64,000 bases of DNA from Streptomyces sp. NBC_00078 (lineage in GTDB: Bacteria; Actinomycetota; Actinomycetes; Streptomycetales; Streptomycetaceae): contig NZ_JAPELX010000001.1 in assembly GCF_026343335.1 (NCBI RefSeq), positions 1,674,001 through 1,738,000 on the forward strand, written 5' to 3'. The notes under the pieces are model-generated. The model was not told the origin of the DNA and ran no database searches. It worked only from the letters and a program-made list of their open reading frames with translations. This document shows, one piece after another, positions 1 to 64,000 of this stretch; the stretch's first letter is position 1; each line of letters starts with the position of its first letter. Position numbers and translations under genes: made by a program.

Positions 1-1
1 T

Positions 2-49
2 AGAGCACCTGTGCTCTCAAGGGCGCGGGGTGCGCCCCCGAAGGGGCGC
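2..49. terminator. two adjacent hairpins downstream of pheT
   Basis: Positions 2-17 form a perfect inverted repeat, AGAGCAC-CT-GTGCTCT. Positions 32-49 form a second hairpin, GCGCCCC with loop CGAA and GGGGCGC. Both lie just past the pheT stop on the minus strand and probably end the pheST transcript. There is no U-tract, which is common for Streptomyces terminators. Whether the first palindrome belongs to the terminator or to a gene left of the window cannot be seen. Confidence 0.6.
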
Positions 50-117
50 GGGCTGTGGTGCAGCCACGACAGACCCGCGGCCGCCAACCCACCGCGGTCC
101 CTCACCTCTTGGGCGCA

Positions 118-2640
118 CTAACCCCGAAGCACCGCACCCGTCCGCTCGCCCGCGAGGGCAACCGCCGCATCCCGGGCGGCAGATGCCTCATCCACGGTCA
201 GCGTCCGATCCGACGCACGGAACCGCAGCGCATACGCCAGGGACTTCCGCCCCTCACCGAGCTGCTCGTCGTTCTCGTACACGTCGAACAGCCGGATGCC
301 CTCAAGGAGCGCACCCGCGCCCTCACGCAGCGCCGCCTCGACATCCGAGTGCGGCACGAACGTGTCGACGACCAGCGCGACATCCTGCGTGGCCACCGGG
401 AAGGTGGAGATGCTCGGTGCCTGCGGAGTGTCGTTACCGACCTGCTCCAGCACGTCCAGGTCGATCTCCATCGCGCTGGTGCGCTCGGGCAGCGCGAGGG
501 CCTTGACCACACGCGGGTGCAGCTCACCCGCGTGGCCGACCACCCTCTCCGTGCCATCCACGACGACCGCGAACTCGGCGCAGCGGCCGGGGTGCCAGGG
601 CCCGTACTGCCCCTTGCGGACGATCAGCTCGGCGCCGGCTTCCCGCGCGACGATCCGCCCGGCCTCGACCGCGTCGGCCCAGTCCGCCGGCCGGCCCCTG
701 CCCCACCAGCCGGCCTGTTCGCGGGCGCCCGCGAGGACGACGGCGACATGGCGCGGCTGCTCGGGCAGCACTGCGTCCAGTTCGGCGATCTCCTCGTCGG
801 TGGGACGCCGGTCGACGGGCAGGGCGGCGGCGGTCCTCTGCCCGTCGCGCGGCAGGAAGACCAGCCCGGTCTCGAAGAGCGCCAGGTCGTGCGAGCCCCG
901 GCCGTTGTTGCGGCGCAGCGCACCGAACAGGCCCGGCAGCAGCGAGGTGCGGAGCGCGGGCTCCTCGTCGTTCAGCGGGTTGGTCAGCTTCACCACGCGG
1001 CGCGCCGGGTCGTCGGCCCCGATCAGCAGCTGGTCGAAGACCTGCTCGCCGATGAAGGGGTAGTTCGGCGCCTCGACGTAACCGCCACCGGACAGCGCCC
1101 GGCCGACGCGGCGGTGCAGCCGCTGACGGTGGGTCAGTCCGCGGCCCGAGGGGAGCTTGGGCAGCGTGGAGGGAAGGTTCTCGTAGCCCTCCAGGCGGAT
1201 GACTTCTTCGGCCAGGTCGTTGACCTCCAGGAGGTCGGGCCGCCAGGACGGGACGGTGACGATCAGCTCGTCCTGCCCGTACACGTCGCAGCCGATCTCC
1301 TGCAGCCGCCGTACGACGATCTCGCGGCCGTAGTCGACGCCCGCCACCTTGTCCGGGTGGTCGGCCGGAATGGTGATGGTGTGCGGTGCGGACGGCGCGA
1401 TGACCTCGGTCACGCCGGCCTCGGCGCTGCCGCCCGCGAGGAGCACCAGCAGGTCGACCGTGCGCTGGGCAGCGGCGGACGCGGCCTGCGGGTCGACGCC
1501 GCGCTCGAACCGGCGGGAGGCCTCGGAGGAGAGCCGGTGCCGACGGGCGGTGCGGGCGATGGAGATCGCGTTGAAGTGCGCGGCCTCGATCACCACGTCG
1601 CTTGTCGCGTTCGCCCCGTTCTCGGTGGCATCGTGGTCGGCGATCTCGGTGTTGGCGCCGCCCATGACGCCCGCGAGCCCGATCGGGCCGCGGTCGTCGG
1701 TGATCACCAGGTCCTCGGTGTCGAGCTTGCGCTCGACGCCGTCCAGGGTGACGAGCTTCTCGCCCGCCTCCGCCCGGCGCACGCCGATCGTGCCCTGGAC
1801 CAGGGATCGGTCGTAGGCGTGCAGCGGCTGGCCGAGCTCCATCATCACGTAGTTGGTGACGTCGACGGCGAGCGAGATCGGGCGCATGCCGACCTTCTGC
1901 AGCCGGCGCCGGAGCCAGATCGGGGAGCGCGCCTCGGGGCTGAGGCCGGTCACCGTGCGGGCGGTGAAGCGGTCGCAGCCGGCGGGCTCGGAGACCTGGA
2001 CCGGGTAGCCGTAGGCGTTCGGGCCGGGTACGTCGAGCAGCGCCGGGTCGCGCAGCGGCAGGCCGTAGGCGATGGCGGTCTCGCGGGCGACGCCGCGGAT
2101 GGACAGGCAGTCGCCGCGGTTGGCGGTGACGGCGATGTCCAGGACCTCGTCGACCAGTTCGAGGAGCTCGATGGCGTCCTTGCCGACCTCGATCTCGGGC
2201 GGCAGCACGATGATGCCGTGGCTGCCGTCGTCGCCCATGCCCAGCTCGTCGCCGGAGCAGATCATGCCGTGGGACGTCTTGCCGTACGTCTTGCGAGCGG
2301 AGATCGAGAAGCCGCCCGGCAGCGTGGCGCCGGGCAGGACCACGACGACCTTGTCGCCGACGGCGAAGTTGCGGGCGCCGCAGACGATCTCCTGGGGCTC
2401 ACCCGTGCCGTTGGCCCGGCCGACGTCGACGGTGCAGAAGCGGATCGGCTTCTTGAAGCCCTCCAGCTCCTCGATCGTCAGTACCCGGCCGACGACGAGG
2501 GGGCCTTTGAGGTCGGCGCCGAGGTGCTCGACGGTCTCGACCTCGAGCCCGGCCGAGACGAGCTTCTCCTGGACGTCGCGGCCGGTTTCCGTCGCCGGCA
2601 GGTCGACGTACTCCCGCAGCCAAGAAAGCGGGACCCGCAT
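118..2640 (-). CDS. pheT: phenylalanine--tRNA ligase beta subunit
   Basis: The 840-aa protein is the beta subunit of the cytoplasmic alpha2-beta2 phenylalanyl-tRNA synthetase, which charges tRNA-Phe. It has the bacterial PheT layout: an N-terminal start [15 protein letters not shown], a tRNA-binding (OB-fold) segment around residues 40-150, B3/4 editing and B5 domains in the middle ([21 protein letters not shown] region), a catalytic-like core, and a C-terminal ferredoxin-fold anticodon-binding domain (residues about 745-840). Its ATG overlaps the pheS stop by one base (TGATG), so the two subunits are translationally coupled. Length is normal for actinobacteria. Identification is secure. Confidence 0.97.
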
Positions 2641-3761
2641 CAGATCTCCATCCCGAACGGCCGGGTGAACCGGACGTCACCCTCGACCATGTCTCGCATG
2701 TCCTCGACGTTGTGGCGGAACATCAGCATCCGCTCGATGCCGAACCCGAAGGCGAAGCCGCTGTACTTCTCCGGGTCGACGCCGCAGGCGGTCAGCACCC
2801 GCGGGTTGACCATGCCGCAGCCGCCGAGCTCGATCCAGCCCTCGCTGGAGCAGGTGCGGCAGGGCCGGTCGGGGTTGCCGACGGACTCGCCGCGGCAGAC
2901 GTAACACACCATGTCCATCTCGGCGGACGGCTCGGTGAAGGGGAAGAAGTTCGGCCGCAGCCGGGTCTTCATGCCCTCGCCGAACAGCGACTGGACCATG
3001 TGGTCCAGGGTGCCCTTGAGGTCGGCCATGGTCAGGCCCTCGTCCACGGCGAGCAGTTCGACCTGGTGGAAGACGGGCGTGTGCGTGGCGTCCAGCTCGT
3101 CGGTGCGGTACACACGGCCGGGGCAGATCACGTAGACCGGCAGCTCACGGCTGAGCAGTGAGCGGATCTGGACCGGTGAGGTGTGGGTGCGCAGCACGAC
3201 ACCGGACTCGGTGCCGCCCTGCGGGCCCTCGACGAAGAAGGTGTCGTGCTCGCCGCGGGCCGGGTGGTCCGGGCCGATGTTCAGGGCGTCGAAGTTGAAC
3301 CACTCGGCCTCCAGCTCGGGGCCCTCGGCGACCTCGTAGCCCATGGCGACGAAGACGTCCTCGATGCGCTCCGAGAGCGTGGTCAGCGGGTGGCGGGCGC
3401 CGGGCGGCACGCGGTCGTAGGGCAGCGTGACGTCCACCGCCTCCTCGACCAGCACGCGCGTGTCGCGCTCGGCCTCCAGCTCCGTCTGGCGGGCGGCGAG
3501 GGCCTTGTTGACGGCGCCACGTGCCTGGCCGACCAGCTTGCCGGCGGCGGCCTTGGCGTGCGGGGGCAGGGCGCCGATCTCGCGGTTGGCGAGGGCCAGC
3601 GGTGAGGTGCCCCCGGTGTGGGCGACCTTGGCCTCCTGGAGCGCGTCGAGGGAGTCCGCGGCGACGAAGGCGGCGAGCGCCTCGTCCCGCATGCGCTCGA
3701 TCTCTTCCGGTTTCAACGCCTCGACCTCGACAGGGTCGTACGACTTATTCGGTGCCGACAT
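2640..3761 (-). CDS. pheS: phenylalanine--tRNA ligase alpha subunit
   Basis: The 373-aa class II synthetase alpha subunit carries the catalytic site for Phe activation. Visible marks are an N-terminal coiled-coil arm (residues 1-105), the class II core with motifs such as HTSPVQIR and the [12 protein letters not shown]-type motif 2 region (here [16 protein letters not shown]), a cysteine cluster (CYVCRGE...CRTC), and the motif 3 segment [18 protein letters not shown] near the C-terminus. It is the first gene of pheST. The 139-bp gap upstream may hold the promoter; I saw no Phe-rich leader peptide or T-box there. Confidence 0.97.
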
Positions 3762-3900
3762 CTCTTCCCGTGCTTCCGATTGGCTGGCTGAAGGTCCCCG
3801 TCACCGACTCACGCAGAGGTCAGAGGGCCGTCCATGGGACACAAAGGTGCCAAAGGCCGAGTCTAACGGGGTGGAGGTGTACGAATGCGCCCGTGGGCCG

Positions 3901-5055
3901 CTAGGCGAGATACGCCGGGGCTGCCACGGGCAACGTAAATCGGAACTCGGCGCCGCCCTGGGGGGCGCGGCCGACCGCGATGGTGCCGCCGTGGGCTTCG
4001 ACGATGCCCTTGACGATGTACAGCCCGAGGCCCGTGCCGCCGCGCTTGCTGCCCCGCCAGAAGCGGGTGAAGACGCGGTTCATGGACTCCTCCGGGATGC
4101 CGGGCCCCTCGTCGCTCACCGTGACCGACGTGGCTGGGCTTTCATGGCCTTCCCCCTCGCGGGGGGACGCCGTGGCCGTGACATCGATGGTGACGGTTCC
4201 CTCGCCGTGGCGCACGGCATTTTCCAGCAGGTTGCTGAGCACCTGGTCGACCTTGTCGGGGTCGGCCCACAGGTCGGGCAGGGGTTGCTCGATGCGCAGC
4301 AGGAACCGGTCGGCGGGCTGCCCGGCGGCGACGTACGCCTGGATGTGCCGTCCGACGGCCGCGCCCATGTCGACGGGCTGACGCCTGACCTCCAGCCGCC
4401 CGCTGTCGATCCGCGAGATGTCGAGCAGCTCGGCGATGAGCCGGGTGACGCGGTCGGCGTCGGCGTCGACGGTCTCCAGCATGAGCCGCTTCTGGTCGTC
4501 GGTGAAGCGCTCCCACTTGGCGAGGAGGGTGGCGGTGAAGCCCTTCACGGAGGTGAGGGGCGAGCGCAGTTCGTGGGCGACCGTGGCTATCAGCTCGGCG
4601 TGGCTGCGCTCGGTGCGGCGGCGGGCCTCGGTGTCGCGCAGGGAGACGACGAGGCGGCGGACGGGCCCGGTGGGTTCACCACGGACGTACCGGGCCGATA
4701 CGAGGACCTCCCGACCGCCCGGGAGCAGAAGGTTCCGCTCGGGCTGGCGGACCCGGGTGGCGAGACCGCCGTAGGGGTCGGTCAGCTGCCACCAGCGGCG
4801 CCCCTCCAGGTCCTCTAACGGCAGCGCCTTCTCCAGCCGCTGTCCGAGTGCCTCCTCGGCGGGGACGGCGGTGATGCGCTCGGCGGCGGCGTTGAAGCAG
4901 ATGACGTGGCCGTGTTCGTCGGCGACGACGAGGCCGTCGGGCAGTTCGTCGGGGTCGATGCCGAGTTCGGCGAGGTCGCCGTGCCGGGGCGCGGGCGTAC
5001 GTCGCGCGTCCCCTGCCCGCAGTGCCTTTCCCGCACCGCTCGTGCCGACACCCAT
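3901..5055 (-). CDS. PAS-domain sensor histidine kinase
   Basis: The 384-aa protein has an N-terminal PAS-like domain (about residues 25-140; DGLVVADEHGHVICFN), a HisKA dimerisation/phosphoacceptor domain with His161 in ATVAHELRSPLTSVKGF, and a C-terminal HATPase domain with N-box (SNLLENAVRHG) and G-boxes (DEGPGIPEE, GGTGLGLYIVKGIVEAHGG). No transmembrane segment is seen, so it is probably a soluble or loosely associated sensor. No response regulator is adjacent, making it an orphan kinase. It lies 139 bp upstream of pheS on the same strand. The signal sensed is unknown. Confidence 0.9.
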   Translation of the reverse strand: MGVGTSGAGKALRAGDARRTPAPRHGDLAELGIDPDELPDGLVVADEHGHVICFNAAAERITAVPAEEALGQRLEKALPLEDLEGRRWWQLTDPYGGLATRVRQPERNLLLPGGREVLVSARYVRGEPTGPVRRLVVSLRDTEARRRTERSHAELIATVAHELRSPLTSVKGFTATLLAKWERFTDDQKRLMLETVDADADRVTRLIAELLDISRIDSGRLEVRRQPVDMGAAVGRHIQAYVAAGQPADRFLLRIEQPLPDLWADPDKVDQVLSNLLENAVRHGEGTVTIDVTATASPREGEGHESPATSVTVSDEGPGIPEESMNRVFTRFWRGSKRGGTGLGLYIVKGIVEAHGGTIAVGRAPQGGAEFRFTLPVAAPAYLA

Positions 5056-5108
5056 CCCCGTACCCCACCTCTCAGACGGCGCAGGTGGCCCCCGAGCTGG
5101 TCACCCTA

Positions 5109-5966
5109 CTAGCTCTCGGTGACGGAGCGGCACCCTCCGGAGGCGCGCTGTGCACGGGCCGACGCATAGAGACATACGGCGGCCGCGGTGGCAAGGTTCA
5201 GGCTTTCGGCTTTCCCGTGGATCGGGACGCGCACCACGGCGTCCGCGAGTGCGCGGGTCTCCTCCGGGAGCCCCCACGCCTCGTTCCCGAACACCCAGGC
5301 GGTCGGCCCGCCCATGCTGCCCTTGTCCAGCTCGTCGTCGAGGTCGTCGGTCCCGGCGCCGTCCGCGGCGAGGATCCTGACGCCGGCGCCCCTGAGCCCC
5401 GCGACCGCCTCCGCCACGGGGATGCCCACGGCGACGGGGAGGTGGAACAGGGAGCCCACGGAGGCCCGTACGGCCTTGGGGTTGTACAGGTCCACGGAGG
5501 CGTCGGTCAGGACCACGGCCTCGGCCCCGGCGGCATCGGCGCACCGCAGGACGGTGCCGGCGTTCCCGGGGTCCCGGACGTTCGCGAGCACGGCGACGAG
5601 CCGGGGCCGGGCGGCGAGGATCTCCGCGAAGGGCGTGTCCAGGAACCGGCAGATCCCCACCAGCCCCTGCGGGGTGACGGTGGTGGAGATGCCGGCGATC
5701 ACGTCGTCTTCGGCGAGGTGAATACGGACCCCGGCGTCCCGGGCCTCCCCCACGATGTCGGCGTACCGCTCCGCGGCCTCGACGGTGGCGAACAGTTCGA
5801 CCAGCGCGTCCCCGTACGCGGCGGCTTCCCGCACGGCCTGCGGTCCCTCGACGAGGAACAGCCGCTCCTTCCCCCGGAAGTTCCGCCTGGCGAGCCGCCG
5901 GGCGGCCGAGACGCGAGGGGAACGGGGGGAGATCAGCTCGGGGGTGGCGGGAGGCATGGTGCTCAC
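5109..5966 (-). CDS. TrmH/SpoU-family RNA 2'-O-methyltransferase
   Basis: The 285-aa SPOUT methyltransferase transfers a methyl group from SAM to the 2'-OH of a nucleotide in rRNA or tRNA. All three SpoU motifs are visible: motif 1 in LANVRDPGNAGTVLRCADAAG, motif 2 in WVFGNEAWGLPEE, motif 3 in VRVPIHGKAESLNLATAAAV. The N-terminal 100 residues form the substrate-binding (SpoU_sub_bind-like) domain with RNFRGKERLFLVEGPQAV. It lies between the sensor kinase and rplT. The start taken is a GTG; an ATG three codons in (5957) is equally possible. Which base is modified cannot be told. Confidence 0.93.
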   Translation of the reverse strand: MSTMPPATPELISPRSPRVSAARRLARRNFRGKERLFLVEGPQAVREAAAYGDALVELFATVEAAERYADIVGEARDAGVRIHLAEDDVIAGISTTVTPQGLVGICRFLDTPFAEILAARPRLVAVLANVRDPGNAGTVLRCADAAGAEAVVLTDASVDLYNPKAVRASVGSLFHLPVAVGIPVAEAVAGLRGAGVRILAADGAGTDDLDDELDKGSMGGPTAWVFGNEAWGLPEETRALADAVVRVPIHGKAESLNLATAAAVCLYASARAQRASGGCRSVTES

Positions 5967-5995
5967 TTTCGGGAACTTCTCACGGACACAGCAGA

Positions 5996-6026
5996 ACCCG
6001 CAGGCTTGCTTCCGCAGCCTGCGGGT
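5996..6026. terminator. hairpin terminator after rplT
   Basis: A perfect 11-bp inverted repeat, ACCCGCAGGCT and AGCCTGCGGGT with a 9-nt loop, lies between the rplT stop and the methyltransferase start. It ends the infC-rpmI-rplT operon. Confidence 0.8.
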
Positions 6027-6059
6027 CCTCCGTCACGTCGGCCTAGAACCGGCGCAGCG

Positions 6060-6443
6060 TCACGCGGCCTTCGGCGCGTTGACGTCGGCCGGCAGCGCCT
6101 TCTGGGCGACCTCGACCAGCGCGGCGAACGCGGTGGCGTCGTTCACGGCCAGCTCGGCCAGGATCTTGCGGTCGACCTCGATGTTCGCGGCGTTCAGACC
6201 CTGGATGAAGCGGTTGTACGTGATGCCGTTGGCGCGGGCAGCGGCGTTGATGCGCTGGATCCACAGCCGACGGAAGTCACCCTTGCGCTTCTTGCGGTCG
6301 TTGTAGTTGTAGACCAGCGAGTGGGTGACCTGCTCCTTGGCCTTGCGGTACAGACGCGAACGCTGACCGCGGTAGCCGGAGGCCGCCTCGAGGATCGCCC
6401 GGCGCTTCTTGTGGGCGTTGACTGCCCGCTTGACGCGTGCCAC
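6060..6443 (-). CDS. rplT: 50S ribosomal protein L20
   Basis: L20 (127 aa) binds 23S rRNA early in 50S assembly. The sequence begins (M)[14 protein letters not shown], the canonical L20 start, so I place the start at the GTG at 6443 rather than at in-frame codons further upstream. The basic N-terminal tail and the conserved globular half ([23 protein letters not shown]) are present. It is the last gene of infC-rpmI-rplT. Confidence 0.97.
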
Positions 6444-6555
6444 TTGTTTGACTCCTTGTAGCGGGGCCGTGGTTGGACTCACACGGCCCGGAAACGATTG
6501 GGTCCCGGTCCAGACGTACGGCGCTCGGCGATCGAATGATCAGGCGCCGCTCATG

Positions 6556-6750
6556 TCACTTGCCGAGAAGCTTCTTGATCTTCTTGGCGTCGCCCGGGGC
6601 CATCTCGGCGTTGCCGGTGAGGCGGCGCGTCAGGGTCGACGGCTTGTGCTCGAGGTAGTGGCGCTTGCCGGCGCGCTCACGGAGCACCTTGCCGGAGCCG
6701 GTGATCTTGAAGCGCTTGCTGGCACCGCTGTGCGACTTGTTCTTCGGCAT
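6556..6750 (-). CDS. rpmI: 50S ribosomal protein L35
   Basis: L35 is a 64-aa, very basic 50S protein. The sequence [20 protein letters not shown] and the [19 protein letters not shown] segment are diagnostic and the length is normal. It lies between infC (110 bp upstream) and rplT. Confidence 0.97.
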
Positions 6751-6782
6751 AGCGCCGTTCTCTCCTCGTCAGTGGCGCTCCG

Positions 6783-6806
6783 GTGCCCGGTCGTCAAACC
6801 GGGCAC
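6783..6806. promoter_or_regulatory. intercistronic hairpin between infC and rpmI
   Basis: GTGCCCGG and CCGGGCAC form a perfect 8-bp stem with an 8-nt loop (TCGTCAAA) in the 110-bp infC-rpmI gap; flanking CGCTCC/GGAGCG can extend it. It could be a processing or attenuation site that sets the IF3 : L35/L20 ratio, or a partial terminator. Confidence 0.5.
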
Positions 6807-6860
6807 GGTGGAGCGTCGCTCTTGTTTCGGTTACGTCCTGAGGACTGCTGTCCCCCGGGA

Positions 6861-7556
6861 TCACGCCTCGGCGGAAGCCTCGGCAGGAGCCTCGGTCTCC
6901 ACGGCGTCCTCGGCGGAGGCCTCGTCGTGCTCGGACTCCTCGGCGTGCTCGGACTCCGCGGCGTTCTGCGACTTGCCGGGGTTGGCCTTCGCGTCCGCCT
7001 TGCGGGCTTCCTGCGCCTGACGGGCCTCGGCCATCGCCTCGGTCTTCTTCTTGTGCGGACCGAGAACCATGATCATGTTTCGGCCGTCCTGCTTCGGGTT
7101 CGACTCGATGAACCCGAGGTCCTGAACGTCCTCCGCGAGACGCTGCAGCAGTCGGTAGCCGAGCTCCGGCCGGGACTGCTCGCGACCACGGAACATGATC
7201 GTGATCTTGACCTTGTCGCCCTGCTTGAGGAACCGGACGACGTGACCCTTTTTGGTGTCATAGTCGTGCGGGTCGATCTTCGGCCGGAGCTTCATCTCCT
7301 TGATGACCGTGTGCGCCTGGTTCTTGCGCGCCTCACGGGCCTTCATGGCCGACTCGTACTTGAACTTCCCGTAGTCCATGAGCTTGCACACAGGCGGACG
7401 GGCGGTTGCCGCCACCTCGACCAGGTCCAGGTCGTACTCCTGCGCAAGCTCCAGTGCCTTGGCCAGGGGGACGATGCCCACCTGCTCGCCACTGGGACCG
7501 ACAAGTCGCACCTCTGGAACGCGAATCCGGTCGTTGATGCGGGGCTCGGCGCTGAT
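6861..7556 (-). CDS. infC: translation initiation factor IF-3, probable ATC start
   Basis: IF3 binds the 30S subunit and monitors the start codon and initiator tRNA. The 231-aa product has the N-terminal domain ([19 protein letters not shown]), the linker, the C-terminal domain ([21 protein letters not shown]) and an extra acidic/Ala-rich tail of about 45 residues usual in actinobacteria. Homology begins at ISAEPRIND. Directly before that Ile codon is GAGGAGG, four bases away, and no ATG, GTG or TTG fits, so the start is probably ATC at 7556-7554. Bacterial infC genes are known for rare start codons (AUU in E. coli) that IF3 itself discriminates against. Confidence 0.93.
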
Positions 7557-7642
7557 GGATCCTCCTCGGTTAGCACCACACGGCGGTCTGGCGGACAGCC
7601 GCGTTTTGTCTCTTTTCGACAGACCTAACCGCGCCGAGGCAC

Positions 7643-7676
7643 AAAAAATGCCCCGGACGACGATCACAGGCGGGGC
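7643..7676 (-). promoter_or_regulatory. terminator-like attenuator hairpin in the infC leader
   Basis: On the minus strand GCCCCG (7676-7671) and CGGGGC (7655-7650) pair across a 15-nt loop, followed after one base by six T (7648-7643). It lies about 90 bp upstream of the infC start codon and downstream of a possible promoter near 7906-7877 (TTCGCA, 18 bp, TAACCT). An open frame MESPESAPRDSSRRCSG... of 24 codons ends (TGA at 7664-7666) inside the loop of this hairpin. The arrangement suggests transcription attenuation of the infC operon. Confidence 0.5.
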
Positions 7677-7937
7677 TCCAAAGCACTACCGGAGCACCGC
7701 CGCGATGAGTCGCGGGGCGCGCTTTCGGGCGACTCCATCGTCCGTACGGAACGATGGTGGCCGCCTGACCGGGGTGACCCGCCGTCCCGGAGGACGGTCA
7801 GGTGGGAGATCGGAGCCTCCACTTGCGGGCCGGTCACGCGATCTTGCTCAGGACGTGTCCGGCCGGTCGTCACACAAGGTTAGCAGCTGCCCGGGGGTGG
7901 TGCGAACCGTCGTGCACCGGGGCCTACGCTGTGGGGC

Positions 7938-8297
7938 ATGAGTGACACCCCTCCTGAGTCCCCCACCGACTTCGACGCCATGACCCGCGACATCGCCGAG
8001 GTCCCCGCCGTCGAGGTGATCGTGACCGTCGCGGTGAACCTGATGAGCGCCGCCGCGGTCAAGCTCGGTCTGACCGAGGAGGGCGACAAGTACAAGGACC
8101 TGGACGAGGCGCGCAAGCTGGTGACCGCCCTGGCCGGGCTGCTCGACGCGAGCGCGACCGAGATCAGCTCGTTCCACGCGGCGCCGCTGCGCGACGGCCT
8201 GAAGTCGTTGCAGCTGGCCTTCCGCGAGGTGTCCCTCGTCCCGGACGAGCCGGGCCAGGGCCCGGGCGAGAAGTACACCGGCCCGGTCTACGGCTAG
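7938..8297 (+). CDS. DUF1844 family protein
   Basis: This small soluble protein of 119 aa matches the actinobacterial DUF1844 family (AVEVIVTVAVNLMSAAAVKLGLTEEG...DEARKLVTALAGLLD). It is helical and acidic with no signal peptide. It is divergent from infC, the same neighbourhood I recall in other streptomycetes. Function is unknown. It converges on the SseB gene with a 24-bp gap. Confidence 0.85.
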   Translation: MSDTPPESPTDFDAMTRDIAEVPAVEVIVTVAVNLMSAAAVKLGLTEEGDKYKDLDEARKLVTALAGLLDASATEISSFHAAPLRDGLKSLQLAFREVSLVPDEPGQGPGEKYTGPVYG

Positions 8298-8321
8298 TCC
8301 GCCGGCGTCACGACGGATCCG

Positions 8322-9104
8322 TCAGCGTACGTACAAGGGCTCGCCCGGTGGCGTCGCCCCGGCCGGCAGCAGTGCCAGGTCGAGGCCGCGCACCAGGCGG
8401 GCCCTCAGTGTTTCGTCGGCGGCGAGGCGTTCGGCGACGGCGCGGGCGGCCTCGGCGGGTGCCGTCGTCCGGTCGAGTACGAGGGCGAGGGTGCCGTCGG
8501 CCTGGCCGGGCCCGAGGTGGGCGCGCACCACGGCGGGTTCGGCGGCGACCGCGGCCCGCACGGCTTCCTGCACGGCGGGATCGGCGAGGGGGTCGGTCGT
8601 CGTACGGCCCTCGGCGAGGGCCAGCAGCGCGGGCCCGGTCAGCTCGAACGGCACCGGCCCCGACAGGTCCAGCACCACCGTGTCCGCCTTCTCGTGCGCG
8701 GCGGCCTGCAGCGCCTGGTGCAGGGGTACGGCGACGGGCCGGGCCGCCGGGTCCCAGCGGGCCAGCGAGTCCGTGGAGGTGAAGGCCGGCAGGGCGGTGC
8801 GGGATCCGGCCTTGAGGGTCGGTACGGCCATGTCGCTGGTCTTCTCGCGGCGCAGCCCGCCCTCCCGTCTCCCACCACCACCCTTCCGAGGAGCTTCGCG
8901 CCCCTCCTCACCGTCCTCCTCGACCTCGCCGAGGACGGCCACGACCGGGACGAGCAGCCGGGCGCCCTTGAGGGCCTCCAGGACGGGGCCCACGGCCGTG
9001 CGGTCCTCGGCCCAGGCGGTGAGCGCGGCGCTCAGCCGGGGGTCGGCGGTGCCGTCGTCGTCGGAGTAGCCGGAGTCGGGAATGTTCTTGTTCGCCACGG
9101 TCAC
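8322..9104 (-). CDS. SseB-domain protein
   Basis: The 260-aa protein resembles the actinobacterial SseB N-terminal-domain family: DPRLSAALTAWAEDRTAVGPVLEALKGARLLVPVVAVLGE at the start and SRTALPAFTSTDSLARWDP in the middle, with a highly charged Gly/Arg/Glu insert between (residues about 60-90). No signal peptide or membrane segment is seen. Role unknown; the name comes from an enterobacterial protein and says nothing about enhanced serine sensitivity here. Confidence 0.75.
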   Translation of the reverse strand: MTVANKNIPDSGYSDDDGTADPRLSAALTAWAEDRTAVGPVLEALKGARLLVPVVAVLGEVEEDGEEGREAPRKGGGGRREGGLRREKTSDMAVPTLKAGSRTALPAFTSTDSLARWDPAARPVAVPLHQALQAAAHEKADTVVLDLSGPVPFELTGPALLALAEGRTTTDPLADPAVQEAVRAAVAAEPAVVRAHLGPGQADGTLALVLDRTTAPAEAARAVAERLAADETLRARLVRGLDLALLPAGATPPGEPLYVR

Positions 9105-9258
9105 CGACCCTATCGGGCGGATATCGGCAGGATGCTGCTGGGCTTGTGCGGCCCCGGAAACCGGTGGTTCACAGCCTTCACTGCTTTCTCAGCATCTCCT
9201 GACACACATCTAACTTCCGCCTAACGGCGCGCACAGTCCACGCCCCGAGCATCGCGGC

Positions 9259-10233
9259 ATGGAGTCCTTCAGAGCCCGCCGAAGCCACCGCGCTCGTCCG
9301 TCCAGGACGCGCCCCCTGTTGTGCACGGCCCTTGCGGTCGTGACCGTCGTGGGCGGTACGGCCGCAGGGAGCGTGTATGCGAAGGCTCGGGCGCACTCCG
9401 GTGCGGGCCCCGTATCGTCGTCGGCCACGGCGGACGGGGAGGAATCGGTGGAACCTGTGGCTCAGCCGGCGGTGGACCACGCAGCGGTGCTGGCCAGGGC
9501 GATGCGGTCGGTGTCCGTCGAGAGCGACGCGGAGGTGTCGGTGGCGGTGCTGGACCTGGACTCGGGGGAGAGCGCCTCGTACGGGAACGGTGCCTTCGAC
9601 ACGGCGAGCATCGTCAAGGTCGACATCCTGGCGACGCTGCTGCTGCAGGCGCAGGACGTGGCCCGGCACCTGACGGCGAGCGAGAAGTCGTACGCCACCA
9701 CGATGATCGAGGACAGCGACAACGACTCCGCGTCGGCCCTGTGGCGGATCATCGGCAAGGCGGACGGGCTCGACGCCGCGAACGAGCGTCTCGGTCTCAC
9801 GGACACGGAGGGCGGCGACGGCATGCTGTGGGGGCTGACGCAGACCACGGCCGCCGATCAACTCACCCTGCTGCAGCAGGTGTTCGGGGACGACTCCCTG
9901 CTGGGTGAGGCGTCGCGGACGTATCTGCAGGGGCTGATGGGGCAGATTGCGGCCGACCAGCACTGGGGCGTGTCGGCCGCGGCCGACGGGTCCGAGTGGG
10001 CGCTGAAGAACGGCTGGCTGGCCCGCAGCACGACCGGGCTGTGGGACATCAACAGCATCGGGCGGGTGAGGGTGGACGGCCGCCGCTGTCTCGTGACGGT
10101 GCTGTCGAAGGGCAACTCGACCAAGGCGAAGGGGATTTCACTGGTCGAGACAGCGGCGAAGGCGGCGGTCGGCTCGCTCGCCGGGGCCCACTCGACCCCG
10201 ACCGCCTCCGCCTCCCCCTCCGCCGCCCGATAG
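9259..10233 (+). CDS. secreted serine hydrolase, class A beta-lactamase fold
   Basis: A 324-aa protein with an N-terminal membrane/signal segment (about residues 20-40, CTALAVVTVVGGTAAGSVYA) preceded by arginines. The three motifs of the penicillin-binding fold are recognisable: Ser117-x-x-Lys120 in TASIVKVD, Ser153-Asp154-Asn155 in EDSDNDSAS, and Lys250-Asn-Gly in place of KTG. The catalytic Ser-Lys pair is intact, but the third motif is altered and I see no clear Glu166 omega-loop. It is more likely a wall-associated hydrolase or D,D-peptidase relative than a true lactamase. It ends 19 bp from the convergent protease gene. Confidence 0.75.
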   Translation: MESFRARRSHRARPSRTRPLLCTALAVVTVVGGTAAGSVYAKARAHSGAGPVSSSATADGEESVEPVAQPAVDHAAVLARAMRSVSVESDAEVSVAVLDLDSGESASYGNGAFDTASIVKVDILATLLLQAQDVARHLTASEKSYATTMIEDSDNDSASALWRIIGKADGLDAANERLGLTDTEGGDGMLWGLTQTTAADQLTLLQQVFGDDSLLGEASRTYLQGLMGQIAADQHWGVSAAADGSEWALKNGWLARSTTGLWDINSIGRVRVDGRRCLVTVLSKGNSTKAKGISLVETAAKAAVGSLAGAHSTPTASASPSAAR

Positions 10234-10252
10234 GGCCGGAGCGGTCGGGCGG

Positions 10253-11455
10253 CTAGAAGTCGTCGAAGCGTCGGCGCCGGCCGCGCCACAGGACGACCGC
10301 CGCGACGAGCAGGACCCCGCCGAGGCTGCCCGCGAGTGGGGCGGCCCAGCCGCTGGTGTCGTCATCGGACTCGGCGGCGTCGGGGCCGGAGCCGAAGTAC
10401 CTGTCGCCGTACGACGCCGCCTGCAGGCCCTCCGGCTTGAGGCGGCCGGCCGCCTTGATGGCGGCGGCCGGGTCGATGAGGCCGAAGCCGCGCGAGTCGT
10501 CGCGGCCGCCGGCGGGGGCGTTGCGCGCGGTGTCCTCGAGGAGCTGCTTGATCTGGGCGGGGGTCAGCCCCGGGTGGGCGGCCTTGATGAGGGCCACCGC
10601 GCCCGAGACGAACGCCGAGGCGGCGCTGGTCCCCCACCCCTCGTAGTACTTGTGGTCGGGGTCGGCGATGACGATGTCGACGCCGGGAGCGCTGACGGTG
10701 GCGTACCAGCGGCGGGTGGAGAACGAGGCGCGGGTGCCGAAGCGGTCGACGGCGGTCGCGGCGATGACGCCCGGGTAGGCGGCCGGAAAGGAGACGTGGT
10801 CGCCTCTGCCGCCGCCGTTGCCCGCCGAGGCGACGATGGCCACGCCCTTCTTGAGGGCGTACTGGACGGCCTCGTCCTCGGCGGGCTCGGGGTGCGCGGA
10901 GGCGGAGTCGTCGCCGAGCGAGAGGTTGATGACGTCGGCCCCGTGGTCGGCGGCCCAGCGGATGCCTTCGGCGAGGGCGTTGCCACGGGAGGAGCGGGCC
11001 TTGCTGCGGGCCGAGTCGCCGTCCTCCAGGATCACGCGGACGGGGAGGACCTTGGCCTCGGGGGCGATGCCCATGATCCCCTCGTCGTCGCCGGGGCCGT
11101 GTCCGTGCCCGGCGATGATCCCGGCCATGGCGGTCCCGTGCCGGGCCCACGCCCGGTCCCCCTGCCTTGCCCCGAAGCCGATCATGTCCTTGGTGGGCAG
11201 GACGTTCCCGACGAGGTCGGGATGGTCGGCCTCGACGCCGGTGTCGAGGACGGCGACGGTGATGCCCTTGCCCTTGGTGGTCTGCCAGGCCTGCTGGGTG
11301 TGCATGGCGTCGAGGGCCCACTGCTGGGCACGTATGCCGTCGGCGTGCGCGACGCTGGCCGGGACGAGGGCGAGAGAGGCGGCGAGGAGGACGCTCACCG
11401 CTCCGGCACGGTGCCTGGCTCCGTTGCTGCTCTTCGCTCGGATACGGCGCTTCAC
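10253..11455 (-). CDS. mycosin-like subtilisin serine protease (S8)
   Basis: This 400-aa protease has a signal peptide (residues about 15-40, VSVLLAASLALVPASVAHA), an S8 catalytic domain with Asp71 (VAVLDTG), His106 (RHGTAMAGI) and Ser277 (GTSAASAFVSG) plus the oxyanion Asn region (VASAGNGGG), and a C-terminal membrane helix (LAGSLGGVLLVAAVVLW) followed by an Arg-rich tail. This is the membrane-anchored mycosin (MycP) architecture used with type VII secretion. The GTG start overlaps the preceding gene's stop (GTGA). No ESX genes are nearby. Confidence 0.88.
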   Translation of the reverse strand: MKRRIRAKSSNGARHRAGAVSVLLAASLALVPASVAHADGIRAQQWALDAMHTQQAWQTTKGKGITVAVLDTGVEADHPDLVGNVLPTKDMIGFGARQGDRAWARHGTAMAGIIAGHGHGPGDDEGIMGIAPEAKVLPVRVILEDGDSARSKARSSRGNALAEGIRWAADHGADVINLSLGDDSASAHPEPAEDEAVQYALKKGVAIVASAGNGGGRGDHVSFPAAYPGVIAATAVDRFGTRASFSTRRWYATVSAPGVDIVIADPDHKYYEGWGTSAASAFVSGAVALIKAAHPGLTPAQIKQLLEDTARNAPAGGRDDSRGFGLIDPAAAIKAAGRLKPEGLQAASYGDRYFGSGPDAAESDDDTSGWAAPLAGSLGGVLLVAAVVLWRGRRRRFDDF

Positions 11456-14445
11456 GAGGGCTTCTCCGTGGGCGAGGTGACGTCTTTGCGCAGGGCCCGT
11501 TCGATGCGGTCGGCGAGGCCCTGGGCCTCGTTGCCGAGGCCGGCCTGGGCGGGGGCCGAAGTGGCACCGGACTGGGTGGCCTGCTCGGCGGAGAGCGGGG
11601 TGTCGACGCTGCGGCCGTCGGCCCAGCCGGAGACGGCGTAGACGACGACCGGGGCATCGGTGAGCACGGAGATGGTCCACGAGGCGCGCTGCCTGGTGCC
11701 GAAGCGGGCGGCGGCGGTGTCCTTCGCCGCGTAGGCGCGGGGCATGAGGTCGGTGCGGCTGGCGAGGCCCTCCTGCTGGAAGCGCTTGGCGAGGGCGTCC
11801 ATGGATGCGGCGTCGGCGTCGGTGAACAGGAGGCCGACGGTGGTGACGAAGCTCTGCGTGGCGTCGGTGTAGGTGGCGCGGAGGAGACGTTGGCAGCCGA
11901 CCGGTGCGAGGGCCTTCTTGAGCAGCGGGTCGAAGGCGTCCTTGCATCCGCTGTCGGGTGCGACGGCGACGCGCGTCCAGGTCCGGTCGGCGCCGCCGGG
12001 GCCGGCGCCGGTGCCCTCCACGGTCGGGGGGAACAAACGGTCCACGGGCACGCTGTGCCACAGACTTCCAGCCGCTGCGAACGTGTCCCGCGCGCCGCCG
12101 TCGCCCGAGTCCCCGACCAGCCAGCTCCCGGTCACGGCACCGCCGATGAGCCCGACGCCGAGCACGAGGCAGGCGGCGACCGCGGCGGTACGCGGCCGTA
12201 CCCGCCGAGCGAGCGGCCGCGGCCGGGCGTGCTCGTCGTACCCCTCGGGCTCCGCGAACGACACAACGGGCCGCCCGGCCCCCAGCGTCCCACCGGGCAC
12301 CGTCGGAGCACTCCAGGAGAGAGCGGGATCGGGCCCCACGCCCACACCGGGGCCCGGACGCTGTGACGCGTTGGTCGGGGTGGAGCTCGGGCGGGCGGCC
12401 GGCATGGGCGGTGCGGCCGAGTCGGGCCGCGGGCTCGTTGCCGACGGCGGGGTGGCGCCGGGGCGCCGAAGAGGAGCAGTGGCCGCCGAGCCGGACGTGG
12501 AGATGGGCGGCGTGGCCGAACCTGGCCGACGGCCGGGATCGGCGGGCGCGGAGGAGGGGCGGGCGCCCGGCATCGGCGGCACGGCGGAGTCAGTGTGCCG
12601 AACGGGATCGGCGGGGGCGGGAGTTGGCGTCCCCGGCGCTGTGGCCGAAGGGGCGGCGGCATCCGGTCTCGCCGAGGCGGCCGAACCGGCCGAACCGGGG
12701 CGGAAACCCGGACGGGACTCCGGCAGGAGTGGGGCGGTCGCACCCGGGCGACGGAGGGGGTGGGCCACCGTGGGAGTGCGGCCTGCGTCCGTCACGGCGG
12801 GCGGGACGGCCGGACGGGCAGGTGCCTCGGGCAGGGTCTCAGGGGTGATGGGCCGCAGGCGCCTGGTGGTCTCCTGGGCCGCTTCCGCGGGGGCGCTCGT
12901 GGGGCGGGGCGGCGGCGTGGGGCGGTGGCTCGGGCGTGGCGGTACGACGCCGCCCGGCGTGCTCGTACCGGCGGCGCCCCGCGCGCTCGTACCGGCCGTG
13001 GCCTGCGGACTCGTACCGGAGACGCCGTGCACGGTGGTGTCGGCGGCGGCCTGTGTGGGCGTGGCCTCGGCGGTCCGCCCGGTCGTAGCGGCGCCGTCGC
13101 TGCCTGTCTCGCCGCCGGTCGTCGGAGGGGCGTCAGGGAAACGGGCCGAGGCCCGCGGTGGGGGCGCGGGCAGCGGACCGGCGTCTCGTGCGGAGGGCAC
13201 GCGGAGGTTCGGGAAGTGGGGACGCTTGTCCGGGGAGCCGGCCGGGATACCGTCCGGGTCGGCCGCGGGGCTTGGGCGGCGCGACGAGTCCGCGGTGCTG
13301 TCGGAACGCAGCCCGGATGCCGAGCCCGGTTCCGTCCGGGGCCGGCGCGTCGTGGGCTGGCTCTCCGTGGCCCGGCTCTCCGTGGCCCGGCTCCGCTCGG
13401 CCTGACCGCCTCGCGCAGACGCCGGCAGTCCGTCTCCCTCAGCTGCACCGACACCCCGAGGTACCGAACCCTCGACAGCGGCACTGTCCTGCCGGGACGA
13501 CGAAACCCCGTCGGCGGCACTGCCCTGCCGGGACGACGAAACCCCGTCGGCGGCACTGTCCCGTCGGGACGACGACGCCCGGTCGGTCTCGCTGCCTCGC
13601 CAGGACGACGAACCCTTGTCGTCGGCCGCACTGTCCTGCCGGGACGACGAAACCCCGTCGGCGGCACTGTCCCGTCGGGACGACGACGCCCGGTCGGTCT
13701 CGCTGCCTCGCCAGGACGACGAACCCTTGTCGTCGGCCGCACTGCCGTCTCGAAGCGGGGAGCCTTCGTCTCCGTCACCGACGCCCCACGACGACCAACT
13801 CTCGCCGGCCCGACGGCCCTGTCGGAGCGTGGCACCCCCGTCGGAGCCACTATCGCCCTGCGACGACGAACCCACCTCCGCCTCACCACCGAACCGGGAC
13901 GGCCGGCCGCCCTCGGCCCCGCCACCCGGCCGGAGCGCCGTACCTCCGCTGGAGCGATCACTGCCCCGCGACGACGAACCCACCTCCGCCTCACCACCGA
14001 ACCGGGACGACCAGCCGTCGTCACCGTCACCGTCGACGGCCGGCCCGGCGGTGTCGGCCTCGGTGACCGGTCGGGACGACGAGACGCCGTCGGAGCCACT
14101 GCCCGTCCGGGGCGTCGGGGCTCCATCGGCTTCGCCGCCGCCCCATGGCCACGGCTCCCCGTCGCCTCCACGGTCGCTCCACGGCGACCAGCCCTCGTTC
14201 GGGGCCTCGCGCTCGTTGCGAGAGGGGGCGGGGGTGGGGCGGCGGGGGGCGAACGCGTTGAAGGGTTCCGAGCCGTGCCAGGGGGACCACGCGCCGCCGG
14301 ACTCGGCCGTCGAGTCCGGCGTGGGGTCGGTGTCGGGCGGGGGCGCGGTGGTCTCCTGCGGCTGCCGGTCCGCCGGACCCCGGCCGACCGTCGGGGGCTG
14401 GGGCGGGCGCGGTGGGATGGAGGCGTGCTGCGCGTCCGTGCTCAT
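11452..14445 (-). CDS. low-complexity membrane protein upstream of the mycosin
   Basis: The 997-aa protein has about 740 residues of Pro/Ser/Ala/Gly/Asp-rich low complexity with many SSSR-type repeats, then one transmembrane helix (about 751-774, AAVAACLVLGVGLIGGAVTGSWL) and a C-terminal domain of about 215 residues (DRTWTRVAVAPDSGCKDAFDPLL...), predicted outside. It is translationally coupled (GTGA) to the mycosin gene, so the two probably act together; the C-terminal domain may be a partner or substrate. I do not recognise the family. The ATG at 14445 follows a GGGGGG stretch. Adjacent reading frames are also open over the repeat region because of extreme GC content. Confidence 0.75.
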   Translation of the reverse strand: MSTDAQHASIPPRPPQPPTVGRGPADRQPQETTAPPPDTDPTPDSTAESGGAWSPWHGSEPFNAFAPRRPTPAPSRNEREAPNEGWSPWSDRGGDGEPWPWGGGEADGAPTPRTGSGSDGVSSSRPVTEADTAGPAVDGDGDDGWSSRFGGEAEVGSSSRGSDRSSGGTALRPGGGAEGGRPSRFGGEAEVGSSSQGDSGSDGGATLRQGRRAGESWSSWGVGDGDEGSPLRDGSAADDKGSSSWRGSETDRASSSRRDSAADGVSSSRQDSAADDKGSSSWRGSETDRASSSRRDSAADGVSSSRQGSAADGVSSSRQDSAAVEGSVPRGVGAAEGDGLPASARGGQAERSRATESRATESQPTTRRPRTEPGSASGLRSDSTADSSRRPSPAADPDGIPAGSPDKRPHFPNLRVPSARDAGPLPAPPPRASARFPDAPPTTGGETGSDGAATTGRTAEATPTQAAADTTVHGVSGTSPQATAGTSARGAAGTSTPGGVVPPRPSHRPTPPPRPTSAPAEAAQETTRRLRPITPETLPEAPARPAVPPAVTDAGRTPTVAHPLRRPGATAPLLPESRPGFRPGSAGSAASARPDAAAPSATAPGTPTPAPADPVRHTDSAVPPMPGARPSSAPADPGRRPGSATPPISTSGSAATAPLRRPGATPPSATSPRPDSAAPPMPAARPSSTPTNASQRPGPGVGVGPDPALSWSAPTVPGGTLGAGRPVVSFAEPEGYDEHARPRPLARRVRPRTAAVAACLVLGVGLIGGAVTGSWLVGDSGDGGARDTFAAAGSLWHSVPVDRLFPPTVEGTGAGPGGADRTWTRVAVAPDSGCKDAFDPLLKKALAPVGCQRLLRATYTDATQSFVTTVGLLFTDADAASMDALAKRFQQEGLASRTDLMPRAYAAKDTAAARFGTRQRASWTISVLTDAPVVVYAVSGWADGRSVDTPLSAEQATQSGATSAPAQAGLGNEAQGLADRIERALRKDVTSPTEKPS
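13517..13738. repeat. tandem 111-bp duplication (two copies)
   Basis: Two consecutive 111-bp units, 13517-13627 and 13628-13738, appear to differ at one base (position 7 of the unit). Each consists of a 36-bp and a 75-bp subunit; an extra 36-bp copy lies at 13481-13516. The unit length is 37 codons, so the frame of the low-complexity protein is kept and SSSR-(Q/R)-DSAAD peptides are repeated. Confidence 0.9.
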
Positions 14446-14722
14446 GCACCCCCCGTTTCCTCGCGCCCGGGCCGACTACCTGTACGCGGGCCGTCGTCCT
14501 TGCGCTCAACCGCTCGGCGCCGGATCTGTCCGTCCCGGACACGCATACCCGTACGGATGGACCGGCATCCAGGTGCGGGATGTGCAGCCGTGGTCGTTCC
14601 GCCGTACGTGCGCGTCACTCTACGGGTTGCCCCTGCCGGAACGGGAACCAGTCCACGAGCCCGGGGCATCTGCCCGGAACGTCCCCCTACCCTGCGGTAA
14701 TCCTGTCTGGCAGGCTTCGTTC
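14446..14722. other. divergent intergenic region
   Basis: This 277-bp gap separates the divergent low-complexity protein gene and the deaminase/aldolase gene. It must hold both promoters. I saw no convincing palindrome, repeat or RNA structure in it. Confidence 0.5.
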
Positions 14723-15925
14723 ATGACTGCGCGCGCCGCTGACCGAGTCCGTTACGACCGGGCCACCGCCCACCTCGACGCTCCTCTCGCCATCGTGGAC
14801 CTGGACGCCTTCGACACCAACGCGGACGATCTCGTGCGCCGCGCCGGTGGCAAGCCGATCCGCGTCGCCAGCAAGTCCGTCCGCTGCCGGGCCCTGCTGG
14901 AGCGGGTGCTCGCCAAGGAGGGCTTCGCGGGCATCATGTCGTTCACCCTCGCCGAGTCCCTGTGGCTGGCGCGGAGCGGGTTCGACGACGTCCTTCTCGC
15001 CTATCCGTCCGCGGACCGCGGCGGGTTCGCGGAGCTGGCCGGTGACCCCAAGCTAGCCGCCGCCGTGACCGTCATGATCGACGATCCCGCGCAGCTCGGG
15101 TTCATCGACGCGGCACGCGCCGGCGGACGTGAAGTCATCCGCGTCTGCCTGGAGTTGGACACCTCGCTGAAGCTGTTGGGCGGGCGCGTACGCGTCGGGG
15201 CGCGACGCTCCCCGCTGCACTCCCCCGCCCAGGTCGCCGGCCTGGCCCGCGCCGTGGCACGGCGGCCCGGCTTCAAGGTCGTGGGGATCATGGCGTACGA
15301 GGGGCACATCGCGGGCGTCGGTGATTCCGTCGCCGGGCGGCCGCTGCGGTCGCGTGCCGTACGGCTCATGCAGGCCACGGCCCGCCGGGAACTCGCGGAG
15401 CGGCGCGGCGAGGTGGTGCGCGCGGTGCGGGCCGTCGTACCGGATCTGGAGTTCGTCAACGGCGGCGGCACCGGCAGTGTGCAGCACACCGCCGCGGAGG
15501 ACGCCGTCACGGAGATCGGCGCGGGGTCGGGCCTGTACGTGCCGCGGCTGTTCGACAACTACACCTCGTTCAGCGGGCGTCCGGCCGCGCTGTTCGCCCA
15601 GCCCGTCGTACGGCGGCCGGGAGTCGGGGTCGTGACGGTGCTGGGCGGCGGTTACCCGGCCTCCGGCGCGCCCGGGCCCGACCGGCTCCCCGTCCCCTGC
15701 CTGCCCGAGGGGCTGCGCTACGACCCCCAGGAGGGGCCCGGCGAGGTGCAGACGCCGCTGCTCGGCTCGCCCGCCGACGACCTGCTGATCGGCGACAAGG
15801 TGTGGTTCCGGCACGCCAAGGCCGGCGAGTTGTGCGAGCGGTTCGACGTGCTGCACCTGATCGAGGGCGATGCCGTGACGGCGACCGCGCCGACGTACCG
15901 CGGGGAAGGCCACACCTTCCTGTAA
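14723..15925 (+). CDS. PLP-dependent amino acid deaminase/aldolase (alanine racemase-type fold III)
   Basis: The 400-aa enzyme has an alanine-racemase-like N-terminal TIM barrel. DAPLAIVDLDAFDTNADDLVRRA is followed by RVASKSVRC, in which the Lys is the likely PLP Schiff-base residue, and by the phosphate-binding region FVNGGGTGSVQ. The C-terminal beta domain includes GEGHTFL. Such proteins are annotated as amino acid deaminase/aldolase or D-threonine aldolase/D-serine deaminase relatives. The substrate cannot be read from sequence. I chose the ATG at 14723 because homology begins at once; the open frame upstream is low-complexity shadow. Confidence 0.85.
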   Translation: MTARAADRVRYDRATAHLDAPLAIVDLDAFDTNADDLVRRAGGKPIRVASKSVRCRALLERVLAKEGFAGIMSFTLAESLWLARSGFDDVLLAYPSADRGGFAELAGDPKLAAAVTVMIDDPAQLGFIDAARAGGREVIRVCLELDTSLKLLGGRVRVGARRSPLHSPAQVAGLARAVARRPGFKVVGIMAYEGHIAGVGDSVAGRPLRSRAVRLMQATARRELAERRGEVVRAVRAVVPDLEFVNGGGTGSVQHTAAEDAVTEIGAGSGLYVPRLFDNYTSFSGRPAALFAQPVVRRPGVGVVTVLGGGYPASGAPGPDRLPVPCLPEGLRYDPQEGPGEVQTPLLGSPADDLLIGDKVWFRHAKAGELCERFDVLHLIEGDAVTATAPTYRGEGHTFL

Positions 15926-15954
15926 CCGGCCGGTCCAACGATCAGGTCGCCGGG

Positions 15955-16866
15955 TCAGTTCGCCGGGCCGATGCTGCTGCCGACTCCGCCGCTCGTCGAT
16001 GCGTCGCCGAGCGGCCGGATGCCCTTGGCGATGCGGTCCATGTCGGCGAGCGGCGGGCCGTCCGCGCCCGCGTCGAAGACGAACCGGACGATCACCGGTG
16101 CCTCGGTGCCGACGCTGGAGGGGAAGAAGAGCGACTCGACGTAGCCGCCGGGCCCCTTGGCCGTCTTCACGCGCCAGCGCACGAAGTACCCGGCGCGGCC
16201 CGCCACCGCGATCTGACCGGACGTGATCTGCCGGTGGGACTCGATGCCGCCGAAGGGCCGCTCGCCGACGAGGTCGCGGTCGTAGGCGGCGTCGGCCGCA
16301 TCCGGGATGTCCTGCTCGGCGAGTGCCTTGGGGGAGTTCTCGTCGGTGTCGGTCGCCGTACGGGAGATGACGAGGCCGTGCCGGCACACGCCGGAGTCGC
16401 CCGGGCAGCCGTAGGTACCGTCCGTGGTCATGACGACGTCGTCCTCGGCGACGTACTGCGGTCTGACCCAGCCGTCGGGCAACGGCAGCGTGATGCCGTT
16501 GAGTTGGTCGACGACGACGGCCGGGTCGTCGGCGGAGGGCGCCGAGTCGGATGCCGAGGGCGAGGGGCCGCCGGTGGCCGGCGGGGCGGAGGACCCGACG
16601 GGGTTCGGCACGGTCTGCACGTCCGCACCGCCCGCGTCGTCGTCGCGGAGGTAGACCGCTCCCGTGACGATCGCCGCGACGAGCACGACCCCGGCCGTGG
16701 TGAGCGCGACGGCCTTCGCCCGGCCGGAACCGCCGCCCCCCGACGGCAGCCGCACGGGCACGGTGGGCGTGCTCCGGTGCTCCGTCCAGGCCGTGCCGTC
16801 CCACCAGCGCTGCAGGTGGGGGGCCGACGGGTCGGGATACCAGCCGGGCGGGGGCGACATGCTCAT
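15955..16866 (-). CDS. DUF2510 membrane-anchored protein
   Basis: The 303-aa protein opens with a DUF2510 motif (PPGWYPDPSAPHLQRWWDGTAWTEH), then one transmembrane helix (about 55-77, AVALTTAGVVLVAAIVTGAVYL), a Ser/Pro linker, and an extracellular domain of about 190 residues with two cysteines (YGCPGDSGVCRHG) that could form a disulphide. DUF2510 proteins are common actinobacterial membrane proteins of unknown role. Confidence 0.82.
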   Translation of the reverse strand: MSMSPPPGWYPDPSAPHLQRWWDGTAWTEHRSTPTVPVRLPSGGGGSGRAKAVALTTAGVVLVAAIVTGAVYLRDDDAGGADVQTVPNPVGSSAPPATGGPSPSASDSAPSADDPAVVVDQLNGITLPLPDGWVRPQYVAEDDVVMTTDGTYGCPGDSGVCRHGLVISRTATDTDENSPKALAEQDIPDAADAAYDRDLVGERPFGGIESHRQITSGQIAVAGRAGYFVRWRVKTAKGPGGYVESLFFPSSVGTEAPVIVRFVFDAGADGPPLADMDRIAKGIRPLGDASTSGGVGSSIGPAN

Positions 16867-16918
16867 TCCGGCACTCTAGGACGGGCGCCGACGATCAGTA
16901 CACCCTTGTCCCGGCTGC

Positions 16919-17710
16919 CTAGAGGGGCGTGACGTACGCGCCCGCGATGCCGCCGTCCACCAGGAAGTCGGTGGCGTTGACGAAGGACGAGTCGTCGCTG
17001 GCGAGGAAGGCGACGGCGGCCGCGATCTCCTCGGCCTCGGCGAACCGGCCGACCGGGATGTGGACCAGACGGCGGGCGGCCCGCTCCGGGTCCTTGGCGA
17101 ACAGCTCCTGCAGCAGCGGGGTGTTGACCGGGCCCGGGCACAGCGCGTTCACGCGGATGCCCTCGCGGGCGAACTGCACGCCCAGTTCGCGGGACATGGC
17201 GAGGACGCCGCCCTTGGAGGCCGTGTAGGAGATCTGGGAGGTCGCCGCGCCCATCCTCGCGACGAAGGAGGCCGTGTTGATGATGGAACCCCTGCCCTGC
17301 CGGCGCATGTAGGGAATCGCGGCCTTGCAGCACAGGTAGACGGAGGTCAGGTTGACCTCCTGGACCCGCTTCCAGGCCTCCAGGCCGGTCTCCAGGATGG
17401 AGTCGTCGTCGGGCGGCGAGATACCCGCGTTGTTGAAGGCGATGTCGACGCTGCCGTAGGTGTCGTACGCCGTCTTGAAGAGGGCCTCGACCTGCTCGGC
17501 GTCGGTGACGTCGACCTTCACGAACGTTCCGCCGACCTCGTCGGCGGCGGCCTTGCCGCGGACCTCGTCGACGTCGCCGCAGACGACGTGCGCGCCCTCG
17601 GAGGCGAGCCGGCGTGCGGTGGCGAGGCCGATGCCGCTGCCGGCTCCGGTGATGACGGCGGTGCGGCCGACGAGCCGCCGGCACATGTTCTCTGTGGACG
17701 ATGCGGTCAC
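16919..17710 (-). CDS. SDR-family NAD(P)-dependent oxidoreductase
   Basis: The 263-aa classical short-chain dehydrogenase has the nucleotide-binding TGAGSGIG (about residues 19-26), NNAG, and the catalytic Ser/Tyr-x-x-x-Lys (SYTASKGG) plus the C-terminal DGGIAGAYVTPL. It is the third gene of an operon with the glutamine-synthetase-like and aldehyde dehydrogenase genes, joined by a GTGA overlap. In that context it probably oxidises or reduces an intermediate of amine catabolism; the substrate is not known. Confidence 0.88.
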   Translation of the reverse strand: MTASSTENMCRRLVGRTAVITGAGSGIGLATARRLASEGAHVVCGDVDEVRGKAAADEVGGTFVKVDVTDAEQVEALFKTAYDTYGSVDIAFNNAGISPPDDDSILETGLEAWKRVQEVNLTSVYLCCKAAIPYMRRQGRGSIINTASFVARMGAATSQISYTASKGGVLAMSRELGVQFAREGIRVNALCPGPVNTPLLQELFAKDPERAARRLVHIPVGRFAEAEEIAAAVAFLASDDSSFVNATDFLVDGGIAGAYVTPL

Positions 17711-19092
17711 TGTGCGGGGCCCTCCGTGCTGATGAAGACGTTCTTGGTTTCGGTGAAGGCGGCCAGGGCGTCCGGGCCGAGCTCACGGCCGAGCCCGGAC
17801 TGCTTGAAGCCGCCGAAGGGGGTCCAGTAGCGGACGCTGGAGTGGGAGTTGACGGAGAGGTTGCCGGCCCGGACACCCTGCGAGACGCGCAGGGCACGGC
17901 CGACGTCGCGGGTCCAGATGGAGCCGGAGAGGCCGTACGGCGTCTCGTTGGCGAGGCGGATCGCGTCCTGCTCGTCGGTGAAGGGGAGCAGGACGGCGAC
18001 GGGGCCGAAGATCTCCTCGCGGGCCGCGGCGGATTCGGGCCGCTCGCCCGTGAGGACGGTCGGCGGGAACCAGAAGCCGGGGCCGTCGGGGGCGGTGCCC
18101 CGCAGGGCCTGGGCGCCGTCGGGAACGAACGACCGTACGCGGTCCAGCTGCCGGCGGCTGATCAGCGGGCCCATCTGGGTCTTCTCGTCGGCCGGGTCGC
18201 CCACCACCACGGCGGACAGCGTGTCGGCGAGCAGTTCGCGGACCTCGTCGTAGACCGGCTCCTGGACCAGGATCCGGGTGCGGGCGCAGCAGTCCTGGCC
18301 GGAGTTGTCCAGGAACGAGAAGGGGTCTACGGCGGTCTTGAGGTCGGCGTCGGCGAAGACGATGTTGGGGCTCTTGCCGCCGAGTTCGAGGGTGACGCGC
18401 TTGAGGAGCGCCGACCCCTTCGCCAGTACCTGCTTGCCCACGGCCGTCGATCCGGTGAAGACGATCTTCGCCACGCCCGGGTGTTCGACCAGGGCGTTGC
18501 CCGTGACGGGCCCGTGCCCGGGCAGCACCTGGAACAGGCCCTCGGGAAGGCCTGCCTCCAGGGCGAGTTCGGCGAGGCGCAGAGCGGTCAGCGGGGTCGT
18601 CTCGGCGGGCTTGAGGAGGACGGCGTTGCCGGCCGCGAGCGCGGGAGCGGTGCCCCAGGCGGCGATCGGCATGGGGAAGTTCCACGGCGCGATGACGCCT
18701 ACGACGCCCAGCGGCTCCAGGACCGTCACGTTCAGGCCGCCCGCGACCGGGATCTGATGGCCCGTCAGGCGCTCCACTCCCCCGGCCGCGTAGTCGAGCA
18801 GGTCGCGGACGTTGCCCGCCTCCCAGCGGGCGTTGCCGATGATGTGGCCCGCCTCCCGGACCTCCAGCCCGGCGAGTTCTTCGAGGTGTTCGTCGACGGC
18901 GACCGCGAACCGGCGCAGCAGCCGGGCCCGGTCGGCGGGCGGGAGTGCGGCCCACCGTGCCTGCGCGCCGGTGGCTCGTACGACCGCCGCGTCCACGTCG
19001 GCCGCGGTGGCGCCCGGGACGGTGGCGACGACCTCCTCGGTCGCGGGGTTCAGTACTTCGAGTGCGTACTCGGCAGACAAGAAGGGCCTCAC
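17707..19092 (-). CDS. NAD(P)-dependent aldehyde dehydrogenase
   Basis: The 461-aa ALDH-superfamily protein has the PWNFP motif (VIAPWNFPMPIAAW), NAD-binding FTGSTAVGK, the catalytic Glu motif LELGGKSP and the catalytic Cys in SGQDCCARTR. It oxidises an aldehyde to the acid. It lies between glnA4-like and SDR genes with GTGA overlaps on both sides, which fits oxidation of a gamma-glutamyl-aminoaldehyde formed from a gamma-glutamylated amine, analogous to PuuC in the Puu pathway. The GTG start is set by the overlap. Confidence 0.9.
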   Translation of the reverse strand: MRPFLSAEYALEVLNPATEEVVATVPGATAADVDAAVVRATGAQARWAALPPADRARLLRRFAVAVDEHLEELAGLEVREAGHIIGNARWEAGNVRDLLDYAAGGVERLTGHQIPVAGGLNVTVLEPLGVVGVIAPWNFPMPIAAWGTAPALAAGNAVLLKPAETTPLTALRLAELALEAGLPEGLFQVLPGHGPVTGNALVEHPGVAKIVFTGSTAVGKQVLAKGSALLKRVTLELGGKSPNIVFADADLKTAVDPFSFLDNSGQDCCARTRILVQEPVYDEVRELLADTLSAVVVGDPADEKTQMGPLISRRQLDRVRSFVPDGAQALRGTAPDGPGFWFPPTVLTGERPESAAAREEIFGPVAVLLPFTDEQDAIRLANETPYGLSGSIWTRDVGRALRVSQGVRAGNLSVNSHSSVRYWTPFGGFKQSGLGRELGPDALAAFTETKNVFISTEGPAQ

Positions 19093-20459
19093 ATGCGTTC
19101 GAAGGAGCGGCGCAGCTCCCAGTCGGTGACCGCGGCGTCGAAGGCGTCGAGCTCGACGCGCGCCATGTTGCTGTAGTGCGCGACGACCTCGTCGCCGAAG
19201 GCGGCCTTGGCGATCGGGCTGTTCTCCCAGAGCTCGGCGGCCTCACGCAGGGTCGTCGGGACGTGCTCGTACTCGGCCGTGTACGCGTTCCCCGCACAGG
19301 CCTCGGGCAGCTCCAGCTTCTGCTCGATGCCGTACAGGCCCGCCGCCACCAGCCCGGCCACCGCCAGGTGCGGGTTGACGTCGCCGCCGGGCAGCCGGTT
19401 CTCGAAGCGCATGGAGCGGCCGTGGCCGACGACCCGCAGGGCGCAGGTGCGGTTGTCGTGGCCCCAGGCGACGGCGGTCGGGGCGAAGGAGCCCGGCTGG
19501 AACCGCTTGTAGGAGTTGATGTTGGGGGCGTAGAGCAGTGAGAAGTCCCGCAGGGCGGCGAGCTGTCCGGCGAGGAAGTACCGCATGACGTCCGACATGC
19601 CGCCGGGGTCGTCGGAGGATCCCGCCATGGCGTTGTTGCCGGCCGCGTCCGCGAGGGAGAGGTGGATGTGGCAGGAGTTGCCCTCGCGCTCGTTGTACTT
19701 GGCCATGAAGGTGATGGACACGCCCTCCTGGGCGGCGATCTCCTTGGTGCCGGTCTTGTAGATCGCGTGCTGGTCGCAGGTGACCAGGGCGTCGTCGTAG
19801 CGGAAGACGATCTCGTGCTGGCCGGGGTTGCACTCGCCCTTGGCCGACTCGACGGTCAGACCCGCGCGCGCCATGTCGTTGCGGATACGGCGGAGCAGGG
19901 GCTCGATCCGCCCGGTGCCGAGCACCGAGTAGTCGATGTTGTACTGGTTCGCCGGCGTGAGCCCGCGGTAATCGGCGTCCCAGGCCTGCTCGTAGGTGTC
20001 CTTGAAGACGATGAACTCCAGCTCGGTGCCGACCTGGGCGGTGAAGCCGTGCTCGGCGAGGCGGTCCAGCTGGCGGCGCAGGATCTGCCGCGGGGCGGCG
20101 ACCACGGGTGATCCGTCGTTCCAGGCGAGGTCAGCGATGAGCATGGCCGTACCCGCGTTCCAGGGCACGCGGCGCAGGGTGCTGAGGTCGGGGTGCATGG
20201 CGAAGTCGCCGTAGCCCCGGTCCCAGGAGGACATGGCGTATCCGTCGACCGTGTTCATCTCGGTGTCGACGGCGAGGAGGTAGTTGCAGCCCTCGGTGCC
20301 GTGGTGCAGGACCTCGTCGAGGAAGAAGCGTGCGGCGAACCGCTTGCCCTGGAGGCGCCCTTGCATGTCGGGGAATGCCAGGACGACAGTGTCGATCTCA
20401 CCGCTCGCGACGAGGGCATGCAGCTCCTCGACGCCGAGCGGGGGTGTGCGGTCTGCCAC
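19089..20459 (-). CDS. glnA4: glutamine synthetase-like gamma-glutamyl-amine ligase (GlnA4-type)
   Basis: The 456-aa type I GS-fold protein has recognisable GS regions: TELEFIVF, NPGQHEIVFRY, HIHLSL, NSYKRFQPGSFAP and the arginine motif WGHDNRTCALRVVG. It lacks the NLYDLP adenylylation site. The short, Puu-like N-terminus, and its partners (aldehyde dehydrogenase, SDR, GntR regulator, C26 hydrolase) indicate a gamma-glutamyl-amine synthetase rather than housekeeping glutamine synthesis. In S. coelicolor the GlnA4 in this setting was reported as a gamma-glutamylethanolamide synthetase (my recollection). The GTG start follows GGAGG. Confidence 0.85.
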   Translation of the reverse strand: MADRTPPLGVEELHALVASGEIDTVVLAFPDMQGRLQGKRFAARFFLDEVLHHGTEGCNYLLAVDTEMNTVDGYAMSSWDRGYGDFAMHPDLSTLRRVPWNAGTAMLIADLAWNDGSPVVAAPRQILRRQLDRLAEHGFTAQVGTELEFIVFKDTYEQAWDADYRGLTPANQYNIDYSVLGTGRIEPLLRRIRNDMARAGLTVESAKGECNPGQHEIVFRYDDALVTCDQHAIYKTGTKEIAAQEGVSITFMAKYNEREGNSCHIHLSLADAAGNNAMAGSSDDPGGMSDVMRYFLAGQLAALRDFSLLYAPNINSYKRFQPGSFAPTAVAWGHDNRTCALRVVGHGRSMRFENRLPGGDVNPHLAVAGLVAAGLYGIEQKLELPEACAGNAYTAEYEHVPTTLREAAELWENSPIAKAAFGDEVVAHYSNMARVELDAFDAAVTDWELRRSFERM

Positions 20460-20500
20460 GGGAAAGCCTCCTTCGGCTTCTTTGGTCAGCCGGAAGCCAT

Positions 20501-20523
20501 AAGGTATTGCCGAGAACCATTGC
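20501..20523. promoter_or_regulatory. 23-bp element in the glnA4/GntR divergent promoter region
   Basis: AAGGTAT then 9 bases then CCATTGC. The same blocks with the same spacing recur at 21306-21328 upstream of the C26 hydrolase. This is a candidate binding site for the adjacent GntR regulator or another common regulator. Confidence 0.5.
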
Positions 20524-20544
20524 TTGGGAAGGGGGTGCGGCGGG

Positions 20545-21279
20545 ATGTCGCTGGATCCTGACGGCAGTTTGGAGGACCGGCTGACACCTGTGCTGCGGCC
20601 GGTACGGGCGGGCAACGGCTTCGAGGAGGCGCTGGAGCAGATCCTGCAGGTCGTCCGGCTGGGCCTGGTGCCGGGGGGCGAACGGCTGCCGGCCGAGCGG
20701 GAGCTGGCCGAGCGGCTCGGGATCAGCCGGGTGACGCTGCGCGAGGTGCTCAAGGTGCTGCAGGACCAGGGTCTGGTGGAGTCGCGGCGCGGGCGGTACG
20801 GAGGGACGTTCGTGCTGCCGAGGCCGGACGCGGGGGGCGAGGACGAGCTGCGGCGCCGGGTCGCCGAGGGCGACATCGAGGACGTGCTGCGCTTCCGTGA
20901 GGTGCTGGAGGTGGGCGCGGCGGGCCTGTGCGCGGCGCACGGCCTCACGGACGAGCAGGCGGACCGGCTGCGCGAGGCGCTGGACCGCACGGGCGACGCT
21001 CCGCTCGCCGAGTACCGCCGACTGGACACGCTGCTCCACCTCACCCTCGCGGAACTGTGCGGATCGCCGACGCTGACCGCGCAGTACGCGGCGGTGCGGG
21101 CGACGGTGAACGACCTGCTCGACTGCATCCCCCTCCTGGTGCGCAACCTGGAGCACTCGCAGCGGCAGCACGTCGCCCTGGTGGAGGCGGTCCTGGACGG
21201 GGACGCGGACGGAGCGCGGGAGATGATGCGGGAGCACTGCGCCGGGACCGCCGCACTGCTCAGGGGGTTTTTGGCGTGA
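20545..21279 (+). CDS. GntR/FadR-family transcriptional regulator
   Basis: The 244-aa regulator has a winged HTH (residues about 17-85; VPGGERLPAERELAERLGISRVTLREVLKVLQDQGLVESRRGR) and a C-terminal FCD ligand-binding domain (VLRFREVLEVGAAGL... through DGDADGAREMMREH). It is divergent from glnA4 (85-bp gap) and followed by the C26 hydrolase, so it most likely controls both. The ATG at 20545 is preferred over an in-frame TTG at 20524 because GGAAGGGGG precedes it. Confidence 0.9.
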   Translation: MSLDPDGSLEDRLTPVLRPVRAGNGFEEALEQILQVVRLGLVPGGERLPAERELAERLGISRVTLREVLKVLQDQGLVESRRGRYGGTFVLPRPDAGGEDELRRRVAEGDIEDVLRFREVLEVGAAGLCAAHGLTDEQADRLREALDRTGDAPLAEYRRLDTLLHLTLAELCGSPTLTAQYAAVRATVNDLLDCIPLLVRNLEHSQRQHVALVEAVLDGDADGAREMMREHCAGTAALLRGFLA

Positions 21280-21305
21280 CCTTGCCCTGGGGGGTCACGT
21301 CGGCA

Positions 21306-21328
21306 AAGGTATGGGCGGGATCCATTGC
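21306..21328 (+). promoter_or_regulatory. second copy of the 23-bp element, upstream of the C26 hydrolase
   Basis: AAGGTAT, 9 bases, CCATTGC, matching 20501-20523 at 18 of 23 positions. It starts 26 bp after the GntR stop and ends 18 bp before the hydrolase ATG. Confidence 0.5.
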
Positions 21329-21345
21329 CTCGGGCAGGAGGACGT

Positions 21346-22032
21346 ATGACGGACAGGCCGCTGATCGGTGTCAGTACGTACCTGGAGTCCGGCGCGCGCT
21401 GGGGCGTGTGGGAGCTGGAGGCGGCGCTGCTGCCGGCCGGCTATCCGCGGCTCGTGCAGCGGGCGGGCGGACTGGCCGCGATGCTGCCGCCGGACGACCC
21501 GGAGCGGGCGGCGGCGACCGTCGCCCGGCTCGACGGGCTGGTGATCGCGGGCGGTCCGGACGTGGAGCCGGGCCGCTACGGCGCCGAGCCGCACCCCAGG
21601 ACCGGCCCTGCGGCCCGTGCCCGGGACGCCTGGGAGCTGGCACTGATCGAGGCGGCGCTGGACGCGCGCGTCCCCCTGCTGGGCATCTGCCGGGGCATGC
21701 AGCTCCTGAACGTCGCCCTCGGCGGCACCCTCGTCCAGCACCTCGACGGCCACGCCGAGGTCGTCGGCGTCTTCGGCCGGCACCCCGTAAAGCCGGTGCC
21801 GGGGACGCTGTACGCCGAGGCCGTCCCCGAGGAGACGGCGGTGCCCGCTTACCATCACCAGGCCGTCGACCGCCTCGGCACGGGCCTGGTCGCGACGGCA
21901 TACGCGCAGGACGGGACGGTGGAGGCGCTGGAACTGCCGTCCGCGGAGAGCTGGGTGCTCGGGGTGCAGTGGCATCCGGAGATGGGCGAGGACCTGCGCG
22001 TCATGCAGGCACTGGTGCGAGCCGCTTCCTAG
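21346..22032 (+). CDS. class I glutamine amidotransferase-like gamma-glutamyl hydrolase (peptidase C26)
   Basis: The 228-aa PuuD-type hydrolase cleaves gamma-glutamyl bonds (for example gamma-glutamyl-GABA). The nucleophile elbow GICRGMQLLNVALGGTL holds the catalytic Cys, and VQWHPEM holds the His and Glu of the triad. IAGGPDVEPGRYG and YHHQAV are also family marks. With the GS-like ligase and aldehyde dehydrogenase it completes a Puu-like route: glutamylate, oxidise, release glutamate. The ATG is preceded by AGGAGG. The final codons lie in a 30-bp tandem repeat. Confidence 0.9.
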   Translation: MTDRPLIGVSTYLESGARWGVWELEAALLPAGYPRLVQRAGGLAAMLPPDDPERAAATVARLDGLVIAGGPDVEPGRYGAEPHPRTGPAARARDAWELALIEAALDARVPLLGICRGMQLLNVALGGTLVQHLDGHAEVVGVFGRHPVKPVPGTLYAEAVPEETAVPAYHHQAVDRLGTGLVATAYAQDGTVEALELPSAESWVLGVQWHPEMGEDLRVMQALVRAAS

Positions 22033-22100
22033 CGGGGCGCACAGGTACGAGCCGCTTCCCAGCGGGGCGCACTGGTGCAAGCCGCTTCCCAGCCGGGCAG
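22011..22100 (+). repeat. three tandem 30-bp repeats spanning a stop codon
   Basis: Units at 22011-22040, 22041-22070 and 22071-22100 share GCCGCTTCC(C/T)AGC. The first unit encodes the C-terminus and TAG stop of the C26 hydrolase; in units two and three the stop position reads CAG. Each unit also contains CCGCT and AGCGG (AGCCG in unit three), able to form a short hairpin, so the array may double as a terminator. Confidence 0.85.
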
Positions 22101-22128
22101 GCAACCGCCGGACGAGCTGAAAGACGTC

Positions 22129-23124
22129 CTACCCCCGCGTCAACGACAACAGCTCCCGTGCCGGCCCCACCGGCCGATGCCCCGTCGGCCACACGGCTCG
22201 CAGGTCCCGGGCCAGGGCCACCCCCTCCACCGGCACCCGCACCAGTCGCCGCATCGCCAGCTCCTCCCCCACCGCCAGTTCGCTCAGGACCGCCGGACCC
22301 GCCCCACTGACCACCGCCGCCTTCACCGCCGTCGTCGACGACAGCTCGATCAGGGGGCGCGCCAGGCCGCCCAGCGCCGCGTCCAGGACCTGCCGGGTTC
22401 CCGAACCCTTCTCGCGAAGGATCAGCGGTGTCGCCGCGAGTTCCGAGGCCTCCAGTGGACGTCGGCGGCGGGCCCACGGATGCCCCGGGGCCGTCACCAC
22501 GATCAGGCGGTCGTGGGCGATGACCGCGGAGTCCAGACCGGGCGCGACGCTCACGCCCTCCACGAAGCCCAGGTCCGCCTCGCCGGACAGCAGCCGCTCC
22601 GCCACCACCGCCGAGTTGCCCGCGAGCAGGGACACCGCCGTGTCGGGGCGCTGGGCGCGCAGCGCGAGCAGCCAGCCGGGGAGCAGGTACTCGGCGATCG
22701 TCATGCTCGCCGCCACCCGCAGCCGGGAGTCGCGCCGGTCCCGCAGTGCCTGCGCCCCGGCGTCGAAGGCCTCGGCCGCCTCCACGATCCGCCGCGCCCA
22801 GTCCGTGACCAGCGCCCCGGCGTCCGTGAGACGGGAGCCACGCGGTGAACGGTCGACGAGCGCCACCCCCAACTGGCGCTCCATCGACCGGATCCGGCTG
22901 CTGGCCGCCGGCTGGGTGATGCCCACCTCCCGCGCCGCCCCGCCCAGACTGCCGAGCCGCGCCACCGCAAGGAGCAGCTCCAGCGCCCCGAGATCCGGCA
23001 CCCGATGCGCCAGCGGACCCCCACCGCCGTGACCGGTACCGGCACCAGGACCGGCACCGGGCCCGGGCCGGGGGGTGCCCTGGCCGATTGCCTCCGTCTC
23101 CGCCTTCGACTCTGCCTCGCTCAT
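22129..23124 (-). CDS. LysR-family transcriptional regulator
   Basis: The 331-aa LTTR has a winged HTH (ALELLLAVARLGSLGGAAREVGITQPAASSRIRSMERQLGVALVDRS) starting near residue 48 after a low-complexity leader, and a periplasmic-binding-like effector domain (RLRVAASMTIAEYLLPGWL onward). It is divergent from the TDT transporter gene with a 70-bp gap and probably regulates it. Confidence 0.9.
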   Translation of the reverse strand: MSEAESKAETEAIGQGTPRPGPGAGPGAGTGHGGGGPLAHRVPDLGALELLLAVARLGSLGGAAREVGITQPAASSRIRSMERQLGVALVDRSPRGSRLTDAGALVTDWARRIVEAAEAFDAGAQALRDRRDSRLRVAASMTIAEYLLPGWLLALRAQRPDTAVSLLAGNSAVVAERLLSGEADLGFVEGVSVAPGLDSAVIAHDRLIVVTAPGHPWARRRRPLEASELAATPLILREKGSGTRQVLDAALGGLARPLIELSSTTAVKAAVVSGAGPAVLSELAVGEELAMRRLVRVPVEGVALARDLRAVWPTGHRPVGPARELLSLTRG

Positions 23125-23137
23125 AACTCCAGCTTAT
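23123..23137. promoter_or_regulatory. possible LysR-type binding site
   Basis: ATAA, 7 bases, TTAT: a T-N11-A-type dyad at the start of the lysR gene in the short divergent region facing the transporter. Typical position for autoregulation. Confidence 0.35.
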
Positions 23138-23194
23138 GCCCTCATAGAGACGTACTCCCTGGTCGCGGAGGTCCGGCGGCGAGACCGTGAAGGC

Positions 23195-24367
23195 ATGGTC
23201 ACCGCAGCCCAGCCCCTTGCGCGTGTCACCGCACGCGTTCCGCGCGCCGCCGCCGTCCGTCACCTCGGACCCAACTGGTACGCGTCCGTCATGGGCACCG
23301 CCATCGTCGGCACCGCAGGCGCGGCACTCCCCCTGCACGTCCCCGGCCTGCGCACCGTCTGCACGGCCGCCTGGGCGCTCTCCCTCGGCCTGCTCGTCGT
23401 GCTGCTCGCCGCCCGCGCCGTGCACTGGACGCACCATCGCGACCAGGCCCGCGCCCACCTCCTCGACCCGGCCACGGCTCCGTTCTACGGGTGTCTGTCC
23501 ATGGCCCTGCTCGCCGTCGGCGGCGGCGCCGTCGGCGTCGGCCGGGACTGGATCGGGCCGCACAGCGCGCTCGTTCTCGACGCCGTGCTGTTCACCGCCG
23601 GGACGCTGGTGGGGCTCGCGGCCGCCGTCGCGGTGCCGTACCTCATGGCCGTACGGCACAGGGTCGCACCGGAGCAGGCCACGCCCGTGTGGCTGCTGCC
23701 CGTCGTGGCGCCCATGGTCTCCGCGGCGCTCGGGCCGCTCCTCGTGCCGCACCTGCCGCCGGGGCAGCCCCGAGCGACCCTTCTGCTGGCCTGCTTCGCG
23801 ATGTTCGGGCTCAGCCTCCTCGCGACTCTGCTGATGCTGCCCGTGGTCTTCGCCCGGCTGATCACGGGCGGGCCGCTGCCCCTCGCCCTGACCCCGACGC
23901 TGTTCCTGGTGCTCGGCCCGCTCGGCCAGTCCACCACCGCGGTCGGCAAGTTCGCGGACTTCGCCCCCGGTGTCGTACCGGCGCCGTACAGCGAGGGATT
24001 CGTCGTCCTCGCCGTGCTGTACGGCGTGCCCGTCATGGGCTTCGCGCTGCTGTGGCTGGTGTTCGCCACCGCCCACGTGCTGCGGGCGCGCCGGCACGGC
24101 ATGGGCTTCGCGATGACGTGGTGGGCGTTCACCTTCCCCGTCGGGACGTGTGTCACGGGTGCCGAGGCGCTCGCCCGGCACACCGGGCTCGTCGTGTACG
24201 ACTGGCTCACGGTCGGGCTGTACGTCCTGCTCGTCGCCGCCTGGGGCGCCGCCGCCCTGCACACGGCCCGCGGTCTGCTCAGCGGAGCGCTGCTCGCAGC
24301 GCCTCGCCCAGCTCTTGCGGCGCCTCGGCCAGCGACGGCCCGTACCAGGTCAGGTGACGTCCGCTGA
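23195..24367 (+). CDS. TDT/SLAC1-family membrane transporter
   Basis: The 390-aa integral membrane protein has about ten hydrophobic helices and the TDT-family start HLGPNWYASVMGTAIVGTAG. The family (TehA, Mae1, SLAC1, Ssu1) moves anions such as C4-dicarboxylates, sulfite or tellurite-related species; which one here is unknown. The ATG at 23195 is the first start in frame that keeps the conserved N-terminus. Its last 89 bp overlap the convergent metal-receptor gene, giving an Ala/Arg-rich tail beyond the last helix. Confidence 0.85.
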   Translation: MVTAAQPLARVTARVPRAAAVRHLGPNWYASVMGTAIVGTAGAALPLHVPGLRTVCTAAWALSLGLLVVLLAARAVHWTHHRDQARAHLLDPATAPFYGCLSMALLAVGGGAVGVGRDWIGPHSALVLDAVLFTAGTLVGLAAAVAVPYLMAVRHRVAPEQATPVWLLPVVAPMVSAALGPLLVPHLPPGQPRATLLLACFAMFGLSLLATLLMLPVVFARLITGGPLPLALTPTLFLVLGPLGQSTTAVGKFADFAPGVVPAPYSEGFVVLAVLYGVPVMGFALLWLVFATAHVLRARRHGMGFAMTWWAFTFPVGTCVTGAEALARHTGLVVYDWLTVGLYVLLVAAWGAAALHTARGLLSGALLAAPRPALAAPRPATARTRSGDVR

Positions 24368-25004
24368 CGAGAGCGCAGGGCAGGCCCGAGAAGGCCTCCG
24401 GGCCGTCGTCGGCCGTGAAGCGGTAGGGCTCGTCGGGCAGGACGACCACGTCCGGGGCAGCCGCCCGCAGTGCGTCGACCGGGACCCGGGGGTAGCGGTC
24501 GGGGTGGGTCGCGTGGAGGTGGTCCACGCCCAGGCGGGACAGCACGTCGCCGGCGAAGGTGTCGCGGCCGAGCACCATCCAGGGCCGCCGCCAGATCGGC
24601 ACCACGGCCGTCGTACGGCGCTCGGGGGGCGGCAGGTCCGACCAGGCCGTCTCCGCCTCGTCCAGCCAGCGCGGCCGGGACGCCGCCCCGCACGCCCCGA
24701 GCACCCGGGCCAGTTCCCCGAACGCCTGCGGCACGTTCCGTACCTCGGTGACGAGGACCTCGACGCCCGCCTCACGCAGGGCCGTCAGGTCGGGTTCGCG
24801 GTTCTCCTCCTCGTTGGCGACCACCAGATCGGGAGCGAGGGCGAGGATCTCGTCGAGCTTGGGGTTCTTGGTGCCGCCGATGCGGGGGACGTCGAGGTCC
24901 GCGGGGTGGCTGCACCAGTCCGTCACCCCGACCAGGACGCCCGGCACCGAGACGGCCACCGCTTCCGTGAGCGACGGGACGAGGGAGACGACGCGCGTGC
25001 GCAC
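24279..25004 (-). CDS. helical-backbone metal receptor-fold protein, no signal peptide
   Basis: The 241-aa protein resembles BtuF/FhuD-type solute-binding proteins: VVSLVPSLTEAVA at the N-terminus, VTDWCSHPADL, VPRIGGTKNPKLDEILALAPDLVVANEEENR and PDVVVLPDEPYRF. It lacks a signal sequence and lipobox, so it appears cytoplasmic, unlike real ABC binding proteins. The GTG start overlaps the upstream XRE gene stop (TAGTG). It may sense or carry a corrinoid or metal complex; no transporter genes adjoin it. Confidence 0.78.
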   Translation of the reverse strand: MRTRVVSLVPSLTEAVAVSVPGVLVGVTDWCSHPADLDVPRIGGTKNPKLDEILALAPDLVVANEEENREPDLTALREAGVEVLVTEVRNVPQAFGELARVLGACGAASRPRWLDEAETAWSDLPPPERRTTAVVPIWRRPWMVLGRDTFAGDVLSRLGVDHLHATHPDRYPRVPVDALRAAAPDVVVLPDEPYRFTADDGPEAFSGLPCALVSGRHLTWYGPSLAEAPQELGEALRAALR

Positions 25005-25582
25005 TACCGCGTCCGGTTCTGGACCGCCTCGACGTGTTCGGCCACCGCGACGACGACCACGCGCGTGTCCGACACCGTCGCCCGCCACCGGTGGCGCACA
25101 CCGCCCGTCAGGTACAGGGTGTCCCCGCGGCCGAGCCGGTAGGCGCGCCCTTCCGCCTCGATCTCCACCGCTCCGTCGGCGACGTACATCAACTGGTCGT
25201 TGCGGTACTGGAATTCGCGGCCCGCGTCATGGTCGCCGGTGAACTCCGAGGCGTGCATCTGGTGATGACCCCGCACCAGGGAACGCACCCGCGGCTCGGG
25301 GGCCGGTTCGGCCGCCTCCGCCCGCACCACGTCCACACTGCACGCCGGGTCGGCCGCCGCGAGGAGTTCCACGGCTGTCGTACGCAGGGCGTCGGCGACC
25401 TTTTCGAGGGACGTTCTGCTGGGCCGCGCCCGGTCGTTCTCGATCTGGCTCAGGAACGGGACCGACAGGCCGCTGCGCTCGGCCACGACGGCGAGGGTGA
25501 GCTGCAGCGCCCGGCGCCGGCGGCGCACCGCCGCGCCCACTCGCAGGGGCTGATCCTTGTGGTCGTCTTTGTGGTCGCCCAT
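25004..25582 (-). CDS. XRE-family regulator with C-terminal cupin
   Basis: The 192-aa protein has an HTH (RVGAAVRRRRRALQLTLAVVAERSGLSVPFLSQIENDRARPS, about residues 12-65) and a cupin barrel (QLMYVADGAVEIEAEGRAYRLGRGDTLYLTGGVRHRWRA). Proteins of this design sense small metabolites through the cupin. It is cotranscribed with the metal-receptor-fold gene. Confidence 0.9.
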   Translation of the reverse strand: MGDHKDDHKDQPLRVGAAVRRRRRALQLTLAVVAERSGLSVPFLSQIENDRARPSRTSLEKVADALRTTAVELLAAADPACSVDVVRAEAAEPAPEPRVRSLVRGHHQMHASEFTGDHDAGREFQYRNDQLMYVADGAVEIEAEGRAYRLGRGDTLYLTGGVRHRWRATVSDTRVVVVAVAEHVEAVQNRTR

Positions 25583-26300
25583 CGCTCCGGCTCCCTCCCT
25601 CGCTCGTGGTCGCGGTCCGTCGGACGAGTTCTCTCTGATGAGTTCTCTGCACCTTACGCAGGTTCGGCAAACTGTTTCATGCGCCCGTCACATCCCCGTA
25701 AACACCGCGTGCGGTCAATTCGCCAACTGTCGCGAGTGGTTGGCCTCTTCCGACTCGCGGGGCGCGGATTCCTCCTTCGGGACGAAGACGCTGACCAGGA
25801 GGACCAAAAGGCCGTCCGCAGCCACGACGGGGCCTGCGGGGGCGCGGCCCCCCGGGCACGCGTACCGGTGGCCGGCCGCCCCGCCCGGTGCGGGAATCGC
25901 AGGCGTGCGGGCACCCGCTGCCACGGGCCCCGCGGCATCGCCGTTCCTCGCTCCGCGCGACTTCCCGCTCTTACTTTCAATGCGCCTGCGGTCCCCTGTG
26001 TTCCCCTGCGTTCCCGCCCGCTCCCCGTGCCCGCCCGCCGCGATCAGGCCTGTGATCAGGCGTTGCCCGCCGGGTCATGAACTCCGCTCGTACGGCGCCC
26101 GGTTGGCGGCCAAAGTCGCGGTCGGCCCGGTGGCGCCGGCCGGGCCGGGTCGTCGCCCCACGTCGGCGTGATCTTCGGGGCGGCGAGTCGGAGTGCGCCG
26201 CGGGCCGCATGTGCGGTCGGCAAGTCCGCTCGCGAGGGCGGTGAGGCTTGGGCGGGGGCGTAGCTCTATGTGATTGGCCGGATCCTTTTCGTACGCCCTT
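25583..26300. other. long intergenic region
   Basis: About 720 bp between the XRE-cupin gene and the betaine transporter terminator. It contains one short candidate gene (25715-25825, minus). The rest shows no conserved protein, RNA fold or repeat that I can recognise. A stretch near 26255 (GGGGGCGTAGCTC) looks like a tRNA 5' end but has no matching arms. Confidence 0.5.
25715..25825 (-). CDS. possible 36-aa membrane peptide
   Basis: A GTG at 25825 opens a 36-codon frame with one hydrophobic stretch (GLLVLLVSVFVPKEE) and a charged tail (SAPRESEEANHSRQLAN). Most third codon positions are G or C, as in real genes here, and GCAGG lies upstream. The frame can extend to a GTG at 25924. It could be a genuine small membrane protein or chance. 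Confidence 0.3.
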   Translation of the reverse strand: MAADGLLVLLVSVFVPKEESAPRESEEANHSRQLAN

Positions 26301-26348
26301 CACGCGCGTGTGGGCGGCCCGTCGCGAAACGGACCGCCCACGCGCGTG
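26301..26348. terminator. strong hairpin downstream of the betaine transporter
   Basis: CACGCGCG and TGGGCGG pair with CCGCCCA and CGCGCGTG around a short loop, with a 2-nt bulge in the left arm: about 15 bp in all. It ends the minus-strand transporter operon 15 bp past its last stop codon. Confidence 0.8.
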
Positions 26349-26362
26349 CTTCTCGGAGGCTT

Positions 26363-28972
26363 CTACTGAGGTGTCATCCGGGCCGCCATGTCCGGGTGCT
26401 CCTTCAGCCAGGCGCCGACGGCCTCCTCCTCGTGGCCCTGACCCCGCTTGTTGATCTCGGCCTCCAGACTGCCGAGCTCGCCCTCACTCATATGGAAGCC
26501 CTTGATCCACTTGGTGAGCTGCGGGTACTGCTCCGGGAACTTCTCGTTGGTGATGGTGCGGATCGTGTTTCCTTCGCCGAAGAGCTTCTTGTCGTCCTTC
26601 AGCTTGGTGAGGCCGTACTGGCTGTATGCCCAGTGCGGCGACCACAGGACGACGGCGACGGGCTCCTTCTTGGCGTACGCCCGCTTGAGCTCGGCCAGCA
26701 TCGCCGGCGTGGAGCCGTCGACGACCTTGTACTCCTTGTCCAGGCCGTAGCCGGGCAGGACCTTCGTCTTGAGGAGGTTCATCTCACCGGTGCCCGGCTC
26801 GATGCCGATGATCTTCCCGTCGAAGGTGCTCGCCTTGCCCTTCAGGTCCTCCAGGGACTTGACGCCCTTCACGTAGGAGGGCACGGCGACCTCCAGCGAG
26901 GTGGGCTGATACCAGGTGCCCAGGTCCTTGAGTCTGTCCTTGCTCTTGTCCCAGTAGTTCTTCTGCGCGTACGGCAGCCACGCGTCGAAGTTGACGTCGA
27001 GGTCACCGGAGGCGAGGCCGGTGTAGACCGGGCCGACGTCCATCTGCTTGAGGTTGAGCTTGTAGCCGCGCCGCTCCAGGACGTTCTTCCAGAGGTAGCT
27101 GACGGCGATGTCCTCGTCCCAGGGGAACCAGGCCACGTTCACGGGGCGCTTGGCCTCGGCCGGGGCAGTGGTGGTGTGGACCGGGGCCAGCTTGTTGACG
27201 AGCCCCGGGTTGTCCTTCAGCCAGAGGCGCACGGCGTCCTGCTGCTTGCCCTTGCCCACCTTGTTGATCTCGGCCTCGAGGCTGGTGAGCTGCTTCTCGG
27301 TCAGCTTGAAGTTCTTCAGCCACTTGGCGACGATGGGGTTCTCCGCTGCGAAGCCCTTGCGGGCGAGCGTATGCACGCCGTCGCCCGTGCCCCAGGCGCC
27401 CCTGGGGTCCTTCAGCTTCTTCAGGTCGTAGTCGCTATAGGCCCAGTGTGGCGACCAGAGCGTCACGACGATCGGCTGCTTCTTGGAGTACGCGCGCTTC
27501 AGCTGGGCCAGCATGGCGGGCGTGGAGCTGTCGACGACCTTGTACTGCCCGTCGATGCCGTACTCCTTGAGAACCTTGCTCTTCAGCAGGCTCATCATGC
27601 CGGCGCTGGGCTCGATGCCGGTGATCTTGCCGCCGAACTCGGAAGCCTTGCCCTTGAGGTCCGCGAGGGAGTTGACGTCCTTCATGTACGACGGCACGGT
27701 CAGCTCCAGGGACGTCCGGCCGTACCAGGAACCGAGGTCGTCGAGCTTGCTGCCGTACTTCTTCCAGTACTCGGCGTGTGTGGTCGGCAGCCATGCGTCC
27801 GTCTGGAAGTCGAGCTGGCCCGAGGCGAGCGAGGTGTAGAGCGGGCCCGCTTCGAGTTGCTTGGTCTCGACGTCGAAGCCGCGCTGCTCGAGGATCTCCC
27901 TCCACAGGAAGGTGGAGGCGACGCCCTCGTCCCAGGGGATGTAGCCGATGGTGATCTTACTGCCCCGGCCGACGTTCCTCGCATCCGAGACGGTGGTCTC
28001 GCTGTTCGAGCCGCCGAAGATACCCATTCCGCCTGCGACCAGTGCGAGAACGACGACTCCGATGACCGCGACCGCCGGACGCGGGCGGAAGTTCCAGAGT
28101 GTCACACCGTGGGCGGCACGCAGCTTGGCGAGAGCACGGCGGCCCGTCGGGGACGCTTGGGTGCCCAGGGCGCTGGTCATGCGGTCCAGGTAGATCGCCA
28201 GGATCACGATGGAGACGCCGGCCTCGGAGCCGAGGCCGACATTGAGCTGGCCGAGAGCCTCGTTCACGTCGGCGCCCAGTCCGTCGGCACCGACCATGCC
28301 CGCGATGGCCGCCATGGACAGGCCCAGCATGATGACCTGGTTGACGCCGGCCATGATCGTGGGGAGCGCGAGCGGAAGCTGGATGCGCAGCAGGGTGTCG
28401 CGCGGCGTGGTGCCGAACGCGTCGGCGGCCTCGACCAGTTCCGTGTCGACCTGGCGGATGCCCAACTCCGTCATGCGGACCCCGGGAGCCAGGGCGAAGA
28501 TTAGGGTCGCGACGATGCCGGCGGGAGCTCCCGAGCCGAAGAAGAGAATGGCCGGGATGAGGTAGATCATCGCGGGGAGCGTCTGCATGAAGTCCAGGAC
28601 CGGCCGTACCAGAGCGCTGACCCGGTCCGAACGGGCCGCCCAGACACCGACCGGCACCGAGATGACCAGGGCGATGATCGTCGCAACGAGGACCAGTGAC
28701 AACGTCATCATCGCGTGGTCCCACAGCTCCAGGGAGTCGACGAACGCGAATCCGACCAAGGTCAGCACACCGGCGACCAGGCCGCGCAGCCAGAACGCGA
28801 TCATGGCGAAGATGCCCGCGAGCAGCAGGGGGTGCGGGGCCTCGAGGATGGCGTCGATACCGTCGTAGCAGCCCTCGAAGACGGTCTTGAGCAGGTCGAA
28901 CAGCCAGGCCATGTGGTCGAGCAGCCAGTCGACCGTGCTGTTGACCCAGTCGCCGAACGGAATCCTAGGCAT
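26363..28972 (-). CDS. glycine betaine/proline ABC permease fused to two substrate-binding domains
   Basis: This 869-aa protein joins a ProW/OpuAB-type permease (residues about 1-300; several membrane helices, EAA-like AFGTTPRDTLLRIQLPLALPTIMAG) to a transmembrane linker (about 313-333) and two tandem OpuAC domains (about 339-600 and 609-869). Both domains keep the aromatic ligand-binding features (PWDE, DAWLP, LWSPHWAYS). It imports glycine betaine or a similar osmoprotectant; the binding domains should face outward, tethered to the membrane. Its ATG overlaps the ATPase stop by 8 nt. Confidence 0.92.
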   Translation of the reverse strand: MPRIPFGDWVNSTVDWLLDHMAWLFDLLKTVFEGCYDGIDAILEAPHPLLLAGIFAMIAFWLRGLVAGVLTLVGFAFVDSLELWDHAMMTLSLVLVATIIALVISVPVGVWAARSDRVSALVRPVLDFMQTLPAMIYLIPAILFFGSGAPAGIVATLIFALAPGVRMTELGIRQVDTELVEAADAFGTTPRDTLLRIQLPLALPTIMAGVNQVIMLGLSMAAIAGMVGADGLGADVNEALGQLNVGLGSEAGVSIVILAIYLDRMTSALGTQASPTGRRALAKLRAAHGVTLWNFRPRPAVAVIGVVVLALVAGGMGIFGGSNSETTVSDARNVGRGSKITIGYIPWDEGVASTFLWREILEQRGFDVETKQLEAGPLYTSLASGQLDFQTDAWLPTTHAEYWKKYGSKLDDLGSWYGRTSLELTVPSYMKDVNSLADLKGKASEFGGKITGIEPSAGMMSLLKSKVLKEYGIDGQYKVVDSSTPAMLAQLKRAYSKKQPIVVTLWSPHWAYSDYDLKKLKDPRGAWGTGDGVHTLARKGFAAENPIVAKWLKNFKLTEKQLTSLEAEINKVGKGKQQDAVRLWLKDNPGLVNKLAPVHTTTAPAEAKRPVNVAWFPWDEDIAVSYLWKNVLERRGYKLNLKQMDVGPVYTGLASGDLDVNFDAWLPYAQKNYWDKSKDRLKDLGTWYQPTSLEVAVPSYVKGVKSLEDLKGKASTFDGKIIGIEPGTGEMNLLKTKVLPGYGLDKEYKVVDGSTPAMLAELKRAYAKKEPVAVVLWSPHWAYSQYGLTKLKDDKKLFGEGNTIRTITNEKFPEQYPQLTKWIKGFHMSEGELGSLEAEINKRGQGHEEEAVGAWLKEHPDMAARMTPQ

Positions 28973-30065
28973 CGGCGATCACCTTCTCGTCGCCCTGGTC
29001 GCGGGGAGAGTCACCCGGCGCGGGTGCGCGCCGCTCGTCGCCGAGGAAGCCGACCAGGCGCTGCTGCTGGACCACTCCGACGAGTGTGCGTTCGCCGTCC
29101 AGTACGGCCACCGGGTGCGTCGACCTGGCACTCATCGCGCAGAGTTCGGTGAACGGCGTGTCGGGCGTCGCCGTCTCGCAGTCGCTCTCGCAGCCGCAGT
29201 CGGCCTCGTCACCCCGTACGTCCGTGTCCATGACGGCGGACGCGGTCAGGACCCGGGAGCGGTCGACGTCCTGGATGAAGGAGGCCACGTAGTCGTTGGC
29301 CGGGCGCATCAGGATGTCCTCGGCGCTGCCGATCTGGACGATACGGCCGTCGCGCATGACGGCGATGCGGTCGCCCAGGCGCATGGCCTCGTTGAGGTCG
29401 TGGGTGATGAAGACGATCGTCTTCTTCAGCGTCTGCTGCAGCTGGAGCAGCTGGTCCTGCATGTCGCGGCGGATCAGCGGGTCCAGCGCACTGAACGACT
29501 CGTCCATCAGAAGCAGGTCGGCGTCGGTGGCGAGGGCGCGGGCGAGGCCGACGCGCTGCTGCATACCGCCGGAGAGCTCGTCCGGCCAGGACTTCTCCCA
29601 CCCGGCCAGACCGCACAGGGCCAGCGCCTCGCCGGCGCGCTGCTCGCGCTCGGCGCGGGGCACGCCCTGCACGGCCAGGCCGTAGGCGGCGTTCTCCAGA
29701 ACGCTGCGGTGTGGAAACAGCGCGAAGTGCTGGAAGACCATGCTGATCTTCTTCGCGCGGACCGCTCGCAGCTCGCGGTCGCCGAGCGCGGTCAGGTCGT
29801 CGCCGTCGAAGCGGACGTGCCCGGCGGTCGGCTCCAGCAGTCCGTTGAGCATGCGCAGCAGTGTGGACTTGCCGGAACCGGACAGGCCCATGACGACGAA
29901 GATCTCGCCGGGTTCCACCGTGAAGGAGGCGTCGATCACTGCGGCGGTGCTGCCGTCTGCGCGCAGCTCCTCCCGGTCGGCTCCCTGGTGGAGCCGCTCG
30001 ACTGCGTCGTCTGGTCGTCTGCCGAACACCTTGTAGAGATGTTCGGCCTCAAGCCTGGATGACAC
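28965..30065 (-). CDS. glycine betaine/proline ABC transporter ATP-binding protein
   Basis: The 366-aa ATPase has Walker A (GLSGSGKST), Q-loop (MVFQHFALFPHRSVLENAAYGL), signature LSGGMQQRVGLARAL, Walker B LLMDESFSALDP and His-loop FITHDLNEA, followed by a C-terminal CBS-like region (MRPANDYVASFIQDVDRSRVL... and a second module) as in OpuAA/ProV. It powers the fused permease encoded next. The GTG at 30065 is chosen because conserved sequence (MSSRLEAEHLYKVFG) begins there. A 42-residue insert between strand 1 and Walker A is usual for ProV-type proteins. Confidence 0.92.
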   Translation of the reverse strand: MSSRLEAEHLYKVFGRRPDDAVERLHQGADREELRADGSTAAVIDASFTVEPGEIFVVMGLSGSGKSTLLRMLNGLLEPTAGHVRFDGDDLTALGDRELRAVRAKKISMVFQHFALFPHRSVLENAAYGLAVQGVPRAEREQRAGEALALCGLAGWEKSWPDELSGGMQQRVGLARALATDADLLLMDESFSALDPLIRRDMQDQLLQLQQTLKKTIVFITHDLNEAMRLGDRIAVMRDGRIVQIGSAEDILMRPANDYVASFIQDVDRSRVLTASAVMDTDVRGDEADCGCESDCETATPDTPFTELCAMSARSTHPVAVLDGERTLVGVVQQQRLVGFLGDERRAPAPGDSPRDQGDEKVIADA

Positions 30066-30259
30066 GCGTACCTTCTCGTCTCGGCGGCGGGGAAGGGAGA
30101 CGACAGGCAGTAACCAGTTGAAGATGCAATCGCCGTCGCTCCGGGGCGGCGCCTGCCCCGAGCGGTTCAGACCAAACGCGCCAGTGGTCCAGTTCACAAG
30201 CCGCTTACAAGTGCCATGCGGCGGCGGTCGCACGGTGACTGTCAGTGCCGTACGGCATG

Positions 30260-31189
30260 ATGCGAGGCGTGACCGGACGACTGATGCTCCTCGACACCGC
30301 CTCGCTCTACTTCCGCGCCTACTTCGGCGTGCCGGACTCCGTGAAGGCCCCGGACGGCACTCCGGTGAACGCCGTGCGCGGGCTCCTCGAATTCATCGAC
30401 CGCCTCGTCAAGGACCACCGCCCCGACCACCTGGTGGCGTGCATGGACGCCGACTGGCGTCCCCAGTGGCGGGTCGACCTCATCCCCTCCTACAAGGCGC
30501 ACCGTGTCGCCGAGGAGCGCGAGGCGGGGCCGGACGAGGAGGAGATGCCGGACACGCTCTCCCCGCAGGTGCCCGTCATCGAGGCGGTCCTCGACGCGCT
30601 CGGCATCGCGCGCGTGGGCGTCGCGGAGTACGAGGCGGACGACGTGATCGGCACGTTCACCGCCCGGGCGAAGGGCCCGGTCGACATCGTCACCGGCGAC
30701 CGCGACCTGTACCAGCTGGTGGACGACCAGCGGGGGGTGCGCGTGCTGTACCCGCTCAAGGGCGTCGGCACCCTGCAGCTCACCGACGAGGCGTGGCTGC
30801 GCGAGAAGTACGGGGTCGACGGCAGGGGGTACGCGGATCTGGCGCTGCTGCGCGGCGACCCGAGCGACGGACTGCCGGGCGTGCCCGGCATCGGCGAGAA
30901 GACGGCCTCGAAGCTGCTGGCCGAGTTCGGGGACGTGGCCGGGATCATGGCCGCGGTCGAGGACCCGAAGGCCAAGCTCACGCCGTCGCAGCGGAGGCGG
31001 CTCGACGAGTCGCGGCCGTATGTCGCGGTGGCGCCGAAGGTGATCAAGGTCGCCGACGACGTTCCGCTGCCGGACGTCGACACGAACCTGCCGCACACCC
31101 CGCGCGACCCGGCGGCAGTGGAGGAGCTGGCGGTTCGCTGGGGGCTGGGCGGGTCGCTGCAGCGGCTGCTCACCACCCTCGGCACGTGA
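30260..31189 (+). CDS. 5'-3' exonuclease / flap-nuclease domain protein
   Basis: The protein of about 309 aa is the stand-alone 5' nuclease domain of DNA polymerase I type: MLLDTASLYFRAYF, the acidic metal ligands in ACMDADWRPQWR, EYEADDVIGTF and TGDRDLYQLV, and the helix-hairpin-helix DGLPGVPGIGEKTASKLL. No polymerase domain follows. It probably processes flaps or RNA primers. The start is uncertain: ATG at 30257 or 30260 or GTG at 30269. Confidence 0.88.
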   Translation: MRGVTGRLMLLDTASLYFRAYFGVPDSVKAPDGTPVNAVRGLLEFIDRLVKDHRPDHLVACMDADWRPQWRVDLIPSYKAHRVAEEREAGPDEEEMPDTLSPQVPVIEAVLDALGIARVGVAEYEADDVIGTFTARAKGPVDIVTGDRDLYQLVDDQRGVRVLYPLKGVGTLQLTDEAWLREKYGVDGRGYADLALLRGDPSDGLPGVPGIGEKTASKLLAEFGDVAGIMAAVEDPKAKLTPSQRRRLDESRPYVAVAPKVIKVADDVPLPDVDTNLPHTPRDPAAVEELAVRWGLGGSLQRLLTTLGT

Positions 31190-31257
31190 ACCGGCGCGTG
31201 GACAATGTTTCGCGGAAACGGCTGTCTGTAGGGCGTTCCCTCAGAGCGAGGTGCTAA

Positions 31258-31276
31258 CTTAGGTAAGCCTAAGCAT
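31258..31276 (+). promoter_or_regulatory. iron box (DmdR/IdeR-type operator)
   Basis: The sequence CTTAGGTAAGCCTAAGCA lies 20-38 bp before the start of the siderophore-interacting protein. It shows the TTAGG and CCTAA arms of the DtxR-family consensus (TTAGGTTAGGCTAACCTAA), matching most positions. Iron-dependent repression is expected. Confidence 0.75.
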
Positions 31277-31295
31277 GGAAGTATGGGAGGCCGTC

Positions 31296-32144
31296 ATGGC
31301 AGAACGTCCGGCTCGGAGACCGCGGAAGCCCTATTCCGCGCAGGTCGTCCGCACAGAGCGGCTGACCCCGCACATGCAGCGCGTGGTCCTCGGCGGCGAG
31401 GGACTGGCGGGCTTCACGGCCGACACCTGCACCGACCACTACGTGAAGCTGCTGTTCCCCCCGGCCGACGGCGTGACCTATCCGGAGCCCTTCGACGTGG
31501 AGCGAATCCGCGAGGAACTCCCGCGCGAGCAGTGGCCGGTGACGCGGACGTACACCGTGCGGGCCTTCGACCCCCAGTCCCGTGAGCTGACGCTGGACTT
31601 CGTGATCCACGGCGACGAGGGGCTGGCCGGGCCGTGGGCGAAGCGTGTCCAGCCGGGCGAGACCGTGCGCTTCACTGGCCCCGGCGGGGCCTACGCCCCC
31701 GACGTGAGCGCCGACTGGCATCTGCTCGTCGGCGACGAGAGCGCCCTGCCCGCGATCGCCCGCTCCCTGGAGGCGCTGCCCGAGGGCGTCACGGCGCACG
31801 CCTTCGTAGAGGTCCACGGGCCCGAGGAGGAGCAGAAGGTCGACTCCGACGTGGAGGTCGTCTGGCTGCACCGCGGGGACCGGCCCGTGGGCGAGATGCT
31901 GTGCGAGGCCGTACGGACGCTGCAGTTCCCCCAGGGCCGCCCGCACGCGTTCGTGCACGGCGAGGCGCACTGCGTGAAGGAGCTGCGCCAACTGCTGCGC
32001 GTCGAGAGGCAGATCCGGCGCGAGGACCTGTCGATCTCCGGCTACTGGCGGCTCGGCCACGACGAGGACGGCTGGCAGGCCTCCAAGCGCGACTGGAACG
32101 CACGGATCGAGACGGAGCAGGAGGGCGCCGCCCCCGCCGCCTGA
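31296..32144 (+). CDS. siderophore-interacting flavoprotein (ferric-siderophore reductase)
   Basis: The 282-aa SIP-family protein has an FAD-binding barrel with the RxYT motif (TRTYTVRAFD), FTGPGGAYAP, and the NAD-binding half (HLLVGDESALPAIARSLEALP, HAFVHGEAHCVKELRQLL, DLSISGYWRLG). It reduces iron in imported ferric siderophores to release it in the cytoplasm. The ATG at 31296 follows GGGAGG at the right distance; an in-frame ATG at 31275 would overlap the iron box. Confidence 0.92.
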   Translation: MAERPARRPRKPYSAQVVRTERLTPHMQRVVLGGEGLAGFTADTCTDHYVKLLFPPADGVTYPEPFDVERIREELPREQWPVTRTYTVRAFDPQSRELTLDFVIHGDEGLAGPWAKRVQPGETVRFTGPGGAYAPDVSADWHLLVGDESALPAIARSLEALPEGVTAHAFVEVHGPEEEQKVDSDVEVVWLHRGDRPVGEMLCEAVRTLQFPQGRPHAFVHGEAHCVKELRQLLRVERQIRREDLSISGYWRLGHDEDGWQASKRDWNARIETEQEGAAPAA

Positions 32145-32161
32145 GACACCCGCCGACACCC

Positions 32162-32196
32162 GAAGCGGCGGCACCTCATGGAGGCGCCGCCGCTTC
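32162..32196. terminator. bidirectional terminator between convergent genes
   Basis: GAAGCGGCGGC and GCCGCCGCTTC form a perfect 11-bp stem between the siderophore-interacting protein and the convergent ABC-2 permease. Confidence 0.85.
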
Positions 32197-32205
32197 ATGC
32201 TTGGC

Positions 32206-32982
32206 TCACACCGACCGCTGGTACGACCTGAACGTCCGGATCGACAGCCACACCGCCGCCACCGCCAGCACGACCAGCGCCCCGCCGCGGCTGAGCACGT
32301 CACCCCAGTGGGGGTGCTCGGACAGTGCCGAACGGCCCGCGACCATCGCCCAGTTGAGCGGGTTGAAGTCCGCGATGTGCCGCATCCAGGAAGGCATCTG
32401 GGACGGCGCCATGAAGGCGGAGGACAGGAAGGTCAACGGCAGCAGCAGGAAGGTGTTGATGCCGATGATCGACTCCCGCTCCTGCACCAGCATGCCCAGC
32501 GCGTTGGACAGCGCCCCGAAGACCGTGCCGAGCAGCACGGCGGCGAGGACCAGGATCGCGATGCCGCCGACGCCGCCCGGATAGTCGGCGCCGCCCGCCA
32601 GCGCGAGCAGCACGATGACGACCGACTGGAAGGCGGTGATCAGGCCGTTGTTGACGACGTTGCCGTTCATCAGTGCGGCCCGGCTGACCGGGGTGGTCAG
32701 GAAGCGGTTGAGCGTGCCCCGCTGGATCTCCTCCAACGTGCCCATGCCGGCCCACATGTTGGAGCTGAGCGCACTCATCACGACGACGCCGGGGACCAGG
32801 TAGTCGAGGTACGTGGTCGTCCCGAAGCCGCCCAGTTCCACGACCTTCTTGAAGAGGTTGCCGAACAGGAACAGCCAGATCACCGGCTGGATCAGGGTGA
32901 TGATCGCGTAGGCGGGCTGCCGCGTGAACACCATGAGTTGACGCTGCGTCATGTACCAGGTCTGGGAGACGGCCGTGCTCAT
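32206..32982 (-). CDS. ABC-2 type transporter permease (DrrB-like)
   Basis: The 258-aa membrane protein has about six helices and the ABC-2 signature region near the C-terminus (MLVQERESIIGINTFLLLPLTFLSSAFMAPSQMPSWMR). It starts MSTAVSQTWYMTQRQLMVF. It pairs with the ATPase encoded immediately upstream (4-bp overlap) as an exporter of drugs, lipids or a peptide; the substrate is unknown. A PadR gene upstream suggests induction by a toxic ligand. Confidence 0.9.
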   Translation of the reverse strand: MSTAVSQTWYMTQRQLMVFTRQPAYAIITLIQPVIWLFLFGNLFKKVVELGGFGTTTYLDYLVPGVVVMSALSSNMWAGMGTLEEIQRGTLNRFLTTPVSRAALMNGNVVNNGLITAFQSVVIVLLALAGGADYPGGVGGIAILVLAAVLLGTVFGALSNALGMLVQERESIIGINTFLLLPLTFLSSAFMAPSQMPSWMRHIADFNPLNWAMVAGRSALSEHPHWGDVLSRGGALVVLAVAAVWLSIRTFRSYQRSV

Positions 32983-33998
32983 CGCGCACCTCCGGCGAGG
33001 ACGAGGTCATCGGCGGTGGCTTCGGTGTCGGCCTCGGAGTAACGGCGGCCCGCATAGCGGAGGTAGACGTCGTCGAGGGAGGGCCGGGCCACGGTCGCGG
33101 CGGCCACCGCGACCCCGGCCCGCTCCAGCGCCCCGAGCAGCGCGGGTACCGCGGCTGCTCCGTCGTCGGCGCGGACGCTGACGCGGCGCCCGTCGACCAG
33201 CACCTCATGCACGCCGGGCAGGGCGCCGAGGGCGCCCATGAGCAGGGTACGGCCGGCCTCGCCGACCGCCTCCCGCAGCTCCAGGTGGACGGCGTCGCCG
33301 CGGAGTTCACCCTTGAGCGCGTCCGGTGTGCCCTGTACGACCACCCGGCCGCGGTCGACGATGGCGATGCCCTCGGCGAGCCGGTCGGCCTCTTCGAGGT
33401 AGTGGGTGGTGAGCAGGATCGTCAGCCCCTCCTCCCCGGCCAGCCGGTCGATCTCGTCCCACATCGCGGTGCGCGCCTCGGGGTCCAGTCCGGTGGTGGG
33501 TTCGTCGAGGAAGAGCACCTCGGGCCGGTGCACCAGACCGAGGGCGACGTCGAGGCGGCGCCGCATCCCGCCGGAGTAACCCTTCACCTGCCGGCCCGCG
33601 GCCTCTGCCAGGCTGAAGCGGTCGAGCAGCTCGGTCACCCGGCTGTTGAGCGCGGCGCCCTTCAACCCGTAGAGCCTGCCCTGCAGTTGGAGGTTCTCGC
33701 GGCCCGTGGCGACCGGGTCGGCGCCGGAGCTCTGGGCGACCACGCCGATCGCGCGGCGCACCCGGGCGGGGTGGCGCAGCACGTCGTGTCCGGCGACGGT
33801 CGCCGAGCCCGAGTCGGGGCGGGCCAGGGTGGTGAGGATCTTGACGGTGGTGGACTTGCCGGCGCCGTTGGGCCCGAGGAGCCCGAAGACGGTGCCGGGT
33901 TCGACGGTGACGTCCATGCCGCACAGGGCGGTGACATCACCGGAGTAGGTCTTGATCAGCTGGCGCGCCTCCACTGCGGGCGCACGGGTGGCACTCAT
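32979..33998 (-). CDS. daunorubicin-resistance-type (DrrA) ABC transporter ATPase
   Basis: The 339-aa ATPase has Walker A (GLLGPNGAGKST), signature YSGGMRRRLDVALGLV, Walker B VLFLDEPTTGLD, and the DrrA-type C-terminal domain (GRVVVQGTPDALKGELRGDAVHLELREAVGE...). It energises the adjacent permease. ATG at 33998, where homology begins (MSATRAPAVEARQLIKTYSG). Confidence 0.92.
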   Translation of the reverse strand: MSATRAPAVEARQLIKTYSGDVTALCGMDVTVEPGTVFGLLGPNGAGKSTTVKILTTLARPDSGSATVAGHDVLRHPARVRRAIGVVAQSSGADPVATGRENLQLQGRLYGLKGAALNSRVTELLDRFSLAEAAGRQVKGYSGGMRRRLDVALGLVHRPEVLFLDEPTTGLDPEARTAMWDEIDRLAGEEGLTILLTTHYLEEADRLAEGIAIVDRGRVVVQGTPDALKGELRGDAVHLELREAVGEAGRTLLMGALGALPGVHEVLVDGRRVSVRADDGAAAVPALLGALERAGVAVAAATVARPSLDDVYLRYAGRRYSEADTEATADDLVLAGGAR

Positions 33999-34123
33999 GA
34001 TGGCTGCTCTCCTGATGAGCGGATGACAGCTGATCCGTCCGTGCAAGGAGTGCCGGGCTATCCTGGGTGTGCCGCACCTCGATCGCCTGGACTGCCTCAC
34101 GGCGGATTCAGCTCGGGGTTCGA

Positions 34124-34166
34124 GACCCTGGCAGGGCTGCTGCAACAGCCCGGCCGGGGTCTTTTT
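34124..34166 (+). terminator. plus-strand intrinsic terminator-like hairpin with T-tract
   Basis: GACCC and GGGCTG pair with CAGCCC and GGGTC across a symmetric internal loop and a 6-nt apical loop, then TTTTT at 34162-34166. The orientation is plus, although both flanking genes (drrA-like and padR) are minus. A tRNA T-arm-like stretch overlaps its left side (34114-34130). The transcript it would end is unknown. Confidence 0.55.
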
Positions 34167-34169
34167 CGT

Positions 34170-34790
34170 CTATCTGAACTCGGGTGGCAGCTCCCCGGTC
34201 TCGTGGAACCTCCGCCACCCCTCGACGCCGGGCAGTGAGCCCTTCCTGATCTCCTCCAGGAGGCCACGGACCCATTCCGCCTGCGCCTCGATCATGTGCA
34301 ACTGGTACTCGGTCTCGATCAGGAAGAGCCTCGGCAGCGTTTCGCAGAGCTTCTCCAGCGCTCCACGTCCGCTCGCCGCCTGCACCTCCAGGGAGTTCAG
34401 CCGCTCCTCCAGCAGCCGCACCACCTCGTCGGGGGGCAGTGCGCCCACCAGGGAGAGGGCGGTCTCGAAGATCGGGTACTCCTTGGCCGGGGCGGCGACG
34501 AGGTCTGACAACCACTCGGTCATCTCCTCGCGGCCGGCCCCGGTGAGCCCGTACACCGTGCGCTCAGGCCGGTTGCCCTGCCGCTCCACGTCGGTGACCT
34601 CGACGAATCCATGCTTTTCGAGGCTCTGGACGACCGTGTAGAGCGAGCCGTAGTTGATCTTCGTGCTGGTGTCCTTGCCCCGACGGCGCAGCGTCTGGGC
34701 GATCTCGTACGGATGCATCGGCTTTTCCCAGAGGGTCACCAGCACGGCGAGCGCCAGGGGGTTGCCGAGCTTGCGGCGCTTCATCGCCAT
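34170..34790 (-). CDS. PadR-family transcriptional regulator
   Basis: The 206-aa regulator has a PadR winged HTH (LALAVLVTLWEKPMHPYEIAQTLRRRG...INYGSLYTVVQSLEKHGFVEV) and a C-terminal coiled-coil dimerisation part (EVVRLLEERLNSLEVQAASGR). It precedes the DrrAB-like exporter on the same strand and probably represses it. ATG at 34790 follows GAGGTG; upstream in-frame starts are less likely. Confidence 0.9.
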   Translation of the reverse strand: MAMKRRKLGNPLALAVLVTLWEKPMHPYEIAQTLRRRGKDTSTKINYGSLYTVVQSLEKHGFVEVTDVERQGNRPERTVYGLTGAGREEMTEWLSDLVAAPAKEYPIFETALSLVGALPPDEVVRLLEERLNSLEVQAASGRGALEKLCETLPRLFLIETEYQLHMIEAQAEWVRGLLEEIRKGSLPGVEGWRRFHETGELPPEFR

Positions 34791-34865
34791 GGCCGGCACC
34801 TCACTCTCGCACCTCGCTACCGAATATCCGTGCACGAACATATCGCGACTGCCTTCAGGGCGTCA

Positions 34866-34884
34866 ATACACGCGATGTATCGCG
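34866..34884. promoter_or_regulatory. overlapping palindromes upstream of padR
   Basis: ATACA-CGCGA-TGTAT (34866-34880) overlaps CGCGAT-GT-ATCGCG (34871-34884). PadR proteins bind ATAC/GTAT-type dyads, and the site lies about 75 bp upstream of the padR start, so it is a candidate autoregulatory operator. Confidence 0.55.
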
Positions 34885-34967
34885 ATTAAGCGGAGGAGGC
34901 AAGGGCGTGAGGACTTGGGCCCGTCGCGGATACGCCGACGTGACGCGCACGAAACAGCCCGCCCCTA

Positions 34968-34989
34968 ATTTCTGTCGCCCGACAGGAAC
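34968..34989. promoter_or_regulatory. near-copy of the TetR palindrome upstream of the APC permease
   Basis: ATTTCTGTCG, CC, CGACAGgAAc. The left arm is identical to the palindrome at 43882-43903 and the right arm matches 8 of 10; both sites are preceded by CCTA or CTCCTA-type flanks (CCTAATTTCTGTCG in both). It ends 42 bp before the permease GTG. Confidence 0.7.
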
Positions 34990-35031
34990 TCCGCCCCATA
35001 CTCCGCTCCCGCGCCGAAGGCAGGTGCCGCC

Positions 35032-36591
35032 GTGACGACAACAGCCCCCTCCGACATACGCCCCGATCCGCCCCACTCCCCCGACGACCACTCCCTCGCC
35101 GAGTTCGGCTACCGCCAGGAACTGCACCGCAGCCTGGGCCGGTACGCCTCCTTCGCGGCCGGGTTCTCCTTCATCTCGGTCCTGACGACCGTCTTCCAGT
35201 TCTTCGCCTTCGGGTACGCGTTCGGCGGCCCCGTCTTCTTCTGGGCCTGGCCGGCGGTGCTGGTCGGGCAACTGCTGGTGGCCGCGTGCTTCGCGGAACT
35301 GGCCGCCCGCTATCCGATCTCGGGCGCGATCTACCAGTGGTCCTCGCGCCTTTCGAACCTCACCTTCGGCTGGTTCGCCGGCTGGATCATGGTGATCGGA
35401 CAGATCGTGGTGGTCGCGGCGGCGGCGCTGGCACTGCAGATGGTGCTGCCCGCCATCTGGTCCGGCTTCCAGCTGGTGGGCACCGACTCCGCGCCGACCT
35501 CGGCGGACGGCGCGGCGAACGCAGCGGTCCTGGGCGTGATCCTGCTGGTGCTCACCACGCTGGTGAACATCATGGACAACCGGGTGCTGTCGGTGATCAA
35601 CCGCGTCGGCGTCACCGCGGAGATCATCGGCGCGGTCCTGATCGTCGTCCTTCTGCTCACCCACTCCAAGCGCTCTCCCGGCATCACCTTCCACACCGAA
35701 GGGGCGGCGGGTTCCGGCCTGCTGGGGGCGCTGCTCGTCGGCTCGTTCACGGCGGCGTACGTGATGATCGGCTTCGACAGCGCGGGCGAGATGAGCGAGG
35801 AGACGCGCGATCCGCGCCGGACGGCGCCCCGCACGATCCTCACCGCGCTCGGCGCCGCCGGCCTGCTCGGCGGCCTGGTCATCCTCGGCGGAGTGCTCGC
35901 CGCGCCCAGCCTGACCGACGGCCACCTCGGCGTCGACGGCCTCAGCTACGTCCTGACCAGCAGCCTGGGTGACGGGGTCGGCAGGGCGCTTCTGGCCGAC
36001 GTGGTGGTGGCGATCGCGGTGGCGACCCTCGCGATCCAGACCGCGGCCTCCCGGATGCTGTTCTCCATGGCCCGCGACGGCGGGCTCCCGTTCTCAGGGC
36101 GCCTGGCGCACGTCAACCAGCGCACCGGCATGCCCAGCGCTCCCGCTCTGGTCGTCGGCGTCCTCGCGGCGGCCCTCCTGCTGCTCAACTTCGCCTCGCC
36201 GGACGCCTTCCTGGCCATCGGCACCACGTGCATCGTGATGCTGTACCTGGCCTACGCGATGGTGACCGGCCCCCTCCTGATCCGGCGCCTGCGCGGCGAG
36301 TTCGCCGCCGGCGGCACCGACGAGAAGGGCGCGAAGCTCTTCTCCCTCGGCCGCTGGGGCATCCCCGTCAACGCCCTCGCCCTCCTCTACGGCCTCCTCA
36401 TGACCGTCAACCTGGCCTGGCCACGTGCGGCGGTGTACGACCCGACGGGCGGGCACTGGTACTTCCAGTGGTTCACGGTGCTGTTCCTCGCCGTCACGCT
36501 GCTGGCCGGCGGCGCCTACCGGGCGTACCGAAAGCGGACCGCCGCCCGAAGTGCCGTACCGGAGACGCCTGTCACCCAGGCCGCGGCGTAG
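35032..36591 (+). CDS. APC-superfamily amino acid/amine permease
   Basis: The 519-aa transporter has about twelve membrane helices and APC marks (FGWFAGWIMVIGQIVVVAAAA, GFDSAGEMSEETRDPRRTAPRTIL, ASRMLFSMARDGGLP). The N-terminal SLAEFGYRQELHRSLGRYASFAAGFSFIS is typical of the bacterial amino acid permeases found with urea/guanidine carboxylase clusters. A TetR-type palindrome shared with the carboxylase operon precedes it, so uptake of guanidine, urea or a precursor amine is the best guess. Confidence 0.88.
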   Translation: MTTTAPSDIRPDPPHSPDDHSLAEFGYRQELHRSLGRYASFAAGFSFISVLTTVFQFFAFGYAFGGPVFFWAWPAVLVGQLLVAACFAELAARYPISGAIYQWSSRLSNLTFGWFAGWIMVIGQIVVVAAAALALQMVLPAIWSGFQLVGTDSAPTSADGAANAAVLGVILLVLTTLVNIMDNRVLSVINRVGVTAEIIGAVLIVVLLLTHSKRSPGITFHTEGAAGSGLLGALLVGSFTAAYVMIGFDSAGEMSEETRDPRRTAPRTILTALGAAGLLGGLVILGGVLAAPSLTDGHLGVDGLSYVLTSSLGDGVGRALLADVVVAIAVATLAIQTAASRMLFSMARDGGLPFSGRLAHVNQRTGMPSAPALVVGVLAAALLLLNFASPDAFLAIGTTCIVMLYLAYAMVTGPLLIRRLRGEFAAGGTDEKGAKLFSLGRWGIPVNALALLYGLLMTVNLAWPRAAVYDPTGGHWYFQWFTVLFLAVTLLAGGAYRAYRKRTAARSAVPETPVTQAAA

Positions 36592-36592
36592 G

Positions 36593-37174
36593 TCAGTCGC
36601 CCTGTACGCGCGCGTGCAGGTGCATGTCGTGCCAGCCGTCCGGGTGGAGGAGGGCGCTGCGCTTGGTGCCCTCCAGGGCGAAGCCCGTCTTGGCGGCGAC
36701 CCGGCAGGAGGCGTGGTTGGCGGTGGCGTGCATCAGTTCCAGGCGGTGGAAGCCGATCTCGTCGAGGGCCCAGCGGGACAGGGCGGTCGTCGCGCGGGCG
36801 GCAGCGCCCTGGCCGCGGGCCGCCGCCGTGGTCCAGTACGCGACCTCGGCCACGCCGTCCCCGAGCGCGATCTCGCGCAGCGCCACCCGCCCCAGCAACC
36901 GGTCGCTGTCCGCGTCGGTGACGGCCCACTGCGCGGTCCGCTCGCCCTCCCACGCCTTCTGCCACTCCTCGATCCAGCCGGCGGCCTCCGCCTCGGAGTC
37001 GCTGCGCCGGATGTGCCACTGGTGCATGAGCGGGTCCTGGAAAGCCTCGTGGACGGCGGGCGCGTCCTCGGCCCGCCAGGGACGCAGAAGCAGCCCGTCG
37101 CCGGTGGGGAGCCGGGGCTGCGGGGTGCGGGAGAGGGTTTGAGCGGGCAGGACGGGGCTGGTGACGTAGGGCAT
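36593..37174 (-). CDS. GNAT-family N-acetyltransferase (RimJ-like)
   Basis: The 193-aa acetyltransferase has the fold of ribosomal-protein-type GNATs: LLLRPWRAEDAPAVHEAFQDP at the start, AEVAYWTTAAARGQGAAARATTALSRWAL (acetyl-CoA P-loop region, here ARGQGAAARA) and MHATANHASCRVAAKTGFALEGTKR near the end. It acetylates an unknown amine or protein N-terminus. The start is taken at the ATG at 37174; starts up to 37210 are in frame. Confidence 0.85.
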   Translation of the reverse strand: MPYVTSPVLPAQTLSRTPQPRLPTGDGLLLRPWRAEDAPAVHEAFQDPLMHQWHIRRSDSEAEAAGWIEEWQKAWEGERTAQWAVTDADSDRLLGRVALREIALGDGVAEVAYWTTAAARGQGAAARATTALSRWALDEIGFHRLELMHATANHASCRVAAKTGFALEGTKRSALLHPDGWHDMHLHARVQGD

Positions 37175-37242
37175 GACCGGCATCCTGCCGGTGGGCGGCG
37201 GCCGGTCCAACGGCTTTTCCGGGCGCCGTAGGCTTCATCGTG

Positions 37243-38193
37243 ATGAGTCGCAAGCCACGGATCCCGCCCGCGCCGCTGCCACAACGGCAGGGGGTGGACC
37301 CCGTGCGCGTGCGGCTGCCCGTCGAGGGACCGTGGGCCACCGTTCGCGAGCACCTCGTCGAGCGGCTCAGCGGGGCGGGCGCGGGTGTCGTCGACGGGAT
37401 GCTCGACGCGGGGGAGATCGTCGGCGCCGACGGGCGGGCCGTCGCGCCGGACGCCGCCTACCAACCCGGCATGTTCGTGTGGTTCCACCGCGAGCTGCCC
37501 GCCGAGATGCCGGTGCCGTTCCCACTGGAGGTGGTGTATCGCGACGAGCACATCGTCGTCGTCGACAAGCCGCACTTCCTGGCCACCACCCCGCGCGGCA
37601 GCCATGTCACCGAGACCGCGCTCGCGCGTCTGCGACGGGAGCTGGGCCTGCCCGCACTGGGCGCCGCACACCGGCTGGACCGGCTCACCGCCGGGCTCGT
37701 GCTGTTCACGGTGCGGCCCGAGGAGCGCGGCGCGTACCAGTCGCTCTTCCGCGACCGGCGGGTGAGCAAGGAGTACGAGGCGATCGCCCCGTACGATCCC
37801 GGGCTCGCCCTGCCCCGGACCGTGCGCAGCCGCATCGTGAAGGAGCGTGGCGTGCTCGCCGCCTACGAGGTGGCGGGCGAGCCGAACGCCGTCAGCCGCA
37901 TCGAGCTGGTCGAACACCGCGGCGACGCCCTGGGGCGCTATCGGCTGGTGCCCAGTACCGGGCAGACCCACCAGCTCCGGGTCCACATGAACGCGCTCGG
38001 CACACCGATTCTCGGCGATCCGCTCTACCCCGTGGTGGCCGAACCCGTGCCGGCCGGCGACTTCCGGCGTCCGCTCCAACTGCTGGCGCGGGCACTGGAG
38101 TTCACCGATCCGATCACGGGGGTGGAGCACCGTTTCCTGAGCACTCGAGCGCTGCTGGCCTGGTCCTCCTACGACGACTGGGCCGGTCAGTAA
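37243..38193 (+). CDS. RluA-family pseudouridine synthase
   Basis: The 316-aa RNA pseudouridine synthase has the catalytic Asp motif AHRLDRLTAGLVLF, the region YRDEHIVVVDKP, and STGQTHQLRVHMNALGTPILGDPLYP. An S4-like N-terminal part (REHLVERLSGAGAGVVDGMLDAGEI) is partly preserved. It isomerises a uridine in rRNA or tRNA; the target is unknown. Its end overlaps the convergent P450 gene by 7 bp. Confidence 0.92.
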   Translation: MSRKPRIPPAPLPQRQGVDPVRVRLPVEGPWATVREHLVERLSGAGAGVVDGMLDAGEIVGADGRAVAPDAAYQPGMFVWFHRELPAEMPVPFPLEVVYRDEHIVVVDKPHFLATTPRGSHVTETALARLRRELGLPALGAAHRLDRLTAGLVLFTVRPEERGAYQSLFRDRRVSKEYEAIAPYDPGLALPRTVRSRIVKERGVLAAYEVAGEPNAVSRIELVEHRGDALGRYRLVPSTGQTHQLRVHMNALGTPILGDPLYPVVAEPVPAGDFRRPLQLLARALEFTDPITGVEHRFLSTRALLAWSSYDDWAGQ

Positions 38194-39671
38194 CCGCGCC
38201 ACCAGACCAGGAAGCGGCGCCAGGCGCCCTTGGGGCGGGCCGGTTCCTCGGGCGCCGGGACCGGGTGCTGGGGCGGTGCGGCCGGCTGGGGCGCCGGGGC
38301 GGCGGCAGCGGCCGGCTCGGGCTGCAGGGAGCCGACCTGCCAGTTGCCGCGCTGCGGCGGGACGGGGGCGTGGCCCGGCTTGGACTTCACGTCCTGCTCC
38401 GGCTTCGGCTCGAAGCGGACCGGAAGCTCCACCAGATGCCGTGAGGAGATCGACTGCCGCCACTCCAACTCGTCCTCATGGCAGTCGAGTTGGACGTCGG
38501 GCAGCCGCATGAGCAGAGCGTCGACACCGGTGTCGGCGATGGCACGGCCGATCTCCTGACCGGGGCACTCGTGCGGACCGCCGCCGAAGGCGAGGTGCGA
38601 GCGGTTGCCCTGCATGTTGGCGGCGAGGTCGGGACGGACCCGCGGGTCGACGTTGCCCGGCGCGATCCCGAGCAGCAGCCCGTCGCCCCTGCGGACGTGC
38701 TGGCCGCCCAACTCCGTGTCCTGCTTGGCGAAGTAGGCGAAGACCGAGCTGAACGGCGGTTCGTCCCACAGGGACTGCTCGACCGCTTCCGGCACCGTCA
38801 TCTGTCCGCCGTTGAGCTGGGCCCTGAAGCGCGGGTCGGTGAGGATCATGCGCAGCACGTTGGACAGGAGGTTGACCGTGGCCTCGTAGGCGGCGAAGAG
38901 CACGAGGCGCAGGTGCTCGCGGACCTCGTCGTCGGTCAGTCCCGCGGGGTGGGTGATGAGGTGGCTGGTGAAGTCCTCCTCGGGCCGGGCGCGCCGCTTG
39001 GCGGTGAGCCGGCTCAGCGCGTCCATCACGTAGGTGTGGCTGGCGATCGCGGTCTCGGTGCCCTTGAGCGCGTCACGGGCCGCCTGCACGAGCCGGTCGT
39101 TGTACTCGTCGGGCATGCCGAGGATCTCGCACATCACACCCATCGGCAGGTGCTCGGCGAACTGTCCGACCAGGTCGGCCGACCCCTCCTTGCAGAAGCG
39201 GTTGACGAGGCGCTGGGTGTGGCGGTTGATGTGACGGCGGACGCCGCGGTGGTCGATGGTCGACATGGCGCCGGTGACCGCGGCCCGCAGGCGCAGGTGT
39301 TCGTCGCCCTCGGCGTGGGAGCAGATCGGCTGCCAGGCGATGTGCGGCATCAGCGGGTGGTCGGGCTTGACCAGGCCCTCGCCCAGCGGGTTCCAGATAC
39401 GGCTGTCCCGGCAGAACTGCGAGGGCGAGCGCACCATGTGCAGGTTCTCGGTGTGGCCGAGCACGACCCACATGGGCACGTCGTCGTGGAGCAGCACGGG
39501 TGCCACCGGGCCGTGCTCCTCGCGGAGTTGCTCGTACAGGGAGGCCAGGTCCTCCGCCTCCGGACCGTAGAGCCGGTGCAGCCCGCCGGGGCCACGGCCG
39601 TGGGCGGGGCAGCCGGGCGGCGGGCCGAGCGTGGGGTCCATGCCGGTCAGAGATTGGTGTTCAGGCGTCAC
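38187..39671 (-). CDS. conservon cytochrome P450 lacking ExxR (CYP157-like)
   Basis: The 494-aa P450 has a normal haem loop (FGGGPHECPGQE, Cys369) and I-helix (FAAYEATVN), but the K-helix ExxR motif is replaced by EQSLW at residues 298-302. S. coelicolor CYP157 members of conservons are known for just this change. Beyond the P450 fold is a Pro/Ala/Gln-rich tail (about 425-494) ending in RRFLVWWRGY. It is the last gene of the conservon, 75 bp after the GTPase gene, and corresponds to CvnE/RarE. The substrate is unknown. Confidence 0.92.
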   Translation of the reverse strand: MTPEHQSLTGMDPTLGPPPGCPAHGRGPGGLHRLYGPEAEDLASLYEQLREEHGPVAPVLLHDDVPMWVVLGHTENLHMVRSPSQFCRDSRIWNPLGEGLVKPDHPLMPHIAWQPICSHAEGDEHLRLRAAVTGAMSTIDHRGVRRHINRHTQRLVNRFCKEGSADLVGQFAEHLPMGVMCEILGMPDEYNDRLVQAARDALKGTETAIASHTYVMDALSRLTAKRRARPEEDFTSHLITHPAGLTDDEVREHLRLVLFAAYEATVNLLSNVLRMILTDPRFRAQLNGGQMTVPEAVEQSLWDEPPFSSVFAYFAKQDTELGGQHVRRGDGLLLGIAPGNVDPRVRPDLAANMQGNRSHLAFGGGPHECPGQEIGRAIADTGVDALLMRLPDVQLDCHEDELEWRQSISSRHLVELPVRFEPKPEQDVKSKPGHAPVPPQRGNWQVGSLQPEPAAAAAPAPQPAAPPQHPVPAPEEPARPKGAWRRFLVWWRGY

Positions 39672-39746
39672 GGTGGTTGCTCCGAAGTGGATCCGGTGTC
39701 TGGGGAGTTGGACGGATGCGGGTGTCGGGTGCGGCTGCTGCGGGCC

Positions 39747-40367
39747 TCAGGTGAGTGCGCCGGTCAGGGCGAGCGAGTGCAGGAAGCGCATCAGGGTCAT
39801 CAGGACGTCCCGGCTGGAGGCCCGGCGGCGCGCGTCGCACTCGATGATCGGGATCTCGTCCGCCAGGTCGAGCGCGCTGCGGAGGTCGTCGATGGGATAA
39901 CGGGGCCCGTCCGGGAAGGAGTTGACGGCGACCACGAAGGGCACGCCGCGCTCCTCCAGCCGCCCTATGACGTCGAAGCTGACTTCGAGCCGACGGGTGT
40001 CGATCAGTACGACGGCCCCGAGCGCGCCCTCGAACAGCCCGTTCCACAGGAACCAGAAGCGTTCCTGGCCGGGGGTGCCGAAGAGGTAGAGCACCAGCTG
40101 TTCGGTGATGCTGATGCGGCCGAAGTCCATGGCGACGGTGGTGGCCGTCTTGGTGTCGGAGCCGTAGTTGTCGTCGACGCCGACGCCTGCCTGCGTCATG
40201 GTCTCCTCGGTGGTCAGCGGCCTGATCTCGCTGACCGAACCGACCATCGTCGTCTTGCCGACTCCGAAGCCGCCCACGATCACGATCTTCACCGCGGCCT
40301 GCGCCGAGTGCGGCAGATGATCTTCCGAACGTGGTCCGGGGATGGTGTCAGAGCCTTTGAAGTCCAT
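39747..40367 (-). CDS. cvnD: conservon small GTPase CvnD
   Basis: The 206-aa ATP/GTP-binding protein (MglA/Ras-like) has Walker A GGFGVGKTTMVGS, the switch region TMTQAGVGVDD, and LYLFGTPGQERFWFLW (G3-like, with FGTPGQ). CvnD proteins work with CvnA, B and C as a membrane-associated signalling complex resembling heterotrimeric G-protein systems in Streptomyces. It overlaps cvnC by 20 bp. Confidence 0.93.
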   Translation of the reverse strand: MDFKGSDTIPGPRSEDHLPHSAQAAVKIVIVGGFGVGKTTMVGSVSEIRPLTTEETMTQAGVGVDDNYGSDTKTATTVAMDFGRISITEQLVLYLFGTPGQERFWFLWNGLFEGALGAVVLIDTRRLEVSFDVIGRLEERGVPFVVAVNSFPDGPRYPIDDLRSALDLADEIPIIECDARRRASSRDVLMTLMRFLHSLALTGALT

Positions 40368-40743
40368 GCATCACCGCTTCGAGGAGGGAACGGTCGGGGA
40401 GCGCCTGACGGACGATCGGGGCGCGCGCCTGTACCAGTTCTGCCGTCAGCATGTCGGTGAGCAGCACGGTCACCACGCTGAACGGCAGGCTCAGATAGGC
40501 CGAGAGTTCGGCCACCGACAGGGGTGCCGTGCAGAGCCGGAGCATCGCCGTCTGCTCCGGGGTGGCCGAGGGCGGAGGGTCGGCACGCGCCACGATTAAC
40601 GTGACGAGGTCGATGTCGGCGCGCTCCCCGTCGGGCCCGGCGACGACATAGAGCCGCTCCGGGGCCTTGCCCTCTTTGGCGGGTTGCGGGAGCGGTGGCG
40701 CTTCTTCCTTGGGATGTCGCCGCCGGCGTTGCGGAGGAGTCAT
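40348..40743 (-). CDS. cvnC: conservon DUF742 protein CvnC
   Basis: The 131-aa DUF742 protein has an N-terminal Pro/Lys-rich leader, ERLYVVAGPDGERADIDLVTLIVAR, and a winged-helix-like segment (LRLCTAPLSVAELSAYLSLPFSVVTVLLTDMLTAELVQAR). It is a component of the conservon complex. Its ATG overlaps the cvnB stop (ATGA). Confidence 0.93.
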   Translation of the reverse strand: MTPPQRRRRHPKEEAPPLPQPAKEGKAPERLYVVAGPDGERADIDLVTLIVARADPPPSATPEQTAMLRLCTAPLSVAELSAYLSLPFSVVTVLLTDMLTAELVQARAPIVRQALPDRSLLEAVMHGLQRL

Positions 40744-41147
40744 ACGGTCTGCCCGTTGCGCCGGGGCGGGCTGGTGAGATGGGCCCCGATGCGTACGACG
40801 AGATCGCGCATGCGGTTGCTCATCAGTCCGGGTTCGGCGACCACGTCGGAGAGCACCGCGAGGTAGGCGTTGGCTCCTGCGGCCATCAGATAGAAGTAGC
40901 CGCCGTTGATCTCGATGATGACCAGCTTCATCCGGCCGTCGCTGCCCGGGATCTCGTGGGCGACGGCGCCCGCGAGGCTCTGCAGCCCCGCGCAGGCCGC
41001 GGCGACACGGTCGGCGGCGTCCGGATCGCCCCCGTAGCGAGCGATGCGCAGGCCGTCGGCGGAGAGCACCACGATCATCTCGATGCCCGGTACTCCGTCG
41101 GCGAGATCCTTGAGCATCCAGTCGAAGTTGGCTCGCTGCTGGATCAC
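40740..41147 (-). CDS. cvnB: conservon roadblock/LC7 protein CvnB
   Basis: The 135-aa roadblock/LC7-domain protein (FDWMLKDLADGVPGIEMIVVLSADGLRIAR...KLVIIEINGGYFYLMAAGANAYLAVL) is an MglB-like partner and probable regulator of the CvnD GTPase. The GTG start is fixed by its overlap with the cvnA stop (GTGA) and by the family start (M)IQQRANFDWML. Confidence 0.94.
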   Translation of the reverse strand: MIQQRANFDWMLKDLADGVPGIEMIVVLSADGLRIARYGGDPDAADRVAAACAGLQSLAGAVAHEIPGSDGRMKLVIIEINGGYFYLMAAGANAYLAVLSDVVAEPGLMSNRMRDLVVRIGAHLTSPPRRNGQTV

Positions 41148-42742
41148 TTGTGGTCCCTCTCGTCGTCGGCCTCGATACGGGCCGGCTCGGTGGTCGACTG
41201 GCTGAATGCGGTCGGGTCCGCGTCGCCCTTGAGTCCCTCCCAGAACGCCTCGACCCAGAGCCCCGGTTCGGGCTCCTTCGTCTCCGGCTCGGGCTCCGGG
41301 TCGGGCACCGGCGTCGCCCAGGCGGGCCGGGTCGCACGGGCCTCCCGCTCGGCCCGTTCGGCGGCGGCCTGTTCGGCGAGCCGCTGGCTGAGCGGGATCT
41401 TGACGCGGCTGCGCCGCTGCGGCAGCCCGCCGGCGGTCCACTCGGTGACCTCGGGGACCTCGTCCTCCATGGACACGCCGGCCGGGATGCGCGGGCTGGT
41501 GGGGCGACGCCGCTTCGGGGCACGCTTGGGACCTTCGATGTCGCCGAGGTCGAGCTTGGGCGCCGCGGTGGCGCCGACGCCGTGGGCGAGGCCGGGCGCC
41601 GGGTCGTTCGTCATCATCACGCGCGGCACGACCAGGACGGCGCGGACACCGCCGTACGCCGAGGAACGCAGCGAGATCTGCATGTCGTACGTCTTGCACA
41701 GGCGGCCGACGACGGCGAGGCCGAGGCGCGGGGACTCGCCGAGGTCCTGGAGGTCGACGCCGGCCTTGGCGCGCTCCAGCATGTTCTCGGTCTTGGCGCG
41801 GGCCTCCTCGCTGAGGCTGACGCCGGCGTCCTCGATCTCGATGGCGATGCCGGTCTGCACCTCGGTCGCGGTGACATGGACCTTGGTCTGCGGGGGCGAG
41901 TAGCGCGTGGCGTTGTCGAGGAGTTCGGCGCAGGCGTGGATGACCGGCTCGACGGAGGTGCCACCGATGTTGACCTTGGCGATCGAGTCCAGCGAGATGC
42001 GCCGGTATTCGAGGATGCGGGACATGGCGCCGCGCAGCACGCTGTACAGCGGGACGGGCGCCGGCCACTGACGTCCCGGGCGGCCGCCGCCGAGCACGGA
42101 GATCGAGTCGGCGAGGCGGCCGATCAGCGCGGTGCCGTGGTCGATGCGCAGCAGGTCGTCGAAGACCTCGGGGTTGCGGCCGTGGTCCTCCTCCATCTCG
42201 CGGAGTTCGTTGGCCTGTTGGTGCACGATCGCCTGGACGCGGCGGGCGATGCTGACGAAGGAGCGCTGCGAGGAGTCCCGCATGGCGTCCTCGGTGTCGA
42301 CGATGTCGAGCATCCGCTTGAGCAACGCCACCTGGGCTTCGGACAGTTCGCTGTAGGAGGGGTCGATGTTGCCGAGTTGGCGAATCACCTCTGTGGGGGA
42401 GTTGCCGCCGCGCAGGTAGTAGATGGCGGTCGGCGTGATCTCGTGTCCCAGGCGGTGCAACTCCTGCTCATGTCCGGCCAGGCGCTGTTCCAGATACGCA
42501 CTGTGACGGGCGCTCGTCTCACGCAGGGTCCGCAGGGCGCGGCCTCGCCGTACCGCTTCGGCCGCCGTGGCGATCACCAGGAGCGTGGCGACGGCGCCGC
42601 ACCAGACGACGGCCGCCCGGGCCGGCACGGCCACCATGGCGACCGCTGCTCCGGTCGCCGCGGCCATCAGTATGGCGGGCAGCAACAGCACGCGCGCGTA
42701 AGGAAGTTCACGGGGCTGAGGAGGGGATTGAACACTCACCAT
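41144..42742 (-). CDS. cvnA: conservon sensor kinase-like protein CvnA
   Basis: The 532-aa membrane protein has two transmembrane helices near the N-terminus (VLLLPAILMAAATGAAVAMVAV and VVWCGAVATLLVIATAAEAV), a coiled-coil/nitrate-sensor-like helical region, and a HATPase_c domain (HACAELLDNATRYSPPQTKVHV; GLAVVGRLCK in the G-box region), then a disordered charged C-terminus. It is the membrane head of the conservon, a cvn9/rarA-type set controlling development in S. coelicolor. ATG at 42742 follows AGAGGG. Confidence 0.92.
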   Translation of the reverse strand: MVSVQSPPQPRELPYARVLLLPAILMAAATGAAVAMVAVPARAAVVWCGAVATLLVIATAAEAVRRGRALRTLRETSARHSAYLEQRLAGHEQELHRLGHEITPTAIYYLRGGNSPTEVIRQLGNIDPSYSELSEAQVALLKRMLDIVDTEDAMRDSSQRSFVSIARRVQAIVHQQANELREMEEDHGRNPEVFDDLLRIDHGTALIGRLADSISVLGGGRPGRQWPAPVPLYSVLRGAMSRILEYRRISLDSIAKVNIGGTSVEPVIHACAELLDNATRYSPPQTKVHVTATEVQTGIAIEIEDAGVSLSEEARAKTENMLERAKAGVDLQDLGESPRLGLAVVGRLCKTYDMQISLRSSAYGGVRAVLVVPRVMMTNDPAPGLAHGVGATAAPKLDLGDIEGPKRAPKRRRPTSPRIPAGVSMEDEVPEVTEWTAGGLPQRRSRVKIPLSQRLAEQAAAERAEREARATRPAWATPVPDPEPEPETKEPEPGLWVEAFWEGLKGDADPTAFSQSTTEPARIEADDERDHK

Positions 42743-43090
42743 GTAGGCCCTCTGAAAGAGATCGGCTGGGTGTCTGGGGAGCTTGCAAGTGGGGTACGCA
42801 TAGGACTGCACTGAATCTTCGGTATTTTTTGGGAACAAGCGCACGAATACACCTCAACTCGGTGCGCTGCGGGCGAGCTTAGTCCGACCGGATCATCGCC
42901 GTGTCATATTCAGCAAGCACCTGAAACGGGGCGGGTCCAGGGAGTACCCTCGGCTCCATTTACACGCCTCGGATCCGTTCGAACACGGGCTGTTACGGCA
43001 TACGGGCATACGAAAACCACTCACCGTGACGGGTGAAGGGGCGGGCGACGGGCGAAGGGGCGAGCGGGGACCGGCTTCAGCCCCGGTCGG
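42743..43090. other. intergenic region upstream of the conservon
   Basis: About 350 bp between the cvnA start and the end of tetR. It must hold the conservon promoter. The only structure noted is a direct repeat GGCATACG twice in tandem near 42998-43014 and a GC-rich ACGGG(T/C)GAAGGGGCG pair near 43028-43065. Confidence 0.45.
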
Positions 43091-43726
43091 TCAGATGCCC
43101 GCGATCCGCAGGGCCGCGTCCGCCGTGGCCTCCGCGAAGGCCGACACCGGGCGCTCGGGGTCGGAGCGGTGCACCAGGATCACGCCCTCGATCAAGCCGA
43201 ACAACAGGTCCGTACGGAGATCGAGCCCGGTCTTGACGAGCGCGCGCCCGGCGACCGTGGCGGCGAGCAACTGCCGGTAGGCGTCCTTGAGTTCGGCGCG
43301 CACGGCATGGAAGCCGGCGAACCGCTCGGCGCGCACCTCGGGCAGCAGATAGAGCCCGCCGAGGTTGTACGGGCCGCCGCACAGCAGCTCCACGTCGGTC
43401 CGGCACAGCTGCCACAGCCGGTCCTCGGGCCGGGCCGCGTCGTCGGCGAGGAGCTTCCTGGCGTACGTCAGCGAAGGCGTGACCGTGGACTCCAGGAGCT
43501 CGGCGAGCAGCTCCTCCTTGCCGGAGACGTAGTGGTACATCGAGGCCTGCCGCATGCCGGCGCGCTCGGCGACCGCACGGGTGGTGGTGGCCGCGTAACC
43601 ATGGGTGGTGAACAACTCGGCGGCCGCCGCGAGCAGTTCCTCGCGCGGCTGCAGACCGCTGTCCGGCCGCTGCGCGGCCCGCGGCCTGCCGACCCGGCGG
43701 CCGACTCCTCCACCCGGCGTTCCCAT
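43091..43726 (-). CDS. TetR-family transcriptional regulator of the carboxylase operon
   Basis: The 211-aa regulator has a TetR HTH (REELLAAAAELFTTHGYAATTTRAVAERAGMRQASMYHYVSGKEELLAELLE, residues about 27-78) and a helical ligand domain. It is divergent from the DUF1989-carboxylase operon; the gap holds a perfect 22-bp palindrome. It probably represses this operon and, through a second site, the APC permease at 35 kb. ATG at 43726 is the first start compatible with the family length. Confidence 0.92.
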   Translation of the reverse strand: MGTPGGGVGRRVGRPRAAQRPDSGLQPREELLAAAAELFTTHGYAATTTRAVAERAGMRQASMYHYVSGKEELLAELLESTVTPSLTYARKLLADDAARPEDRLWQLCRTDVELLCGGPYNLGGLYLLPEVRAERFAGFHAVRAELKDAYRQLLAATVAGRALVKTGLDLRTDLLFGLIEGVILVHRSDPERPVSAFAEATADAALRIAGI

Positions 43727-43881
43727 GCGTTCGATCCTCGCACACGGCCGGCCGGAACGATCACCGGTCGACCGCCGGGCAACCTCGACGCGACCCCCGC
43801 GAGGGCTCCGGGCGACCTCCGTGAGGGCTCGGTAACCGAGCGGCAACACACGGGCAACGCCCGCGACCCGTCCGCCTCCTA

Positions 43882-43903
43882 ATTTCTGTCGGGCGACAGA
43901 AAT
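43882..43903. promoter_or_regulatory. perfect 22-bp palindrome, probable TetR operator
   Basis: Arms ATTTCTGTCG and CGACAGAAAT with a GG centre, 55 bp before the first gene of the carboxylase operon and 155 bp from the tetR start. Typical TetR operator size and placement. A near-copy lies at 34968-34989. Confidence 0.8.
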
Positions 43904-43958
43904 AGCGCAGTCCACCATCAACGCCGGAAGAGACAACCCCGGAGCCGGAGGCCCCGCC

Positions 43959-44783
43959 ATGGCGACAGCGACCACATACGGAGCCCGCGACCACGCTCGC
44001 GCCCAGGACGGCGCACGGGCCGAGGCCATGCCCGTCGTCCCGTCCGCCGACTGGCCCGACCCGCCCTGCGAGGCGGGCCACCTGGTCTGGGCCGAGACGG
44101 TGGCGGGCGGCAACTACACGCACAAGGTGCTGGCCCGCGGCACGGAGCTGCGCCTGACCGACGTGCGCGGCGACGCCTGCGCCCATCTCGTGCTGTTCGT
44201 GGCCGACCGGCCCTGGGAGCGGCTGAACGTCGCCGACACGGTGAAGGTCCAGTGGAACGCCTACCTCGGTGAGGGCCGGCTGCTGCTGTCCGACCAGGGC
44301 CGGGTCCTGGCGTCGGTCGTCACCGACACCTCCGGGCGGCACGACGCGCTGTGCGGCACCTCCAGCCTCGTACGCAACACCGAGCGGTACGGCGACGGCA
44401 CCCCCCAGTCGGCCTCCCCGGCGGGGCGCGAGCTGCTGAAGCTGGCAGCCGCGAAGAACGGCCTTCAGCCGCGCGACCTGCCGCCGTCGCTGTCGTTCTT
44501 CCAGGGCGTGGAGGTGCGCGAGGACGGCGCCCTGGACTTCACCGGCTCGGCCGGCCCCGGCGGCAGCGTCACGCTCCGGGCCGAGCAGGCCCTCACCGTC
44601 CTGATCGCCAACGTGCCGCACCCGGCCGACCCGCGCCCCGACTACGTCAGCACCCCGCTGGAGGTCCTCGCCTGGCGCGCCGCGCCGACCGCGCCGGGCG
44701 ACGCGCTGTGGGAGGCCACGCCCGAAGGCCGCCGCGCCTTCCTGAACACCGCCGAATTCCTTGCCGCGAGGGGGCTCTCATGA
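43959..44783 (+). CDS. DUF1989 protein 1 (urea carboxylase-associated; candidate carboxyguanidine deiminase subunit)
   Basis: The 274-aa DUF1989 protein (urea amidolyase-associated protein 1 family) contains PCEAGHLVWAETVAGGNYTHKVLARGTELRLTDVRGDACAHLVLF and SGRHDALCGTSSL. Together with its paralogue downstream, members of this pair have been described as subunits of carboxyguanidine deiminase (CgdAB), which turns carboxyguanidine into allophanate. The start follows GGAGG. The gene ends in an ATGA overlap with the next one. Confidence 0.85.
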   Translation: MATATTYGARDHARAQDGARAEAMPVVPSADWPDPPCEAGHLVWAETVAGGNYTHKVLARGTELRLTDVRGDACAHLVLFVADRPWERLNVADTVKVQWNAYLGEGRLLLSDQGRVLASVVTDTSGRHDALCGTSSLVRNTERYGDGTPQSASPAGRELLKLAAAKNGLQPRDLPPSLSFFQGVEVREDGALDFTGSAGPGGSVTLRAEQALTVLIANVPHPADPRPDYVSTPLEVLAWRAAPTAPGDALWEATPEGRRAFLNTAEFLAARGLS

Positions 44784-45418
44784 GCACGCCGACGACCGTG
44801 TCCTCGACCGTCATTCCGGCACGCGCCGCCTGGTCGTGCGTCGTCCGCACGGGCGAGACGCTGACCATCACCGACCTGCACGGCAACCAGGCCGTCGACT
44901 TCCTCGTGTACGACGCCCACGACACGTCGGTCCGCTACAGCGCCCCCGACACCATCCACGCGCAGGGCACCATCTTCCTGACCACGGGCAGCGTGCTGTT
45001 GTCCAACGAGCACACCCCGCTGATGACCGTGGCCGCCGACGAGGTGGGCCGCCACGACACGGTCGGCGGCGCCTGCTCCAAGGAGTCGAACACCCTCCGG
45101 TACGGGCACCACACCTGGTCCCAGCACGCGTGCGTGGACAACTTCCTCGCCGAGGGCGCGCGGCACGGTCTCGGCAAACGCGACCTCGTCTCCAACATCA
45201 ACTGGTACATGAACGTGCCCGTCGAGAAGGACGGCACCCTCGGCATCGTCGACGGCCTCTCGGCACCGGGCCGGAAGGTCGGCCTGCGCGCCGAACGCGA
45301 CGTCCTCGTGCTGGTCTCCAACTGCCCCCAGATCAACAACCCCTGCAACGGCTTCGAACCGACGGCCGTGGAGATGACGGTCACCGCGGCGGGCACCGTC
45401 GAAGGGGAAGGCGCATGA
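44780..45418 (+). CDS. DUF1989 protein 2 (urea carboxylase-associated; candidate carboxyguanidine deiminase subunit)
   Basis: The 212-aa DUF1989 protein is paralogous to its neighbour: GETLTITDLHGNQAVDFLVYDAHD, HTPLMTVAADEVGRHDTVGGACS, NINWYMNVPV and NCPQINNPCNGFEPTAVEM. Conserved Cys and His residues probably bind a metal. Expected to form a heteromer with the first DUF1989 protein. ATGA overlaps on both sides imply coupled translation with the carboxylase. Confidence 0.85.
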   Translation: MSTPTTVSSTVIPARAAWSCVVRTGETLTITDLHGNQAVDFLVYDAHDTSVRYSAPDTIHAQGTIFLTTGSVLLSNEHTPLMTVAADEVGRHDTVGGACSKESNTLRYGHHTWSQHACVDNFLAEGARHGLGKRDLVSNINWYMNVPVEKDGTLGIVDGLSAPGRKVGLRAERDVLVLVSNCPQINNPCNGFEPTAVEMTVTAAGTVEGEGA

Positions 45419-48400
45419 CCTTCGACACGCTGCTGGTCGCCAACCGGGGCGAGATCGCGGTCCGGATCATCCGCACGGCCCGCGAACTGGGCCTGCGCAC
45501 GGTCGCCGTGTACGCCGACCCGGACCGCTCCGCGCCCCATGTCCGGCTCGCCGACGAGGCGGTGCGGCTCGGCCCGGCGCCCGCGAAGGAGTCGTATCTC
45601 GACGCCGACCTGGTGCTGAAGGCCGCCAAGGACACCGGCGCGGGCGCGATCCATCCCGGTTACGGCTTCCTTTCGGAGGACGCGGCCTTCGCACGGCGCT
45701 GCGAGGACGCCGGAATCGTGTTCGTCGGCCCGACGCCGGAGCAGCTGGAGCTGTTCGGGGCCAAGCACACGGCGCGGGCGGCGGCCGAGGCAGCGGGGGT
45801 GCCGCTGGCACCGGGGACGGGGTTGCTCGCCTCCGTGGACGAGGCGCTCGCGCAGGCCGCCGTGATCGGATACCCGGTCATGCTCAAGGCGACCGGTGGT
45901 GGCGGCGGGATCGGCATGTCGGCATGTCGCTCCGCCGGTGAACTGACCGACGCCTGGGAACGGGTGCAGCGCGTGGCCGCCGCCTCCTTCTCCTCCGCCG
46001 GCGTCTTCCTGGAGCGGCTCGTCGAGGACGCCCGCCATGTGGAGGTGCAGGTCTTCGGCGACGGGGAGGGCAGGGTCGTCACCTTCGGCGACCGCGACTG
46101 CTCCCTGCAGCGCCGCAACCAGAAGGTCGTGGAGGAGGCCCCGGCACCTGGGCTGCCGGCCCACCTACGGGAACAACTCGCCATATCCGCACGCGACTTG
46201 TGTGCGTCCGTCGGCTACCGCTCCGCCGGCACCGTCGAGTTCGTCTACGACGCCGCCCGCGAGGAGGCGTACTTCCTGGAGGTCAACACCCGTCTCCAGG
46301 TGGAGCATCCGGTCACCGAGGAGATCTACGGTGTCGACCTCGTCGCCTGGATGCTGCGCCTGGCCCGCGGCGAGTCCGGCGTCGTACACGAACCCGGCGA
46401 ACCCCGGGGCCACGCCGTCGAGGCCCGCCTCTACGCCGAGGACCCCTCGCGCGAACACCGGCCCAGCGCGGGCCTGTTGACGCGGGTCGAGTTCCCGCCG
46501 GGCGTCCGGGTCGACGGCTGGGTGGAGACCGGCACCGAGGTGACGACGTCGTACGATCCCCTGATCGCCAAGGTCATCGCGTACGGCTCCGACCGCGCCC
46601 ACGCGCTCCGCAGGCTCGACGACGCGCTGGCCCGCACCCGCGTCGACGGCATCGAGACCAACCTCGGCCTGGTGCGCGCGGCGCTCGCCGGCCAGGACTT
46701 CGCCACCGCCTCGCACTCCACGGCGACGCTGGCCTCCGTGAGCGATCCGACGCCGCGTATCGAGGTCGTCGCCGGCGGCACCCTCACCACCGTGCAGGAC
46801 TGGCCGGGCCGGACCGGCCACTGGCAGGTCGGAGTGCCCCCGTGCGGCCCGATGGACGACCTGTCCTTCCGGCTCGGCAACCGGGCGCTCGGCAATGACG
46901 AGGGCGCGCCCGGCCTCGAATGCACCCTCCAGGGACCGGCGTTGAGGTTCACGCACCCCACGACCGTCTGCGTGACGGGCGCTCCGGCTGAGGTCACCCT
47001 CGACGGCACGCCGCTCGCGCAGTGGGAGCCGGTGACGGTGCCCGCGGGCGCCGTACTCGAGATCGGCGCACCGACCCGGCACGGCCTGCGCACCTACGTG
47101 CTCTTCGCCGGCGGTCTCGACGTGCCGGCCTTCCTGGGCAGCGCGAGCACCTTCACGCTGGGCCGGTTCGGCGGACACGGCGGCCGGGCGCTGCGCACGG
47201 GCGACGTACTGCACGGCGGTACGGCCACCGACGGCGTCCCCGTGCCTGAGGAGAACCGCCCCGCCTTCACCGCCGAATGGCATGTGGGCGCCGCCGAAGG
47301 CCCGCACGCCGCACCGGAGTTCTTCACCGAGGACGACATCCGCGACTTCTACGCGGCCGACTGGAAGGTCCACTTCAACTCGGCCCGCACCGGCGTACGG
47401 CTGGTCGGACCCAAGCCGCGCTGGGCACGCACCGACGGCGGCGAGGCGGGCCTGCACCCGTCCAACATCCACGACACCCCGTACTCCGTCGGCGCCGTCG
47501 ACTACACCGGCGACATGCCGGTGCTGCTCGGCCCGGACGGCCCCTCGCTCGGTGGATTCGTCTGCCCGGCGACGGTGCTGAGCGGCGAGCGGTGGAAACT
47601 GGGCCAGCTGCGGCCGGGCGACACGGTGCGCTTCGCACCGGTGACCGTCGACGGTTCGCCTCGCGCGGACATCGTGGACGGCGGCGTGCTGGCCCGGGAC
47701 GGCGACATCACCTACCGCCGCAGCGGCGACGACAACCTGCTCGTCGAGTTCGGGCCCATGCAGCTCGACCTGGCCCTGCGCATGCGCGTCCACGCGCTGA
47801 TGGAAGCGCTGGCCCAGGAAGGCCCCGCCGGCATCACGGACCTCACACCCGGCATCCGCTCCCTGCAGATCCAGACGGACCCCGGCCGCCTGGCGCAACA
47901 CGAACTCCTCACCGCGGTACGGGAGATCACGGCGGCGCTCCCGCCCACCCACGAACTCGTGGTCCCCTCCCGCACCGTCCACCTCCCCCTGTCCTGGGAC
48001 GACCCGGCGACCCGCGAGGCGATCGCCCGCTATATGGCGGGCGTCCGCGACGACGCGCCCTGGTGTCCGTGGAACATCGAGTTCATCCGCCGGGTCAACG
48101 GCCTGGAGTCGGTGAACGACGTGTACGACACGGTCTTCGACGCCGAATACCTCGTGCTGGGCCTGGGCGACGTGTACCTGGGCGCCCCGGTGGCCACCCC
48201 GCTCGATCCCCGCCACCGCCTGGTGACCACGAAGTACAACCCGGCACGCACCTGGACGGCCGAGAACTCGGTCGGCATAGGCGGGGCGTACCTGTGCATC
48301 TACGGCATGGAGGGCCCGGGCGGCTACCAGTTCGTGGGCCGTACGACGCAGGTGTGGTCGGGGTGGCAGCAGCGCGGCGCGTTCGAGCCGGGCTCGCCCT

Positions 48401-48954
48401 GGCTGCTCCGGTTCTTCGACCGCATCAAGTGGTATCCGGTCGACGCCGACGAACTCCTGGAGCTGCGGGCCGACATCACCTCCGGCCGCTTCGTGCCGCG
48501 GATCGAGGAGGGCACGTTCTCGCTGGCCGAGTACCAGGGCTTCCTCGCCGAAAACGCCGTGTCCATCGAGGAGTTCAGGGCCCGGCAGCAGGCGGCGTTC
48601 TCGGCGGAGCGGGACGCCTGGGAGGCCGCGGGCGAGTTCGCGCGGGCCGAGGCGGTGACCGCGCCGCCGGCTCCCCCGGCCGAGGTGACGATCCCGCCGG
48701 GCGGCCGTCTGGTCGAGGCCGAATTCGCCGCGTCCGTATGGCAGTTGAACGTCGAACCCGGCGACCTGGTCTCGGCCGGGCAGCCCCTCCTAGCCCTGGA
48801 GGCGATGAAGATGGAGTCCAGGGTGCACGCGCCGATGGACGGCGTGGTGGCGGAGATCCTGACCAGGGCGGGCGACCAGGTGGAGGCCGGGACGGCTCTG
48901 ATCGTCCTGGCCCCGGCGGCGCACCACCCCATCACTCCGGGGGCTGTGGCATGA
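45415..48954 (+). CDS. biotin-dependent urea/guanidine carboxylase
   Basis: The 1179-aa multidomain carboxylase has a biotin carboxylase domain (1-447; VANRGEIAVRIIRTARELG, ATGGGGGIGM, FLEVNTRLQVEHPVTE), KipI/KipA-like carboxyltransferase parts (about 450-1090; GLHPSNIHDTPYS at 680-691, APVATPLDPRHRLVTTKYNPARTW with Asp931), and a biotinyl domain with EAMKM (Lys1132). It carboxylates urea to allophanate or guanidine to carboxyguanidine at the cost of ATP. The two DUF1989 partners point to guanidine; sequence alone does not settle it for me. Confidence 0.93.
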   Translation: MTFDTLLVANRGEIAVRIIRTARELGLRTVAVYADPDRSAPHVRLADEAVRLGPAPAKESYLDADLVLKAAKDTGAGAIHPGYGFLSEDAAFARRCEDAGIVFVGPTPEQLELFGAKHTARAAAEAAGVPLAPGTGLLASVDEALAQAAVIGYPVMLKATGGGGGIGMSACRSAGELTDAWERVQRVAAASFSSAGVFLERLVEDARHVEVQVFGDGEGRVVTFGDRDCSLQRRNQKVVEEAPAPGLPAHLREQLAISARDLCASVGYRSAGTVEFVYDAAREEAYFLEVNTRLQVEHPVTEEIYGVDLVAWMLRLARGESGVVHEPGEPRGHAVEARLYAEDPSREHRPSAGLLTRVEFPPGVRVDGWVETGTEVTTSYDPLIAKVIAYGSDRAHALRRLDDALARTRVDGIETNLGLVRAALAGQDFATASHSTATLASVSDPTPRIEVVAGGTLTTVQDWPGRTGHWQVGVPPCGPMDDLSFRLGNRALGNDEGAPGLECTLQGPALRFTHPTTVCVTGAPAEVTLDGTPLAQWEPVTVPAGAVLEIGAPTRHGLRTYVLFAGGLDVPAFLGSASTFTLGRFGGHGGRALRTGDVLHGGTATDGVPVPEENRPAFTAEWHVGAAEGPHAAPEFFTEDDIRDFYAADWKVHFNSARTGVRLVGPKPRWARTDGGEAGLHPSNIHDTPYSVGAVDYTGDMPVLLGPDGPSLGGFVCPATVLSGERWKLGQLRPGDTVRFAPVTVDGSPRADIVDGGVLARDGDITYRRSGDDNLLVEFGPMQLDLALRMRVHALMEALAQEGPAGITDLTPGIRSLQIQTDPGRLAQHELLTAVREITAALPPTHELVVPSRTVHLPLSWDDPATREAIARYMAGVRDDAPWCPWNIEFIRRVNGLESVNDVYDTVFDAEYLVLGLGDVYLGAPVATPLDPRHRLVTTKYNPARTWTAENSVGIGGAYLCIYGMEGPGGYQFVGRTTQVWSGWQQRGAFEPGSPWLLRFFDRIKWYPVDADELLELRADITSGRFVPRIEEGTFSLAEYQGFLAENAVSIEEFRARQQAAFSAERDAWEAAGEFARAEAVTAPPAPPAEVTIPPGGRLVEAEFAASVWQLNVEPGDLVSAGQPLLALEAMKMESRVHAPMDGVVAEILTRAGDQVEAGTALIVLAPAAHHPITPGAVA

Positions 48955-50711
48955 GCGGCTGGGCCGCGAGCATCGCGAGGCGAACGGGAGTGAACCACAC
49001 CGAGGAGCAAGAGATGTCCGCTGTGAACCGTGTCCGTGCCGCCTATGCCCGCATCGAGGCCGTGGACCGCCCCGAGATCTGGATCGATGTGCGCCCGCGG
49101 TCGGAGGCCGAGGCGGAGGCCCGGGCGATCGACGCACGCGTGGCGGCGGGTGAGCGACTTCCGCTCGCCGGGCGTCTGTTCGCGGCGAAGGGCAACATCG
49201 ACGTGGCCGGCCTGCCCACCACCGCGGGCTGCCCGGCGTACGCCTACCGGCCCCAGGCCGACGCACCGGTGGTCGCCCGGCTGCGCGCCGCCGGTGCGAT
49301 CGTGCTGGGCACCACGAACCTCGACCAGTTCGCGACGGGCCTGGTGGGCACGCGCTCGCCGCACGGCGCGGTGCGCAACGCCCACGACCCCGCGCGCATC
49401 AGCGGTGGCTCCAGCTCCGGCTCGGCGGTCGCCGTGGCTCTCGGCATCGTCGACCTCGCCCTGGGCACGGACACCGCGGGCTCGGGCCGGGTCCCGGCCG
49501 CCTTCAACGGCATCGTCGGCCTCAAGCCGACCCGCGGCCTGGTCCCGACGGCGGGCGTGGTCCCGGCCTGCGCCTCCCTCGACTGCGTGACGGTATTCGC
49601 CCGCACGCTCCCGGAGGCCGAACAGGCACTGTCCTTCATGACCTCCCCGCCGGACCGCGCCCTCCCACCCCTCCCCCAGCGCCCCCCGGGCCCCTGGCGC
49701 GTCGCCGTCCCGGCGCCCGGTCAGCTCGGCGAACTGGACGCGCACTGGTCCGAGGCGTACGAGGCCGCGGTACGGCAGCTCGAAGCGGCCGGCGCCGACA
49801 TCCGCCCTCTGGACCTCGCCCCCTTCACCGAGGCAGCCGCGATGCTCTACGAGGGCGCGTTCGTCGCCGAGCGCTACACGGCAGTGGGGAGTTTTGTCGA
49901 CAAGGCGATCGCCGACGGCGTCGAGGGCCTGGACCCCACGGTCACCGGCATCATCACCCGCGCCCGCGACATCCCGGCCCACCGGCTCTACGCCGACACC
50001 GACCGCCTGGCCGCCCTCCGCAGCCGCGCCCTGAGCGAGCTGTCCGACGCGGACGCGCTGCTGCTCCCCACCACCCCCGGCCATCCGACTCTCGCCGAAG
50101 TGGCCGCCGACCCCCTGGGCGCCAACGCCCGCCTGGGCCGCTTCACCAACTCCACCAACCTCTTCGACCTGGCGGCGGTCGCCGTCCCGGCCGGCGAGGT
50201 GAACGGCCTCCCGTTCGGCGTGATGCTGATCGGCCCGGCGTTCACGGACGACCGGCTGGCCCGGATCGCGGGCCTGCTCCAGCCGGAGACCCGGGTGGCG
50301 GTGGTGGGCGCCCATCTGACCGGCCAGCCTCTCAACGCCCAGCTCCTGGCCCTGGGCGCCCGCCTGGACCGGACGACCACGACGGCGCCGGTATACCGCC
50401 TGCACGCCTTGCGCACAGCCCCTCCCAAGCCGGGGCTGGTCCACATCGGCGAGGGAGGCGCGGAGATCGAGACGGAGGTGTGGCGCCTTCCGGCGGAGGG
50501 CCTGGGCCGTCTCCTGGCCACCCTCCCCCGTCCGATGACGCTGGGGAGCGTCGAACTGGCGGACGGCAGCCACGTCCCCGGCTTCCTGTGCGAGCCATCC
50601 GCCCTCGCGGACGCCGAGGACATCACGTCGTACGGCGGCTGGCGTTCGTACCTCGATCGCCGGGATGAGCAGCTCCCCGGCGATCCGCGCCGTCACCCCA
50701 CCGACGTGTAG
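48951..50711 (+). CDS. atzF: allophanate hydrolase
   Basis: The 586-aa amidase-signature enzyme splits allophanate into ammonia and CO2. The Ser-cisSer-Lys triad is visible: Lys80 in FAAKGNIDVAG, the SGGSSSGS run (151-158), and Ser178 in GTDTAGSGRVPAAF. A C-terminal domain ends in LCEPSALADAEDITSYGGWRSYL, characteristic of allophanate hydrolases. It is the last operon gene. The start is taken at the ATGA overlap (48951); an internal ATG at 49014 with a good AGGAG is an alternative. Its end overlaps convergent helY by 19 bp. Confidence 0.93.
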   Translation: MSGWAASIARRTGVNHTEEQEMSAVNRVRAAYARIEAVDRPEIWIDVRPRSEAEAEARAIDARVAAGERLPLAGRLFAAKGNIDVAGLPTTAGCPAYAYRPQADAPVVARLRAAGAIVLGTTNLDQFATGLVGTRSPHGAVRNAHDPARISGGSSSGSAVAVALGIVDLALGTDTAGSGRVPAAFNGIVGLKPTRGLVPTAGVVPACASLDCVTVFARTLPEAEQALSFMTSPPDRALPPLPQRPPGPWRVAVPAPGQLGELDAHWSEAYEAAVRQLEAAGADIRPLDLAPFTEAAAMLYEGAFVAERYTAVGSFVDKAIADGVEGLDPTVTGIITRARDIPAHRLYADTDRLAALRSRALSELSDADALLLPTTPGHPTLAEVAADPLGANARLGRFTNSTNLFDLAAVAVPAGEVNGLPFGVMLIGPAFTDDRLARIAGLLQPETRVAVVGAHLTGQPLNAQLLALGARLDRTTTTAPVYRLHALRTAPPKPGLVHIGEGGAEIETEVWRLPAEGLGRLLATLPRPMTLGSVELADGSHVPGFLCEPSALADAEDITSYGGWRSYLDRRDEQLPGDPRRHPTDV

Positions 50712-53509
50712 GCCACAACCCCCCGCAGCAACAGCTCAACGGCCTTGCGCGCATTCTTCGCGACCGTGGACGCCGCGCCACCGGAGACAGGAGCCGCCGC
50801 CGAAATCTGCCCCAGCACGTCGATCACCTGCTTGCACCACCGCACGAAGTCCCCCGCGGGCATCTCGGCCTCCCGCAGAACCTCGTCGAGCCCCTTCCCA
50901 CTGGCCCACATGTACGCGGCCCAGGCGAACCCGAGATCCGGCTCACGCTGCCCCACACCCTCGGTCTGGGTGATCCGGAAGTCCTCCTCCAGAGCATCCA
51001 GCCGCCCCCAGATCCGGACCATCTCACCGAGCGCGGCCTTCGCACTGCCGGACGGCAGCTTCGGCGCCATCGCATCGTCGCCGACCCGCGACTCGTACAC
51101 CAACGCCGAGACACAGGCGGCCAGTTCGGCGGGAGAAAGCCCCTCCCAGACCCCCGCCCGCAGACACTCGCTCGCCAGCAGATCGAGTTCGCCGTACAGC
51201 CGGGCCAGCCGCTTGCCGTGTTCGGTGACCTCGTCGGCCCGCAGGTAGTCCAGCTCCGTCAGCAGCGCCACGATCCGGTCGAAGGTCCGCGCGATCGTGT
51301 TCGTCCGGCCCTCGATGCGCCGCTCGAGCTGCGAGGTGTCCCGGATCAGGCGGTGATACCGCTCGGCCCAACGCGCATGGTCCTCCCGGTCGTTGCACCC
51401 ATGGCAGGGATGCGCCCGGATGGCGGTCCGCAACCGTGCGATCTCGCGGTCGTCGGCCGCCTGGGACCGCTTCTTGCGGGCCCGCTCCGGCGGGATGTGG
51501 CCGGCCTTGGTGCGCAGCGCGGAGGCGAGGTCCCGACGGGACTGCGGTGAGCGCGGGTTGAAGGACTTCGGGATGCGCATCCGCTCCATCGCCTCGACCG
51601 GCACCGGGAAGTCCATCGACGCCAGCCGCTTGACCTGACGCTCGGCGGTGAGCACCAGCGGACGCGGCCCGTCGTGGTGTTCGAAGCCGCGGTGGCCGTT
51701 GGACCGCCCGGCGGGCAGGCCCGGGTCCAGCACCAGCGCCAGACCGGCGTACTTGCCCGCGGGTACGTGAATGACGTCGCCCGGCTTGAGCTTCTCCAGC
51801 GCGACGGCCGCCTCGGCACGCCGCTCGACCGCGCCCTGCCGCGCCAGCTCGGTCTCCCGGTCCTTGAGTTCGCGGCGCAGTCGCGCGTAGTCCTCGAAGT
51901 CGCCCAAGTGGCAGGTCATGGAGGCCTTGTAGCCCTCCAGTCCCTCCTCGTTGCGCTGCACCTGCCGGGAGATGCCGACGACCGACTTGTCGGCCTGGAA
52001 CTGCGCGAAGGACGTCTCCAGCAGCTCGCGCGAGCGGTGCCGGCCGAACTGCTCGACGAGGTTGACCGCCATGTTGTACGACGGCTTGAAGCTGGAGCGC
52101 AGCGGATACGTACGTGTGCCCGCAAGTCCCGCCAGATGCTCTGGACTTATACCGCGCTGCCACAGCACCACGGCATGGCCCTCGATGTCGATGCCCCTGC
52201 GCCCCGCACGCCCCGTCAGCTGCGTGTACTCGCCGGGTGTGATGTCGGCATGCTGCTCGCCGTTCCACTTGACGAGCTTCTCCAGCACCACCGAGCGGGC
52301 GGGCATGTTGATGCCGAGCGCCAGCGTCTCGGTCGCGAACACCGCCTTCACCAGGCCGCGGACGAAGAGTTCCTCGACGACCTCCTTGAACGTCGGCAGC
52401 ATGCCCGCGTGGTGGGCCGCTATACCGCGCTCCAGGCCCTCCAGCCACTCGTAGTACCCGAGGACATGCAGGTCCTCGGTCGGAATCGACGCCGTGCGCT
52501 CCTCGACGAGGCCGCGCACCTTCTCCCGCGCCTCGTCGTCGTTGAGCCGCAGTCCCGCGTACAGGCACTGCTGTACGGCCGCCTCGCAGGCGGCGCGGCT
52601 GAAGATGAACGTGATGGCGGGCAGCAGGCCCTCGGCGTCCAGCCGCTCGATGACCTCCGGGCGCCCCGGAGTCCAGACCCGCGACCGCTGCCGGCGCTCC
52701 CGCTCGCGGTCGGCCTCGCGCATGGCGCGACCGCGTCTGCGGTCCTGGTACGACGGGCGCTGCGCCTCCATCCGGGCCAGCCGCGTGAGGTCGGGGTTGA
52801 CGGCCTTCCTGTTGCCCTCACCCTCCTCGAACAGGTCGTACATCCGCCGCCCGGCGAGTACGTGCTGGAAGAGCGGCACGGGCCGGTGCTCGGAGACGAT
52901 CACCTCGGTGTGGCCGCGGACGGTGTCGAGCCAGTCGCCGAACTCCTCGGCGTTGGAGACGGTCGCCGAGAGCGAGACGAGCGTGACCGACTCGGGCAGG
53001 TGGATGATCACCTCTTCCCATACGGCACCACGGAAGCGGTCGGAGAGGTAGTGCACCTCGTCCATGACGACGTGGCCGAGGCCCAGGAGGGTCTGCGAGC
53101 CCGCGTAGAGCATGTTCCGCAGTACCTCGGTGGTCATCACGACGACCGGTGCATCGGAGTTGACGCTGTTGTCGCCGGTGAGCAGGCCGACCTTGTCGGC
53201 GCCGTAACGGCGGCACAGGTCGGCGTACTTCTGGTTCGACAGTGCCTTGATGGGAGTCGTGTAGAAGCACTTCTTGCCCTGCTGGAGGGCGAGGTGGACG
53301 GCGAACTCGCCCACGATCGTCTTGCCGGAGCCGGTGGGCGCGGCGACCAGCACGCCCTTGCCCGCCTCCAGTGCCTGGCAGGCCTCGATCTGGAAGGGGT
53401 CGAGGCCGAAGTCGTACATGTCGCGGAACGAGGCGAGCGCGGTGGCCTGGTCGGCAGCGCGCCTGCGGGCAGCCGCGTACCGCTCAGCCGGGGAGAGGTC
53501 CTCTGTCAT
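50693..53509 (-). CDS. helY: Ski2/Mtr4-like DEAD/DEAH-box helicase (HelY)
   Basis: The 938-aa superfamily 2 helicase has Walker A (VAAPTGSGKT), TTPIKALSNQKY, DEVHYLSD (motif II), SATVSNAEEFGDW, FSRAACEAAV, motif VI QLTGRAGRRGID, and a C-terminal DSHCT domain (about 780-938). Likely an RNA helicase. The place next to tatC-tatA and pafBC is conserved in actinobacteria (HelY of M. tuberculosis). ATG at 53509 is the family start (MTEDLSPAERYAAARRR). Confidence 0.94.
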   Translation of the reverse strand: MTEDLSPAERYAAARRRAADQATALASFRDMYDFGLDPFQIEACQALEAGKGVLVAAPTGSGKTIVGEFAVHLALQQGKKCFYTTPIKALSNQKYADLCRRYGADKVGLLTGDNSVNSDAPVVVMTTEVLRNMLYAGSQTLLGLGHVVMDEVHYLSDRFRGAVWEEVIIHLPESVTLVSLSATVSNAEEFGDWLDTVRGHTEVIVSEHRPVPLFQHVLAGRRMYDLFEEGEGNRKAVNPDLTRLARMEAQRPSYQDRRRGRAMREADRERERRQRSRVWTPGRPEVIERLDAEGLLPAITFIFSRAACEAAVQQCLYAGLRLNDDEAREKVRGLVEERTASIPTEDLHVLGYYEWLEGLERGIAAHHAGMLPTFKEVVEELFVRGLVKAVFATETLALGINMPARSVVLEKLVKWNGEQHADITPGEYTQLTGRAGRRGIDIEGHAVVLWQRGISPEHLAGLAGTRTYPLRSSFKPSYNMAVNLVEQFGRHRSRELLETSFAQFQADKSVVGISRQVQRNEEGLEGYKASMTCHLGDFEDYARLRRELKDRETELARQGAVERRAEAAVALEKLKPGDVIHVPAGKYAGLALVLDPGLPAGRSNGHRGFEHHDGPRPLVLTAERQVKRLASMDFPVPVEAMERMRIPKSFNPRSPQSRRDLASALRTKAGHIPPERARKKRSQAADDREIARLRTAIRAHPCHGCNDREDHARWAERYHRLIRDTSQLERRIEGRTNTIARTFDRIVALLTELDYLRADEVTEHGKRLARLYGELDLLASECLRAGVWEGLSPAELAACVSALVYESRVGDDAMAPKLPSGSAKAALGEMVRIWGRLDALEEDFRITQTEGVGQREPDLGFAWAAYMWASGKGLDEVLREAEMPAGDFVRWCKQVIDVLGQISAAAPVSGGAASTVAKNARKAVELLLRGVVAYTSVG

Positions 53510-53577
53510 CGTGCTTTCGAGCGTACCGGGCCCCACTGACAACAGGACGATCATTATCCGGAACATGGGCAGCCAAA

Positions 53578-53623
53578 CACCGAGAGGTGCCCTCGTCACC
53601 GGGGACGCGGGCACCTCTCGGTG
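53578..53623. terminator. perfect 15-bp hairpin between tatC and helY
   Basis: CACCGAGAGGTGCCC and GGGCACCTCTCGGTG with a 16-nt loop. It ends the tatAC transcript, so helY must have its own promoter in the remaining 68 bp. Confidence 0.85.
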
Positions 53624-53641
53624 TGCGGTGCGATCGGAGGC

Positions 53642-54571
53642 TCAGGTCACGTCGTCATAGCCGTTGACCCGGTCCGAACCCGCCTGCTCGGGCAGCGCCC
53701 GGCTGGCGGAGACGGTCTCGACCTCGCCGACGTCCTCGGGGGTGAGGTCCAGGTCCGAGGCCTCGTCGTCGTCGAGTTCGGCGTCGGGGTTGTTACGGCG
53801 GCGACGCTGGTCGTTCAGCATGGAGATGCCGACCGCGATGAAGTACAGGACCACGATGGGGCCGGCGAGCGCGATCATGCCGAAGGGGTCGGTGGTGGGC
53901 GTCGCCACGGCTCCGAAGACGAAGATGCCCATCACCACACCACGCCACCAGCCTGCCATCCTGCGGCCGGTGACGATGCCCGCGAAGTTGAGCATGACCA
54001 GCATCAGGGGCAGTTCGAAGGCGCCGCCGAAGATCAGGATCATTCGGACGATGAAGTCCAGGATCTTGTCCATCGGCAGGATGTTCGCCGACCCGTCGGG
54101 TGTGATGCCCAGGAGCACACGCATGCTGATGGGCAGGACCGTGTAGGCCAGCCAGGCACCGCTCAGGAAGAGGGGAACGGCCGCCGACACGAACCAGTAC
54201 GTGTACTTGCGCTCGTGCCTGTGCAGGCCCGGTGCCACGAACGCCCACAACTGGTACAGCCAGACCGGGCTGGAGATGATCACGCCAGCCATGCAGCACA
54301 CCTTCACCGTCGTGGTGAAGGGTGAGAGCAGGTCGGTGTAGGCGATGACGGCGCAGCTGCCGCCCGTGGACTCACCCAGTCCCTTGGTACAGCGCGGAAC
54401 CGGATGCATCAGGAAAGACATCAGTTCCTGGCTGTAGAAGGCGACCACGATCGAGACGACAACGATCGCCAGCATGCCCTTCGTGAGCCGGTTTCGCAGC
54501 TCACGCAAGTGCTCCACGAGGGGCATTCGCCCCTCGGGATCCTTCTCTTTCTTGAGGGCAGACTTCAGCAC
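53642..54571 (-). CDS. tatC: Sec-independent protein translocase TatC
   Basis: The 309-aa polytopic receptor of the twin-arginine translocase has six helices and the family motifs MPLVEHLRELRNRL, LWAFVAPGLHRHERKY and FGGAFELPLMLVML. A charged C-terminal tail of about 55 residues follows the last helix. GTG start. It lies 47 bp downstream of tatA. Confidence 0.97.
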   Translation of the reverse strand: MLKSALKKEKDPEGRMPLVEHLRELRNRLTKGMLAIVVVSIVVAFYSQELMSFLMHPVPRCTKGLGESTGGSCAVIAYTDLLSPFTTTVKVCCMAGVIISSPVWLYQLWAFVAPGLHRHERKYTYWFVSAAVPLFLSGAWLAYTVLPISMRVLLGITPDGSANILPMDKILDFIVRMILIFGGAFELPLMLVMLNFAGIVTGRRMAGWWRGVVMGIFVFGAVATPTTDPFGMIALAGPIVVLYFIAVGISMLNDQRRRRNNPDAELDDDEASDLDLTPEDVGEVETVSASRALPEQAGSDRVNGYDDVT

Positions 54572-54618
54572 CCCACGTCCTCATCTCATGCGGCAGGCCG
54601 GGGGTAGCCGGCCTTGCG

Positions 54619-54906
54619 TCAGCGCTGCGTGGTGTCCGTCGGCTCCGTGACCGGGCGCGAGCTCGTCACGTCGCCGGGGGAGGCCTGGATGGTGCGCTGC
54701 GCCGGGGGCTGCTCGTCGGTGTTGGGCGGACCGGCCGGGGTGGCCGTGCTGTTGCCCTCGTCCTTCATCGCCTTGGCCTCGCTCTTGAGGATACGAGCGG
54801 ACTTGCCGAGCGAGCGCGCCATGTCGGGAAGCTTCTTCGCGCCGAACAGCAGAACGACGACGACGAGGATGAGAATGATCTCGGGGGCGCCGAGCCTTCC
54901 GAACAT
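54619..54906 (-). CDS. tatA: Sec-independent protein translocase TatA
   Basis: The 95-aa TatA has one N-terminal transmembrane helix ([27 protein letters not shown] with the FGxxKLP hinge), an amphipathic helix and a charged, Pro/Thr-rich tail. TatA oligomers form the passage for folded proteins. An unusual pair of nested palindromes lies 42-70 bp upstream of its start. Confidence 0.97.
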
Positions 54907-54948
54907 AAGTCTTTACCTTCTCACCGAGGCGGCTGGGGGTGGGGTGCT

Positions 54949-54975
54949 GTCCGACCGGTCGGACATACGTCCGAC
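54949..54975. promoter_or_regulatory. nested palindromes upstream of tatA
   Basis: GTCCGACC-GGTCGGAC (54949-54964) is a perfect 16-bp palindrome; its right half pairs again with GTCCGAC at 54969-54975 across ATAC. This gives three GTCSGAC blocks in alternating orientation in the tatA upstream region, which looks like a repressor operator. Confidence 0.5.
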
Positions 54976-55168
54976 TGACCGTGTTGACAGCGATCGTAAC
55001 GCTCAGGGGTAAACGTGAGGCAATCCCCGTGCGTACTCCCGGTTCGCGGTCCGGGCCTCGTTCTCCGGGCCGCGACCAGCAGCGTACCTGCCAGGGGTGC
55101 CCCGGTGACAGGTCGAAGTGACCCAAACCGCCTCCGGCCCAGGACTCACACGCTTGGCACAGCGAGTC

Positions 55169-55363
55169 TCAGAGGGAGTCCACAGCGCGGGCGGTACTGG
55201 CGGCGGCCCGCTCCAGGTCCTCGGCTGCCCGGTTGATACGGCGCGCGGAGTCCGTGACCTGCCTGCCGAGGCGCTGCGCCTCCAGGAACACACGGACGGC
55301 GAATACCCCGAGGACGGCGAGACCCAGAAAACCCACAGCTACCGCGAACATCGCCCAGAACAT
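55169..55363 (-). CDS. small single-pass membrane protein
   Basis: The 64-aa protein has one N-terminal helix (AMFAVAVGFLGLAVLGVFAVRVFLEA) and a cytoplasmic helical tail with heptad-like spacing (RLGRQVTDSARRINRAAEDLERAAAS). I recognise no named family. It lies between the zinc-ribbon protein gene and tatA on the same strand and may assist membrane functions such as Tat; this is only context. Confidence 0.6.
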   Translation of the reverse strand: MFWAMFAVAVGFLGLAVLGVFAVRVFLEAQRLGRQVTDSARRINRAAEDLERAAASTARAVDSL

Positions 55364-55448
55364 GAGCCGAGCCTAGACGGTTCGGAGAGGCTTCGTCCTC
55401 TCGCGGCGGGGCCGAGGGCCCGAGGAAACACAGGCACGGGTGACTCGC

Positions 55449-55754
55449 TCAATTCGCGCGCTGAACCGTGCCGTGCAGTCGCAGTGTCCTGACCCCGCCG
55501 CCGGTCAGCAGCTCCACGATCCGCTCCCCCGCCGGCTTCCGTACCGAGGCGCCGCAGTCGGGGCAGGTGAAGGAGTAGAAGGTGGTGCGGCTCGTGGCGC
55601 CGATCACGAGGCGCAGGGCAGCGGCGGCGAGCTCGAAGCTGCCGCGGCACTCCGGGCAGCCCGCCCGGAACGTCACCGGCGACACGCTTCTCATCCCGCC
55701 GAAGGCTGCTGCCACCGACATGCCCTGCACATCAGACATCGACGACTCGCTCAA
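55449..55754 (-). CDS. zinc-ribbon protein coupled to pafC
   Basis: The 101-aa protein has two CxxC knuckles (CPEC and CPDC, 28 residues between) forming a zinc ribbon. Its ATG overlaps the pafC stop (ATGA), so it is translated from the paf transcript. Function unknown; nucleic-acid or protein binding is likely. Confidence 0.75.
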   Translation of the reverse strand: MSESSMSDVQGMSVAAAFGGMRSVSPVTFRAGCPECRGSFELAAAALRLVIGATSRTTFYSFTCPDCGASVRKPAGERIVELLTGGGVRTLRLHGTVQRAN

Positions 55755-56794
55755 AGGCCCTGCTCCTGCCTGTCGTGCTGTCCGTCCTGAACCGGCTGCC
55801 CGCCCTGCGCCTCGACCCCGTCGTACGCCGACAGTGCCTCACGGGCCGCCTGCCGCGCGCTGTCGGCAAGGTCGCGCGGCGCGACGATCCGGCCGTCGCG
55901 CCCGAGCCGCAGCGCCAGTCGCCTCAGAGAGGTCGGGTCGGGCGTGCGCAAGGTGATGCGCAGCCCGCCGTCCGCAAGCTCGTCCGCACTGTCATGCGGG
56001 TAGTACTCCGCGACCCAGCGACCACCCGGACCGACCTCGACGACGACCTCCGGGTCCTCGGCGGCGGGCTGCACCAACGCCTCCGACAGATCCCTCAGTT
56101 CGATCTCGGGCGGCGCCGACGGCTCGTCCAGGATCTTGATCTCGGCGACCCGGTCGAGCCGGAAGGTACGGCGCGCCTCGGACCGGCGGCACCAGGCCTC
56201 CACGTACGTGTGCCCGACGCTGACGAGCCGGATGGGGTCGATCTCTCGCTCGGTGAGCTCGTCGCGCGCGGGCGAGTAGTAGCGGATCCACAGACGGCGG
56301 CGCTCCGAGATCGCGCGGTCGACGTCGGCGAAGACGCCGCCCTCCGACTCGAAGGTCACGGACAGCCGGGAACTGGCACCCGCCGCCTCGCCGGCCGCGG
56401 CCTCCAGCTTGGCGGTGGCCCGCAGCAGCGCCTGCCGGTCGCTCTCCCGCAGGCCGGGCAGGGTGGACACCGCGCGGGCGGCCACCAGCAGCGCCGTCGC
56501 CTCGTCGGCGGCCAGCCGCAGCGGCTCCGCTGTTTCCTCACCGAGAGCGGCAGGGTTGTGCCACCAGATGCGCTCGCCGTCGGTGTCGATGTCGAGCAGG
56601 TCGCCACCGCGGAAGCTGGTGCCGCACATGGGCAGCACGTCGAGATCGGAGACCAGCTCGTCCTCGGTGATACCGAAGGCACGGGCGACGTCCTCGACCC
56701 GGGCTCCGGGGCGCTCCTTCAGATACGTCACCAGCGAGAGCATCCGCCGGGTCTGGTCGATGGCGTTCACGGGCCTGACCGGTTTGCCTGCCAC
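55751..56794 (-). CDS. pafC: WYL-domain regulator PafC
   Basis: The 347-aa protein has an N-terminal winged helix (MLSLVTYLKERPGARVEDVARAFGITEDELVSDLDVLPMCG), a WYL ligand-sensing domain (ERRRLWIRYYSPARDELTEREIDPIRLVSVGHTYVEAWCRRSE) and a WCX domain. PafB and PafC act together in mycobacteria as activator of RecA-independent DNA-damage genes, despite the proteasome-related name. GTG start at 56794, 19 bp after pafB. Confidence 0.92.
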   Translation of the reverse strand: MAGKPVRPVNAIDQTRRMLSLVTYLKERPGARVEDVARAFGITEDELVSDLDVLPMCGTSFRGGDLLDIDTDGERIWWHNPAALGEETAEPLRLAADEATALLVAARAVSTLPGLRESDRQALLRATAKLEAAAGEAAGASSRLSVTFESEGGVFADVDRAISERRRLWIRYYSPARDELTEREIDPIRLVSVGHTYVEAWCRRSEARRTFRLDRVAEIKILDEPSAPPEIELRDLSEALVQPAAEDPEVVVEVGPGGRWVAEYYPHDSADELADGGLRITLRTPDPTSLRRLALRLGRDGRIVAPRDLADSARQAAREALSAYDGVEAQGGQPVQDGQHDRQEQGL

Positions 56795-56813
56795 TGTCTT
56801 GCTCCGCTCCCCC

Positions 56814-57767
56814 TCAGCCCTTGGCCACGGCACGCAGCCGGTCCACCACGTCCGCACGCAGCTCGGCCGGCTCCAGCACCACCACGTCCGGCCCGAACTC
56901 CACCAGCCAGGCGTCCAGCCCGTGCCCGTACGGAATCTCCAACTCGTCCCAGCCGTCCGCGAGTTCCCGCACCGCGCCGGCCTTCGCCCGAAGGGGGTAC
57001 CCCGCCCCCGAACGCAGCCGGATCAGCGCGGAGCGGTCGGCGGTCTCCCCCGCCCAGCTCGCGACGGTCTCACGGACCGTCACCACATCGGGGATCTCGG
57101 CGGTGAACCGCCCGCTGCGACTGCGCACCTTGCCGGTGATCCGGGACAGCCTGAAGACCCGCTCGGCTCCGCGGTCGCGGTCCCAGCCGGCCAGGTACCA
57201 GTGGCCGCGCCAGCACTCCAGCGCCCACGGCTCCACATGCCGGGGCTCGGGGCGAACGGCGGTGGCCTTGCGGTAGTCGAAGACGACCGGACGGCGGTCG
57301 CGGCACGCCAGCATCAGCGGCTCGAACGCGGCCTCGTGCACAGGGATCCGGGGCTCCAGCGCGCCGTGCGCCTCGTACGGGTCGACGTCCTCGGGGAGGC
57401 CTGCCGCACGCAGCTTCTGCAGGGCGCCACTGGCCGCGCCCGCGAGCCGGGCCTGCTGCCACACCTTGGCCGCGAGACCGAGGGCCGCGGCCTCCTCGGC
57501 GTCGAGGGTGATGGGCGGCAGCCGGTTGCTGTCTCGGCGGGCGAGGTAGCCCACCTCGCCGTCGAGGTTCTCGACCGTCTCGATGACCAGGCCGAGTTCG
57601 CGCAGATCGTCCTTGTCCCGCTCGAACATGCGGCTGAAGGAGTCGTCGGATCCCGCTTCGAGGTAGGCCTCGATGGACTCACGCAGCTCGCGCTTGCTGA
57701 GCGGCCGCCGCGTCCCGAGCAGACACAGCGCCAGGTTCATCAGCCGCTCGGCCTTGGCAATGGCCAT
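56814..57767 (-). CDS. pafB: WYL-domain regulator PafB
   Basis: The 317-aa paralogue of PafC has a winged HTH (RLMNLALCLLGTRRPLSKRELRESIEAYLEAGSDDSFSRMFERDKDDLRELGLVIET), a WYL domain (RDRRPVVFDYRKATAVRPEPRHVEPWALECWRGHWYLAGWDRDRG) and a WCX tail. Forms the heteromeric PafBC activator. Confidence 0.92.
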   Translation of the reverse strand: MAIAKAERLMNLALCLLGTRRPLSKRELRESIEAYLEAGSDDSFSRMFERDKDDLRELGLVIETVENLDGEVGYLARRDSNRLPPITLDAEEAAALGLAAKVWQQARLAGAASGALQKLRAAGLPEDVDPYEAHGALEPRIPVHEAAFEPLMLACRDRRPVVFDYRKATAVRPEPRHVEPWALECWRGHWYLAGWDRDRGAERVFRLSRITGKVRSRSGRFTAEIPDVVTVRETVASWAGETADRSALIRLRSGAGYPLRAKAGAVRELADGWDELEIPYGHGLDAWLVEFGPDVVVLEPAELRADVVDRLRAVAKG

Positions 57768-57840
57768 CGACGCCCTTCGCCTCCCTATGGTGCTTTACGA
57801 CGATGACCGTACCGCCCCGAAGTGGCCGGGCAAAAGCCGA

Positions 57841-57867
57841 GGGCCCATGCCAGACAGGCATGGGCCC
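57841..57867. terminator. hairpin between the FKBP gene and pafB
   Basis: GGGCCCATGCC and GGCATGGGCCC, a perfect 11-bp stem with a 5-nt loop, 29 bp past the FKBP stop. It separates the FKBP transcript from pafBC. Confidence 0.85.
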
Positions 57868-57896
57868 CAGGTGATCGGGTCCGGTCGCTGCGGCGA

Positions 57897-58268
57897 TCAG
57901 ACCCCGACGAGGTCGACCACGAAGATCAGGGTCTCGCCCGGCTTGATCGCCGGCGTCGGGCTCTGGTTGCCGTAGGCGAGGTGCGCGGGGATGGTCAGCT
58001 GGCGACGGCCGCCGACCTTCATGCCCTGCACACCCTGGTCCCAGCCCTTGATGACCCGGCCGCCGCCGAGCGGGAAGCGGAAGGGCGTGCCGCGGTTCCA
58101 GCTGGCGTCGAACTCCTCGCCGGTGCTGAAGGCAACGCCGACGTAGTGGACGGTGACGGTCTGGCCCGCCTGCGCCACCGCGCCGTCGCCCTCCCAGATG
58201 TCCTTGATCTCGAGGTCCGCCGGGGGCTCGCCGCCCGGGAAGTCGATCTCGGGCTTCTCGATGCTCAC
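57897..58268 (-). CDS. cytoplasmic FKBP-type peptidyl-prolyl isomerase
   Basis: The 123-aa single-domain FKBP has VTVHYVGVAFSTGEEFDASWNRGTPFRFPLGGGRVIKGWDQGVQGMKVGGRRQLTIPAHLAYG, the intact isomerase active site. No signal peptide when started at the GTG at 58268 ((M)SIEKPEIDFPGG), the usual start for actinobacterial homologues. Catalyses cis-trans isomerisation of X-Pro bonds during folding. Confidence 0.93.
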   Translation of the reverse strand: MSIEKPEIDFPGGEPPADLEIKDIWEGDGAVAQAGQTVTVHYVGVAFSTGEEFDASWNRGTPFRFPLGGGRVIKGWDQGVQGMKVGGRRQLTIPAHLAYGNQSPTPAIKPGETLIFVVDLVGV

Positions 58269-58328
58269 GTCTCTAGCTCCTGCTTGTCTGCGGAAAGGCA
58301 ACACGCACAGTCTTACACCCCGAGGACG

Positions 58329-59336
58329 TCAGATCTTCGCCAGGATGTCGACCGAGAAGACCAGGACGGAGTCCTTCTTGATGCCGCTGCCGGCCGGCGG
58401 CTTGTCGCCGTAACCCAGCTTCGGCGGGATGACGATGAGGACCCGGCTGCCGACCTTCTTGCCGGTCAGGCCCTGTGCCCAGCCCTTGACGACCTGCTGG
58501 AGCCCGAACGACGTCAGCGCCTTGCGGCTGTACGTCGAGTCGAACTCCTTGCCGCCGTCCCAGAACACTCCCTTGTACTGGACGAGCACGCTGTCCTTCG
58601 CCTCGACCACGGCGCCGTCGCCCTCGATGACGTAGTCGGCCACCAGCTTGGTGGGCGCGTCGGTCTTGGGGATGTCGATGGTGGGGGCCTTGCCGTCGGT
58701 GTTGGTACCGACCTTCGGCAGGTTCGCGTCGTTCTGCGCGACGTCGCTTCCCTTGGCGGAACTGCTTGCGTTGAACGTGGCCTGGATGTCGGCGACGAAC
58801 ACCAGCGTGTCGGTGCCCTTGATGCCCGCCTGCGCGTTGCCCTGCTTGCCGTAGCCCCAGGTGGGGGGCACGGAGAACACGACCCGGCTGCCGGCCTTCT
58901 TACCCGCCAGGGCGTAGCGCCAGCCGTCGATGATGCTGCCTTGGGAGAGCTGGATGAGCAGCGGGGTCTTGCGGTCGTAGGAGTTGTCGAAGACCTTCGC
59001 CGTGTCCCAGACCTGGCCGAGGTAGTGGGCCTGGATGTAGTCGTTCTCCGCGACGGTCTTGCCGGCTCCCGCGATGACCGTCTTCACCGCGAGGTCCTTC
59101 GACGGGTCGCCGGTGCCCTTGGCGACGGTCGGCTTCTCACCGAACTTCGTACCCGCGGTGATGGCCGGCAGCGGGCCGTCGACGATCTTCGGCGGCGGTG
59201 CGGCGGACGTGGCCGACGCTGAGGGCGACGGGCTCTGGCTCTCCTTGGCCTTGCTCGAGTCGGACTTGTCGTCGCCGCATCCGGCGATCGTGACAAGTCC
59301 TGCGGGTACGGCGATGAGTAGGGAGCGTCGGCGCAC
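58329..59336 (-). CDS. lipoprotein with two FKBP domains
   Basis: The 335-aa protein has a lipoprotein signal (MRRRSLLIAVPAGLVTIAGC, Cys20), a Ser/Pro linker, and two FKBP domains (about 75-190 and 215-335). The first has DYIQAHYLGQVWDTAKVFDNSY and PPTWGYG; the second has VLVQYKGVFWDGGKEFDSTY and PPKLGYG. An extracytoplasmic, membrane-anchored prolyl isomerase. GTG start. Confidence 0.92.
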   Translation of the reverse strand: MRRRSLLIAVPAGLVTIAGCGDDKSDSSKAKESQSPSPSASATSAAPPPKIVDGPLPAITAGTKFGEKPTVAKGTGDPSKDLAVKTVIAGAGKTVAENDYIQAHYLGQVWDTAKVFDNSYDRKTPLLIQLSQGSIIDGWRYALAGKKAGSRVVFSVPPTWGYGKQGNAQAGIKGTDTLVFVADIQATFNASSSAKGSDVAQNDANLPKVGTNTDGKAPTIDIPKTDAPTKLVADYVIEGDGAVVEAKDSVLVQYKGVFWDGGKEFDSTYSRKALTSFGLQQVVKGWAQGLTGKKVGSRVLIVIPPKLGYGDKPPAGSGIKKDSVLVFSVDILAKI

Positions 59337-59471
59337 GGTGGGGGCCTCGTATCGGTCGATCTTGTTGATGGCGTGCGCGCAACTCTACGGCGTGAGAAGG
59401 GCGCCGCACTGGAAACGTACGGCGCCCGTGTTGCGTTGCGGTCTTTCACCGGAACGCGTTCCTCCCATTGC

Positions 59472-60833
59472 TCACATTCCTGCGATGAGCTTCTCCACCC
59501 GGTCGTCCACGGAACGGAACGGGTCCTTGCACAACACCGTGCGCTGCGCCTGGTCGTTGAGCTTGAGGTGGACCCAGTCGACGGTGAAGTCCCGGCGCTG
59601 TTCCTGGGCCCTGCGGATGAAGTCGCCACGCAGCCGGGCCCTAGTGGTCTGCGGGGGAACGGACTTGCCCTCGAAGATCTTCAAGTCATTGCAGATCCGG
59701 GCTGCTTGACCCCTCTTCTCGAGCAGGTAGTACAGGCCACGACGACGGTGAATGTCGTGGTAGGCGAGGTCTATCTGCGCGACCCTCGGATGCGACATGG
59801 TCATGTTGTGCTTGGCCCGGTACCGCTCGATGAGCTTGTACTTCATGACCCAGTCGATCTCTGTGCCGATCCGGTCGAGGTCCTCGGCCTCGATCGAGTC
59901 CAGCGTGCGGCCCCACAGCTCCAGGACCTGCTCCACGGTGCCGGTGCGGATGCCGCGGCGCTCGCAGAAGTCCACGGCCTTCTCGTAGTACTCGCGCTGC
60001 ACCTCCAGGGCGGAGGCCTCACGTCCGCTGGCCAGGCGCACCTTGCGCCGGCCGGTGATGTCATGGCTGACCTCGCGGATCGCCCGGATCGGGTTCTCCA
60101 GGGTCAGGTCCCGCATCACCGTGCCCGCCTCGATCATGCGCAGCACCAGGTCGGTCGCGCCGACCTTGAGCAGCATGGTCGTCTCGGACATGTTCGAGTC
60201 GCCCACGATGACGTGCAGGCGGCGGTAGCGCTCGGCGTCCGCGTGCGGTTCGTCGCGGGTGTTGATGATCGGCCTGGAGCGGGTCGTCGCCGAGGAGACG
60301 CCCTCCCAGATGTGCTCGGCCCGCTGACTGACGCAGTACACCGCGCCCCGCGGGGTCTGCAGCACCTTGCCGGCGCCACACAGAAGCTGCCTCGTGACGA
60401 GGAACGGAATGAGGATGTCCGCGAGCCGGGAGAACTCCCCGTGACGCGCCACCAGATAGTTCTCGTGGCAGCCGTAGGAGTTGCCGGCCGAGTCGGTGTT
60501 GTTCTTGAAGAGGTAGACGTCGCCCGCGATTCCTTCCTCGTGCAGGCGTCGTTCGGCGTCCACCAGGAGTCCTTCGAGAATGCGCTCGCCTGCTTTGTCG
60601 TGGGTGACCAGTTCGGTCACGTTGTCACATTCGGGTGTCGCGTATTCCGGATGTGAGCCCACGTCGAGATAGAGGCGTGCGCCGTTTCGCAGAAAGACGT
60701 TACTGCTGCGGCCCCATGACACGACACGGCGGAAGAGGTACCGCGCCACCTCGTCGGGAGACAGGCGCCGCTGTCCCCTGAACGTACACGTGACGCCGTA
60801 CTCGTTCTCCAGCCCGAAAATGCGGCGGTCCAT
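59472..60833 (-). CDS. pafA: proteasome accessory factor A, Pup--protein ligase
   Basis: The 453-aa GS-like ligase attaches Pup to lysines of target proteins, marking them for the proteasome. N-terminal [13 protein letters not shown] and the conserved [17 protein letters not shown] (holding the catalytic Asp), [11 protein letters not shown] and [10 protein letters not shown] are diagnostic. The MFS gene ends 9 bp upstream on the same strand, so the two may be cotranscribed. Confidence 0.96.
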
Positions 60834-60842
60834 GAGTGAACA

Positions 60843-62102
60843 TTACGCCCGATCCCCTGAGCTGAAACGGGGTTCGACGGCACGGTTTGGATCATTTTCC
60901 GATGAAGCCGCAACCACCGCACCCCCTGCGGGAGCTGCGAGGACCCGCCCGGTGGCCAGCAGAACCAGCAGGGACACGGCCCCCGCGGCACTCGGCACGG
61001 CGAAGCCCCACACCACGCCGCCCCACTCGACGACCGGGCCCGCCAGGCCCGTTCCCACCGACGAGCCCACCGTGAACGTCGTCACGATCCAGGAGAACGC
61101 CTCGGTGACCGTCCCGCGCGGCGCATGCCGGTCGACGAGGACGAACGCGCAGGCGAGACAGGGCGCGAGGAAGAGACCGGCGACGGCCGCCAGCGCCGTC
61201 ATGACCACCGGACCCGGCGTCAGGACGAGCGGCAGGTAACACACCGCCAGAAGCCCCACGAGCACCCGCAGTCGACGCTCAGGCGTACCACCCCACTGCC
61301 GCGCGCCGTACGCCGTGCCCCCCACGAGCGCCCCCAGACCGATGGCGGACATCAGCCACCCGTACACCGCGTCCCCGCCGTGGTCGTCCGCGTACGCCAC
61401 CGCGGCGACCGCGATGGAGCCGAGCGCGATCCCCACGGCCAGGAACGCGCCGAGCAGGACGAGCAGCCCCGGCGAGCGCAGCGCGCCCAGCCAGTGGGCC
61501 TCACGCGCCGCCGAACGCCACCCGCGCGAGGGCGGCGACACGGCCACCGACAGGGCGCCCAGCACGCCGACGACGTTGATGAGCACCAGCGCTGCCTGCG
61601 CCGACCACAGCGACACGCACAGGGTCACCAGCAACGGGCCGACGGTGAACAGTACTTCCTGGGCCACGGCATCCATCGCGTACGCCGTCTGCACCTGCCC
61701 CTCGCCGCGCAGCACCGAGGACCACAGTGCCCGCAGCCCGCCCTCCAGGGGTGGCGTGAACAGTCCGGAGAGCGCCACGCACGCGTACGCCAGCGCCATC
61801 GGACCGGTGCCCACGAAGGCGAAGGCGGACATGGCGAGCGCCGAGAGCAGCGCGGCAGGCAACTGGACTCGCGGCTGCCCGTGGAGGTCCACGAGCCGGC
61901 CCAGCAGCGGCTGACCCACCGCGTTGGCGACCCCGAACACGGCGGCGAGCCCGCCGGCGAGGCTGTACGTGCCGCCCTCCGCCCGGACGAACAGCACGAT
62001 GGCGATCGCGGCCACGGCGCACGGCAGCCGGCCCACGAGCGTGCCCGCGAGCAGCCGCGCGGCATGCCTGGTCCTGAGGATCTCCACGTATCCCGCAGCC
62101 AT
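60843..62102 (-). CDS. major facilitator superfamily transporter
   Basis: The 419-aa membrane protein has about twelve helices, an MFS start (ILRTRHAARLLAGTLVGRLPCAVAAIAIVLFV) and the loop GQPLLGRLVDLHGQPRV (motif A-like). It is probably an exporter; the substrate is unknown. It is divergent from the LacI-type gene and sits between proteasome genes pafA and prcA. Confidence 0.9.
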   Translation of the reverse strand: MAAGYVEILRTRHAARLLAGTLVGRLPCAVAAIAIVLFVRAEGGTYSLAGGLAAVFGVANAVGQPLLGRLVDLHGQPRVQLPAALLSALAMSAFAFVGTGPMALAYACVALSGLFTPPLEGGLRALWSSVLRGEGQVQTAYAMDAVAQEVLFTVGPLLVTLCVSLWSAQAALVLINVVGVLGALSVAVSPPSRGWRSAAREAHWLGALRSPGLLVLLGAFLAVGIALGSIAVAAVAYADDHGGDAVYGWLMSAIGLGALVGGTAYGARQWGGTPERRLRVLVGLLAVCYLPLVLTPGPVVMTALAAVAGLFLAPCLACAFVLVDRHAPRGTVTEAFSWIVTTFTVGSSVGTGLAGPVVEWGGVVWGFAVPSAAGAVSLLVLLATGRVLAAPAGGAVVAASSENDPNRAVEPRFSSGDRA

Positions 62103-62144
62103 GTCCGCTTCCTCTCGCCCGCAGCGCCCGCATCATCCGCGGAA

Positions 62145-62158
62145 GTTTTACGTATAAC
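62145..62158. promoter_or_regulatory. LacI-type operator candidate
   Basis: GTTTTACGTATAAC: near-perfect palindrome (GTT-x-TAC|GTA-x-AAC) with the central CG step typical of LacI-family operators, in the 117-bp gap between the divergent MFS and lacI genes. Confidence 0.55.
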
Positions 62159-62219
62159 GTCGCCTCTCATACGTACCATGTGCGCTGTTCGCCAGTCCAG
62201 ACGAAGGAGCACTCCGCCG

Positions 62220-63236
62220 GTGGCACCAGGCAACACCCGCCCCACCAGCCGTGACGTCGCCCAGGCCGCCGGCGTCTCCCAGGCCACGGTCTCCCTGGTC
62301 CTCGGCGACAAATGGCGCGGCCGCGTCTCGGAAGCCACCGCGCAGCGCGTCCGCGAAGCCGCACGCGGCCTCGGCTACCGGCCGAACCTCGCCGCCCGCA
62401 ACCTGCGCCTCGGCCGCACCCGCACCGTCCTCCTCGTCGTCCCCGCCCTCACCACGGAGTTCTTCGCCGGCGTCTACACCGGCGCCGCCCGAGTCGCCGC
62501 CGACCACGGCTTCGGCGTGGTCCTCTACCCCTCCCCCGAGGGCATCGGCCCGGCCCGCGACCCCTTCGCCTCCGCCCAGGCCGCCCTGGACGGCGTCATC
62601 GCCTCCTCCATGGCCGCCGACGCCCTCACCGCGATCCGCGGCGACCAACTGCCCCTGGTGATGCTCGACAGCGACCCCGGGGGCAGCCTGGGCGCCGCAA
62701 CGGTGAACCTGGACATCACGGACGGCGTCCGACAGGTCGCCGAACACCTCCTGGGCCTGGGACACCGGCGTTTCCTGCACCTCGCCGCGGACGTGGCGTC
62801 CTGGACCTTCGAGGTACGCGCGCGCGAACTGGCCGCCCGGATCGCCACCGTCCCGGGCACGTCCGTACGCACGACCCGCGCCCCCATCTCCATCGAGGGC
62901 GCCCTCACCGCCGCCGAAGCAGCCCTGTCGGCACCCGGACCGCGACCCACGGCGCTCATCTGCGACGACGACAAGCTGGCGGCCGGCGCCTACAAAGCCG
63001 CCCGCCGCCTCGGCCTGCGCATCCCCGACGACCTCTCCGTCACCGGCCTCGACGACCTGGCCCTCGCCACCGCCCTCGACCCCGAACTGACGACCGTACG
63101 CCTCGACGCCGAACTCTTCGGCGAACAGGGCATGCGGGCACTCCTGGCCGTCCTGGAGAGCCGTACGCCCGACGCGGGTGACATCCCCGTCGAACTGGTC
63201 GTACGAGGCTCCACGGCACCGCCGAACGCGTCCTGA
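62220..63236 (+). CDS. LacI-family transcriptional regulator
   Basis: The 338-aa regulator has an N-terminal LacI HTH (TSRDVAQAAGVSQATVSLVLGDKWRGRVSEATAQRVREAARGLGYRPNLAARNLR) and a periplasmic-binding-protein-like domain (VLLVVPALTTEFFAGVYTGAARVA... to SVTGLDDLALATAL). It probably represses the divergent MFS gene and itself. The GTG at 62220 is preceded by AAGGAG; ATG at 62178 is also in frame. Confidence 0.9.
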   Translation: MAPGNTRPTSRDVAQAAGVSQATVSLVLGDKWRGRVSEATAQRVREAARGLGYRPNLAARNLRLGRTRTVLLVVPALTTEFFAGVYTGAARVAADHGFGVVLYPSPEGIGPARDPFASAQAALDGVIASSMAADALTAIRGDQLPLVMLDSDPGGSLGAATVNLDITDGVRQVAEHLLGLGHRRFLHLAADVASWTFEVRARELAARIATVPGTSVRTTRAPISIEGALTAAEAALSAPGPRPTALICDDDKLAAGAYKAARRLGLRIPDDLSVTGLDDLALATALDPELTTVRLDAELFGEQGMRALLAVLESRTPDAGDIPVELVVRGSTAPPNAS

Positions 63237-63242
63237 ACGCCT

Positions 63243-63272
63243 GTGCCCCGGCCGTAGCGACGGCCGGGGCAC
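63243..63272. terminator. bidirectional terminator between lacI and prcA
   Basis: GTGCCCCGGCCGT and ACGGCCGGGGCAC, a perfect 13-bp stem with loop AGCG, between the convergent lacI and prcA genes. Confidence 0.88.
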
Positions 63273-63298
63273 CCAGGTGAGGACAAGTCAGGGACGGA

Positions 63299-64000
63299 CT
63301 ACTCCTCGTCCGAACCCTCGGAGCCGTTCTCCGCCTCGGCGGCCGATCCGTCGCCCTCCAGCAGCCGGGAGAGCTGACGGCCGACGATCCGCCTGAACTT
63401 GCGCGCCTGCGGACGCGTACGGTCCAGCACCGCGACCTCCAGGCGCTCGGCCGGGATCTCCCGCTCACTGCCGTTCGTGTCGCGAGACAGAGCCTGGACG
63501 GCCAGCCTGAGGGCCTCCGCCAGGGTCATACCGTCCTGGTGACGCTGGTCCAGATAGCTGCTGATCTGCTCGGCATTACCACCCACCGCGACCGAACCGT
63601 GCTCGTCCACGATGGAACCGTCGTGCGGCAGCCGATAGATCTGATCACCCTCGGGCGTCTCACCGACCTCGGCGACGACCAGCTCCACCTCGTACGGCTT
63701 CTCGGCCGCACTGGAGAAGATCGTGCCCAGCGTCTGCGCATAGACGTTGGCGAGACCACGGGCGGTCACATCGTCACGGTCATAGGTGTAACCACGAAGA
63801 TCGGCATACCGCACACCCCCGATCCGCAGGTTCTCGTACTCGTTGTACTTGCCGGCGGCCGCGAAACCGATCCGGTCGTAGATCTCACTGAACTTGTGCA
63901 GCGCACGGGACGGGTTCTCGCCGACGAAGACAATGCCGTCGGCGTACTGCAGCACGACCAGGCTGCGACCACGAGCGATGCCCTTGCGGGCGTACTCCGC
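63299..64000 (-). CDS. prcA: 20S proteasome alpha subunit (start beyond window)
   Basis: The visible 233 residues are the proteasome alpha subunit, lacking only the first residues, which lie right of 64000. [69 protein letters not shown] and [18 protein letters not shown] are typical of actinobacterial PrcA. It forms the gating outer rings of the proteasome. An acidic Glu/Ser/Asp-rich tail ends the protein. prcB and pup are expected upstream, outside the window. Confidence 0.96.

Follow-up and report, generated by a model that had tools for sequence, protein, structure and literature searches.

Work on mycosins has treated them as essential components of type VII secretion, and in ESX mycosins cysteines form disulphides. 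EccB spans the membrane once and has a large outer part, and in the ESX loci of Streptomyces the eccB and mycosin genes adjoin. Earlier work describes stabilisation of the ESX membrane complex by the mycosin and cleavage of EspB by MycP1 (PMC5156307), and ESX-4 is described as the ancestral cluster with eccB, eccD, mycP and rv3446c (PMC4791881). In Streptomyces, Sfla_1620, near bldB, has been presented as a type VII-associated mycosin (PMC4239341), and the deletion of two membrane S8 genes has been reported in S. lividans, one of which is termed a T7SS mycosin (SLIV_10025; PMC5994538). Like the protease reported here, Sfla_1620 and SLIV_10025 are mycosin-family membrane proteases, but they are described as type VII-associated. 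By what we take to be the S. lividans numbering, the locus numbers of the deleted genes differ from the expected place of the present pair. In the part of the literature on mycosins and type VII secretion that was accessible, with subscription papers mostly outside it, we found no description of a pair such as the one described below.

The window, a stretch of 64,000 nucleotides from the genome of Streptomyces sp. NBC_00078, carries a mycosin-family S8 protease gene (400 aa, 10253..11455) and, upstream of it, a gene for a 997-aa membrane protein (11452..14445), hereafter the partner. Both genes and all of their features discussed here lie on the minus strand. The GTG start of the protease gene sits within the partner stop codon, forming a GTGA overlap (11452..11455), and a GGAG stretch is found just 5' of this start. 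At the loci of the best 80 of 461 confirmed relatives (79 Streptomyces and one Kitasatospora), the partner stop reads ATGA in 49 cases, GTGA in 30 and CTGA in one. A scan for promoters and terminators found nothing. A longer listed frame (10253-12061, 602 aa) merely extends back into the upstream gene.

The protease scores 329.1 bits against the NCBIfam model TIGR03921 (T7SS mycosin), over the curated cut-off of 278.75, and its sole Pfam domain is PF00082 (184.7 bits), with no subtilisin propeptide domain found. A signal peptide is predicted at residues 1-38 from hydropathy and sequence (11342..11455), with putative cleavage at its AHA end, and hydropathy further predicts a C-terminal membrane helix at about residues 371-390, followed by a basic tail (10286..10345). 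A position check and alignment place the catalytic triad at D71, H106 and S277 and the oxyanion residue at N213 (10625..11245). All four residues are invariant among 60 aligned protease sequences, an alignment for which 77 of 80 named loci were usable and 59 named loci were taken in, and the 30 partner-linked mycosins compared below all keep them too. The window protease has no cysteine and hence lacks those that form the ESX-mycosin disulphides. A search of PDB sequences with the protease returned generic subtilisins on top and no mycosin among the top 60. This ranking is not diagnostic, because a true ESX mycosin also draws generic subtilisins first, with MycP1 (4kb5) ranking only 60th. The original prediction had given these coordinates, this strand, the GTGA overlap and the 997-aa partner, and had ascribed full mycosin architecture to the protease; the sequence confirms the former, and the signal peptide, S8 triad, C-terminal helix and TIGR03921 score bear out the latter. 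The protease thus resembles the ESX mycosins (MycP) in having an S8 domain without a Pfam-detected propeptide, a signal peptide, a C-terminal helix and a TIGR03921 score over the cut-off; unlike them, it has its own membrane partner gene, belongs to a separate clade and is encoded in a genome without EccB or EccD matches. The arrangement also recalls MycP-EccB, in that a mycosin gene adjoins a gene whose single-pass product has a large outer part, but the partner gives no EccB match.

By composition, residues 1-740 of the partner (12226..14445) are predicted to form a disordered cytosolic segment, with 553 residues being P/A/S/G/R/T and 71 being I/L/V/F/Y/W/M/C. Repeat analysis finds 111-bp (and 36-bp) tandem repeats within it (13478..13795), which are the likely source of its variation in length. 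A single membrane helix follows at about residues 753-775 (12121..12189, hydropathy), and the arginines that precede it suggest, by the usual charge rule, an N-in, C-out orientation. Beyond the helix lies a predicted folded outer domain (residues 806-992, 11470..12030) with two conserved cysteines, C834 and C851 (11893..11946), which may form a disulphide. These cysteines are invariant in 34/34 sequences of a nearer alignment (A1; 33 of 60 genus loci plus the window protein) and in 16/16 of a broader one. The conserved face of the domain includes W51, R80 and an LRATYxD motif, in the numbering of A1. Searches of the window partner against Pfam and NCBIfam found no domain anywhere, the cytosolic part included, and the Pfam scan found no kinase domain. 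Among 89 partner orthologs, the distance from the first possible start to the helix ranges from 24 to 1376 aa (median 417), values that are upper bounds because the first start is the longest choice. The conserved function of the partner therefore does not lie in the disordered part; what is conserved is the helix and about 220 outer residues. The predicted layout of a 740-residue disordered N-terminal part, one helix and an outer domain is upheld by composition and hydropathy. The description of the partner as giant and of low complexity suits this species and does not carry over to the family, and the weight placed on its long disordered part was mistaken.

The outer domain is probably PknH_C-like, a likeness that falls short of proven membership in PknH_C. 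We modelled the helix and outer domain with AlphaFold2 from an alignment of 60 of the 80 named loci, with L131 dropped for a stop codon in its stretch, and obtained a moderate model with a mean pLDDT of 72, rising to 83-90 across model residues 91-200; in the four further models the mean ranged from 71 down to 41. The outer domains of PknH (4esq) and TiME are the top structural matches to this model, and the partner differs from PknH in having no kinase. VIA-align places PknH 4esq first (Z 8.3, with 144 residues at an rmsd of 4.1), a score to be read against a moderate model and the fact that best Z values of 7-8 are common, followed by TiME (7cu8/7cu9, Z 6.8/6.4) and START-type folds (at most 5.6). 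With Foldseek, no match falls below E 0.05, the TiME outer domain comes first and that of PknH second, with E 0.07 for 4esq. The Pfam model PF14032 (PknH_C) matches three partner-family members in family f15, one of them over the cut-off of 27: L288, which scores 28.9 bits when searched genome-wide and 30.3 bits as the excised domain. L293 reaches 25.6 bits, below the cut-off; these two, of the three matches, were checked and each adjoins a mycosin. No Pfam family matches the window outer domain up to E 10, and PF14032 has no match in the own genome or among the 34 nearer and 16 broader aligned sequences. An hhalign profile comparison between the outer domain and PknH_C sequences from family f4, made with shallow alignments, fails at a probability of 0.2-0.3 percent, and the best match of the outer-domain profile among PDB sequences has an E value of 0.97. 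We know of no ligand for PknH_C-like outer domains, which the pair may extend to a protease context.

The original prediction had also noted that ESX genes are missing from the window, in which a Pfam scan covered part of the genes. This absence extends genome-wide for EccB, EccD and a second mycosin, in a search that comprised these three and WXG100. A profile search for EccB gave no match in the whole genome, and the search is able to see it, since 178 of the 199 genus genomes give an EccB match. Likewise EccD gave no match, while it was found in 6/6 ESX-positive control genomes with best scores of 290-320 bits each. The window protease is the sole mycosin over the TIGR03921 cut-off in this genome, and three WXG100 matches all lie more than 1.4 Mb away. 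EccB is missing from 21 genomes of the genus, 20 of them identified directly from the search and one (G196) by elimination. Exactly one mycosin over the cut-off is present in each of 20 of these 21 genomes (the own genome and 19 others), the exception being G050 (82% complete, 1770 contigs), which has none. Second, lesser mycosin matches occur in two of the EccB-less genomes, at 270.6 bits (G182, below the cut-off) and at 221 bits with an internal stop (G009), and are perhaps remnants. EccD-type matches of 44-74 bits (Pfam cut-off 30) appear in 6/21 EccB-less genomes, that of G196 spanning the domain only in part; they may represent other transporters, because two ESX-positive controls also carry such weak matches (74 and 79 bits).

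The outer domain itself is found in 187 of the 199 genomes: 167/178 with EccB and 20/21 without it. Twelve genomes have no detectable outer domain (G050, G079, G112 and nine others); most of these are fragmented or incomplete, and some, for example G116 and G194, are rated nearly complete. The pair was predicted to stand alone, and its retention in 20/21 genomes without EccB agrees with this. The TIGR03921 family model is labelled 'type VII secretion-associated', a name that misleads in Streptomyces, because the clade is kept in EccB-less genomes. Among 60 spread-out genus loci found through the partner, an S8 gene lies next to it on the same strand in 58, the exceptions being L075, whose partner is truncated at the C-terminus, and L078, which is a remote paralog located elsewhere. 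The genome with the shortened partner gene (G012; L075, L081:4205-4954) has no mycosin within the 9-kb stretch, and judging from this case partner and mycosin seem to decay together. A mycosin follows the partner in 80/80 named loci, again the best 80 of 461 confirmed relatives.

We also counted in the opposite direction, taking the 150 top-scoring mycosins over the cut-off among the matches listed; this count is free of selection for the partner because it starts from the mycosin. Among these 150, 68 are partner-linked, 77 occur with ESX genes, two lie at contig ends and three have neither. A partner lies upstream within 1000 bases of 67 of these 150 listed mycosins, and EccB within 1000 bases of 35. 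The first-pass adjacency comparison used 77 partner rows and 36 EccB rows, and the remaining 48 of the 150 were then checked by locus. In 36 of these there are one partner (L265), one mycosin of the same type at a contig end (L257), 32 cases of EccB, one mycosin with WXG100 genes (L237) and one at the start of a contig, accompanied solely by another mycosin (L245); the remaining 12 comprise eight with EccB, one with EccC and three with neither. Scored against the window protease, L257 reaches 590 bits and L265 510 bits, and the rest of the 36 reach at most 212; of the 35 mycosins with adjacent EccB, only some were scored in this way. Because of the low scores of the rest, a close protease relative without the partner is seen among these 36 only at a contig end (L257). 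The coupling originally proposed is thus found in 68 of the 150 mycosins among the matches listed, and in the co-occurrence comparison that the prediction had called for, the two genes are not often apart, the only other close protease relative fetched (590 bits) being the one at the contig end.

Across the class, the outer domain is detected in 80/393 genomes and 19/122 genera, and 44 of the 80 genomes belong to the own genus. One row of the class search (L205, E 2.4e-5) was checked at its locus and the domain match was not recovered. No single frame combining the partner domain with a mycosin was seen in the loci checked. We scanned 17 proteins that neighbour second pairs or pairs of other families; they have nothing in common with the window neighbourhood and little with one another, apart from two second pairs in Streptomyces (L201 and L202) that share MeaB and an amino-acid permease. 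No neighbour gene is common to all lineages among the 17 scanned, and the pair itself is constant.

In an unrooted tree of 55 chosen mycosins, a branch with 100/99 support separates the 30 partner-linked ones, drawn from three families, from 17 ESX-linked mycosins and eight others. The triad is intact in 30/30 partner-linked, 17/17 ESX-linked and 7/8 other mycosins, the eighth being a fragment. Cysteines in the protease domain number 0-2 in the 30 partner-linked mycosins, 2-4 in the 17/17 ESX-linked ones and 0-3 in the eight others. The main groups of the partner tree (n = 29, the partner of L201 being left out under the pairing rule) match those of the mycosin tree. Three loci of family f15 (L195, L207 and L210) carry tandem partner-mycosin-partner-mycosin arrays; the pairs were duplicated as pairs, since in both trees each array half clusters with its counterparts. 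Evolutionary rates of partner and protease co-vary over 47 loci (partial r 0.374), and this is not specific to the pair, because the protease and a neighbouring alanine-racemase-like gene give 0.353, and two further neighbours, an SDR and a beta-lactamase-like gene, 0.525.

The pair is probably a separate cell-surface protease unit, because it is co-inherited even in species without the ESX machine. We give about an even chance to the fuller reading that the two proteins act together as a single protease unit on the outer surface, with the partner docking or regulating the protease. A shared, coupled message would yield both proteins, and these would reside in the cytoplasmic membrane and expose their folded parts on the outside, the protease anchored through its C-terminal helix and the partner through its N-terminal helix. 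The PknH_C-like outer domain would act as a dedicated docking or regulatory subunit of the protease, occupying the position that belongs to EccB in the case of ESX mycosins, and the partner could hold the protease, gate it or present substrates to it for limited surface proteolysis. Dependence appears to be one-sided, since remote copies of the domain lack mycosins and a window-type mycosin without the domain is seen only at a contig end, and the subunit model is therefore favoured over the partner being a mere substrate. Counting against the subunit model are the rate co-variation shared with neighbours, the G012 locus, where a shortened partner has no mycosin within 9 kb, and the negative hhalign comparison with PknH_C. 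That the outer domain is a substrate, clipped or shed by the mycosin at the surface much as MycP1 acts on EspB, is possible if somewhat doubtful: the partner-type mycosin is closely paired, its triad is intact and both folded parts are predicted to lie outside, but the helix-domain linker and the C-terminal tail are variable, with no conserved motif visible in the 34-sequence alignment, and proteins with the partner domain occur remotely with no mycosin nearby. Co-transcription alone would likewise be able to preserve the pairing, and overlapping genes are common in actinobacteria. Together with the non-specific rate co-variation, this would suit two independent envelope housekeeping proteins behind one promoter, a reading we regard as unlikely given that the scanned neighbours vary by lineage while the pair stays constant and that tandem pairs were duplicated together.

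The original prediction spoke of regulated proteolysis, and signalling through the cytosolic part does not fit a segment that shrinks to 24 aa and has no known domain here. In PknH, the kinase lies inside, followed by a helix and the outer domain, and the single-pass topology of the partner, with a cytosolic N-terminus and an outer domain, follows the same order. Nonetheless, it is very unlikely that cleavage outside alters a long cytosolic segment active inside the cell, since this segment ranges from 24 to 1376 aa in the 89 orthologs and, in the window protein, matches nothing in Pfam or NCBIfam; unlike anti-sigma-type regulated-proteolysis proteins, the partner has no conserved cytosolic effector domain. 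Signalling via the long N-terminus was accordingly rejected for the non-conservation of the segment. Membership in TIGR03921, the second pairs near ESX genes at L203 and L080 and the place of EccC and EccE outside the genome search would be compatible with a mycosin that serves a type VII system encoded elsewhere. This we consider most improbable: neither EccB nor EccD is matched in the own genome, 20 of the 21 genomes lacking EccB retain the pair, and the ESX-linked mycosins fall in a clade of their own. Since the clade persists in genomes without EccB, a mycosin can here be studied apart from ESX in safe laboratory strains, and its one-to-one partner offers a direct route to mycosin binding, control and cleavage targets. 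We speculate, and only tentatively, that mycosins are not inherently T7SS proteins: an actinobacterial branch might be an obligate two-protein surface protease, switched by its PknH-like sensor in response to an envelope ligand, and T7SS may have recruited one such protease, with EccB replacing the sensor.

Copies of the outer domain also occur away from the pair. The own genome encodes one, with an N-terminal extension and a helix, at G000:C1:5598968-5600104 (L194:8969-10105), and remote copies of this kind are located at the rplM site in nine loci (L194, L082, L198, L199, L204, L206, L211, L212 and L213). The copy lies between truA and rplM in eight of the nine, with an ABC-F-like gene, so named from its sequence, intervening at this site in L082; in L213 it lies beside rplM at a contig start. 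Three loci of family f15 (L198, L199 and L204) have two remote copies in tandem, one frame reaching up to 1277 aa. No mycosin was found near the remote copies within the stretches of the nine loci. The interval between truA and rplM is presumably the position of ESX-4 in mycobacteria.

Second partner-mycosin pairs were observed in some Streptomyces, at L203:8484-10774 and L080:14559-16746, each sharing its stretch with EccB, two WXG100 genes and ESX mycosins; the second partner frame of L080 is cut short. The rplM-site copies and these second pairs near ESX genes hint at an old link between the domain and T7SS, and give only a hint. Searches of the remote paralogs and second partners against the NCBIfam T7SS families returned nothing meaningful. 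Streptomyces mycosins of a third kind, whose stretches contain no EccB and no partner, were seen at L221:11365-12705, L222:2343-3740 and L224:2801-4156, and fall on the ESX side of the tree together with the second mycosin of the ESX cluster L079. Finally, at L229:747-3779 (G082) a single frame of 1011 aa without stops spans EccB and an ESX mycosin; the end of EccB can be made out in a second frame as well, so that this may represent either a fusion or a frameshift.
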